Shown here piece after piece: positions 1 to 43,475 of a stretch of 43,475 nucleotides of DNA. The DNA comes from a virus, in the IMG/VR virus record IMGVR_UViG_3300020348_000003, positions 1 to 43,475 of that record; one strand, given 5' to 3'. A program made the position numbers and the translations under genes. Each line of letters begins with the position of its first letter. Within the stretch, counting starts at the first letter, position 1. The notes beneath the pieces were generated by a model. That model worked only from the letters and a program-made list of their open reading frames with translations, was not told where the DNA came from and did not search any database.

Positions 1-46
1 CCTTAAACGGTAAACATTTAAACAAACAATTTAAAAAAAAGAAAAC

Positions 47-364
47 ATGACAAGAGCAGATGAAATAATGCTAATAGCTCAAGTTGGAGATAACGACTCG
101 ATGATGTCACCATTAGGAAAACTAAAAAGTATTAATGGTGGTACTGGAGTTTTAGTACTAAACTTTGATGCAACAGCGAATGTTGCAGCGGTAACTCTTA
201 CTACTGGCGATGATGAGTTCGCGGCTTTAAAAGCTTTATGTGGGGCTTTGAACGGAAGAGGTAGAAACATGCAATCAAACGTTGCAGTACTAGCTGACGC
301 AGCAGCTGCCACAGCTACAGTAACAATTGTTCCAGAAATCACTGGATGTAGCACTATCGCGTAA
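47..364 (+). CDS. Small hypothetical phage protein, paralogue of the next gene
   Basis: This 105-residue protein has no recognised domain. It has no signal peptide or membrane helix and looks like a small alternating beta/alpha fold. Its second half aligns by eye with the next gene: a 'V(L/M)xFDA' strand, a T-rich strand, then 'DEF(A/Q)A(L/I)K', a 'V(A/L)V(L/I)AD' strand and an ending 'TG(C/I)(S/D)(T/S)IA'. The two therefore look like a tandem duplication. The start is the first ATG after an A-rich leader (positions 30-46), a context shared by confident genes in this window. Presence in a late operon suggests a virion or accessory role, but I cannot name it. Confidence 0.8.
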   Translation: MTRADEIMLIAQVGDNDSMMSPLGKLKSINGGTGVLVLNFDATANVAAVTLTTGDDEFAALKALCGALNGRGRNMQSNVAVLADAAAATATVTIVPEITGCSTIA

Positions 365-389
365 TTATTAACATAATAAACTAATTAAG

Positions 390-680
390 ATGAAAACAAA
401 ATTTTTATTATTTCAAAACGCGGCAAACGATTGTTTAGCATACCCACTTGACAGATTACAAGATGTTGAAGGTGTAAATGGAGATGTTGTAATGTCTTTT
501 GACGCTCCCTCTGGAGAAACAACAATAACAATTAGTACTGCTGATGAGTTTCAAGCTATTAAAGATATAGCTGAAGCTATTGGCGGGCCCGTACATTCAG
601 ATGGCGTACTTGTAATAGCTGATGACGTAGCAGGCGCATATGTTAGCTCTCAAATGACAGGTATAGACTCTATAGCTTAA
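390..680 (+). CDS. Small hypothetical phage protein, paralogue of the preceding gene
   Basis: This 96-residue acidic protein has no recognised family. It shares its strand order and several short motifs with the preceding gene: 'VVMSFDA', 'TADEFQAIKDI', 'VLVIAD' and C-terminal 'MTGIDSIA'. The 25-base gap to the upstream gene and 1-base gap to the downstream gene place it in one operon. No signal peptide or membrane segment is visible. A small structural or decoration protein is possible but unproven. Confidence 0.8.
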   Translation: MKTKFLLFQNAANDCLAYPLDRLQDVEGVNGDVVMSFDAPSGETTITISTADEFQAIKDIAEAIGGPVHSDGVLVIADDVAGAYVSSQMTGIDSIA

Positions 681-681
681 C

Positions 682-1122
682 ATGAGATTAACAGCGCAAG
701 ATTTGCGTGATATGAATATCCTTAAGTACTACAGGCTCACGCGTAAGTGGGCCTGTAAGACTTATGGATTAACTGATGCTGATCTAGAACTACTTATATA
801 TCTAGATCACAAGGGTAGATTTACCCGTAACGAATTTATCGAGGGTGCTTACACATATTCTTGGGATAAGAAAAGGTGGGAGAAACTCCGATCAGCTGGC
901 TGGATAGAGGTTTGGCGACATAGAAACAGAACTAGTATTAAGTACTCTGTGTTTAAGACGTCGTTTAAATGCTCGCAGCTAGTTACACGAATATATCGCA
1001 TATTGCTAGGCGAAGAAGATCTACCAACTTCAGAGCGCAGTGTGTTTTTTAACAACAAGTCGTATACAGATAAAGTCTATAACAAAGCTATAGATGATAT
1101 GATACGAGACAAAGATAGATAA
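682..1122 (+). CDS. Winged-helix (MarR-like) DNA-binding protein
   Basis: This 146-residue basic protein has the shape of a winged helix-turn-helix domain. Helices cover about residues 5-42 ('LTDADLELLIYLDHKG'), a likely recognition helix lies at about 58-72 ('SWDKKRWEKLRSAGW'), and a beta-wing at about 74-92 is rich in Arg and Trp. The tail (about 108-146) is charged and helical. A protein of this type sits beside packaging genes in many uncultured marine phages as I recall them, so a role in late transcription or DNA packaging is plausible. It may bind DNA without being a true regulator. It overlaps the next gene by one base (TAATG), indicating coupled translation. Confidence 0.7.
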   Translation: MRLTAQDLRDMNILKYYRLTRKWACKTYGLTDADLELLIYLDHKGRFTRNEFIEGAYTYSWDKKRWEKLRSAGWIEVWRHRNRTSIKYSVFKTSFKCSQLVTRIYRILLGEEDLPTSERSVFFNNKSYTDKVYNKAIDDMIRDKDR

Positions 1123-1526
1123 TGGGTTTTAAACTTAATAGAAATAGATCTGGACGTATTGCAGAAAGTGGCAATATAAAAAAGAAGCATAAGTTTAAAA
1201 TAGTGCATAAAGATTTAGAAGAGGGTGTAATTGGCGAAGCTATGCATGGTGGTAAAATAGCTATAGACAAAGACGTTAAAAAAGGTAGTCACTTATATAA
1301 AAGAGCTGTAGCTCACGAAAGCCTACACGCTAAAGAGTTAGCTGAAGGTAAAATTGATTACGGCAAAGACTACATACGTGACGGTAATAAAACATACCAT
1401 AGACAAACTAGAAATGGTAAGGACATGGTTAAGTATAACGGCAAGTGGGTTGAAGTAGGTACTTCATCGGGACCTAACGCTCTTCCTTGGGAAAAGCGCG
1501 CCGTTAAAGCAGAGAAAAACGCATGA
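1122..1526 (+). CDS. Minimal zincin-like metallopeptidase (HExxH ... PWExxA)
   Basis: This 134-residue basic protein carries 'AHESLHAKEL', giving a canonical zinc-binding HExxH at residues 65-69. A possible third ligand, E124, lies in 'LPWEKRA' near the C-terminus. The N-terminus is Lys/Arg rich with no signal peptide. Known small phage zincins have this layout. It overlaps the holin gene by four bases (ATGA), so a role in lysis or in processing a virion protein is suggested by context only. Peptidase activity is inferred from the motif; the protein could be an inactive structural zincin. Codon use matches its neighbours. Confidence 0.6.
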   Translation: MGFKLNRNRSGRIAESGNIKKKHKFKIVHKDLEEGVIGEAMHGGKIAIDKDVKKGSHLYKRAVAHESLHAKELAEGKIDYGKDYIRDGNKTYHRQTRNGKDMVKYNGKWVEVGTSSGPNALPWEKRAVKAEKNA

Positions 1527-1951
1527 AGAAAATTAAAGACACAGGCCTAGGTAAATGGCTAAAAAACAAAGCGCCAAATGTTCTTGACGTAGTAGGAGAC
1601 TTTCTGCCAGATCAAGGTGCGTTAGGTGTAGTTAAAAACCTTATTGATAAAGATCCAGACGTAGATACAGAAGCTGGTATGGCTGCTGTAGATGCTGAGG
1701 TTGCTTTTCAAAATAACGTAAGCGAAAGATGGAAGGCTGATATGGGTAGCGATGTAAAGCTCGCTAAGCTTATTAGACCTTTAACGCTTATATGTTTAAT
1801 GGGTATGTTTATGCTAACAATGGTTTTTGATAGTGTAGATACATTACCTTTCAATGTTAAAGATTCATATGTAGACTTACTACAGATACTTATGCTCACC
1901 GCTTTTGGTGCATACTTTGCTGGTAGATCTATAGAAAAAGTAAAAAAATAA
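1523..1951 (+). CDS. Holin-like membrane protein (GTA_holin_3TM-type)
   Basis: This 142-residue protein has a soluble N-terminal half followed by two hydrophobic helices at about residues 84-103 ('LIRPLTLICLMGMF') and 116-134. It ends in a positively charged tail. The stretch 'ERWKADMGSD' just before the first helix, then 'KLAKLIRPLTL', matches the pattern I know for the phage and gene-transfer-agent holin family PF11351. Such proteins form lethal inner-membrane holes at the end of infection so that endolysin can reach peptidoglycan. The probable endolysin is far away at 40585-41046, so the lysis genes are split. The family call is by eye. Confidence 0.7.
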   Translation: MKKIKDTGLGKWLKNKAPNVLDVVGDFLPDQGALGVVKNLIDKDPDVDTEAGMAAVDAEVAFQNNVSERWKADMGSDVKLAKLIRPLTLICLMGMFMLTMVFDSVDTLPFNVKDSYVDLLQILMLTAFGAYFAGRSIEKVKK

Positions 1952-1952
1952 A

Positions 1953-2321
1953 ATGGGAATTAATTCAACAGAGGTCTCATATGGCTTCGGACAAATGGGT
2001 AGTGTATTTAGTGACGGCACCGGTGCATTAACACCTCCGTCAGGCAAAGTTTTTGTCGCTATTACATTTTTAGCAGATACAGCTTTTAATAGTTCTAATG
2101 GTTTAGTTGCTGATAATGACGTTACTGCAGGTTTAGAATTTATTGGAACAGACACAGCGGCTCATGACACTGTGCTATCGCCAGACCTTGGTGAATCTGG
2201 CGCAGGTGGTACTGTAATAGACAACGGTAATACTTTTCCAAAAGGAGTAACTATTTACGGTAGATGGACTAAGATTACTAATAACAGGTCTACACCATTA
2301 ATAGCTTATATTGGTAACTAA
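1953..2321 (+). CDS. Hypothetical beta-rich phage structural protein
   Basis: This 122-residue, Gly/Thr-rich, acidic protein has no signal peptide or membrane helix. It is predicted by eye to be mostly beta, with a C-terminal strand pair 'KGVTIYGRWTKI' and 'STPLIAYIGN'. That ending is typical of small jelly-roll-like marine phage virion proteins. It lies one base downstream of the holin gene and overlaps the LamG gene by one base (TAATG). I do not recognise a named family. A decoration or appendage subunit is the most likely role, on context alone. Confidence 0.7.
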   Translation: MGINSTEVSYGFGQMGSVFSDGTGALTPPSGKVFVAITFLADTAFNSSNGLVADNDVTAGLEFIGTDTAAHDTVLSPDLGESGAGGTVIDNGNTFPKGVTIYGRWTKITNNRSTPLIAYIGN

Positions 2322-3085
2322 TGTTAGGTTTAGGAGCTAGTTTACTATCGCCATATGTAGAAGGTGCAATACCTTATTCAAACACTAAGTCTCTATCTTT
2401 AGATGGTACTAACGATTATGTAGATACTAACTACACATCTAACACTTTATTCAGAGATAGTTTTAGTTTTAGTGTTTGGGTGAAACCTGATGACGGTCAT
2501 CCAAGCGCGTTTAAAACTATATTAGGAGTTGAAACAGGAGCTAACGCGGATATGGTTGAATTATATAATTCAACAGATGGCGCAATAGGTTTTAATCATA
2601 TTTCTAATGGTGCTCTTAACATAGTCGCTACTGGCGCTGGTGTTTTTACTGACGGCGCTCAAAGCGATTTTAAACATATAGTTGTTACAGAAGAAAAAGT
2701 ATCTAGTGGAAACGCTACTACAAAAATATATGTAAACGGCGTTGATACTGCTCATACAGCTTTAGGCGGCGGATTTTTAGTTATTAGTGAAGCTAATTTT
2801 AATGCTTTTGATCACGGAGGTTTAGAACTAAATATTGGAGCAACTAACGATGATGGCACTCAAGATCAATTTTACGATGGCTTAATAGATGAAGTTGCTA
2901 TCTTTAATAAAGTACTTTCTTCTAGTGAAGTTACGGCTATATATAACAGCGGCGCACCAAAAGATGAAAGTGCTCACGATGGTCTTTTATTATACTACAG
3001 ATTTGAAGATGATGTGACCGACACCGCTGGAACAAGTGACGGAACAAATAACGGAGCTACGTTTAGCTCAACAGTACCTTCTTGA
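2321..3085 (+). CDS. LamG / concanavalin A-like domain protein
   Basis: This 254-residue protein is almost entirely one laminin-G-like jelly roll. It starts with 'KSLSLDGTNDYVDT' (about residues 23-36), continues with 'FSFSVWVKP' (about 48-56), and ends with the family hallmark 'GLIDEVAIFNKVLSSSEV' (about 187-204) and 'LLLYYRFEDD'. Such domains bind glycans or protein surfaces. In phages they are usually part of tail fibres, head decorations or adhesion proteins. There is no classical signal peptide, which fits a virion protein rather than a secreted one. It overlaps its upstream neighbour by one base. The domain call is firm; its place on the particle is inferred. Confidence 0.8.
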   Translation: MLGLGASLLSPYVEGAIPYSNTKSLSLDGTNDYVDTNYTSNTLFRDSFSFSVWVKPDDGHPSAFKTILGVETGANADMVELYNSTDGAIGFNHISNGALNIVATGAGVFTDGAQSDFKHIVVTEEKVSSGNATTKIYVNGVDTAHTALGGGFLVISEANFNAFDHGGLELNIGATNDDGTQDQFYDGLIDEVAIFNKVLSSSEVTAIYNSGAPKDESAHDGLLLYYRFEDDVTDTAGTSDGTNNGATFSSTVPS

Positions 3086-3087
3086 TA

Positions 3088-3306
3088 ATGGATAAGTTTA
3101 TAATACTAACAACGCAAGACATAGTAGATTGGGGAGTAGCTAATCTTCCTATAAAGCAAATTAGGCGTATTGGCTCAGACGGGTCTGGTATATTTATATT
3201 TGATACTGTGCCAAGTAGATTTAGCTCAAAAACAGTGTACGATAAATCTGAATTTGATGCTATGTTAAGAGATAATACTAGTGTATTTTACACTGAAGGA
3301 TACTAA
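3088..3306 (+). CDS. Small hypothetical protein
   Basis: This 72-residue protein begins at the ATG at 3088, two bases after the LamG stop. A TTG at 3082 is in frame but would overlap that stop, and ATG is the rule here. It has a compact alpha/beta pattern ('MDKFIILTTQDIVDWG', 'IFIFDTVPSRF', 'YDKSEFDAML') and no transmembrane segment or signal. No family is recognised. It is followed by a 31-base A/T-rich gap. Confidence 0.6.
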   Translation: MDKFIILTTQDIVDWGVANLPIKQIRRIGSDGSGIFIFDTVPSRFSSKTVYDKSEFDAMLRDNTSVFYTEGY

Positions 3307-3337
3307 TAAAACAATTTTAATTTAATACAATTTAATT

Positions 3338-3616
3338 ATGGGTAAAAAGAAAGAAAAGGTCATTGACCTAAAACCAGAGAATATCTCTGAAGAAGAGCTT
3401 CAAGAGCTTAGAAATGTAGTTACAGCTATAAATAAACTACAGTTTGATATTGGAACTATGGAAGTACAAAAGCATAACGCCTTACATGCCTTATTCCAAG
3501 GCAATGATAGGCTTAATGAAATGCAATCAAATTTTAAAGACAAATACGGCACAGATGATATTGATATAAAATCTGGAGCTATTAACTACAAAGAAGATGA
3601 GCCATCTGATTCGTAA
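3338..3616 (+). CDS. Small coiled-coil protein
   Basis: This 92-residue acidic protein is dominated by a heptad-like helix at about residues 17-68 ('EEELQELRNVVTAINKLQFDIG' onward). It has a charged Lys-rich start and an acidic Glu/Asp tail. It overlaps the next gene by 20 bases. It may be a chaperone or assembly factor for virion proteins, as small coiled coils beside packaging genes often are, but no specific function can be assigned. Confidence 0.7.
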   Translation: MGKKKEKVIDLKPENISEEELQELRNVVTAINKLQFDIGTMEVQKHNALHALFQGNDRLNEMQSNFKDKYGTDDIDIKSGAINYKEDEPSDS

Positions 3617-3818
3617 AATCACGATCGGTAAAGATTATAAAAATGACGCTATGCACTATTCTGTTGGACAAGAAGTGTATGGCGGTCATACAATATGTGA
3701 TATTTTAGAAGAAACTGAAAAGTATTCTATATATATTAGAAAAGATAAAGCTGTTATTCCTTGGAAAGACTTTAATAAGAATATGGCGATATCTGTAGAA
3801 TATAACTTAGAATACTAA
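3597..3818 (+). CDS. Small hypothetical protein
   Basis: This 73-residue protein has a basic start and a beta-rich body ('VGQEVYGGHTICDILEE', 'YSIYIRKDKAVIPWKDFN'), ending 'VEYNLEY'. It overlaps its upstream neighbour by 20 bases and its downstream neighbour by one (TAATG). A later in-frame ATG ('MHYSVGQ') would remove much of the upstream overlap and is a possible alternative start. No family recognised. Confidence 0.65.
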   Translation: MSHLIRKITIGKDYKNDAMHYSVGQEVYGGHTICDILEETEKYSIYIRKDKAVIPWKDFNKNMAISVEYNLEY

Positions 3819-4408
3819 TGCAAGCGCTTTACAACTTTGTTGTAGAGCCTGTAGGTGAAAGATACAACAACACTACAAAGGTAGGTGATAAAGAATTAAT
3901 ACTTAATACAGATGTATTTAATCATCATCACGTCAATAGACTTGCTAAAGTTATATCTACACCGAAGTTAGGCAATACAGAAATACAAGTAGGTGATACT
4001 GTTATAGTGCACTTTAATGTATTTAGGCGTTGGCATGATGTAAAAGGTAAGGAACGTAATAGTAGATCGTACTACGAAGAAAATAAATACTTTGTAAACG
4101 ATGATCAGATATTTTTGTACAAGCGTGACGAAGAGTGGATATGCCCACAAGGTTATTGCTTTGTACAACCTATTAAGGACAATAGCAAATTAAGCGTTGA
4201 TACTGAAAAACCTTTAGTTGGTATTGTTAAACATACTGATGGCAGAGCAGAGCTAAACTCTATTGTAGGTTTTAGGCCTAATATAGAGTGTGAGTTCGTT
4301 ATTGATGGTAAACGTTTATATCGCATACCATCTCAATTTATTACAATTAAATATGAATATCAAGGAGACGAAGAAGAGTATAATCCAAGCTGGGCAGATA
4401 GCTGTTAA
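3818..4408 (+). CDS. Duplicated GroES-like (co-chaperonin fold) protein
   Basis: This 196-residue protein looks like two GroES-like beta-barrels in one chain. The first half has 'YNFVVEPVGE' (about 5-14), 'AKVISTP' (43-49), 'VQVGDTVIVHF'-like strands (about 56-66) and 'YFVNDDQIFLYKRD' (91-104). The second repeats the order with 'YCFVQPIKD' (113-121), 'LVGIVKHTD' (133-141) and 'YRIPSQFITIKY' (168-179). In GroES the same strands run from an N-terminal 'RPLxDRVxV' to a closing 'DILA'. T4 gp31 is a known phage co-chaperonin needed for capsid folding, and the location just ahead of the packaging and capsid genes fits such a role. Chaperonin binding is not shown; the mobile loop cannot be identified with confidence. 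Confidence 0.5.
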   Translation: MQALYNFVVEPVGERYNNTTKVGDKELILNTDVFNHHHVNRLAKVISTPKLGNTEIQVGDTVIVHFNVFRRWHDVKGKERNSRSYYEENKYFVNDDQIFLYKRDEEWICPQGYCFVQPIKDNSKLSVDTEKPLVGIVKHTDGRAELNSIVGFRPNIECEFVIDGKRLYRIPSQFITIKYEYQGDEEEYNPSWADSC

Positions 4409-4631
4409 CGAGCTTATCAAAGTAGCAGAGGAAAAAATCATCACTAACACTGAAGATGATGTATCTGCTGATAGGCTTAAGAACGCGGCTGCTACAAAGA
4501 AGCTTGCGATCTTCGACGCCTTCGAGATATTAGCTAGAATCCAAGAAGAACAAAACTTACTAGATGGTAAGTCTCCAGAAGAAAAGAAAGAGCGTGTCTT
4601 CAAAGGTTTTGCTGAAGGTAGATCTAAATAA
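4353..4631 (+). CDS. Probable small terminase subunit-like protein
   Basis: This 92-residue helical protein starts at the ATG at 4353 ('MNIKETKKSIIQAG'), which has the A/T-rich upstream context typical here. In-frame GTG 4290 and ATG 4305 give longer, unconvincing hydrophobic leaders. The body is alpha-helical and charged ('ADRLKNAAATKKLAIFDAFE'), and the stop overlaps the large terminase ATG by one base. Small terminase subunits usually sit in this position and have this size, so the assignment is mainly positional. It could instead be another packaging accessory. The first 56 bases overlap the GroES-like gene in another frame. Confidence 0.5.
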   Translation: MNIKETKKSIIQAGQIAVNELIKVAEEKIITNTEDDVSADRLKNAAATKKLAIFDAFEILARIQEEQNLLDGKSPEEKKERVFKGFAEGRSK

Positions 4632-6850
4632 TGTACGAGCAGAGTTTAGTAAAGATTGTAGAACCAATTAAGAAAACAACTATCACGAGGCTTAATCGTG
4701 GTAAAAAATGGAAATACGGTTATGATAAAGACTATGATATCGTAGTTATATCAAAGACCGGGCAAATCGGAGAAGTCCTTGAAATCCAAGGGTTGCAAAT
4801 CGCGTTGCCGCGCGTGCCCGCCTCTAATGTGTTTAAACATAAAGAAGACAAGTGGGTAAAGACTGAATATCCAAAAGAGCTTAGCCGTATAAAAAATATA
4901 TTCGACTGGAGAGATTATCCAGACGAACAGAAAGAAAAGTGGTACGACTATATTGACGAAGAGTTCAAGCGTAGAGACGAAGGCTTTTGGTTTACAAATA
5001 AAGGCGTGCCGACATACATAACAGGTGCACACTATATGTACCTGCAATGGAGTAAGATTGATGTTGGAGCTCCAGACTTTAGAGAGGCGAACAGACTATT
5101 CTTTATATTCTGGGAAGCCTGTAAAGCTGATAAGAGATGCTATGGGATGTGCTACCTTAAAAACCGTCGTTCAGGTTTCTCGTTTATGTCGTCAGCTGAG
5201 ACAGTTAACTTAGCCACTATATCGAGTGATAGTAGATATGGGATACTCTCTAAGTCTGGAGCCGATGCAAAGAAGATGTTTACTGATAAGGTTGTGCCTA
5301 TATCTTTAAACTACCCTTTCTTTTTCAAGCCAATACAAGACGGTATGGATCGTCCAAAGTCCGAGCTTGCGTATAGAGTTCCGGCTAGTAAGTTTACTCG
5401 TAAAAAAATACAAACTAACGAACAGCTTGAAGAGATAGTAGGTCTTGATACTACAATTGACTGGAAAAATACTGGCGACAATAGCTACGACGGCGAAAAG
5501 CTAAACTTGTTAGTACATGATGAAAGTGGTAAGTGGGAAAAGCCTGATAACATATTAAACAACTGGCGAGTTACTAAAACCTGTTTAAGGTTAGGTAGTA
5601 AAATCGTTGGTAAGTGCTTGATGGGTTCAACCAGCAATGCGCTTGACAAGGGTGGAGATAACTTTAAAAAACTATACAATGATTCTGACGTCACGCGACG
5701 AAATCGTAATGGACAAACGAAGTCTGGCTTATATTCTCTCTTTATCCCAATGGAATGGAACTATGAAGGATTTATTGACGAATACGGACTTCCAGTCTTT
5801 GATAGTAGAAGTGATGATGTACGACATGGACCGGACGGTGAATTAATAGACGTAGGTGTTATTGATCATTGGGAAAACGAAGCTGATGGCTTACGAGATG
5901 ATCAAGACGCACTTAACGAGTTTTACAGGCAGTTTCCGCGAACTGAAGAACATGCGTTTAGAGATGAGACTAAAAATAGTATATTTAACTTAATTAAAAT
6001 ATACGAACAAATAGATTTTAACGAAGGTAGCAGGCATAATGCACATGTTACTAGAGGAAGTTTTGGTTGGATTAATGGAGTTAAAGATACACAAGTAGTA
6101 TTTCACCCAGATCCAAACGGTAGGTTTAGTGTTAGCTGGGTGCCGCCTGCTAACTTACAAAATAGGCATATAATTAAAAATGGAATTAAATATCCCGGTA
6201 ATGATCACGTTGGCGCCTTTGGTTGCGATAGTTACGATATCAGTGGCACAGTTGACGGTCGCGGTTCTAAAGGTGCTTTACACGGACTTACGAAATTTTC
6301 TATGGAAGAAGCGCCGTCGAGTACTTTCTTCTTAGAGTACATAGCAAGACCACAAACCGCAGAAATGTTCTTTGAAGACGTTTTAATGGCATTAGTTTTT
6401 TACGGTATGCCTTTACTTGCGGAAAACAATAAACCACGTCTACTGTATTATCTACGCCGTAGAGGATATAGAGGATACAGTATGAACAGACCGGATAAAT
6501 CTTGGAAGAAGTTATCAACCGCTGAAAAAGAAGTTGGTGGTATACCAAATTCAAGTGAAGACATCAAACAAGCTCATGCTGCAGCTATTGAAATGTATAT
6601 CAACAATCACGTAGGCCACAAAGGTGATGGTGAGTACGGTACAATGTATTTTAACGATACGTTACTTGACTGGTCAAAGTTTGATATTAACCGCAGAACG
6701 AAGCACGATGCTTCAATAAGTTCAGGTTTAGCAATAATGGCTTGCAATAGACACTTGTACGCACCAAACCCTAAAGTCGAAAGAACACCGTTAAACTTAA
6801 ATATATCAAAATACGATAATAAAGGATTTACATCCCAGATAATTAAATAG
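4631..6850 (+). CDS. terL: Terminase large subunit (DNA packaging ATPase and nuclease)
   Basis: This 739-residue protein is the packaging motor that pumps phage DNA into the prohead and cuts it. An arginine-rich Walker A variant lies at about residues 177-183 ('KNRRSGF'), preceded by an aromatic stretch. Walker B is 'LLVHDE' with D297-E298, and a coupling motif 'GKCLMGSTSN' follows. The C-terminal RNase H-like nuclease starts at 'GAFGCDSYD' with D533 as a candidate metal ligand, and a further acidic stretch ('YFNDTLLDW') lies near the end. The divergent Walker A and the length resemble TerL of crAss-like and related marine phages. It is followed two bases later by the portal gene, the usual order. 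Confidence 0.9.
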   Translation: MYEQSLVKIVEPIKKTTITRLNRGKKWKYGYDKDYDIVVISKTGQIGEVLEIQGLQIALPRVPASNVFKHKEDKWVKTEYPKELSRIKNIFDWRDYPDEQKEKWYDYIDEEFKRRDEGFWFTNKGVPTYITGAHYMYLQWSKIDVGAPDFREANRLFFIFWEACKADKRCYGMCYLKNRRSGFSFMSSAETVNLATISSDSRYGILSKSGADAKKMFTDKVVPISLNYPFFFKPIQDGMDRPKSELAYRVPASKFTRKKIQTNEQLEEIVGLDTTIDWKNTGDNSYDGEKLNLLVHDESGKWEKPDNILNNWRVTKTCLRLGSKIVGKCLMGSTSNALDKGGDNFKKLYNDSDVTRRNRNGQTKSGLYSLFIPMEWNYEGFIDEYGLPVFDSRSDDVRHGPDGELIDVGVIDHWENEADGLRDDQDALNEFYRQFPRTEEHAFRDETKNSIFNLIKIYEQIDFNEGSRHNAHVTRGSFGWINGVKDTQVVFHPDPNGRFSVSWVPPANLQNRHIIKNGIKYPGNDHVGAFGCDSYDISGTVDGRGSKGALHGLTKFSMEEAPSSTFFLEYIARPQTAEMFFEDVLMALVFYGMPLLAENNKPRLLYYLRRRGYRGYSMNRPDKSWKKLSTAEKEVGGIPNSSEDIKQAHAAAIEMYINNHVGHKGDGEYGTMYFNDTLLDWSKFDINRRTKHDASISSGLAIMACNRHLYAPNPKVERTPLNLNISKYDNKGFTSQIIK

Positions 6851-6852
6851 GC

Positions 6853-9216
6853 ATGCCTGAAAATATATATGTTAATTTTCCGTCTCAAGCTGTATCTGAC
6901 TTAGAAAAAATGAGTCCAGACTATGGACTTAAAGTTGCAAAAGCAATAGAGTCAGAGTGGTTCAAAGATACTTATAATAGTAGGTATAGATCTTCTCAAC
7001 AAAAGTATCATCAACTAAGACTATACGCCAGAGGCGAACAGTCTATACAAAAGTATAAAGATGAGCTATCAATTAACGGAGATTTATCTTATCTTAATTT
7101 AGACTGGAAGCCTGTGCCTATTATACCTAAGTTTGTAGATATAGTAGTTAACGGTATGTCAGAGCGCATGTTCAATGTCCATGCTTATTCTCAAGATCAA
7201 TACGGTGTAAGCAAGCGCACCGAGTACATGGAGTCTATACAAAGAGATATGGACGCTAAAGTTTACAACGATCAAGCTGCTAAGCTATTTGATATAAACT
7301 TATACGAAAATAAAAAAGAAGAGTTACCTGACACAAAAGAAGAGTTAGATCTACATATGCAGCTCAATTACAAGCAAGCTGTTGAGATAGCAGAAGAGCA
7401 GGCTATTAACGTTTTGCTAGAAAGTAACAAATACGATTTAACAAGAAGGAGATTAATACATGATCTTACTGTTTTAGGTATAGCTTGTGTTAAAACTAAT
7501 TTTAACTACAGCGAAGGCGTAACTATAGATTATGTAGACCCAGTTAATGTTGTTTATTCTTACACTGAGTCGCCTCACTTTGACGATATATATTATATAG
7601 GTGAAGTTAAAACAATACCAATTAACGAACTAGCTAGAGAGTTTCCAAACTTAACAGAGCTTGATTTAAAAGAAATATACGATAACTCTTCTAAAAGGTA
7701 TTTAAGAGGTAGAAGAATAAATGAAGTTGACAAGAACAAAGTTCAAGTTTTATATTTTAATTATAAGACTTATATGAACGATGTTTATAAAGTTAAGCAG
7801 ACTGCTACCGGAGGCATGAAGGCTATTGAAAAATCAGACGCGTTTAAAGCTCCTGATAATGAAGAAAGAGGTTACAGTAGATTATCTAGATCTGTCGAGT
7901 GTGTTTTTGATGGAGCTATAGTTCTTGGTACAAATAAATTACTTAGGTGGGGTAAGTCAAAGAATATGATGAGAAGCAAGTCTAACTTTAACAAAGTTAA
8001 GATGAACTACTCGTTAGTAGCTCCGCGCATGTATGAAGGTAGAGTTGAGTCGTTAGTAAGCAGGATAACTGGCTTTGCAGATATGATACAGCTTACTCAT
8101 TTAAAACTACAGCAAGTGATGTCGCGCATGGTACCAGATGGTGTGTACCTTGATGCAGACGGACTTGCTGAAATAGATTTAGGCAACGGAACTAATTATA
8201 ACCCTCAAGAAGCTCTTAACATGTTCTTCCAAACTGGTAGTGTTATTGGTAGGAGCTTTACAGCTGATGGTGATCAAAATCCTGGTAAAATACCTATCCA
8301 ACAAATATCTAATGGTCAAGGAGCAGGTGGCAAACTACAGGCTTTAATAGGTAATTACAACTACTACTTGCAAATGATTAGAGACGTGACTGGTTTAAAC
8401 GAGGCTAGAGATGCTAGTTTACCAGACCCTAAATCATTAGTAGGCGTGCAAAAGCTAGCAGCCGCTAACTCAAATGTGGCTACAAGGCATATTCTATTAG
8501 GCTCTATGTATTTAACTTCAGAAGTAGCAGAGTCTTTATCGCTACGTATATCTGATATACTAGAATACTCTCCAACTAAAGACGCTTTTATACACGCTAT
8601 AGGCTCGCACAATGTTGCTACATTAAAAGAAATGTCAGAGCTTTACTTATATGATTTTGGCATATTCTTAGAACTAGAGCCTGATGAGCAAGAGAAGCAG
8701 CAGTTAGAAAATAACATACAAACAGCGCTAACCCAACAGTTGATAGATTTAGATGACGCGATAGATATTAGAGAAGTTAGAAACATCAAGCTAGCTAATC
8801 AACTGTTAAAAATAAAGCGTAAGAAAAAACAAGAGAGAGATCAACAAATCCAACAACAAAACGCACAAGCGCAAGCACAAGCAAATGCGCAAGCTCAACA
8901 AGCAATTGCTCAAACTGAGATACAAAAAAATCAGGCAAAAACTCAAGCGGACATGCAATTAGAGCAGATGCGTAGTCAAGGTAGATTAAATCAGCTTAGA
9001 GAAGAAGTCAAACTAAAGAAAGAGTTGATGGAGTTTGAGTTCGAACTTAACCAAAAATTAAGGCAACAAGAAGGTATGAGGAGTGAGCGCATGCAAAAAG
9101 TTGGTGAAGACAGAAAAGATCAAAGAGAAAAAATTAAAAAGTTTGAGTCTTCAGGTAATGATATACTTGGAAGCGGAGTGGGTTTAGATAAGTTTAACCC
9201 ACAAGTTGGAAATTAA
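6853..9216 (+). CDS. Portal protein
   Basis: This 787-residue protein follows TerL and precedes the scaffold and capsid genes, the standard place for the dodecameric portal through which DNA enters and leaves the head. The N-terminal region is mixed alpha/beta. The centre holds 'SLVSRITGFADMIQLTHLKLQQ', a long helix of the portal stem type. The tail from about residue 655 is Gln/Ala-rich and coiled-coil ('QAQAQANAQAQQ'), like portal barrel extensions. There is no signal peptide. Identification rests on position, size and helical pattern; an exact fold match was not computed. Confidence 0.85.
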   Translation: MPENIYVNFPSQAVSDLEKMSPDYGLKVAKAIESEWFKDTYNSRYRSSQQKYHQLRLYARGEQSIQKYKDELSINGDLSYLNLDWKPVPIIPKFVDIVVNGMSERMFNVHAYSQDQYGVSKRTEYMESIQRDMDAKVYNDQAAKLFDINLYENKKEELPDTKEELDLHMQLNYKQAVEIAEEQAINVLLESNKYDLTRRRLIHDLTVLGIACVKTNFNYSEGVTIDYVDPVNVVYSYTESPHFDDIYYIGEVKTIPINELAREFPNLTELDLKEIYDNSSKRYLRGRRINEVDKNKVQVLYFNYKTYMNDVYKVKQTATGGMKAIEKSDAFKAPDNEERGYSRLSRSVECVFDGAIVLGTNKLLRWGKSKNMMRSKSNFNKVKMNYSLVAPRMYEGRVESLVSRITGFADMIQLTHLKLQQVMSRMVPDGVYLDADGLAEIDLGNGTNYNPQEALNMFFQTGSVIGRSFTADGDQNPGKIPIQQISNGQGAGGKLQALIGNYNYYLQMIRDVTGLNEARDASLPDPKSLVGVQKLAAANSNVATRHILLGSMYLTSEVAESLSLRISDILEYSPTKDAFIHAIGSHNVATLKEMSELYLYDFGIFLELEPDEQEKQQLENNIQTALTQQLIDLDDAIDIREVRNIKLANQLLKIKRKKKQERDQQIQQQNAQAQAQANAQAQQAIAQTEIQKNQAKTQADMQLEQMRSQGRLNQLREEVKLKKELMEFEFELNQKLRQQEGMRSERMQKVGEDRKDQREKIKKFESSGNDILGSGVGLDKFNPQVGN

Positions 9217-9233
9217 TTATATAATATTTTATT

Positions 9234-10391
9234 ATGGAAGAAAATAAACAAACAGACCTCGAAGAAGTAATCGAAGAGGTAGAACAAGAGACGCCTCAAG
9301 TTGAGGAAGTTGAAGAAGTTGTAGAAGAGCAACCAGAGATTGATTTATCTAAATTTGATAGCGCGGACGATCCTGACGTTATTAAAGTAGATTTATCAAA
9401 TCAAAATGCTGAACCTGTAGAAGAAGCTACAGAAGAAGCTACAGAAGAAGTTATTGAAGAAGTACAGCAAGAAGAGCCAGTACTAGAAGAAGTTTCCGAA
9501 CAAGAAGTTGAAGATTTAAAAGAAGAAATATCTGATGCTATAGATGAAGCTGAAGCTACAGGTGGTCCACTTCCTGAGAACGTACAAAAGCTTATTAACT
9601 TTATGGACGAAACAGGTGGAGATCTTGAAGACTATGTACGATTAAATAGAAATATCGAAGATATAGACGATCAAGATGCTTTACGTGAATACTATAAAGA
9701 AACTAAACCTCATCTATCTTCTGAAGAAGTAGACTTTTTGATGGAAGATCAATTTGCCTATGATGAATCAATAGATGATGAGCGTGATATAAAGAGAAGA
9801 AAATTAGCCCGAAAAGAGCAAGTTGCAGAGGCTAAAGCCTATTTAGACAGGCAAAAGTCTAAGTACTATGAAGAAATTAAAGCTGGAAGCAAGCTCACTC
9901 CTGAGCAGCAAAAAGCTATTGATTTCTTTAATAGATATAATAAAGAGTCTGAACAGACGCAGAAAACTAGTGAAAGGCAAAAGTTAGTTTTTAATAAGAA
10001 GACCAATAAAGTGTTTAACGACAAGTTCAAAGGTTTTGAATATAACGTCGGTGACAAGAAATATAGGTATTCAGTTAAAGACGCCGAGCAAATTAAAAAC
10101 ACTCAAAGTGATATTAATAACTTTATCGGAAAGTTTCTTGATGAAGATAATACTCTAAGTGATGCTCAAGGTTATCACAAAAGCTTATTCACAGCTATGA
10201 ACGCGGATGCAGTCGCTAAACATTTCTACGAGCAAGGTAAAGCAGATGCATTAAAAGAAACATTTGCAAAATCTAAAAATGTTGACACTAGTTCTAGACA
10301 AGAATTTGTCGGTGGTGAAGGCGGATATAAAGTTAGAATACTAGGTGATGACTCAGCCTCTTTTAAATTTAAAATGAAAAATAAAAAATAA
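9234..10391 (+). CDS. Probable capsid scaffolding protein
   Basis: This 385-residue protein lies between portal and major capsid genes. The first 110 residues are extremely Glu-rich with few hydrophobics, including a short tandem repeat 'EEATEEATEEV'. The middle is charged helix ('DERDIKRRKLARKEQVAEAK') and the C-terminus is Lys-rich and Gly-containing. Acidic, low-complexity, helical proteins just ahead of the capsid gene are typically scaffolds that guide prohead assembly and are then lost. No protease motif is evident, so maturation would need another enzyme or simple exit. The family is not recognised by sequence. Confidence 0.65.
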   Translation: MEENKQTDLEEVIEEVEQETPQVEEVEEVVEEQPEIDLSKFDSADDPDVIKVDLSNQNAEPVEEATEEATEEVIEEVQQEEPVLEEVSEQEVEDLKEEISDAIDEAEATGGPLPENVQKLINFMDETGGDLEDYVRLNRNIEDIDDQDALREYYKETKPHLSSEEVDFLMEDQFAYDESIDDERDIKRRKLARKEQVAEAKAYLDRQKSKYYEEIKAGSKLTPEQQKAIDFFNRYNKESEQTQKTSERQKLVFNKKTNKVFNDKFKGFEYNVGDKKYRYSVKDAEQIKNTQSDINNFIGKFLDEDNTLSDAQGYHKSLFTAMNADAVAKHFYEQGKADALKETFAKSKNVDTSSRQEFVGGEGGYKVRILGDDSASFKFKMKNKK

Positions 10392-10404
10392 AAATTAAGA
10401 AAAA

Positions 10405-11910
10405 ATGGCAATTACTGCAGGAGATTTATTGAATAGCGTACCAGCTCCACAAAAGCTCACGCTTAATTCAAACTATCTAGACCTCGCTAGCTCATCAAAC
10501 GCTGGTTGGTCACAACAATACGTACCAGATCTAATGGAGAAAGAAGCTGAGGTGTTCGGTCCAAGAACAATCTCTGGTTTCCTTTCACAAGTTGGAGCTG
10601 AAGAAGCAATGACAGCTGACCAAGTTGTTTGGTCTGAGCAAGGTCGCTTACACCTTTCGTACAAAGGTCATATTGAAGACAATGACGCTACTGGTGGTGG
10701 TAGCATTACTATCGAAGCTGATATTGATGAAACTTCTGGTTTCACAGCTGCTAATCACGGTATTCGTGTTAACGATACTGTTATCGTTGCTAACTCTGAA
10801 GCTGTAGCTAAGTGTATCGTTTCTAACGTTAACGACGCTGTTATCGTAGTTAGACCTTACGGTTTCATTACTTTAGCCGCTGCAGGTTTCTCAACAGAAA
10901 ACGGAGTTAAAGACACTACTATCCTAGTTTACGGTTCTGAGTACGGTAAAGGTACTGGTTACTACACTAATGATGCTGCTTCTAAAACAGCTGATACTAG
11001 AGGTGCTAACGAACCTACATTCAAGTCTTTCTCTAACAAGCCTATCATCATGAAGGACTACTACGAAGTATCTGGATCAGATGCGTCTCGTATTGGTTGG
11101 GTTGAAGTAGCAGCTGAAGACGGTCAGTCAGGTTACCTATGGTACCTAAAGGCAGAAGCTGATACTCGCGCTCGTTTCACTGATTACATTGAAATGGCTA
11201 TGCTTGAAGGCGAGAAGAATGATGACGCAGCTGCTGGAGTTGAGCTATTAGTTGACAACTTCTTAACTGCTGATGGAGATTCATTTGGTACTGAAGGTTT
11301 ATTCGCTGCTATTGAGTCTAGAGGTAACATCACTACTGGTGTAACTGGTGTGAACGCTGCAACTGACTTAGCTGAGTTCGATGCTATCCTAGCTGAATTT
11401 GATAAGCAAGGAGCTATTGAGGAAAACATGTTATTCGTTAACAGAACTACATCTCTAGCTATCGACGATATGCTTGCTTCACTAAACTCTTACGGTGCTG
11501 GTGGTACTTCTTACGGTGTGTTTGACAATGATGAAGACATGGCTCTAAACCTTGGCTTCTCAGGTTTCCGTCGTGGATCTTACGACTTCTACAAGTCTGA
11601 CTTCCGCTACTTAAACGATCAAGCTACTCGTGGAAGCATTAACTCTGCTAACTCGGCTAACGCTATCCGCGGTGTTATTATTCCAGCTGGTACTTCAACT
11701 GTATACGATCAAATTCTTGGTAAGAACCTTAAGCGTCCGTTCCTACACGTGCGTTACAGAGCTTCTCAAACTGACGATCGTCGTATGAAGACTTGGGTTA
11801 CTGGTTCAGTAGGTGCTGCTACATCTGCGCTTGACGCGATGCAGCTTCACATGTTAACTGAGCGTTGTCTAGTTACTCAGGGAGCTAACAACTTCATGTT
11901 GATGAAGTAA
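10405..11910 (+). CDS. Major capsid protein (HK97-fold type expected)
   Basis: This 501-residue protein follows the scaffold-like gene and has the composition of an abundant virion protein. It is rich in Ala, Gly, Thr and Asp, with 'PDLMEKEAEVFGPRTI' near the N-terminus and a long acidic central helix ('TDYIEMAMLEGEKNDDAAAG'). It ends in a conserved-looking 'MKTWVTGS ... MQLHMLTERCLV' segment. Codon choice differs from its neighbours: it favours AAC, GAC, TAC, TTC and CGT, the pattern of a highly translated gene. A UUCG-capped hairpin with a short T-run follows at 11924-11954. No protease cleavage site can be placed. Confidence 0.85.
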   Translation: MAITAGDLLNSVPAPQKLTLNSNYLDLASSSNAGWSQQYVPDLMEKEAEVFGPRTISGFLSQVGAEEAMTADQVVWSEQGRLHLSYKGHIEDNDATGGGSITIEADIDETSGFTAANHGIRVNDTVIVANSEAVAKCIVSNVNDAVIVVRPYGFITLAAAGFSTENGVKDTTILVYGSEYGKGTGYYTNDAASKTADTRGANEPTFKSFSNKPIIMKDYYEVSGSDASRIGWVEVAAEDGQSGYLWYLKAEADTRARFTDYIEMAMLEGEKNDDAAAGVELLVDNFLTADGDSFGTEGLFAAIESRGNITTGVTGVNAATDLAEFDAILAEFDKQGAIEENMLFVNRTTSLAIDDMLASLNSYGAGGTSYGVFDNDEDMALNLGFSGFRRGSYDFYKSDFRYLNDQATRGSINSANSANAIRGVIIPAGTSTVYDQILGKNLKRPFLHVRYRASQTDDRRMKTWVTGSVGAATSALDAMQLHMLTERCLVTQGANNFMLMK

Positions 11911-11923
11911 TCTATATTTAACG

Positions 11924-11954
11924 AAACTACCTCACCTTCGGGTGGGGTAGTTTT
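11924..11954 (+). terminator. UUCG-capped hairpin terminator after the capsid gene
   Basis: A stem AAACTACCTCACC (11924-11936) pairs with GGTGGGGTAGTTT (11941-11953) with one G-T wobble around a TTCG tetraloop, followed by T and A/T-rich DNA. This is a classical intrinsic terminator, probably partial, because the next gene continues in the same direction 24 bases later. It would limit readthrough from the highly expressed capsid gene or protect the 3' end of its mRNA. Confidence 0.8.
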
Positions 11955-11977
11955 ATATTATTTAATTATATTATATT

Positions 11978-12829
11978 ATGGCTAAAAAGAAAAAAGAAGT
12001 AGAGGTTGTAGAAGAACCTCTAGTGGTTGAAGAAGTAGTTGTTGCTGAAGCACCAGCTCCAAAACCACAACCTAAAACAACTACAGTGGTTGAAGAAAAA
12101 CCAAAGAACACTTGGGAAATTAAAGACCGAGTGTATTATTTGAAAGGCAAGAGAAAGCCTTTGTCGTACTCTATAAGATCTTCAAATATATACTACTTTG
12201 ATGAAGAAAAAGGTTACGAAAGAGAGCTCAAGTATTGTCAAAATCAAAAAACACCGTTTGTTGACGAAATGAAAGGTGACCAAAGACTTGAGCATATTGT
12301 GTTTTTAAATGGAGCTTTACACGTTCCTAAAAACAAGCAGACACTTCAGAAGCTTTTGTCTTTATATCACCCGCATAATGGTCAATTATTCTACGAGCAT
12401 AAACCTGTTCAAATAGCAGAAAATCAAATTGATATTTTAGAAATGCAAGTTGACGCGCTTGTTGCTGCGAAAGATATCGATATTGATTTGGCTGAGGCTA
12501 TAATGAGGGTAGAAATTGGTTCTAGAGTATCTAAGATGAGTTCTAAGGAGCTTAGACGAGATTTGTTACTATATGCTAAAAATAATCCTGCGGTGTTCTT
12601 AGAGCTGTTAAATGACGATAATGTAGTTCTTAGGAACTTCGGTATTAAAGCAGTTGAGCTTGGTATTATTAAGCTTTCAAATGATCAACGCTACTTTATG
12701 TGGGGATCAAACGACAGAAAGATCATGACGGTACCTTTTGACGAGCATCCATACACAGCTTTAGCGCATTGGTTTAAGACTGATGAAGGTATGGAAATTT
12801 ACTCTAATATAGAGAAAAGATTAAATTAA
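11978..12829 (+). CDS. Putative head/neck structural protein
   Basis: This 283-residue protein starts with a low-complexity arm (residues 1-45) of Lys, then Val/Glu and Pro/Lys ('EVVVAEAPAPKPQPK'), followed by a globular part. The latter has beta strands ('YYLKGKRKPLSYSI'), then a helical segment at about 140-215. Its last third ('DQRYFMWGSNDRKIMTVPFDEHPY') contains a loop-rich domain. It lies between two UUCG hairpins, so it forms its own small transcription segment between capsid and ring genes. Position suggests a head-completion or decoration protein. No family is recognised. Confidence 0.7.
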   Translation: MAKKKKEVEVVEEPLVVEEVVVAEAPAPKPQPKTTTVVEEKPKNTWEIKDRVYYLKGKRKPLSYSIRSSNIYYFDEEKGYERELKYCQNQKTPFVDEMKGDQRLEHIVFLNGALHVPKNKQTLQKLLSLYHPHNGQLFYEHKPVQIAENQIDILEMQVDALVAAKDIDIDLAEAIMRVEIGSRVSKMSSKELRRDLLLYAKNNPAVFLELLNDDNVVLRNFGIKAVELGIIKLSNDQRYFMWGSNDRKIMTVPFDEHPYTALAHWFKTDEGMEIYSNIEKRLN

Positions 12830-12837
12830 CTAGTTAT

Positions 12838-12861
12838 GTGACTGCCCTTCGGGGCGGTCAC
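12838..12861 (+). terminator. UUCG-capped hairpin after the head/neck gene
   Basis: GTGACTGCCC (12838-12847) pairs with GGGCGGTCAC (12852-12861) with one G-T wobble around a TTCG loop. The following sequence is TATACTT, not a clean T-run, so it may act as a weak terminator, an RNA processing or stabilising hairpin, or both. It ends 18 bases before the next ATG. Confidence 0.65.
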
Positions 12862-12879
12862 TATACTTAAAAACGAATT

Positions 12880-13614
12880 ATGGCAGTAAGTATAAACACA
12901 GTATATTCAAGAGTATTAGTGCTAGCTAATAAAGAGCAGCGAGGTTATATAACTCCTCAAGAGTTTAACTTATTGGCAAACCAGGCTCAAATGAAAATTT
13001 TTGAGTCTTATTTTTATTCAAAGAACTTACGTAATAGGCAAGAACCTAATAGAACTAATGAAGTAGACGAAACAGATATTGACGAGCTGCTAGCTAGAAA
13101 GTTAAATCCGTTTTCTGAGTTTTTACCTGTTACAAGTGGTCATACGTTTCCAACTACTACTACAGTTGATAGCGTACAGCAACCTATATTTCAATACGGT
13201 ATGGTAATGTTAAATGACGAGCCATGTCAAAAAGTCTCTATGTTTGACGCAGAGAGATTGAAAAAGTCTACAAGGCATATGGCTTCTACAGCAGGCCAAG
13301 CTCCCTTTTATACAGATAATAGAGTTTCAGGTAGAGATATAGTTGTGTATGCAGGTAATATTCAAGAAGAAACTAGTAACGTAACTGTAGAGTGTTTTAG
13401 AGTTCCTGTAACTGCTGAGTGGGCTTACGTAGTTGTTAACAACCAAGCTCTATTTAACGCCAATGCCGCAGTAGATTTTGAATTGCATAGATCAGAAGAA
13501 GATACTCTTGTAAATAAAATACTAGAATTATCTGGTATAGTTATCAACAAACCTGATGTTACAAGTATTGGTGCTCAAATGGGTGCTGCTGAATTAGAAC
13601 TTCAAAAACTATAA
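12880..13614 (+). CDS. Putative neck ring / tail tubular protein
   Basis: This 244-residue protein starts with 'YSRVLVLANKEQRGYITPQEF', an opening I associate with ring or tail-tubular proteins encoded after the capsid gene in crAss-like and related Bacteroidetes podophages. The first 60 residues are helical, then beta-rich segments ('YGMVMLNDEPCQKVSMF', 'RDIVVYAG') and a C-terminal helix. Such proteins stack beneath the portal to form the neck. It is followed by a second, likely ring-type gene four bases downstream. The assignment is by position and resemblance, not a computed match. Confidence 0.65.
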   Translation: MAVSINTVYSRVLVLANKEQRGYITPQEFNLLANQAQMKIFESYFYSKNLRNRQEPNRTNEVDETDIDELLARKLNPFSEFLPVTSGHTFPTTTTVDSVQQPIFQYGMVMLNDEPCQKVSMFDAERLKKSTRHMASTAGQAPFYTDNRVSGRDIVVYAGNIQEETSNVTVECFRVPVTAEWAYVVVNNQALFNANAAVDFELHRSEEDTLVNKILELSGIVINKPDVTSIGAQMGAAELELQKL

Positions 13615-13618
13615 ATAA

Positions 13619-14557
13619 ATGGGTATAATAAAATCAGCTCCTCAAGCATATTACGATAACACAAATCCAGATTTTGGTAACTATAGATATATACCTTTAA
13701 ATGAAATCATTGACTCTTTTGCAGCAACTTATATAGGTAAAGGTAAGCTATGTGAAAACGTTTTGCTTTCAGATGTTACGTTCCATGCTATTAGAGGTTT
13801 ACAAGAATTAAGCTACGACACGCTTAAGTGTACTAAAGATTTAGAAGTAGAAATACCGTCATCTTTAGTTTTAGTTATGCCTTTAGATTACGTTAACTAC
13901 GTGAGCTTACAGTGGGTTGATGCCAACGGTATATTCCGTAGATTATATCCTACAAATAAATCAGGTAATCCGTTTGATGTAAATGAAGCGGTACAAGGTT
14001 ATGGTGGCTTTACTACCACTGGTGCTAATGACGATTTAAGCAGAACTGCCGCAGACTCTGATGGAAACTTTGGATCTACTACTTTTGAAAACTTTAAATC
14101 TCAAAACGTAAACGATATTGGTAATCTTGATGCAGACGAAATAGATGATGTGTACGGAGATTTAGTTGGTGGTAGATATGGACTTGACCCACAGTATGCA
14201 CAAGCAAACGGAACGTTTTTTGTAGATGAAACACAAGGTAAGTTTCACTTTAGCTCTAGCGTAGCTGGTAAAACAGTTGTGCTAAAATATATTAGCGATG
14301 GTATAGCGTCAACTTCAGGCTTTGACGGTATTGATCTTACAATGTGCGAAGTTCCTAAGCTAGCAGAGGAAGCTATATACAAGCATATATTATATGGAGT
14401 ATTATCTGCCAGAAAAGATACGCAACCTGGAATTTTACAAGTTATAAAGAAAGAGAGATTTGCAGAGACTAGAAAAGCTAAGCTTAGGCTTTCAAATATT
14501 AAGCTAGAAGAATTAACTCAAGTACTTAGAGGTAGCTCTAAAATAATTAAGCACTAA
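13619..14557 (+). CDS. Putative second neck ring / tail tubular protein
   Basis: This 312-residue protein has a helical N-terminal part ('NEIIDSFAATYIGKGKLCENV', then 'ATFHAIRGL'-like helix) and a beta strand pair 'VLVMPLDYVNYVSLQWVD' typical of tail-tubular/gp4-like neck proteins. A flexible Gly/Asp-rich insertion lies in the middle and a basic helical C-terminus ends the chain. It sits between the first ring gene and the giant tail gene. The role as a portal-proximal adaptor is inferred from order and from resemblance to marine phage neck proteins. Confidence 0.65.
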   Translation: MGIIKSAPQAYYDNTNPDFGNYRYIPLNEIIDSFAATYIGKGKLCENVLLSDVTFHAIRGLQELSYDTLKCTKDLEVEIPSSLVLVMPLDYVNYVSLQWVDANGIFRRLYPTNKSGNPFDVNEAVQGYGGFTTTGANDDLSRTAADSDGNFGSTTFENFKSQNVNDIGNLDADEIDDVYGDLVGGRYGLDPQYAQANGTFFVDETQGKFHFSSSVAGKTVVLKYISDGIASTSGFDGIDLTMCEVPKLAEEAIYKHILYGVLSARKDTQPGILQVIKKERFAETRKAKLRLSNIKLEELTQVLRGSSKIIKH

Positions 14558-14560
14558 CAT

Positions 14561-17500
14561 ATGGGAGAGTTGAGAAATAACTTCTCTGCTGGCAAGATGA
14601 ACAGAGACATTGACGAACGTCTATTGCCTGTAGGAGAATATAGAGAAGCACATAACATAGAAGTCTCAACGTCAGAAGCTGACGATGCTGGAGTTGTGCA
14701 GACTTTGCTTGGTAATTTAAAACGTGAAAACATAATAACTGGTGACGGAACTGGCCAGGCTACTGTTAATATAGAAAACACAGGCGCTACTTGCGTAGGG
14801 TCAATAGCAGTTCCAGACAGAGATAAAATATATTATCTTGTAGCTAATGGTGTAGACGGAGATAATGGTAACGAGAGATTAATAGCTAAAGATTATATAT
14901 TAGAGTACGACACTATTACTCAAAGAATAAAGTATATATTTGTAGATATATACAGAGTAACTAATACAGTTAATGCAGCTGTAACTAATTCCACAACATT
15001 TCATATATCAAATAACGGAGCTTCTATTACAAGTAACCAAACAGGTATACGTGTAGGCATGGAGATAGCTCAAGGAGCTATTGGTCAAGGCAGCGGTGTA
15101 TTTGTAACTGATATACTATATGATGCTACAGTTGGTCAATGGCAAATAACAGTTAACGAACCTGTAACTTTAACTAACGCTCTTATAAGATTTTACAGCG
15201 AAAGAGTATTAGAGTTTAATCATCTTAAGTTAGTAACTGGTATTAACGTGGTAGATGATTATATATACTGGACAGACAACGAACACGAGCCTAAAAAAAT
15301 AAATATAGAGCGATCATACAGAGGAACTGGTGGCTTAAATTATTTAGTTGGAGCAGATAACGGCGGTATAAACAGTACTACTGCTAATCCAACAAATGAA
15401 ACATTTTTAGGAGATACTGATTTTTTCCATACTAGATTAGTAATACCTTTATACGACGCTGCAGGTTATGAAGTAGTAACTAATGCTGAAGGTAATGAAG
15501 CTGTATTTGTAGGTTTAGAAGATGTTACTGTTATACGTAAAGCACCAACTCAACCTTTAGAGCTTAACATGTTTAGAGGCCCCGTAGATAGGGTGAACCC
15601 AGAAACTGGTATTGAAAATCCTACAAGCGGTATAGCTACAGTCAATTTTATTTCTTTTAGTGAGGCTTTACCAATAGGTACACAGGTTGCTAACGTTAAT
15701 ATATCACCTGCAGTTGATCTTAGACCAAACGATATATTAGTATTTACGCTTCAAGGTATATACGATGAAGTTACAGATGACCCAATATATCCTACAGTAA
15801 GAGCTAGAGTTGTAAACACTATTGTTGTAGATAATGATCCTACAACAGTATCAAACGGTCCTTATACAGTAGAGATTTTATCTATATCTTCTACATTACT
15901 AGATCCTGTAACTGGTGAAACTGCCGGTGCTGAAACTTATGACGTAAAGTTAGAGCAACAAGATACTTTATTTAACTTTAAGTTCCCTAGATTTTCTTAC
16001 AGATATAAATATTGTGATGGTGAATACTCACCTTTTGCTCCTTTTTCACAAGTAGCTTTTTTACCTGACGATTTTGATTACCATCCTAAAAAAGGTCACA
16101 ACCTTGGTATGAAAAATATGATACGTAGTCTTGTATTAAAAGGTTACCATCCTAGCGAAGACTCTATACCTCAAGATGTTGTTGAAATAGACATACTTTA
16201 CAAAGAGACTAATGATCCAACTGTATACACTGTAGATACTATTAGAAGTACAGATGATCACCCTTTATGGCCAGATCTTGAAAATAATCCTAACTCTAGA
16301 GGTGAAATAGAAATAACTACTGATATAGTACATACTATTGTTCCATCAAATCAGTTGTTAAGGCCTTATGATAATGTGCCTATTAGAGCTTTAGCTCAAG
16401 AAATTACTGCTAATAGATTAGTCTACGGTAATTATGTACAAAACTACGATATTGATAAAGAGCCTAAGCTAAATTTCAGTATTTTATCAGAAGCTAAGCC
16501 TACACAAAATTTTCCTTTACCATCTGTAAAAACACTTCGTGACTACCAGTTAGGTGTAGTGTTTAGCGATAGATATGGTAGGGAAACACCTGTTCTGTCT
16601 AGTGAGAGTAGCATAAGACTACAAAAAAAATATTCGGCTTCTAGGAACAGACTTCAAGCTAGTATACCTGACGACTACGTTATACCTAATTGGGCTGAAT
16701 ACTACACTTTCTATGTTAAAGAAAGTTCTATAGAATACTACAGTATGTCTATGGATCGTTGGTACGATGCGGCAGACGGTAACGTTTGGTTGTCTTTTCC
16801 TTCAGCAGATAGAAACAAAATAGACGAAGAGAGCTTTTTAATAATGAAAAAAGCTCATGGAACCGACGAGCCTGTTTACGACGATACAAAGTATAGAGTT
16901 ATCGCTATAGAAAGTGAAGCTCCTGATTTTATTAAAACAAAAAGAGAGTTTTTAGGCACAGTAGGTTCTCTAGCACCTAGTGGAAACGGTTTTCCATTAA
17001 TAGGTTACGATACAGTTGAAGTTGATGGAGGTGTTTTTGAAACAGTATTTGGAGATCAATTATATATAACTCAGCCAAACAAATTAGTGCTTCAAGTTAC
17101 TCATGAAGATAATAGAAGTAGAGATTATGAAGTAGCTAATATAGCGAGAATAGGTGATCCATCAAATATTGGTACATATAAAATTAAATTAGTAGAACCT
17201 TTTGAAGAAGATATTTCTTTTACTTCTTCGGGTAATACATTTGCTACAGCAAACGATAACGTTCAAATAGAGTTAACTGAATTAATTGTAAAAAATTTAC
17301 CTGAGTTTGATGGTAGATTTTTTGTTAAAATATACAGGCATAAAGGTCTTGATGAATATTTAAGTGAGTTTTCTTCTGATACTTTACAAATAGTAGATTC
17401 GTTTGCTGTTGGTTATATAAATAATAACGCTTACATTAACGCTGGTACTTGGGCTACTGGTGATTCAGTATACGGCGGAGGTGGTTTAAGTAATAATTCT

Positions 17501-20500
17501 CATCACGGACTAGGCTATGCAAGAGCAATGCCTGAGGAGGCATATCACGGCGGTATAGCTATGCAATGGAGCGATAACAACACACCAGACGTAAGTCAAG
17601 ACGCTTCAGGCAGATGGTATTCTCATGTACGTTATCCATACAACGCATATCACCCTACCGAACACTATTGGGGAAATCCTAACGACGCTAGTGACGCAGC
17701 AAACAATATAGCAAATCCTCCATCTGGAGAAGTTACAAACGAATCAACTCGTCTTTTTTATCAAGGTGAAAGTAATATATACGACAACGTAACATCAAAT
17801 GCTATATTTGGAATTAATGGAGTTGGAGATATTGAAACCTATAGAACGAGCGCATATGATTTTTGGCTCGACACGTGGGGTAAAAATAGATTTTTTATTG
17901 ATGCGGCTTCTGCTGCTTCATGGAGTGGATGTAGAAGCAGGAAGCCTGGAACAATTTTTAATCCTTTAGACGAAAGCGCTGGTTTTTTAAACGCTGATGA
18001 TCACGAGTGGTACGGACCTACAGATCCTGAAGACGGTCATAACATTTTTCCTGACAGTACTTACATGTGGGCTGACAACGATGGTTGGAATCCTCCAGGT
18101 TGGAACTCTGCAGCAGGTGCTGGAAGCGCTTGGAGTCAAAATAGCGATGCTGAAGGACACAATGCAAACGGTGAAACAACTGGTTATGGTTTTCCTAGTA
18201 GAGGTATATGGGGATCTCATCCTCAATACTCTTTAATGGACTTGTCTTGGTGTAGTTTTCCTTTAGGAGGTCTATCAGTTGAAGATTGGGATAGCCCAGA
18301 AGCAATAGGTAACGCTAGCTTTAGTTCTCAAGTAAATATACGTAAATTATCTGACGTAGCCCTTGGAGATACAAGTGCTGGATCTAGCGCTGCAGCTAGA
18401 GCATTTATAGAGCAAATGACTACGCCTGGCACTAATTTTAGGTTTCAAAACGATCCAGGAGGTACTATATATACAACAAAAAGCTTTGCGTCGTCGAGTA
18501 ATCCTGCAAACGGACAATATGCGTATGACAATACGCAATGGGCAACAAACTCTGATGATGGCTGTTGGGGTATACAAAACTTCCATCATAAAAGCGTAGA
18601 AGGTAATGACGATAATCAAAAATCTTGGCAGCCTTGGAATAGAAGGCAGAGATTTACAATACGTGTATTTCCTAAAATAGGTAGCGGAGATTTTGGATAT
18701 AATCCTATACACGGAACTGATCCAAACCTTGTTACAGACGGCAACGATCCAAACTTCAGAAGAGCTCTTAGGCATGATAACCTTGGAACACCTGATGTTA
18801 TAGAAATAGTATCAGATATATTAGTAAACTCTGATACTTATACAGACAACGCTGCTATATGGGAAACAGAACCAAAAGAAAGTGTAGAGCTAGATGTTTA
18901 TTATCAAGCTAGTGGTTTAATACCTATTCATCTTTCAGACAAAACTAAAGAAGAATACATACCTATAGGTTCTACTTTTGAGTTTAATGGTTTTCAATTC
19001 CAACAAGCTGAAATAGGTGGAGCACCAGTAAGCACTACAGATTTAATAGCCGTTAACACTGTTCATACTGTTACGTCTTGGACTGGTAATTCAATTAATT
19101 TTACTCCAGCTTTACCTACAAACTTAACGGCTATAAATAACACTACTCAAAATCCTAACGCAGATCTACCTTTTCAAAATGGTAGTATTATTACTTTCAC
19201 AGTTAGAGATCATAACTTGAGAACTATGATCGTAGCACAAAACGTTAACGAAGGCGCTACATCAATGCTCATGCACGGCGGCCCTGACACTGTTAATACA
19301 TCGCAAATGTTGTTTAGCCAAAAACATGTTTTAGCATGGAACAACTGTTGGTGTTTTGGTAACGGCTTAGAGTCAGATCGTATAAGAGATGATTTTAACG
19401 CGCCTCAGATGGACAACGGTGTTAAAGTATCTGCTACGGTATCTAACGATCAGTTAAGGCAAGAGAGGAGACGGTTTGGCTTAATATGGTCTGGAATATA
19501 TAATGCTGTAGCTAAGGTAAATGAAACAAATCAATTTATTGCAGCAGAGCCAATAACTAAAGAAATAAACCCTTCAAACGGTAGTATACAAGCTTTAAAA
19601 ACTAGGGACACTAGAATACTTTTATTCTGTGAAGACAAAGTATTAAGAGCTCCGACTAATAGAAATATACTATTTAATGCCGATGGTAACTCTCAAGTAG
19701 TAGCTAGTAATGCTGTTATAGGTGATATCAACGCGTATCAAGGAGACTTTGGCATATCTACAAATCCTGAGTCGTTAGCTACTACTCCATATAAGATGTA
19801 TTTTACAGATGTTAACCGCGGTAAAGTTTTGCAAGTAACATCAGAAGGTGTTACTGCTATATCTGAAAAAGGTATGAAAGACTACTTTGCAGATTACATG
19901 GCTGGATATAATCAGGGCGGTTATCAAGTGCAAAGAGCTTTAGGTTCTTACGATGAGCGTAAAAACGAGTACAACTTAACGTTAACTCAAAAGCACACGC
20001 CTTTACAATTAACTCCTGATAATCAAGTAACAGTATCGTATAGCGAAAGATCTCAAGGTTGGGTTAGCTTTAAAACTTTTTGGACAGAAGGTAATAATAG
20101 AAATATACGAGGCGTACAAAATGGAGTTAGTTTGAATAACAATTACTATACGTTCTCTGACGGGCATATATGGCAGCATCATATAAATCCTATAAGAAAT
20201 AACTTCTACGCTACTCAAAACGTATCAGATATAACTTTCTTGTTTAACCAGCAGCCAGATGTTGTTAAAAGCTTTATGACTTTAAACTACGAAGGCTCAG
20301 CTGCTAGAATAACTAACTTTGATACCGTAAACGATCAGTACTTTTTTAATAACAGCACTAACGATCCTACGGGCGACGGAACACAACAAGGTACAATAGA
20401 AGTTGATGGTGTTACTGACGGCGAGTATTACAATATAGGTGACACAACGGCTGGTTGGTATGTAGATAACTTAACCACAAACTTACAGACTTGTGGAGAG

Positions 20501-20719
20501 TTAGAGTTTAAAAATAAAGAAGGTAAGTATTTTGCATACCCAACTGGAGATACTACTACATTAAGTAATTTAGATACAAACGAGTTCTCAGTTCAAGGTA
20601 TTGGCCTTGCTAATATAACTAATGCAGATACAGATCCTTCTGGAGCAGCGGTAACGATAACAGTACAAAATAGCTCAACGAGTACAGCTGGTACTAATTG
20701 GGATACAACACCAGATTAA
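14561..20719 (+). CDS. Giant tail stabilisation / muzzle-like protein
   Basis: This 2052-residue beta-rich protein opens with 'NNFSAGKMNRDIDERLLP' and 'EYREAHNIEVSTSEADDAG', the characteristic start of the 'tail stabilisation' (muzzle) proteins of crAss-like and allied phages. Those form the nozzle-like end of a short tail. Motifs such as 'YIYWTDNEHEPKKINIER' (about residues 225-245) fit beta-propeller blades. The central third (about 960-1450) is Asn/Gly/Trp-rich and looks like an inserted domain, with many 'W(N/S)PP'-like turns. The last third returns to a propeller-like pattern ('RDTRILLFCEDKVLRAP'). It is larger than I would expect for the family because of that insert. It ends one base before the next gene. 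Confidence 0.75.
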   Translation: MGELRNNFSAGKMNRDIDERLLPVGEYREAHNIEVSTSEADDAGVVQTLLGNLKRENIITGDGTGQATVNIENTGATCVGSIAVPDRDKIYYLVANGVDGDNGNERLIAKDYILEYDTITQRIKYIFVDIYRVTNTVNAAVTNSTTFHISNNGASITSNQTGIRVGMEIAQGAIGQGSGVFVTDILYDATVGQWQITVNEPVTLTNALIRFYSERVLEFNHLKLVTGINVVDDYIYWTDNEHEPKKINIERSYRGTGGLNYLVGADNGGINSTTANPTNETFLGDTDFFHTRLVIPLYDAAGYEVVTNAEGNEAVFVGLEDVTVIRKAPTQPLELNMFRGPVDRVNPETGIENPTSGIATVNFISFSEALPIGTQVANVNISPAVDLRPNDILVFTLQGIYDEVTDDPIYPTVRARVVNTIVVDNDPTTVSNGPYTVEILSISSTLLDPVTGETAGAETYDVKLEQQDTLFNFKFPRFSYRYKYCDGEYSPFAPFSQVAFLPDDFDYHPKKGHNLGMKNMIRSLVLKGYHPSEDSIPQDVVEIDILYKETNDPTVYTVDTIRSTDDHPLWPDLENNPNSRGEIEITTDIVHTIVPSNQLLRPYDNVPIRALAQEITANRLVYGNYVQNYDIDKEPKLNFSILSEAKPTQNFPLPSVKTLRDYQLGVVFSDRYGRETPVLSSESSIRLQKKYSASRNRLQASIPDDYVIPNWAEYYTFYVKESSIEYYSMSMDRWYDAADGNVWLSFPSADRNKIDEESFLIMKKAHGTDEPVYDDTKYRVIAIESEAPDFIKTKREFLGTVGSLAPSGNGFPLIGYDTVEVDGGVFETVFGDQLYITQPNKLVLQVTHEDNRSRDYEVANIARIGDPSNIGTYKIKLVEPFEEDISFTSSGNTFATANDNVQIELTELIVKNLPEFDGRFFVKIYRHKGLDEYLSEFSSDTLQIVDSFAVGYINNNAYINAGTWATGDSVYGGGGLSNNSHHGLGYARAMPEEAYHGGIAMQWSDNNTPDVSQDASGRWYSHVRYPYNAYHPTEHYWGNPNDASDAANNIANPPSGEVTNESTRLFYQGESNIYDNVTSNAIFGINGVGDIETYRTSAYDFWLDTWGKNRFFIDAASAASWSGCRSRKPGTIFNPLDESAGFLNADDHEWYGPTDPEDGHNIFPDSTYMWADNDGWNPPGWNSAAGAGSAWSQNSDAEGHNANGETTGYGFPSRGIWGSHPQYSLMDLSWCSFPLGGLSVEDWDSPEAIGNASFSSQVNIRKLSDVALGDTSAGSSAAARAFIEQMTTPGTNFRFQNDPGGTIYTTKSFASSSNPANGQYAYDNTQWATNSDDGCWGIQNFHHKSVEGNDDNQKSWQPWNRRQRFTIRVFPKIGSGDFGYNPIHGTDPNLVTDGNDPNFRRALRHDNLGTPDVIEIVSDILVNSDTYTDNAAIWETEPKESVELDVYYQASGLIPIHLSDKTKEEYIPIGSTFEFNGFQFQQAEIGGAPVSTTDLIAVNTVHTVTSWTGNSINFTPALPTNLTAINNTTQNPNADLPFQNGSIITFTVRDHNLRTMIVAQNVNEGATSMLMHGGPDTVNTSQMLFSQKHVLAWNNCWCFGNGLESDRIRDDFNAPQMDNGVKVSATVSNDQLRQERRRFGLIWSGIYNAVAKVNETNQFIAAEPITKEINPSNGSIQALKTRDTRILLFCEDKVLRAPTNRNILFNADGNSQVVASNAVIGDINAYQGDFGISTNPESLATTPYKMYFTDVNRGKVLQVTSEGVTAISEKGMKDYFADYMAGYNQGGYQVQRALGSYDERKNEYNLTLTQKHTPLQLTPDNQVTVSYSERSQGWVSFKTFWTEGNNRNIRGVQNGVSLNNNYYTFSDGHIWQHHINPIRNNFYATQNVSDITFLFNQQPDVVKSFMTLNYEGSAARITNFDTVNDQYFFNNSTNDPTGDGTQQGTIEVDGVTDGEYYNIGDTTAGWYVDNLTTNLQTCGELEFKNKEGKYFAYPTGDTTTLSNLDTNEFSVQGIGLANITNADTDPSGAAVTITVQNSSTSTAGTNWDTTPD

Positions 20720-20720
20720 T

Positions 20721-23078
20721 ATGGCAGATTGGACAGTAACACTTAACGGAACTTTATCTACTACAGGAGGTGGCAGTATAAACAATCAGACTGTAACTTT
20801 AGAAATACACCCTGAAGATGCAGACGGTAATCCTACTGGTGCTTATCTTACAAAAGAAAATTTTAAAATAGGCGGTAGTACAGAGACTGCTTCTGGTAGC
20901 TGCATTTGGGAAGCAACTGGAGGGTCGTGGAACGTAGATCCTGACTCAGATCCTGATAGCATAATAGACAGGGTTGAGTTTCAAAACGGAGGTATTAGCG
21001 GTGAGCCTAACAATTACGTTAAAGCAGTAGTTACTTTTGCTAACACAACAGCGCCAAACGTTGATACTGTATATAATTTAGATATAGACGAAAATCCTAA
21101 CTCACCTATACAGTACGGTCAAGACAGACAGGTTTGCTTTCAGCTGTGGCTACCTTACATAGAACAGGAGATAGACATGGGTGGTTTTCTAAGTAGTACT
21201 TCTGTTGTAGAGTACGATTTTTTAATGCTTAATACTTCAAACAACGAGAACAGCTGGAATCAAGCTGGAGATGGAACTCATAGTGGATCGTTTGCAGATT
21301 TTACATACACGCAACATGGTGTAAATAACACGCCTATAGATATAACTAGAACTTTATTAAACCCAAACGACTATATAGAAGACGGTTATTACAAGTATCA
21401 ATTCTCTGGTACTATACCTCAAAATAGCTATAATGAGCTGACGAGTTACGATGTAGTTAAGCTTTTAGTTAGGCGCGCCGCCGTTGGAAGCCCAGTTGAT
21501 GGCCCTGGAATTATTGATGGGGACATTCCAGATTCTAGTTTTCCTAGCGGTACTTTAGCTGAAAGCGGATTTAGTCACTTCTTAGATAACGCTAGCTTTG
21601 ATGAGCAAAACATGAGTACCGGTTACTTCTCAACTTATAACACGGCGCAATCTTTAACTCAAAACTTTTTATTTCAAGACGGTTTTTGTTATTTGAAATA
21701 CATGAGGATTAGGTATAATCCTCAAGATGAAGGTGACGCTAATTCGCCTTTTTTAAACGTGTATCCAGATCCGGCTAACATGTGTGATCTTGGACATAGA
21801 ATAGTTCTTGATGTTTCAGTTTCATCTGTAACAGAACCTGAAGGCTTAATAGTATCAGACGTACAGTATGACAATGAGATTAGCCATGTAGGAGGTAGTA
21901 GAAGTATAACTGTAGTTGGATCACCTGGAGCTGAGTATGAACTTAACTTACAAAAAATGACTGACTTAAACAGCAGTGTTATAGCTTCTAATAGTGGTTA
22001 CTATAGATTTACAGGCGTAACAGGTTTTCAAGACACTCATCCTTATAATAACAACTTTACAATACCATCAAGTGGCAGAAGAATACATTACTACAACGTG
22101 CCGTCTAGAACAACTGACTGTAGGTATGATGTATTTCTTAGGGCTTTAAATACCACTACGTTAAGAAGTAATGTGCCTAGCGCTGTAGGTGACAGATCAA
22201 CTATACAGAGAGGGATAGTTACGGCGTCTTTAGTACCTAGAAGCGAATCTAATACAGCAAATTACGAAGATTTAACTACAGACGCTATGAAAATAAATAT
22301 AGTAAGGTCTAAGATAAATCAAGAAGCATCTTCAAGGAGGAGATTTACCACAGCAATTGCAGCGGCTGCTGTGTCTAATAGTACGAGGCTAACTATAGAA
22401 AGGCCAAATCCTTTATTAGAAACAGGTATGTACGTAATGCTAAGGTTTGGTGGCAGCGGCATAGCACATGAAACAACAATATCTTCTATTAACGGAAATA
22501 TAATAACATTAAGTGCTAACGCTACTATAACAAGTGGAGATGAACTATATTTTGAAAGAAAAAATCCTTGTATAGTTCCTTTTGCAAAAACAGTTAATGC
22601 GGCTAGCGGAGCAATTACCATAGGTTTAAAAACTGGGACCGCTTTATTACCTCATCAAACTATAACAAATTTAGCTTCTGGTTTTGATGTAGTTACAGGC
22701 GGAGTTGTAACTAATAGCGCTGATATAGTGCTGCGATCAACTAATAAAATTGTAGTAGGTCAAGCTATTACTGGTGAAAATATTATAGGTCTTACAGGTC
22801 AAACTCATACTATTATAAAAAGCGTTAGCGGCAAAACTATAACTGTTGACGCTCCTCAAGTTAGTATACCTAATGGAACAGCTCTTACTGTTATAGAAGA
22901 TCCGGACGCAACAACTATTACTAGCGCACAAGGAGATATAACTGTTTTACATGTTCAAGGTAGGTTTACAAACGCTTCAACAGACCAAGCGCACTATGAA
23001 GGATATTTATATGTACGAAGAGTGCACGAAGATATTACATTACCAGTTAATTTAGACACTTTATTTACAGCATCATAA
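20721..23078 (+). CDS. Putative tail/appendage structural protein
   Basis: This 785-residue, Asn/Ser/Thr-rich protein begins with a beta-sandwich-like segment ('DWTVTLNGTLSTTGGGS') and includes several Cys. Its last 150 residues are repetitive beta strands ('GQAITGENIIGLTGQ', 'TITVDAPQVSIPNGT') resembling a beta-helical or Ig-like stack. It follows the muzzle-like gene directly and overlaps the next by one base (TAATG). There is no signal peptide. A tail-spike, fibre or adaptor role is likely but no family is recognised. Confidence 0.65.
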   Translation: MADWTVTLNGTLSTTGGGSINNQTVTLEIHPEDADGNPTGAYLTKENFKIGGSTETASGSCIWEATGGSWNVDPDSDPDSIIDRVEFQNGGISGEPNNYVKAVVTFANTTAPNVDTVYNLDIDENPNSPIQYGQDRQVCFQLWLPYIEQEIDMGGFLSSTSVVEYDFLMLNTSNNENSWNQAGDGTHSGSFADFTYTQHGVNNTPIDITRTLLNPNDYIEDGYYKYQFSGTIPQNSYNELTSYDVVKLLVRRAAVGSPVDGPGIIDGDIPDSSFPSGTLAESGFSHFLDNASFDEQNMSTGYFSTYNTAQSLTQNFLFQDGFCYLKYMRIRYNPQDEGDANSPFLNVYPDPANMCDLGHRIVLDVSVSSVTEPEGLIVSDVQYDNEISHVGGSRSITVVGSPGAEYELNLQKMTDLNSSVIASNSGYYRFTGVTGFQDTHPYNNNFTIPSSGRRIHYYNVPSRTTDCRYDVFLRALNTTTLRSNVPSAVGDRSTIQRGIVTASLVPRSESNTANYEDLTTDAMKINIVRSKINQEASSRRRFTTAIAAAAVSNSTRLTIERPNPLLETGMYVMLRFGGSGIAHETTISSINGNIITLSANATITSGDELYFERKNPCIVPFAKTVNAASGAITIGLKTGTALLPHQTITNLASGFDVVTGGVVTNSADIVLRSTNKIVVGQAITGENIIGLTGQTHTIIKSVSGKTITVDAPQVSIPNGTALTVIEDPDATTITSAQGDITVLHVQGRFTNASTDQAHYEGYLYVRRVHEDITLPVNLDTLFTAS

Positions 23079-23446
23079 TGGCACTAGTAACTTTAGAATT
23101 TACACAACCTTTAAACGTATCGTGTCAAGTAGGTGACACAGCATATTACGTATCAACAACTACAGACGGTGGTTTTAATGTTGCTTCTAGTGGCATTGTT
23201 GAGATAGGTACTATTATACAAATACAAGATCAATTAGCTACACCGACTTTAACAGTTAGAACTGCAGATACTTTAGCTGGTTTTTCAGAAACTTTAAGTA
23301 ATCAGTTTATATTCTTTTCAAAAGATAATAAAGCAAACTTAAGCTCGCCACTTGGTTATTTCGCAAGTGTAAAGTTTGTAAACGACTCTACCACTGAGGC
23401 TGAGTTGTTTTCGGTAAGCACTGAAGCAATACCAAGTAGTAAATAA
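23078..23446 (+). CDS. Small beta-rich structural protein
   Basis: This 122-residue protein is almost all beta strands ('ALVTLEFTQPLNVSCQVGD', 'IVEIGTIIQI', 'FIFFSKDNKANLSS') with no signal or membrane helix. It is translationally coupled to the 785-residue gene upstream through TAATG and probably assembles with it. The following 47 bases are A/T-rich, with no hairpin or recognisable promoter. No family name can be given. Confidence 0.65.
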   Translation: MALVTLEFTQPLNVSCQVGDTAYYVSTTTDGGFNVASSGIVEIGTIIQIQDQLATPTLTVRTADTLAGFSETLSNQFIFFSKDNKANLSSPLGYFASVKFVNDSTTEAELFSVSTEAIPSSK

Positions 23447-23493
23447 CTACTAAAAAGTGTAATTATAAACATAACCAATATATTAAAATAAAA

Positions 23494-24321
23494 ATGGGAA
23501 CGTTTGGAACTATAGGATTAATGGCTGTAGGCACTGGTTTAGAGGCTATCGGTGGGATAGTTCAAGCTATCGACGGTGGTATACAAGCTAAAGCTGCAAA
23601 AGAAGAAGCTGATGCCGCAAGAATAGAGATGGAGAGGCAGAAAGAAAGATTTGCACAGCTCGATACTAGTAATCCTTATCTTAATTTAGAAAATACATTT
23701 GAAGATTTAACTGTAAATCAGCAAGCTGCTGAATTTACAAGGCAGCAGTCTATGCAAAGCCAAGCTAATATCATGCAGCAGATGCGTGGTGCCGCTGGTG
23801 CGTCTGGTATAGCGGCTTTAGCACAGACATTAGCAAACCAAGCTTCTACTGATGCTCAAAAAGCTTCAGTAACTATTGCAGAGCAAGAACGAGCTAATCA
23901 ACTCAAGTCAGCTGAAGAAGCTAGCAGGATACAAGGTCTTGAAAGAGAAGGCGAACTTATTAGCAGGCAAGCAGAGTTTGGCAAGACGCAGTCATTGTTA
24001 GGTATGTCAGCTGATGAATTAGCTAATGCAAGAGAGCAACAGAATATAGCTAAGCAACAACAAATGCAAGGTATAGGCACAGCCGTAGGTGCCGCGGCAG
24101 ATTTTGCTAGTTTCGCTGCTTTCCAAGGTCTTGGCAAAAAAGGCGCAGCTGCAGACGGCGTTGTTACACCATCACAAGCGCCTAGTAATATAACTGACTC
24201 TACTCAGCTACTAAGTTTTTTAGGAGGCTTTGGTCAAACAGGCGCTGGCGCTACAACAACAATTAATGGTATAGCATATCAGTTACAACCAGACGGATCT
24301 TATAAACCAATTGGAAAATGA
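23494..24321 (+). CDS. Internal virion / ejection protein (gp14-like role)
   Basis: This 275-residue protein has a Gly/Ala-rich hydrophobic N-terminus ('GLMAVGTGLEAIGGIVQAI', about residues 8-26) that could insert in a membrane. A long Ala/Gln/Glu coiled coil follows, holding 'MRGAAGASGIAALAQTLANQ' (about 97-116). A second Ala/Gly-rich segment ('GIGTAVGAAADFASFAAFQG') lies at about 190-210. This layout is shared with small internal proteins of podoviruses that leave the particle with the DNA and build the channel across the envelope. The next two genes look like larger partners. Function is inferred from composition and position. Confidence 0.65.
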   Translation: MGTFGTIGLMAVGTGLEAIGGIVQAIDGGIQAKAAKEEADAARIEMERQKERFAQLDTSNPYLNLENTFEDLTVNQQAAEFTRQQSMQSQANIMQQMRGAAGASGIAALAQTLANQASTDAQKASVTIAEQERANQLKSAEEASRIQGLEREGELISRQAEFGKTQSLLGMSADELANAREQQNIAKQQQMQGIGTAVGAAADFASFAAFQGLGKKGAAADGVVTPSQAPSNITDSTQLLSFLGGFGQTGAGATTTINGIAYQLQPDGSYKPIGK

Positions 24322-25388
24322 GTAAAGAAGCAGCAAGCAGAACTTTAGATTACGCTATTGATTCTCAAATATTAGACAGAGTAAAAAGAGCTGAGCGACC
24401 TATTGGCTTAGAAGATCTAACTACAACTAGAGGAGAGCTACTAACGGGTGTAGGCACGATGATAAACGAGAAAGGCAAAACTCTTCAAGCGGGTGAAGCT
24501 GCTTGGGATGTAGGCTTTTCTAAAATGGGTGATAGAGGCCAATGGGCTTCTGGCGAGCTGTATGACGAGTTTCAACGAATGGAAGCTGGCTACAAAGAAG
24601 AGTACGTAAAAGCCATAGCTATTGGTGATACTGCTGCTGCTGCTAGAATGTTACAAGATCAAGCTCAAAGAGCTAAATCTCTACAAGGCTGGACCGACGT
24701 AATGCAACAAGCTAAAGAAGTAAACGATGGTGTAGGCTGGAGCGCTAGCCTTTCACCTGAAAATAAAGCTATATTAAGCGCGTTAGCTTCTAATGATGGT
24801 AGCGCTAAGCTTGTTATGACACCAGACGGTGAGATGGGGTTTGAAATAAATGGAAGAGTTGTTACTAAACGAGAAGTTGACGAGATGGTGGCTAGTGGTA
24901 TTGCGCCTACAGCTAGATCAAACAAGTGGTTTGAAACTCTTGACAGTGACGAGATGAGGGGTTACCAAGGGTTAAGTTTCAATCAAGCAAAAGCTGCAAA
25001 TGAAGCTTTATCTCAGATTAATAAAAACAACATTGGAGGCTATATTGACGATGCTTGGGCTGGATCTACTAGTTTTAAAGATGATTTTTTAAATGGTGAC
25101 CACGACTTTGGATTAAAAGACGACGCTGGTGCTGATAGAGATTTACAAGCTGGTGAGCTAGTATATCCTCTTAGCGAAGCTAACGAACAGTTGGCTGATA
25201 AAGATAGCGATGGCACAGTTACTGCTGAAGAAATAATAGCTTTCTTTAAAACGCCTGAAGGCTACGAAGCAGGTAGAAGAGAGATAGCAGCTTATATGGC
25301 TGCTAAACGTTTTCAGGTATGGACTAATGGTCATAATGCCTATGTAACTAAGAAGTCTCAAGCACTAGACGAGAAGAAGAATAACTAA
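24318..25388 (+). CDS. Internal virion-associated protein with an EF-hand loop
   Basis: This 356-residue, mostly helical, acidic protein lies between two probable ejection proteins, overlapping both (ATGA upstream, one base downstream). Residues 294-305 read D-K-D-S-D-G-T-V-T-A-E-E, a textbook 12-residue EF-hand calcium loop with D at 1, 3 and 5, G at 6, and E at 12. It is flanked by helical residues. A single loop suggests calcium-stabilised folding or a switch on entering the cell, but this is inference. The rest of the protein matches no family I know. Confidence 0.65.
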   Translation: MSKEAASRTLDYAIDSQILDRVKRAERPIGLEDLTTTRGELLTGVGTMINEKGKTLQAGEAAWDVGFSKMGDRGQWASGELYDEFQRMEAGYKEEYVKAIAIGDTAAAARMLQDQAQRAKSLQGWTDVMQQAKEVNDGVGWSASLSPENKAILSALASNDGSAKLVMTPDGEMGFEINGRVVTKREVDEMVASGIAPTARSNKWFETLDSDEMRGYQGLSFNQAKAANEALSQINKNNIGGYIDDAWAGSTSFKDDFLNGDHDFGLKDDAGADRDLQAGELVYPLSEANEQLADKDSDGTVTAEEIIAFFKTPEGYEAGRREIAAYMAAKRFQVWTNGHNAYVTKKSQALDEKKNN

Positions 25389-28300
25389 TGAACGAATTAC
25401 AAAAGTTATATGACACCCTTGTAAAAGAAGGGCTGTATACAAGAACGTTTGAAGATTTTCAAAGGCAGTATTTAAGGCCAGATTATCAGCAAAAAGTTTT
25501 TGATACTGTAAGTCAATATGAATTATATAGCAGTGATTTTGAGTCGTTCTTAACTACATACTCACCTGACGGTATCACTGTATCTCCAGAGCCAGAAGCT
25601 CAACAAGATAAGCAGCCTGAAGCGCCAGAGCGCCAGATATTACAAGGTGAAGAAGCTTTAATAGCAGCAAATAACTTACAGCACCAAGACTTTTGGAGTG
25701 AAAATTCTAACTTTGGTGACAGTGCTCAAGACTATAATTTAGACTCTGAAGGTAACTATACAAGCGATAATTATTCTTTACGTAAGAAAAGACTAGACGC
25801 TGCAGGTATAGCTGCAACAGATCCAGGTCTTAGACAACAAGATAACCAAGGATACTTTGTGTGGGAAGCTGATGGATTAGATCCTTACGAAGCTGCTAAA
25901 CTAGGCTCACAATTATCTCTTCAAACAGGCCAAATAGATTTTGCATCTAAAGAAATTGTAGATGTAGAAGAGGAGACAGACACTTTTAAATCAAGGCAAA
26001 ACAATATTAATCGTGAAAAAGCTTCTCTTGCGGTAGACGGTTATTCTGTAGACGACATTACGTATACCACGAACAACAAAACTGGCGTAGCATACGCTAT
26101 TCAAAAATCAGTTGTTGACAGAGATTACGAAGGAGGTTATGAGCAACTTATGTTTGACATAACGCTTGGTGATAAAAAAGGTTGGGAAAGTATAGAAGGT
26201 GTTTACCTAGCAGACGAAAATAGAAAGACTGAAAACGAAGAAATAAATCGTGCTCTTGAAGTTCAGAGAAAACAACAGAAACTAGATCAAGATCAAGAGC
26301 AAGCTAAAAAAGATTCTGCTGCTGCTCAATTACCTACTATAACTTTAGATCAATTATCTAAAAAAGAAAACTGGGCTAAAAGAGCTTTTAACGAAGGCGA
26401 TTTAAAAAGACTTGGTATTGAAGTTTTAGATTTAAACGACGAGTTTTTAGCTGGAGAGCTTACTTTTAAATCAGTTAAGACTGGTGAAGAATTTAAAATA
26501 TCTACAGGTGGCGGTGTTAAACAAGATGACGTTGACAATTTAAACGCGTGGTTAAAAGAAAACGCGTTTGATTATACTTCTGCTCTTGAGCAAAGCCTTG
26601 AGCTGTCTAGACCAACTGAAGAACAAGATGTTGAGCTAGAAAATAAAGCGTCTGATATTGCGGAGAATGGCATGTCTAGCTTTAAAGCTGAAGAAAAAGA
26701 CAGACAATTCATTGAACAAGTTGAAAGTGATGCTAAAGTAAGATTAGCTATAGCAAACATGATTAAGCGTTATGATGAGTACGCTCTAGCAACAGAAGGT
26801 GTAGATGCTTTAACGCAAAAAGAAAAACAGCAATTATATAGAGAAGGCTTAGATGCTATAACAGGATCTGATGTTGCGCTTACTTTACTTAATCAAGGTT
26901 ACGACGCTTACGACGAGTTTGAAAACATCGATAGAAGTAATCCTGATCTTATATCTGAAATATATAACGATCTTTACTCGTATTACAAAGGCACGCAAAT
27001 ACAAAAAAACTTACAAGAAAATATAAGAGCAAAGTCTAGTACTTGGTATAGCGAAGAAAAATTTAAAGAAGATCTTGAAGAAGACGCCGCAGAAAGATGG
27101 GAAACTCTTGATGACACAATCAAAAACAAAATAGGCGAGCTTCAGGAAATAAAAGGTGAAACTGAAAATAACGGTAGACAGCTTAACAAAGCTATAGAGC
27201 ACTTAAATAATTTAAGATTTGATGGTTTAACTTTTGAAGAAGCTGTTGAAAAAATAACTAGTAAGGAATATAAAACTAAAGAAGAGCTTGACGCTGCTGA
27301 AAAAGAACTTGAAAGAATAAAAGGTATATACAGAACCGCGTATGATAACGTGCAAGTATATATGGATGCTGCTAAAGTAAACTTACAAGTTACTAGAAAC
27401 ATACAAAATGAGCTAGAAGATCTTGAGCTTGAAGCAGAAGACCTGTCTTGGTACATGGAGACTATTGACGACAGGAATGGTTTAGCTTTTTTAGCCGCTG
27501 ACGCCCTTGCAAACGCTGTTGTAGAGCTTGGTCAAGGCTTTATAGAGTTAGGCGGTATTGTAGGAGATGTTTCTATAGGCATTACTTCTTACCTAGCAGG
27601 TAAAGTTTTTGGAGAAGAAACTGATGAAGCTATTGACGACTGGTACGCTGAAACAATGTTCGGTGACAGAAGAGTTCAAAACTGGATTGATGAGTTTCAA
27701 CAAGAAGGTGTTATGCGTTATGGCTTTGGCGCTTTAATTACTGGAGAGTTTGGTGAATCTTACGACGTAAGGCAAACGGTGTCTATGAGTGACATAGACA
27801 GCTTTAGTGATTTTGGAGAGTGGGCTTTAATGACTGTAGCTCAACAGGCACCTCAGTTAGCTTTGATGTTAGCTACTAGCGGTATAGGTAGTGTAACTAC
27901 TAGAGGAGCTGTAGCTGCAGGTAAAATGACCGCCGCGAGAGCTAATCAAGTTGCTGAGATATTATCTCTAAGCACTATGGGTGCTAACGCTATGGGTAGT
28001 AAATACAAAGAGCTTAGAGAAGCTAACGAATTGTATATAGAGAGCGGAGGCTTATACGGTGAAGAATATAATCTAGCGCAAATGCTTCTTGCTTCAGGAT
28101 TATCAGGTGCTGCAGAAGCTTTATCTGAAAGAATTACTCTTAAAATCCTTAAAGGTACTGGGAGCGGTATTACTGGTTCATTTAGTACTGCTGCTAGAAG
28201 AAAGTTTCAAAGTGATTTAAAAGACGGTTTTGGTACTGCGTTAAGAAGATCTATGTTTGGTGACACCGCTAAGTCTGCTTTCCAAACCGTTAGGTATCAA

Positions 28301-31300
28301 TTAGGAGAAATAGCTGAAGAAAGTATAACAGAAGGTTTTGCCGAAATAGGTAACAACTTAACAGATATTTTTGTATTAGGCAAGAAAGATGTAGGTGTAT
28401 TTGATGGAGTACCTGAAGCAGTTGCCACTGGATCACTAATAGCTACTAGTATAAAAACACCACAAGTTTTTGCTAAAGTATACGCACCTTTTAAAAGCAT
28501 AGACACGCAAAGAACTTTAGCTAATTTAGACGTTAGAGAAGAAAACGTATTAGCTAAAATTAAAAAATTAGCAAACGATCCTAATGCAGATCAAGCTTTA
28601 CTAGAAGAAGCTAGAGATGAGCTAGCTGCTATACATGTAGAGAAGGCAGAGGCTATAGAGCTAGATATAAAGAGAGTAGATCTACTTACTAATCCAGAAA
28701 AGAAGCTTTTAATAAAAGCTGACAAAGTTCAAAGAAAAGCTAAACAAGACGCTTTAGATATACAGCAAGATAATAATCTTACGGAAGCTGAGAAAAAACA
28801 AAAACTAGAAGAGCTCGCTAAAACGTTTGAGTCTCAACAAAAGATTAAAAATGAGATATTAGAAAGATATCCTCCTAATGTAGTAGATAAACGCTACAAG
28901 TCTTACATGGACTCAGTTAAAAGAAGAGCTGCGGACTTTACTAAGCGTACTGGAACAGAAGTAGTAATAAAAGAAGGTAATACAAAACAGTTTGAAGAAT
29001 ACTTAGACAGCGATCAAATAAAAAACCAAGAAGGTATAGATGAAGCAATAGCTGATAAACAAGCTATACTAGATAATGAGAACTCTACTGAGCAAGAAAA
29101 ATCAGATGCTCAAGGTGATATAGATAATTTAAGAAACTTTGCTAAACAAGGTAGTAGAGAATATGGCGCTATGCTACCTATTATTGAAGGCGGTAAGCTT
29201 GTTAGATACGAAATGTTTGTTAATAAACAAACTTCTGTAACTGATGGTAAATTTAATACAGGATCTCACGAGTTTATGCATATTCTTTTGCATAATACTA
29301 TACGTCAAAACCCTGTTACTAGAGGTATATTAGGCCAGAATTTATTAGACATCGCTATGTCTGACAAAGCTAAATGGAAAAGCGAAGCTGCTAAAAATAA
29401 TTTTGAGCGTACTATAGCTTCGTATGATGGTACTCAAAGAGGTGAGGAGATACTTACTAATTTATCTCAAGCTATACAAGATGGTGATGTAAGTTTATCT
29501 GCTGATACGTTTGGTGGTAGAATTAAAGACAGTATACAAAGACTTATTCAGCGAACAGGTTTAGGTAGAGATATAAGATTTGATACTGCTGATGATGTTA
29601 GAAGGTTTGTTGTAAATTATTCAGATTCTATTAAGAAAAATTATACTAATAGAACTTTGCAAAGGTCTGCCGCTAAAGGTATTACTGGTAGATTAAAATC
29701 AAAAGGACCTGTACAAGTTTCTTTAGCTCAGTCTCAGGCCGCTATACAAGAAGCTAGGCAGAGAACTAGTTTTTCTAGAGCAATAGAAGATGCTATAAGA
29801 TCTAAGCCAGATTTAATGCAAGAGTTTGATCAGTTTGTTAAGAACGAAGATGGAACTCCAAAGTACGATAGCTTAGACTCGTGGCGAAGATCAATAGACT
29901 TTAGCAACGCACTATTAAAAGTGGTTGAAACACCTTTGTTAGACGGCTTAGTACAACAAGGTATGACAGAGTTAGGTTTGCCACCTCAAGCTTTGCGAGA
30001 GTTTACTAGATCTGCAAAAGAAAATATACAAGAAAGATTACTTACAAACTTTGATCCTACTAAAAACGATAGTTTATTCGGTTGGTTAACAGGCGTATCT
30101 GGTGGTGCTGGTAGATCTATTATATATAGAGCTAAAGGTGACGTTATGAAAGCTTATAAAGAGTCTGGCCAAGCTGAAACAACTTCGCTAGACGCTATGC
30201 TTGCAGAAGACTCTAATGTTACTTTTGCTGAAACAGTATCAGGTACTGGAGCAGATGCTTCTATTGATATAAAAGAAGTTGAAGGAGCTACTGTATTTTT
30301 AGAAAGCATTAATGCTTCGCCAGAGCTAGTTACAGCTATAAATAAAGAAGTACAGAAAGCTGGTGTAGATATTCAAGGCTTAACTTATAAAGATGTAAAG
30401 AAATTAGTTGTAGGTCCTAACGTGCCTTTAAAAGGTATTATGGATCTAGTAGGTAACGAGTTTGGCATATCTACTAAAAAAATAAACGAAAACAAAGATT
30501 TGACTAGCGCTGAAAGATCTAGTGCTCAAACTTTTGTAAACTCATTTGCACAAGAGCTAATTGACATGCTTCCTGAAGGTCAAACTCAAAGCGGCCAAGC
30601 TACAGGTCTACCAAGAGCGTTGTTAAATAAGTTCTACGTAAAAGGTGATAGACTTACTATGAAGTCTGGCGCAACTGCAGCAGGTAAGTTTTCTCAAGAC
30701 AAAAGACAAGATATAAGTATTGAAGAGTTTAAAGCAGCGTTTGGTATAAATCCTGATGGCAGCTTTATAAACAACAAAAAGTTTGATGGCGCACTTAGAG
30801 CTATAGCTGTTCAAGCAGCTATGATTAGTGCTAATCAAACTATGAGACAGCAAGCTATACAAAACGAAACTAATCCTTTATCTGTTGTAGCTACACTAGG
30901 TGAAGGTAGAGGTAGTCTTATGTTCTCTAAAAAAGGTATTGGTAGCTTAGGTAAGCTGTTAAGATCTGAGATAGACCAAGGTATATTACTAGGTTTATCT
31001 GGTCAATTATCACAAAATATATTATCACCCATAACAGTTATTGAGCAAGGTGGTAATGTAGCTGCAAAAGAGCAGTACTCTAAAGAAAATATAAGAGGTG
31101 CTATTGTAGCTACATATGGTTCGTTTTTTAACGAAACTCAAATAGATAATTTAGTAAATGCGATACACGCTATAGCTGTTAGTAATAAAATACCGAAAAC
31201 TGATAAAGGTAAAGTTACTAGACAAGAGGCTATACAAACAGAAATAAATAAATTAGTCGTAGATAACGACACTAAAGTTAAGCTATACTTTGGCACTAAT

Positions 31301-34300
31301 GTTGATACTGTATCTTTGTACAACGATCCAGTTAAAGTAAAAGAGCATCAAGGCCACGCTATGGCCTTCATGAGGCAAGAAGTTGCTAGAATAGACGAAG
31401 AGTCTGCTAACGAGGCAGAAGCTGGTTTTGCGATAATGAAGTCAATGACTATGCTAAAGCAGCAGATGTCTACCGCTGGTAAGATCGGAGGTAAAAGAGC
31501 TCAGCTATTTACAGGTAGATTGTTTTTAGAGCAAGTACTAGAAAATAATCCAGATCTAAAGTTTAGTATTAAAGAAACTAAACAAGGCGTTAGTATAGAC
31601 TTTAGTAAGCCTATTACTTACAAAGGTCAAACCGTAAGCATTACTCAAGCAGACTTATCTTTAGATGCACAGTCAGGACCTGCTGTGCTAGATCAAGTTG
31701 TAGACGACTACGTTAACGGTACCAATACTGTAGACGAAAGAAGCAAGGGTGTCCTAGAGGCTCGAGAGCATTTAAATAGATTTGTCGAGTTTCACGTAAA
31801 TTTATACAACAACGGTATAACTGGCTCTGAAGATCTTCAAATGGCAGCTGCTAACTTGTTATCTAACATGAACCCAAGCTTAGCTAGAGCTGCTCAGCCT
31901 AAGTACATAGGCGAAGACTTATTGCCAGAAAACTGGAAACAAGAGACTAAAGGCATGAACGCTAAGCAGCTTCGTGACTATAAGCGTAAGCTAAGGCAGA
32001 GAAACAAAGGAAAGTTAAAGCCTGTATACGAGCACATGCAGCCAAGAGTTAACGTTGTGTTAGGTCTATTTGATGCTCATCTTTTTGGAGGTGGTGTGTC
32101 AGATGTAAACGTTCAGTTTGCAAACTACGATGTTGCTATTATATCTGATAGCATGGACAAAGGTCTTAAAGAAGCCAAGCTTAATAACTCTTTAGCTGAA
32201 AACCAAAGCTTAACAGATCCTTCTTGGATGAGATACTACAACAATGCTACTGTAGCGACTGGTAAAATGGTTGGTCTGCTAGGCATTGGAGCTAATACAG
32301 ACGTTAATGTAGGTCAAGGACACGCTGCTGTTTCAGAGATTATAAATAGAAAACAGCAGGCTATAAAAGAAGCAGCGGTAGCTAATAAGCTTTTATTTTC
32401 TAAAAGCGCTCGTGAAGGTAGAAAAGGCGCTAGCATTTGGGACTTTGATGATACGTTAGCTACTACAAAGTCTAATGTTATATTTAATAAAGAAGGTCAA
32501 ACTAAAATAGTTAGCGCTGAAGACTTTGCAAAGCAAGGTGCTGATCTAGTAGCTGAAGGTTGGACGCCAGACTTCTCAGAGTTTAACAAAGTAACGGGAG
32601 GTCAGCCTGGCCCTATGTTTGACAAAGCTTTAGAAAGAGCTAAGAAGTTTGGAACTAAAGATACTTTTATACTAACAGCAAGAGCTCCAGAATCTCAACC
32701 AGCTATTAAAGAGTTTTTAGATGCAATAGGTTTAAATATACCTCTTAAAAACATTGTTGGTTTAGGTAACTCAACTGGCGCAGCTAAAGCTAGTTGGATA
32801 GCAGAGAATATTATTGCAGAAGGTTATAATGATATAGCATTTGCTGACGACGCTTTGCAAAACGTAGACGCAGTACAAGAGCTGTTAGATCAATACGATG
32901 TTAAAAGCAACGTTCAACAAGCTAAATTAAACTTTAGTAGAAGAGGACCTGTAATTTTTGCAGAGATACTTGAAGAAGGCGCAGCAGATCTTGACTCAAC
33001 TTTTAATATTATACTTGAAGAAACTAAAGGCGTAGGTAGAAATAAAAGATTTTCTGCAGCTAAAGCTAGAAAACGAGGTAAAAACAAAGGTAAGTTTAAA
33101 TTCTTTTTACCACCTTCAGCAGAAGATTTAAAAGGTCTTATATATCCTTTCTTAGGTAAAGGTAGAGTTGGTGAAAAACATCACGCTTGGTTTAAAGAAA
33201 ATATATTTGATCCGTTTGCTAGAGGTGTTAGACATTTAGATATGGTAACTCAAGCTATAGCAAATGACGTTAAAGAGCTTAAAAAAGCTTTGCCTAATGT
33301 TAAGTCTAGGCTTAGAGCAAATATACCTAATTCAGAGTTTACATACCAAGACGCTATTAGAGTATACAACTGGAACCGTATGGGTGTTGATATACCTGGT
33401 TTGTCTCAAGCTGATTTAACTAACTTAGTTAACATTGTAAAAGGTGACGCTGACTTAATGGCGTATGCTGACGGAATTAACGCTATAACACAACAGTCTG
33501 TTCAAGGCGATGTAAAGCCTGGCAACGACTGGACTGCTGGTACTATAGAATCAGACGTAGCAGACGCTATGAAAGATGCTAGAAAAATATACTTAACTGA
33601 GTTTATTGAAAATGCTGACATAGTATTTTCTGAAGAAAACTTAAATAAGATAGAAGCTGTATTTGGTAGTAATCATAGAGAAGCTCTTGAAGATATGTTG
33701 TACCGCATGAAGACTGGTAGTACCAGAAACTTTGGTAGCAACAGGTTAATGAATAGCTTTACGCAGTGGTTGAACGGTTCTGTAGGTGCAACGATGTTCT
33801 TTAACGCTAGATCAGCAATGCTCCAGATGATATCTAATATTAACTTCATAAACTGGCACGACAATAACCCACTTAAAGCTGCAGCTGCATTTGCAAATCA
33901 AAAGCAATATTGGACTGACGTGTCTATGATATTTAACTCACCGTGGTTAAAACAAAGAAGAGGTGGTATTGGTACTGACTTAAACGCGGCTGAGTTATTA
34001 AGAGAGTTGCAAGGCGCTAAAAATCCTATGAAAGTAGCTATAGCCTTTATGCTTAAGCTAGGTTTTACACCTACTCAAATAGCTGATAGTTTAGCTATTG
34101 CTACTGGTGGTGCTACTATGTACCGAAATAGAATTAAAACATATCAAGATCAAGGTTTAAGTAAGCAAGAAGCTGAGGCAAAAGCTTACGAAGACATGAG
34201 AGAGATTGCTGAAGAAAGTCAGCAGTCTACAAGAGAAGATAAAATATCTCAACAACAAGCTTCTCCTCTTGGTAAGATTATACTAGCGTTCCAAAACGTA

Positions 34301-35320
34301 ACAATGCAGTATAACAGGCTTATGAAGCGAGCTGCGCAAGATTTAGTTAATGGTAGAGGTGATATTAAATCTAACATGTCGAAGATTATTTACTACGGCA
34401 TGGTGCAGAACTTAATATTCTACGGACTGCAGCAAGGTTTATTTGCAGCTTTATTTGGTGATGACGAAGAAGATCAAATAGATGAAGACGAAAAAGCCAA
34501 CTTGCTAAACGGTATGCTTGATAGTTTGCTAAGAGGTGCTGGTATAGGAGGAGCTGTTATATCTACAACTAAAAATGTTATACTAGAATTTATAGATCAA
34601 AAAGAAAAGCTTGATGATGACAAGTATTACACTGATTTTGAAGAAGGACCAATTATATTAGAAGCTCTTAATATATCTCCTCCAATAGGCATTAAAGCTA
34701 GAAAACTAGCTAGTGCTTTAAGAACTTGGCACTACAACAGAGACGTCATTAATCAAATAGATAAAACAGACATTGACAATCCAATGTATGAGTCGTTGTT
34801 TAATGCAACAGAAGCTGTAACAAACATACCTCTTCACAGGCTTTATAATAAGTTTATGAACATAAGAGAGTCTATGGATTCTGATCATGAAACATGGAAG
34901 CGAGTAGCTATGTTCTTAGGTTGGAGCCGCTGGAGTTTTGGTATAGAGAACCAAGATGTTATGACAGCGCGTGATGAAGTTAAAGAAATAAAAGCGGCAG
35001 AAGCAGAAGAAAGAAGAGAGCAAAAGAAAAGAGAAAGAGAAATTGAAAAAGCTGAAGAAGAACGTCAAGTTATTGAAGATAACAAGCTTGATCAAGACGA
35101 AAAGCGAGAAGAAGGTGCTACTGAAGTTCAGTGTGCTGCGGTTAGTGGATCAGGTAAGCGTTGCTCTAACATGGCTTTACCTGGTGAAGACTTTTGCACA
35201 GTACACATGCCTGTACCGCAGCAACAAAATGAAGTGCAGTGTTCACATATAAAGAAAGACGGTAAACGTTGTAAAATGAAAACTAAAAACAAATCAGGAA
35301 AATGTTATTACCACGATTAA
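25388..35320 (+). CDS. Giant multi-domain (polyvalent-type) virion protein: zincin, HAD phosphatase, zinc knuckles
   Basis: This 3310-residue protein is probably packed in the particle and injected. The N-terminus has two short repeats of the 'GLYTRTFEDFQRQY' kind. Residues of about 697-1000 hold hydrophobic, membrane-active-looking helices, followed by long charged coiled coils. 'HEFMH' at 1294-1298 is a zincin motif with a possible distal ligand in 'GEEILTN'. 'WDFDDTLATT' (D2352 and D2354) is HAD motif I. 'FILTARAPES' and 'FADDALQNV' fit HAD motifs II and IV, implying phosphatase or nucleotidase chemistry. About residues 2960-2990 carry 'ASPLGKIILAFQNVTMQYNR', a segment widespread in large marine phage proteins. 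The chain ends in two Cys-His knuckles spaced CX9CX10CX2H, starting at C3249 and C3285. It follows two likely ejection genes. No RNA polymerase DxDxD motif was found. Confidence 0.8.
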   Translation: MNELQKLYDTLVKEGLYTRTFEDFQRQYLRPDYQQKVFDTVSQYELYSSDFESFLTTYSPDGITVSPEPEAQQDKQPEAPERQILQGEEALIAANNLQHQDFWSENSNFGDSAQDYNLDSEGNYTSDNYSLRKKRLDAAGIAATDPGLRQQDNQGYFVWEADGLDPYEAAKLGSQLSLQTGQIDFASKEIVDVEEETDTFKSRQNNINREKASLAVDGYSVDDITYTTNNKTGVAYAIQKSVVDRDYEGGYEQLMFDITLGDKKGWESIEGVYLADENRKTENEEINRALEVQRKQQKLDQDQEQAKKDSAAAQLPTITLDQLSKKENWAKRAFNEGDLKRLGIEVLDLNDEFLAGELTFKSVKTGEEFKISTGGGVKQDDVDNLNAWLKENAFDYTSALEQSLELSRPTEEQDVELENKASDIAENGMSSFKAEEKDRQFIEQVESDAKVRLAIANMIKRYDEYALATEGVDALTQKEKQQLYREGLDAITGSDVALTLLNQGYDAYDEFENIDRSNPDLISEIYNDLYSYYKGTQIQKNLQENIRAKSSTWYSEEKFKEDLEEDAAERWETLDDTIKNKIGELQEIKGETENNGRQLNKAIEHLNNLRFDGLTFEEAVEKITSKEYKTKEELDAAEKELERIKGIYRTAYDNVQVYMDAAKVNLQVTRNIQNELEDLELEAEDLSWYMETIDDRNGLAFLAADALANAVVELGQGFIELGGIVGDVSIGITSYLAGKVFGEETDEAIDDWYAETMFGDRRVQNWIDEFQQEGVMRYGFGALITGEFGESYDVRQTVSMSDIDSFSDFGEWALMTVAQQAPQLALMLATSGIGSVTTRGAVAAGKMTAARANQVAEILSLSTMGANAMGSKYKELREANELYIESGGLYGEEYNLAQMLLASGLSGAAEALSERITLKILKGTGSGITGSFSTAARRKFQSDLKDGFGTALRRSMFGDTAKSAFQTVRYQLGEIAEESITEGFAEIGNNLTDIFVLGKKDVGVFDGVPEAVATGSLIATSIKTPQVFAKVYAPFKSIDTQRTLANLDVREENVLAKIKKLANDPNADQALLEEARDELAAIHVEKAEAIELDIKRVDLLTNPEKKLLIKADKVQRKAKQDALDIQQDNNLTEAEKKQKLEELAKTFESQQKIKNEILERYPPNVVDKRYKSYMDSVKRRAADFTKRTGTEVVIKEGNTKQFEEYLDSDQIKNQEGIDEAIADKQAILDNENSTEQEKSDAQGDIDNLRNFAKQGSREYGAMLPIIEGGKLVRYEMFVNKQTSVTDGKFNTGSHEFMHILLHNTIRQNPVTRGILGQNLLDIAMSDKAKWKSEAAKNNFERTIASYDGTQRGEEILTNLSQAIQDGDVSLSADTFGGRIKDSIQRLIQRTGLGRDIRFDTADDVRRFVVNYSDSIKKNYTNRTLQRSAAKGITGRLKSKGPVQVSLAQSQAAIQEARQRTSFSRAIEDAIRSKPDLMQEFDQFVKNEDGTPKYDSLDSWRRSIDFSNALLKVVETPLLDGLVQQGMTELGLPPQALREFTRSAKENIQERLLTNFDPTKNDSLFGWLTGVSGGAGRSIIYRAKGDVMKAYKESGQAETTSLDAMLAEDSNVTFAETVSGTGADASIDIKEVEGATVFLESINASPELVTAINKEVQKAGVDIQGLTYKDVKKLVVGPNVPLKGIMDLVGNEFGISTKKINENKDLTSAERSSAQTFVNSFAQELIDMLPEGQTQSGQATGLPRALLNKFYVKGDRLTMKSGATAAGKFSQDKRQDISIEEFKAAFGINPDGSFINNKKFDGALRAIAVQAAMISANQTMRQQAIQNETNPLSVVATLGEGRGSLMFSKKGIGSLGKLLRSEIDQGILLGLSGQLSQNILSPITVIEQGGNVAAKEQYSKENIRGAIVATYGSFFNETQIDNLVNAIHAIAVSNKIPKTDKGKVTRQEAIQTEINKLVVDNDTKVKLYFGTNVDTVSLYNDPVKVKEHQGHAMAFMRQEVARIDEESANEAEAGFAIMKSMTMLKQQMSTAGKIGGKRAQLFTGRLFLEQVLENNPDLKFSIKETKQGVSIDFSKPITYKGQTVSITQADLSLDAQSGPAVLDQVVDDYVNGTNTVDERSKGVLEAREHLNRFVEFHVNLYNNGITGSEDLQMAAANLLSNMNPSLARAAQPKYIGEDLLPENWKQETKGMNAKQLRDYKRKLRQRNKGKLKPVYEHMQPRVNVVLGLFDAHLFGGGVSDVNVQFANYDVAIISDSMDKGLKEAKLNNSLAENQSLTDPSWMRYYNNATVATGKMVGLLGIGANTDVNVGQGHAAVSEIINRKQQAIKEAAVANKLLFSKSAREGRKGASIWDFDDTLATTKSNVIFNKEGQTKIVSAEDFAKQGADLVAEGWTPDFSEFNKVTGGQPGPMFDKALERAKKFGTKDTFILTARAPESQPAIKEFLDAIGLNIPLKNIVGLGNSTGAAKASWIAENIIAEGYNDIAFADDALQNVDAVQELLDQYDVKSNVQQAKLNFSRRGPVIFAEILEEGAADLDSTFNIILEETKGVGRNKRFSAAKARKRGKNKGKFKFFLPPSAEDLKGLIYPFLGKGRVGEKHHAWFKENIFDPFARGVRHLDMVTQAIANDVKELKKALPNVKSRLRANIPNSEFTYQDAIRVYNWNRMGVDIPGLSQADLTNLVNIVKGDADLMAYADGINAITQQSVQGDVKPGNDWTAGTIESDVADAMKDARKIYLTEFIENADIVFSEENLNKIEAVFGSNHREALEDMLYRMKTGSTRNFGSNRLMNSFTQWLNGSVGATMFFNARSAMLQMISNINFINWHDNNPLKAAAAFANQKQYWTDVSMIFNSPWLKQRRGGIGTDLNAAELLRELQGAKNPMKVAIAFMLKLGFTPTQIADSLAIATGGATMYRNRIKTYQDQGLSKQEAEAKAYEDMREIAEESQQSTREDKISQQQASPLGKIILAFQNVTMQYNRLMKRAAQDLVNGRGDIKSNMSKIIYYGMVQNLIFYGLQQGLFAALFGDDEEDQIDEDEKANLLNGMLDSLLRGAGIGGAVISTTKNVILEFIDQKEKLDDDKYYTDFEEGPIILEALNISPPIGIKARKLASALRTWHYNRDVINQIDKTDIDNPMYESLFNATEAVTNIPLHRLYNKFMNIRESMDSDHETWKRVAMFLGWSRWSFGIENQDVMTARDEVKEIKAAEAEERREQKKREREIEKAEEERQVIEDNKLDQDEKREEGATEVQCAAVSGSGKRCSNMALPGEDFCTVHMPVPQQQNEVQCSHIKKDGKRCKMKTKNKSGKCYYHD

Positions 35321-36345
35321 GTTTATTATTAACCTTACTATTTAGCTGTACATTACTGCAAGCTCAAGAGCTAAAGAAAGCGTTTAAGTTTTCTACGTTC
35401 TACGCAGCTGTTAACGGAGGTAACTCTGTATCAGATCAGACTATATACTCTGTTACTGACGGGTTAACTCAAGAGACTATAGCAACACCTTTTGACTATA
35501 GTTTATCTATGGGAGTGCGTAAGATCGCTAGGTTTGGTTATGAAAACAGAGCTAATGCTTTCTATGACGGATCAGAAACATCTTGGTCTGCTGACGCTAA
35601 TATAGGTAAGCGTAACGGTATAGAGTTTCTTGGAGAAGTTACATACGAAAGGCAACAAGGTAGAGAGTTTTTTAACCAGCACCACTTTTTTCGTTACATC
35701 GGAGACAAACTTATGGCGAAGGTTGAGTACCTTGAAGACGGGTTTGCAGACATTGAGTACTTTGAAGGATCACAGCGATTTCGACTTAAGCTCGGTAAGA
35801 AGTTTTCTTTGCACGCGGGTGTTGCACAGCGTATCTCAGAACCTTACGGATATGATCCACTTGAAGAGTGGAAGCTGGCAACAGGAGACATACACTACAC
35901 TTACCTCGCAATTGAAGAAGGATATTCACACAACCTTACTACAGGCGAGTACCTCGCTCCTGACGGGACAGTCGTTGCAACAAACACTGAGGTCTGGGAG
36001 GCAGTCACTATCCCTAACATCTTATCTGAATACACTGCTAGAAAAAGAAGTGAACTCGCTCGTCAATGGAATTACTCAGTGGTTGCCGGGTTCGACTTCT
36101 ATCACTTTACAGACGATTTCTGGTTCCACACATGGGGAAATATTTTACCCTATCATTACGACACTGGAGGTGAGTATATGTATCACAATACAGTAGGTGG
36201 TCAATGGCTTGACTACTCAGCTGGTTTAATATATGGACACAAATTTAACAAACACATAGGAGTATTCCTTGAAGGTAGGTATTATAAGTACTGGAATAGA
36301 GAGTGGTACAACTTTAAGTGTGGAGCAAACTATGTAATCTTTTAA
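35302..36345 (+). CDS. Exported beta-barrel-like outer-membrane or surface protein
   Basis: This 347-residue protein begins with a signal peptide (residues 1-21, two Arg/Leu runs then 'SCTLLQA') probably cleaved before Gln22, the flavobacterial pattern. A Cys at 16 does not sit in a good lipobox. The mature part alternates aromatic and polar residues in strands ('FKFSTFYAAVNGG', 'GDKLMAKVEYLEDGFADIEY', 'SAGLIYGHKFNKHIGVFLEGRYYKYW') and ends in '...YVIF', the C-terminal aromatic typical of outer-membrane barrels. The first 19 bases overlap the 3' end of the giant gene, encoding its last zinc knuckle in another frame. Codon use from about 35640 to 36130 is richer in G/C-ending codons than neighbours, hinting at separate origin. 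Envelope location is inferred. Confidence 0.65.
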   Translation: MLLPRLSLLLTLLFSCTLLQAQELKKAFKFSTFYAAVNGGNSVSDQTIYSVTDGLTQETIATPFDYSLSMGVRKIARFGYENRANAFYDGSETSWSADANIGKRNGIEFLGEVTYERQQGREFFNQHHFFRYIGDKLMAKVEYLEDGFADIEYFEGSQRFRLKLGKKFSLHAGVAQRISEPYGYDPLEEWKLATGDIHYTYLAIEEGYSHNLTTGEYLAPDGTVVATNTEVWEAVTIPNILSEYTARKRSELARQWNYSVVAGFDFYHFTDDFWFHTWGNILPYHYDTGGEYMYHNTVGGQWLDYSAGLIYGHKFNKHIGVFLEGRYYKYWNREWYNFKCGANYVIF

Positions 36346-36348
36346 GAT

Positions 36349-36633
36349 ATGGCAAAGCAAATAGGTGAGGATACTAAAGTAACACTAGACCTCAAGACAA
36401 TCGGTATGGCATCAGCAGGGTTAGCTGCTTTAATTGGTATGTACTTTACGCTACAAGCTGATATAGCTTTAGCAAAGGAACTGCCTGAACCACTACCACC
36501 AGACGTAACTCGTATGGAGTTTGATATGAAAGATAAACTAGTGCGTCAGACTATTATGACTACACAAGAAGATGTGTCTGAGCTCAAAGAAGATCTTGAT
36601 CGTATTGAAGAAAAAATCGATAAACTAAACTAG
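36349..36633 (+). CDS. Membrane-anchored coiled-coil protein
   Basis: This 94-residue protein has one hydrophobic helix at about residues 17-36 ('TIGMASAGLAALIGMYFTLQ') and a Pro-rich hinge ('ELPEPLPPDV'). It ends in a heptad-patterned C-terminal helix at about 68-94 ('EDVSELKEDLDRIEEKIDKL'). The N-terminus is short and charged, so the coiled coil probably faces the periplasm. The pattern resembles inner-membrane spanins or virion-associated anchors. It lies between two exported proteins, three bases from the first and two from the next. I cannot decide between spanin-like and scaffold-like roles. Confidence 0.6.
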   Translation: MAKQIGEDTKVTLDLKTIGMASAGLAALIGMYFTLQADIALAKELPEPLPPDVTRMEFDMKDKLVRQTIMTTQEDVSELKEDLDRIEEKIDKLN

Positions 36634-36635
36634 TC

Positions 36636-37004
36636 ATGGAAGAGACAATGAACTTTAGGACAGTGTTAGCATACATATTCTTAATGCTATGTATGTTTGT
36701 AGCTGGCACGGCTTTTGGGCAGAACATGTGCAATAGTGATATCTGTGTTGTACAGTTTAATGCCAGTTGGAACGCGAGTAATAGTGTAGATTATCTTGAC
36801 AAGCTAACTGACTGTGAGGTTATGAACGTCAATATAGACGAGGGAACTTATCAGTCTGACTACGAGATCGTAGTAGTACCTACTATTATAGTCTTCAACG
36901 GTAAAGAAGTTGAAAGGTTTCAAGCAAACATCATGATGCAAATGGAAGCTACGCGCAAAGAAGTGCAGAACGTAGTTGATGAAATTATATATAGTGATTT
37001 TTAA
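36636..37004 (+). CDS. Exported thioredoxin-fold protein lacking the CXXC active site
   Basis: This 122-residue protein has a signal peptide; the better start is the second Met (M5, position 36648), giving 'MNFRTVLAYIFLMLCMF' and a likely cut before Gln29 ('GTAFG/Q'). The mature part has the thioredoxin pattern: a 'VVQFNASW' strand, then W45-N-A-S-N where thioredoxins have WCGPC, so both catalytic Cys are Asn. The cis-Pro segment 'VVVPTIIVFNGKEV' (P82) and a C-terminal helix follow. Other Cys (32, 37, 60) are not in CXXC. It is probably a periplasmic binding or scaffolding protein, not a redox enzyme. It ends one base before the T9SS-tagged gene. Confidence 0.7.
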   Translation: MEETMNFRTVLAYIFLMLCMFVAGTAFGQNMCNSDICVVQFNASWNASNSVDYLDKLTDCEVMNVNIDEGTYQSDYEIVVVPTIIVFNGKEVERFQANIMMQMEATRKEVQNVVDEIIYSDF

Positions 37005-39302
37005 ATGAAGAAGTTAGGATACATATTTGTGATACTGTTTTGGCTGCTAGCTAGTACATTGTTAGGACAGGGCAGTTGGTTAGATATTACTGTGCAAACA
37101 GATAACTACGGCGGCGAAACATCGTGGGAGATATTAAACGAAGATGAAGAAGTTGTCGCAGTTAATCCTCCATACCAAGACAATAGCTTATTAACTGTAA
37201 CAAAGTTCTTACCTGCTGGTGATTACCAGTTTGTCATGATGGACGCTTTTGGTGATGGTATTTGCTGTGGCTTTGGTGAAGGTTTTTATAGATTACATAA
37301 TGCCTGTGGTTTAGATACAGCTAATTATGAGTTTAACACAGCGGTTGATACTATAGACTTTACGCTTAATCCTTGTTTACCGCTAGTACCAGGTTGCACT
37401 AACGATCTAGCAAACAACTATAATCCATGGGCTACTGTTGAAGACGGTACGTGTAATGTTATTGAGTGCGACTCAGCTGAGACGTTGGTATCTATGGAAT
37501 TAACGTTAGACACTTGGCCTAACGAAACTGGTTTTACTTTAGTTGATTTAGCTGTTGGTCAGTTTTATGAGCAGGTGTTTCCTGGTGAGTACAACTTTGG
37601 TGATCAGCTCGTTACATATACATACGACTTTTGTGTATCGCTAGGCTTTGAGTTAATACTAGTAGACACGTTTGGTGACGGGCTTAACGGCTCAGCTTCG
37701 GGTGGTGAAGATGGCGCTTGTATTATTACAGCTTGTGATAGTGTTATATGGGAGCTAGAAGATTTAGCATTTGCAGAGTTTGACGGTGGCACAATGTACT
37801 CTGGAGCTATATTTACTGAGCCATGCCCACCTGCACCTGACGTACCTGGTTGTATGGATGATGACTATGTAGATTATAACCCACTAGCAACAGTGCAAGA
37901 TACTTGTGAAACACCACACGTATGGGGCTGCACAAATCCTGAGGCGTTTAACTACGATAGCTTAGCTACTATATCAGACAACAATAGCCCTTGTGCTATT
38001 AACGTTACTATTGAAGATGACGGCGGTGATGGTTGGGGTAACTCAAAGCTAGGTATGATACAAGGCGATCAGCAATGGTTATTTACTATGGGTCCTGGTT
38101 CGTTTGAACAGTCGTGGACTATTAACTTAGACTCTGACGCAGAGGTAAAGCTTTATTATTTTCAACAAGGTAATGCTCAACAGTCAGCACAAGAGCTAGC
38201 GTTTCAAACGTTACACAACTCCGTGTTGATCACTAACGAGGCTGGTGATACACTATTGTCTGAAGGTACAAACCCTTTCTTTGATAACGGGCAAGGCGCG
38301 TTACAGCCATTTGATGAACCTAACTGGACTACGTACAGCTTTATACCTTATTGCGGTGATAGCTGCGAGCCGTTTAGCTATGGCTGTACAGATGAGCTAG
38401 CACAGAACTACAGCGCTGAAGTAAACACAGAAGACGGTAGCTGCTACTATCAAGCTGGTTGTACTCAAGCAGGTTACTTAGAATATTATACACAAGGCTA
38501 TGAAGCTGATTACGATAACGGAGACTGTCAGACGTTAGCAGTATTTGGCTGCATGGACGAACAAGCATTTAACTATAACCCAGAAGCAAACGTCGATAAC
38601 GAGGGTTGTATACCTGTAGTGTTAGGCTGCACGAACCCACTTGCTTTCAACTACAACTCGGCCGCTAATACTGACGATGATAGCTGTATACCTTTCGTCT
38701 ACGGTTGCACGGACGCAACAATGTTTAACTATGATCCGGAAGCTAACGCTGAAGATGGTAGCTGTATTCCTTACATTTATGGCTGTACTGACAGTAGCGC
38801 CTTTAATTATGATCCAGCTGCTAATACTGACAATGGCTCGTGCGAGGAAGTGGTGGTCGACTGTATGGACCCGCTAGCGTACAACTATAACGAGCTTGCA
38901 AACGAACCTGCAGACAATTGTTTATACGACGCCGGTTGTATTGGTGGACCTGGTGAACCATACTGGTTGAATGACTTGTGTTATGCTTGGGTAATTGAAG
39001 CAGATCCATATTGTTGTAGTAATGAGTGGGATAATACTTGTCAAGCAACATATGACTACTGTAGTGTAACAGGTATAGAATCCGTGCTAGCTGGTGATGA
39101 CTTAGTTGTCTACCCAAACCCGGTGGGCAACGTGTTAAACATAAATCAAAACGTTGACGTAGACGTGATCGATTCAAACGGACGTATCATAGTATCTAAA
39201 ACAAATACGAACGCGATAGACGCGTCCCTATGGCCTCCAGGAATACACATGGTACGTATTGTTTGGAACGGTCGCGTTGTTGTCAAGAGAGTTATTAAAT
39301 GA
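37005..39302 (+). CDS. Secreted mosaic protein with T9SS type A sorting domain
   Basis: This 765-residue protein has a signal peptide (residues 1-21, cut before Q22). Two domains follow with calcium-type motifs 'DAFGDGICCG' (80-89) and 'DTFGDGLNG' (221-229), a fold typical of secreted Bacteroidetes proteins. Nine copies of a Cys repeat 'GC(T/M)xxxAxNYxxxAxxxxxxC' lie between about residues 130 and 640. A cysteine-rich segment ('DPYCCSNEWDNTC') follows from about 667. The last 75 residues are a T9SS C-terminal domain with 'VVYPNPVGNVLNI' (about 701-713), a 'DSNGRIIVSK' strand, and a final 'VVVKRVIK'. In Bacteroidota this signal sends proteins through the outer membrane and often fixes them to the surface. 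Its presence beside exported phage proteins suggests a phage-encoded host-surface protein rather than a virion fibre, but both remain possible. Confidence 0.75.
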   Translation: MKKLGYIFVILFWLLASTLLGQGSWLDITVQTDNYGGETSWEILNEDEEVVAVNPPYQDNSLLTVTKFLPAGDYQFVMMDAFGDGICCGFGEGFYRLHNACGLDTANYEFNTAVDTIDFTLNPCLPLVPGCTNDLANNYNPWATVEDGTCNVIECDSAETLVSMELTLDTWPNETGFTLVDLAVGQFYEQVFPGEYNFGDQLVTYTYDFCVSLGFELILVDTFGDGLNGSASGGEDGACIITACDSVIWELEDLAFAEFDGGTMYSGAIFTEPCPPAPDVPGCMDDDYVDYNPLATVQDTCETPHVWGCTNPEAFNYDSLATISDNNSPCAINVTIEDDGGDGWGNSKLGMIQGDQQWLFTMGPGSFEQSWTINLDSDAEVKLYYFQQGNAQQSAQELAFQTLHNSVLITNEAGDTLLSEGTNPFFDNGQGALQPFDEPNWTTYSFIPYCGDSCEPFSYGCTDELAQNYSAEVNTEDGSCYYQAGCTQAGYLEYYTQGYEADYDNGDCQTLAVFGCMDEQAFNYNPEANVDNEGCIPVVLGCTNPLAFNYNSAANTDDDSCIPFVYGCTDATMFNYDPEANAEDGSCIPYIYGCTDSSAFNYDPAANTDNGSCEEVVVDCMDPLAYNYNELANEPADNCLYDAGCIGGPGEPYWLNDLCYAWVIEADPYCCSNEWDNTCQATYDYCSVTGIESVLAGDDLVVYPNPVGNVLNINQNVDVDVIDSNGRIIVSKTNTNAIDASLWPPGIHMVRIVWNGRVVVKRVIK
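37392..38921 (+). repeat. Nine copies of a Cys-bounded GC(T/M)..A.NY repeat in the secreted protein
   Basis: Each unit is about 22-26 residues, opens with GC (DC in the last), has a central 'A(F/Y)NY(N/D)' core and an 'A(T/N)' plus acidic loop, and closes with Cys. Units start at about G130, then two further copies, then a near-continuous run from G460 (38382) to C639. The first three are separated by larger domains. The paired Cys suggest disulfides, implying folding outside the cytoplasm. The DNA copies have diverged, so the array is old rather than a recent slippage product. Confidence 0.75.
39075..39299 (+). other. T9SS type A C-terminal sorting domain (coding)
   Basis: Residues 691-765 of the secreted protein show the block order of the type A domain: 'YPNP' opening with a hydrophobic run, a middle strand 'VDVIDSNGRIIVSK', a 'DASLWPPGIHMVRI' turn and strand, and a basic 'VVVKRVIK' end. 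The family consensus has the same spacing, with Gly-Xaa-(Y/H) in the turn. It is intact and ends at the stop codon, which overlaps the next ATG. Confidence 0.8.
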
Positions 39303-39931
39303 TTAAGTATATTGGCCAACATATATTTGACTTTATAGCTAGGTTCCGTAGCGATGTACATGTAAGCGGCACCACGCGTTTAGATGGTGATCTTAGAATG
39401 GATGGCGCAACTATAAGTTCTATACAAACATCTGCTGAATCGTTCACTGATAACAACACCAGCATTATGACTTCAGCTGCTATTGATGATCGTATTAATG
39501 CAGCTGCTGGTGGAGTAACAGCAGACCCATTCAGCACTACTGTTATAAAAGTATTACCAAATCAATTTGTAATTAACGACGATGCTGGTCGACCTCTTAT
39601 GGTAGAAGACGATACTTCTAACACATTAGGTGTAAGTTGTTTTGGCACTACAGATGAAATGTATGCTTGGCAAAAGCTACCTACTGGATATAAAGCAACT
39701 CATGTACAGGTGCACGCTAGCGCTAGTACTAGTAATGCGGTTACGGTTAGATCATATAACTACGTTACAGGAGCTGACAACAACGTGTCTGAAACAACAG
39801 GTGACCTTGGCGCAAACATTGATATAACAGATATACCGGCGGCTAACGGTCAAGATTTAGTAATAAAAGTAGCGCCTGCGTCTGGGTCAACAATAATTTT
39901 TGGCGCAACAGTAACAATAGCAACAATATAA
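39299..39931 (+). CDS. Putative appendage/structural protein
   Basis: This 210-residue protein begins 'IKYIGQHIFDFIARFRSDV', continues with 'GTTRLDGDLRMDGATISS' (a beta-helix-like start of fibre proteins), 'ESFTDNNTSIMTSAAIDDRI', and a Gly/Thr/Ala-rich beta C-terminal half. These features recur in small fibre or decoration proteins of marine phages. The ATG overlaps the T9SS gene's stop by four bases, so the two are translated together although only one is predicted to be secreted. There is no signal peptide. Confidence 0.6.
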   Translation: MIKYIGQHIFDFIARFRSDVHVSGTTRLDGDLRMDGATISSIQTSAESFTDNNTSIMTSAAIDDRINAAAGGVTADPFSTTVIKVLPNQFVINDDAGRPLMVEDDTSNTLGVSCFGTTDEMYAWQKLPTGYKATHVQVHASASTSNAVTVRSYNYVTGADNNVSETTGDLGANIDITDIPAANGQDLVIKVAPASGSTIIFGATVTIATI

Positions 39932-39932
39932 C

Positions 39933-40274
39933 ATGGCATTATCTACAGCAAAACACGAGCGAATACACAATAAGACTGGTAGTGATTTAGCAGCTATCAA
40001 AGCTAACTTTGACAACGGCAAACACTTAGACGCCATTGATTTTCCTGTAGAATCTGCAATTATGTATCAGATACAAAAGATGCAAGAAGAGCTTGATTAT
40101 CTTAGAACAGAAATTAGTGATAATAAAGACAATAGAATTAATATAGGTAGTAACACGACAATAGCTTTTGGCGATATGATTACAACTACTGTTAAAGGTA
40201 GAAGTTCATATTCTATAGTTATGACTGTGACAAACGGCGGGGTAAGCAAAACAATAACTCATACACTAACATAA
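39933..40274 (+). CDS. Small structural protein with coiled coil
   Basis: This 113-residue protein has an N-terminal basic/polar part ('KHERIHNKTGSDLAAIKANF'), a short helix with heptads ('MYQIQKMQEELDYLRTEI', about residues 49-66) and a C-terminal beta sandwich-like part ending 'SKTITHTLT'. It is embedded in the structural cluster and overlaps the next gene by one base (TAATG). No family recognised; a fibre trimerisation element is possible. Confidence 0.6.
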   Translation: MALSTAKHERIHNKTGSDLAAIKANFDNGKHLDAIDFPVESAIMYQIQKMQEELDYLRTEISDNKDNRINIGSNTTIAFGDMITTTVKGRSSYSIVMTVTNGGVSKTITHTLT

Positions 40275-40585
40275 TGGCAGGTACAGGATTTTTTGATTTA
40301 ACTTCAGCTGCTACAACTACTTTAATAGCTAAAGAATCTGTAGCTCAGGGAAATATTAGAACAGCAAGCATATGTAACCAGCATGCCAGCAACGATATAG
40401 CCGTAGACTTATTCTATGACGACGGTTTAGGTAACGCTGATTCAGATGTGTATATTATTAAAAATACAGTAATACCTCCTGGCGCAAGTTTGTTTTTAGA
40501 TAATTTAAGCTTTGACAGCTTTGCTCAAAATTTAAAAATAACATTAGTAGGTAGTGGTTTACCAGTATCAGTAATATTAAAATAA
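40274..40585 (+). CDS. Small beta-sandwich structural protein
   Basis: This 103-residue protein is dominated by beta strands ('TASICNQHASNDIAVDLFYDD', abbreviated here, and 'YIIKNTVIPPGASLFLDN'), ending 'VSVILK'. The 'IPPGASLFLDN' strand-turn is typical of short phage decoration or fibre-tip proteins. It overlaps the endolysin start by one base (TAATG). No signal peptide is seen. Function is inferred from composition and position only. Confidence 0.6.
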   Translation: MAGTGFFDLTSAATTTLIAKESVAQGNIRTASICNQHASNDIAVDLFYDDGLGNADSDVYIIKNTVIPPGASLFLDNLSFDSFAQNLKITLVGSGLPVSVILK

Positions 40586-41046
40586 TGGACAAAATAAGTG
40601 ATCATATAAGTTATAGAGAAGCAACTCGCTCGAACACGGCTTTACGTAGAGGTATTGACAATATACCAGACGTAGAAGAAATAGAAAACATGAAGCTCAT
40701 AGCTGAAAAAGTATTTGAACCTTTACGTAAGTTTGTTGGAGGTCCAATTAAAATAAACAGCTTTTACAGATCACCTGAGCTAAACGTAGCTATTGGTGGT
40801 AGTAAAAAGTCGCAGCACTGTCATGGACAAGCAATTGATCTTGATGATACGTATGGACATAGAACAAACGCTTCTATGTTTACGTATATTAAAAATCACT
40901 TAGACTTCGATCAGATTATATGGGAGTTTGGTGACGATAAAAATCCAGCTTGGGTACACGTGAGTTATGTATCAGAAGAAGACAATAGACACAGGTGTCT
41001 TAGAGCCGTGAAGAAAAACGGTAAGACACATTATGAATTAATGTAA
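40585..41046 (+). CDS. Endolysin, M15-type D-Ala-D-Ala peptidase
   Basis: This 153-residue protein carries the zinc motif of M15 peptidases: 'SQHCHGQAIDLD' gives S76-x-H78-x2-G81-x-A83-x-D85, and 'WVHVSY' supplies H125. An N-terminal helix and 'KINSFYRSPELN' precede it, matching the Peptidase_M15_3 pattern used by many phage endolysins that cut cross-linked peptide stems. There is no signal peptide, so release would depend on a holin such as the 1523-1951 gene. It is coupled to its upstream neighbour by a one-base overlap. The family call is strong, the exact bond cut is inferred. Confidence 0.85.
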   Translation: MDKISDHISYREATRSNTALRRGIDNIPDVEEIENMKLIAEKVFEPLRKFVGGPIKINSFYRSPELNVAIGGSKKSQHCHGQAIDLDDTYGHRTNASMFTYIKNHLDFDQIIWEFGDDKNPAWVHVSYVSEEDNRHRCLRAVKKNGKTHYELM

Positions 41047-41444
41047 TGCCTTATAAACAGAAAAATAATCCTTTCCCAGTAACATCTTGCGGTAGACGTA
41101 GAACGTTTACGCAAGGTGGTAATCCTGGTAATGATAGGACTAAAGATAATCCGTTTAAAAAAGCAGAGCCTCGTAGAACTATTGGTAAAGGTAAGAACTT
41201 TAATCCTGTCGCTAAAGATAAAAGCGCTACTGGTGGAGCAGCAGGTGGCGGTATGACAGAGAAAGGTGTAAGAGAATATAAACGTAAAAATCCTGGCAGC
41301 AAGTTGCAGACGGCTGTAACTACTAAGCCTTCAAAGCTAAAGCCAGGTAGCAAAGCTGCTAAACGTAGAAAATCGTTCTGCGCTAGATCAAAGAGTTGGA
41401 CTTCTGAAAGAGGTAAAGCTGCTAGACGTAGATGGAATTGTTAA
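41046..41444 (+). CDS. Small very basic protein with shared N-terminal tag
   Basis: This 132-residue protein is rich in Lys, Arg, Gly and Pro with little hydrophobic core. It starts 'MPYKQKNNPF', a tag repeated almost exactly at the start of the 42953 gene, and has a second 'DNPFKKAEPRR' near residues 36-46. The end is a Cys-bearing basic stretch ('RRKSFCARSKSW', then 'GKAARRRWNC'). It probably binds nucleic acid or coats packaged DNA, inferred from charge alone. It overlaps the endolysin stop by one base (TAATG). Confidence 0.65.
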   Translation: MPYKQKNNPFPVTSCGRRRTFTQGGNPGNDRTKDNPFKKAEPRRTIGKGKNFNPVAKDKSATGGAAGGGMTEKGVREYKRKNPGSKLQTAVTTKPSKLKPGSKAAKRRKSFCARSKSWTSERGKAARRRWNC

Positions 41445-41448
41445 GATC

Positions 41449-41712
41449 ATGGCATTTAAAATGAAAAAAGCTGGAGTTAAACAGATTATATCTGAACTCA
41501 ATAAAGCTTCTAAACTACATAAAGGACAAGCTGAAAAGCTAGAAAAAATGATTAGCTCTAAAAACTCGCCGTTAAAAGGTAAGATAAGTGGGCCTTGTAA
41601 AACCGCTGCTAAACGCAAGTTTAAAGTATGGCCTAGCGCTTATGCTTCTGGTTGGGGTGTACGCTGCACTAGAGCTGGTGGGCCTAGTAAAATGGGTAAA
41701 AGTAAAAAGTAA
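41449..41712 (+). CDS. Small basic protein with WPSAYASGW motif
   Basis: This 87-residue protein has a helical basic first half ('AFKMKKAGVKQIISELNKAS') and a C-terminal 'AAKRKFKVWPSAYASGWGVR' motif (about residues 56-75). I recall that motif from small basic proteins of marine phages and giant viruses. It contains 'NSPLKGK', echoing the N(S/N)P(L/F) tags of neighbouring genes. Its stop overlaps the PAP2-like ATG by one base. Nucleic-acid binding is likely from charge; its role is unknown. Confidence 0.65.
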   Translation: MAFKMKKAGVKQIISELNKASKLHKGQAEKLEKMISSKNSPLKGKISGPCKTAAKRKFKVWPSAYASGWGVRCTRAGGPSKMGKSKK

Positions 41713-42521
41713 TGGCTGATTTATTTAAGGACTTTAATATAAAGCCGCTTATGAAACGTAAGCCGCCAAGTGATAACTCGTTTGATACTAATCAAGAGAT
41801 CAAACAGTTAACTAAAATTCCTATAAATAAAAAGTTTATTACAGAAAAAGACGACATACAAGGTACTTTTAAAAAAGTAGCTAAGTCTGCTGGCGTAGAA
41901 TATCCTAAAGAATTAGTTAGCCAATTAATTAAAGACTCTAGTAAAACTATACTTAAACTAAAAAAACATTTTAATAGACCTAGACCTAAAGTATTAGCAA
42001 AAAAATCTAATATAAAACTAGAAACTGTTGAAATGGCTTCTATGAAAACACCATCGTATCCTTCAGGACATTCTGCTCAAGGAGTTTTAATAGGTGAAGC
42101 TTTAGCTGATATGTATCCTAAAGCTGCTGCTAAGTTTAGAAAGGCTGGCAAAGATATATCTCGTAGTAGAAACGTAGCTAGAGCTCATTATAAGTCTGAC
42201 TCAAAGTTTGGAGAAGATTTAGGTATGCAAATGTATAAGCATTACAAAGGTAAATCACCTTTAACTAAAAAACCTAAAGGCGCACCTGACTGGCATGACT
42301 CTGATGCACCTGATGCTAAAGGTAAGTTTAGAGATTTGTCAGCAAGTGGTTTAGCTAGCTGGTTAATTAAAAGTAGACGTGGTAACTTGTCTAGAATTAT
42401 AAGTAGCTTAAACCAGCAGATCGTATTTAATCGTAAGAAAAATCCTAGCTATGCTTCTAAGATGCGTAAGACTCAAGACATAGTTAGAAAAAGATTAGGC
42501 AAAAAGAAAGATGGCAAGTAA
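41712..42521 (+). CDS. Soluble PAP2-type acid phosphatase with a second basic domain
   Basis: This 269-residue protein carries all three PAP2/class A acid phosphatase motifs in order: KX6RP (K84 with R91-P92, or K82 with R89-P90), PSGH at 117-120 (in 'SYPSGHSAQ') and SRX5HX3D (S152, R153, H159, D163). The active-site histidine and aspartate are intact. There are no membrane helices, unlike lipid phosphatases of the family, so it is probably a soluble or virion-borne phosphatase. A second region (about 193-262, 'WHDSDAPDAKGKFRDLSAS') is a basic domain I do not name. It overlaps the next gene by 11 bases. Substrate is unknown. Confidence 0.75.
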   Translation: MADLFKDFNIKPLMKRKPPSDNSFDTNQEIKQLTKIPINKKFITEKDDIQGTFKKVAKSAGVEYPKELVSQLIKDSSKTILKLKKHFNRPRPKVLAKKSNIKLETVEMASMKTPSYPSGHSAQGVLIGEALADMYPKAAAKFRKAGKDISRSRNVARAHYKSDSKFGEDLGMQMYKHYKGKSPLTKKPKGAPDWHDSDAPDAKGKFRDLSASGLASWLIKSRRGNLSRIISSLNQQIVFNRKKNPSYASKMRKTQDIVRKRLGKKKDGK

Positions 42522-42975
42522 AGCTTATAGAGGAGTACTGAAAGCTAGAATATCTAAGCTTTACGGTGGCGATGTTACAATAGAAAAAGCTCGTAAGCTT
42601 AAGTCTAGAAAAGACGCAACAGCAAGAGATAAGCAGCTTGCTAATTGGTTTATTAATATGCAGACTAATAGACCAATGAAAAAACGCAAAGACCCGGTAG
42701 TTGGTACAGGTAAAAAACCTAAAGGATCTGGTAGAAGATTATACACAGATGAAAATCCTAAAGATACTGTATCTATAAAGTTTGCTACGGTAGCTGACGC
42801 TAGAAAAACTATAGCTAAAGTAAAACGTATAAACAAACCGTATGCAAGAAAAATTCAGATTCTTACAGTTCTTGAGCAGAGAGCAGAGGTTATGGGAAAA
42901 ATTGAGCAGGCTAGGCTGGCTAGATCAGCTAAGCGCGAACTAAAAAAACAACATGGCGTACAATCAAAAAAATAA
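42511..42975 (+). CDS. Small basic hypothetical protein
   Basis: This 154-residue Lys/Arg-rich protein is helical at the start ('AYRGVLKARISKLYGGDVTI') and end ('LARSAKRELKKQHG'), with a flexible basic centre. It has no Cys pair, membrane helix or signal peptide. Overlaps on both sides (11 and 23 bases) show tight packing. DNA or RNA binding is suggested by charge, nothing more. Confidence 0.65.
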   Translation: MASKAYRGVLKARISKLYGGDVTIEKARKLKSRKDATARDKQLANWFINMQTNRPMKKRKDPVVGTGKKPKGSGRRLYTDENPKDTVSIKFATVADARKTIAKVKRINKPYARKIQILTVLEQRAEVMGKIEQARLARSAKRELKKQHGVQSKK

Positions 42976-43231
42976 TCCGTTTAAAAAAATAAAAGGTGGA
43001 GGTACAAAGAAAGTTTGTTTGCCTGCTGCTAAAGTTCGTAGCATGAGTCAAAGCGAGCGCGATAAAGTAGTGCGAGCTAAACGCTCTGCTGCTAAAGGTG
43101 GTAAGTATAAAAGATCGAGTAAATCATTTGTTAAAGGAGCTCGTAAAAAAGGCGCTACATTACGAGACTGGTTTGAAAAAGAAAACTGGGTACAAGTTGG
43201 CAACCCAAGTAAAAAGTGTGGTGAAAAATAA
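42953..43231 (+). CDS. Small basic protein with shared N-terminal tag
   Basis: This 92-residue protein starts 'MAYNQKNNPFKK', nearly identical to the start of the 41046 gene. It has a basic body ('KRSAAKGGKYKRSS', 'VKGARKKGATLRDWFEKENW') ending 'NPSKKCGEK'. I recall the 'KGATLRDWFEKE' segment from small marine phage proteins. It probably binds nucleic acid or associates with the virion, but no family name can be given. It overlaps the preceding gene by 23 bases. Confidence 0.65.
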   Translation: MAYNQKNNPFKKIKGGGTKKVCLPAAKVRSMSQSERDKVVRAKRSAAKGGKYKRSSKSFVKGARKKGATLRDWFEKENWVQVGNPSKKCGEK

Positions 43232-43242
43232 ATTATAACGTT

Positions 43243-43290
43243 ATGAAACACATATGTCCAATATGCATCAACTGCGGTTGGTGTAAATAA
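43243..43290 (+). CDS. Candidate 15-residue CxxCxxCxxC microprotein
   Basis: An ATG eleven bases after the preceding stop opens a 15-codon frame reading M-K-H-I-C-P-I-C-I-N-C-G-W-C-K. Cysteines fall at 5, 8, 11 and 14, a perfect CxxCxxCxxC that could hold a metal ion. The ATG is preceded by A/T-rich bases ending TT, like other genes here, and the stop is adjacent to a strong terminator, so it is the last gene of the operon. Its size makes chance possible, although random 15-residue frames rarely have four evenly spaced Cys. Confidence 0.45.
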   Translation: MKHICPICINCGWCK

Positions 43291-43318
43291 AAAAGGGGAA
43301 CCGTTAAGTTCCCCTTTT
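43291..43318 (+). terminator. Strong intrinsic terminator, probably bidirectional
   Basis: AAAAGGGGAAC (43291-43301) pairs perfectly over 11 bp with GTTCCCCTTTT (43308-43318) around the loop CGTTAA. The A-run on the left and T-run on the right allow termination on both strands. It sits between the end of the + strand late operon and the 3' end of a minus-strand gene, as expected for a convergent boundary. Confidence 0.85.
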
Positions 43319-43337
43319 CTGTATCCGGTAGTTTAGG

Positions 43338-43475
43338 TTATGTAACCTCGCACGATCCGCCTGAGCAAGCTAGCTCGCCAGAAAGATCTGTATTATCCTC
43401 GGTCTCCATTACATTTGATAAGTCAACAGTATCTAGTGACTTAACCATTTCATTAAATTTAGTTTTAGTAATGTC
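43338..43475 (-). CDS. Partial minus-strand gene, C-terminal end only
   Basis: Reading the minus strand from the window edge, 45 codons stay open to a TAA at 43338-43340. The residues are acidic and polar ('KFNEMVKSLDTVDLSN', then 'GELACSGGSCEVT' at the end) and contain two Cys close to the stop. The gene starts beyond the window. Its orientation is opposite to everything upstream, marking the end of the late module. No family can be assigned from this fragment, and its reality rests on the open frame and the adjacent bidirectional terminator. Confidence 0.5.
   Translation of the reverse strand, partial: DITKTKFNEMVKSLDTVDLSNVMETEDNTDLSGELACSGGSCEVT

Follow-up and report, generated by a model that had tools for sequence, protein, structure and literature searches.

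A phage-encoded protein with a predicted thioredoxin fold and no catalytic cysteines, and its conserved gene neighbours

A small protein encoded by an uncultivated phage resembles thioredoxin, appears to be exported and seems to carry asparagines where thioredoxins have their catalytic cysteines. What could such a protein bind once outside the cytoplasm, and which of its neighbours would be the partner? To answer this we analyzed the whole 43,475-nucleotide stretch from which it came (IMG/VR record IMGVR_UViG_3300020348_000003, positions 1 to 43,475; hereafter, the window) together with related loci.

The thioredoxin-fold protein and its NxxN motif

The features of the gene and its product are as follows.

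36636-37004, + strand: thioredoxin-fold protein without catalytic cysteines (P0001; hereafter, Trx), 122 aa, ATG start
36636-36722, + strand: predicted signal-peptide region, approximately residues 1-29, with a hydrophobic 19-mer (KD 2.19)
36723-37001, + strand: mature thioredoxin domain, residues 30-122 as modelled (pLDDT 94.8, pTM 0.87)
36771-36782, + strand: N46-A-S-N49, likely at the CxxC position (from profile-profile alignment and NxxN in relatives)
36879-36884, + strand: cis-Pro segment P82-T83, invariant in 221/221 close relatives, with P in 72/72 sequences of the outer set
36915-36938, + strand: RFQANIMM loop, residues 94-101, the putative third edge of the thioredoxin groove

The gene starts 2 bases after a 94-aa gene (36349-36633), its end directly abuts a 765-aa gene (37005-39302), and the reverse strand of the same interval is interrupted by stops. 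The 221 unique close relatives, 220 of which carry NxxN and one (L128) NxxK, show that the frame is not open by chance and that the gene is not decaying. dS was computable for two of seven pairs, which gave dN/dS values of 0.004 and 0.032. The observation made in the earlier note at 36636-37004 is confirmed.

The single Trx sequence gave weak evidence for a thioredoxin, matching Pfam PF00085 with E=0.0019 (18.6 bits, under the 23.5-bit cut-off) and TIGR01068 with E=0.00039, far under its cut-off. The family profile gave a clear match to solved thioredoxins (best E=9.4e-7, and 1.5e-7 in another profile run). The AlphaFold2 model that we used covers the mature domain and was built from an alignment of 105 sequences; a first model of the full-length protein from 25 sequences (pLDDT 52.8) was set aside. 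The best PDB matches of the model in Foldseek were thioredoxins (E=1.4e-5), and VIA-align superposed it on a designed thioredoxin (7q3j; Z 11.4, rmsd 1.6 A over 79 residues) and on 7d6l (Z 11.3, rmsd 1.8 A over 85), so the product is predicted to adopt a compact thioredoxin fold. No curated family matched the protein over cut-off and no PHROG or PADLOC match was significant, and BFVD held four unnamed viral proteins with 28-37% identity to it. A hydrophobic 12-mer precedes the domain in 216 of the 217 relatives having at least 25 residues upstream.

The motif region has the sequence FNASWNASN, and the segment around the cis-Pro is VVVPTIIVF. Residues N42, A43, N46, P82, T83, E91 and R94 are invariant in the 221 close relatives, and N49, Q96 and A97 nearly so; these conserved positions align with what we take to be the substrate-binding segments of thioredoxin. 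P82 is invariant as a residue, its cis geometry being presumed from sequence. The cysteines C37 and C60 were considered as a structural disulfide, which was rejected as the pair is not fixed among the 221 sequences: 140 have both cysteines, 53 have C60 without C37, three have C37 without C60, and 25 lack both.

The register of the motif was assessed by aligning profiles. In hhalign, FNASWNASN of the main family fell on FWAEWCGPC of canonical thioredoxins (Prob 91.6) with both Asn on both Cys. The same placement was obtained for an outer clade (FWA clade, 15 sequences aligned) in which an aromatic residue and Ala still precede the motif, as they do in thioredoxin (FWASFNDDN is one example); here FWASFNDAN fell on FWAEWCGPC (Prob 97.9), again with both Asn on both Cys. 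The main and FWA clades were joined by hhalign with Prob 99.4. Contrary evidence came from the HMMER alignment to 2vim, which puts a gap just before N46. Compared with thioredoxin, the loop-helix following the motif lacks about 7 residues, and the helix of the model begins already at residue 44. We thus consider it likely, and short of proven, that N46 and N49 sit on the catalytic Cys positions, a register resting on the profile-profile alignments and the FWA clade and not on coordinates.

The searches for relatives covered 80 of up to 599 stretches each, and some contigs recurred, so counts are given as unique protein sequences. Three of the searches used patterns containing the Asn motif; those based on the 94-aa protein (hereafter, p94) and on a 347-aa protein did not. 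The search with p94 only, blind to Trx, returned 79 new loci, of which 76 had NxxN and three had no Trx match; in these three the stored contig ends 1-8 bases beyond p94. The outer set of 72 unique Trx sequences, from the 347-aa-protein search (L420-L499) plus L398 and L419, contained NxxN in 36, VxxN in 10, TxxS in 6, a gap at the first position in 10, and others in 10. No CxxC was detected in these 72 sequences, nor anywhere in the domain among the 221 close relatives. In total, 256 of 293 unique relatives have NxxN, and none has cysteines at the two positions.

The claims of the earlier note about the protein itself were largely borne out. It had described an exported thioredoxin-fold protein with both catalytic cysteines replaced and the cis-Pro retained, and had proposed a structural comparison with thioredoxin and a survey of relatives. 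The predicted structure is thioredoxin-like, a hydrophobic export signal is present, and the motif reading, the conservation of P82 and the relatives agree with the replacement. Its suggestion that the fold is kept without redox activity is likewise supported, by the predicted fold and by the absence of the cysteines in 293 relatives, both of which favor a redox-dead protein.

Gene neighbors and distribution of the module

Three neighboring genes on the same strand recur with Trx to different degrees.

35302-36345, + strand: 347-aa exported protein, a putative outer-membrane barrel (signal peptide, weak beta amphipathicity)
36349-36633, + strand: p94, a 94-aa predicted bitopic inner-membrane protein with a TM at approximately 17-38 (from hydrophobicity and conservation)
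37005-39302, + strand: 765-aa secreted Cys-rich protein with a T9SS type A sorting domain (hereafter, cargo), an optional module member

The gene for p94 lies upstream of Trx in 208/208 main-clade and 66/66 outer unique loci with room for it (274/274), at a distance of at most 100 bases in 180 main and 64 outer of those loci. The hydropathy of p94 exceeds KD 1.6 in 198 of 218 sequences, with the hydrophobic segment beginning near residue 17; the best window in the p94 of the window phage reaches 1.55, just below that value. A stretch of variable length separates this segment from a conserved one (ELPxP..RMEFDMKDxLxRQTI), which is followed by a putative helix, and L45, P46, E57, M60, K61, D62, R66 and T72 are invariant or nearly so. 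No significant match to a spanin or holin family was found for p94 in Pfam or PHROG. Given the conserved segment and the constant pairing, p94 is the best candidate ligand of the Trx-fold protein. L424 and L429 each have two copies of the p94 and Trx pair, the second lying downstream of the barrel gene; the two Trx copies are very different, so that a single phage has two divergent pairs.

The 347-aa family was found near Trx in 126/129 main and 38/38 outer loci with room (164/167). Comparison with Pfam, PHROG and PDB families gave no match for it. Its windowed beta moment was equalled in 26 of 500 shuffles, which is weakly suggestive of a barrel, whereas its lag-2 hydropathy periodicity was equalled in 883 of 1000 shuffles, which gives no support for one. 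We refer to it as the barrel for brevity, an outer-membrane assignment that is weakly supported.

The cargo protein matched TIGR04183 (E=1e-10, 41.5 bits over a cut-off of 23) and PF18962 (E=6.9e-9), and has 37 Cys and five GCxxxxAxNY repeats. A cargo homologue was detected in 127/129 main-clade loci and in 7/38 outer loci with room on both sides. Across whole records, which may be fragments, TIGR04183 was over cut-off in 5/5 main and 0/15 outer ones (one sub-threshold), and locus L316 has the barrel, p94 and Trx without a cargo match in its 8.4 kb. The constant partners of Trx are accordingly p94 and the 347-aa protein, not the Cys-rich neighbor, and the proposal of the earlier note that this neighbor is a dedicated partner is unsupported as stated.

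The gene order varies among loci. We observed cargo-barrel-p94-Trx, barrel-p94-Trx-cargo and p94-Trx-cargo-barrel, and in outer loci p94-Trx-barrel or barrel-p94-Trx. In a second clade the whole RFQANIMM loop of Trx is replaced by QAD[LIV]SF, a sequence switch that hints at two partner types. Position 64 of p94 seemed to follow the switch, being L in all 127 N-type sequences and N, M or L in the D-type, but with 2-4 independent switches the comparison has little power.

The source record is viral, with the large terminase (TerL), portal and a virion structural protein matching PHROGs 6681, 6547 and 13704. The TerL of the window matched 87 phage records (Flavobacterium, Cellulophaga, Tenacibaculum, Maribacter and one unclassified Caudoviricetes record). 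Of 20 sampled records, 16 carry its terminase family, three of them with weak matches only, so the module may be common to more than one phage type. Module-bearing contigs reach 147 kb. The module was found here in uncultivated phages only: tblastn against 50,697 phage records, with the window's three proteins (Trx, p94 and the barrel) and four outer queries, detected no match. Two TerL-matching phage records were also searched with profiles and yielded nothing, which by itself shows little.

A scan of bacterial genome contigs gave a single match, on a 4.4-kb MAG contig, and the MAG profile search led to L398, whose Trx is 100% identical to one in the IMG/VR contig behind L419. Judged by this identity, the L398/L419 trio, a far relative, is phage sequence in a bacterial MAG bin labelled Maricaulis. 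The same Maricaulis-labelled MAG includes L161, which carries a main-clade member.

Other genes of the window were noted in passing. A 3310-aa protein (25388-35320) has two short C-terminal Cys/His repeats recognized by eye, with no PHROGs match in its first 871 residues and no Pfam match in its first 1204. A PAP2-superfamily-like protein (41712-42521; 25.7 of 27.2 bits, just below the Pfam cut-off) is encoded in the same gene region as the module. Near the contig start, the product of 2321-3085 has a Laminin-G/concanavalin-like domain (PF13385, E=2.8e-19) and is possibly a host-binding virion protein.

Possible roles of the module

We propose, with a probability of about one half, that the exported redox-dead thioredoxin domain binds peptides in the periplasm, as an adaptor within an envelope complex encoded by the phage. 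The signal peptide would take the Trx-fold protein into the periplasm. There, the old substrate groove, formed by the helix start at N46/N49, the cis-Pro loop and the RFQAN loop, could grip an extended peptide and hold it by hydrogen bonds and not by a mixed disulfide. The likeliest ligand would be the conserved juxtamembrane segment of p94, and the complex probably extends to the 347-aa exported protein in the outer membrane.

Other readings were also weighed. The earlier note suggested that Trx may serve its Cys-rich secreted neighbor as a dedicated holdase or binding partner; in this reading, it would keep the T9SS cargo competent for export. The near-constant cargo homologue of main-clade loci fits this, as does the window, where the cargo gene begins directly past the Trx stop; the sparse cargo of outer loci, the lack of TIGR04183 over cut-off in outer records and the L316 trio argue against it, and we consider this role unlikely, although it may still apply within the main clade. 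The barrel-p94-Trx trio could also act in lysis, disrupting the outer membrane in place of spanins; p94 would then sit in the inner membrane, the 347-aa protein in the outer one, and Trx would link them across the periplasm. Consistent with lysis, once overlapping out-of-frame ORFs are disregarded, the + strand ORFs of the window with a signal or TM are a holin and module members only, and the window ORFs yielded no credible o-spanin with a lipobox, the contig being possibly partial. Moreover, in L419 endolysin-like (M15) and holin-like genes come after the trio, and M15 or amidase genes occur in the flanks of 20/44 outer and 25/129 main loci, all on the same strand. However, most main loci have no endolysin nearby, the window may be a partial genome, and p94 resembles no spanin or holin family significantly; we also know of no reason for a spanin to need a thioredoxin fold, which we count against lysis. 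On balance, the lysis role is doubtful.

A further reading has the trio remodelling the host surface without lysis, for superinfection exclusion or receptor masking. Every member looks exported or membrane-bound and the cargo bears a T9SS sorting tail, and such tails elsewhere place proteins on the cell surface; with neither a PADLOC match nor other functional evidence on its side, surface remodelling is rather improbable. Finally, Trx might still catalyse a reaction, using asparagine-based chemistry at the NxxN site; the conservation of N46 (221/221) and N49 (220/221) in close relatives would speak for this. Such catalysis is very improbable because far relatives with V, T, L or a gap at position 46 retain the fold-family match and the gene context.

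The adaptor reading leads to a broader and more speculative idea, which we put forward tentatively and think unlikely to hold as a whole: p94, the redox-dead Trx clamp and the exported beta-barrel might together be a widespread, undescribed trans-envelope machine of phages of marine Bacteroidota, replacing spanins or forming a conduit, sometimes with T9SS cargo. Against the background literature (PMC2757866, considered in part), a phage family with a fixed Asn-x-x-Asn, strongly constrained groove positions and an export signal is unusual, as is a Trx that was never found apart from one small membrane protein where loci had room. The family could offer a minimal natural system for the study of disulfide-free binding in the thioredoxin groove, and it marks an uncharacterized envelope module of uncultured marine phages. 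No description of this Trx family was found in the open-licence PubMed Central literature.

Comparison with known systems

The phage protein shares with thioredoxin (PF00085, TIGR01068) the predicted fold, the cis-Pro-Thr, the strand F-x-A motif and profile homology. It differs in having no CxxC, in the active-site helix shorter by about 7 residues, in its apparent export and in a conserved polar groove.

For the cargo, the nearest precedent is Cryophage, a Bacteroidetes phage reported to encode T9SS type A sorting-domain proteins, and thus phage-encoded T9SS cargo (PMC7468147); the portion of that paper drawn on here makes no mention of thioredoxin, p94 or a barrel.

Thioredoxin is used without its redox capacity in T7 DNA polymerase and in filamentous phage assembly, according to the sections cited (PMC3029385, PMC2896474). 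Those phages borrow the host thioredoxin, whereas here the phage encodes, and would export, a Cys-less version of its own.

The F-plasmid TraF, an exported thioredoxin fold without CXXC, is similar by description and is a precedent for the adaptor reading. In the excerpted account (PMC7555446), it is a periplasmic protein that binds a partner within a trans-envelope machine and is hypothesised to be a chaperone; it has 247 aa, an extra N-terminal TraH-binding domain and a role in conjugation. In contrast, the phage protein is a bare single domain of about 93 residues when mature, with no extra N-terminal domain.
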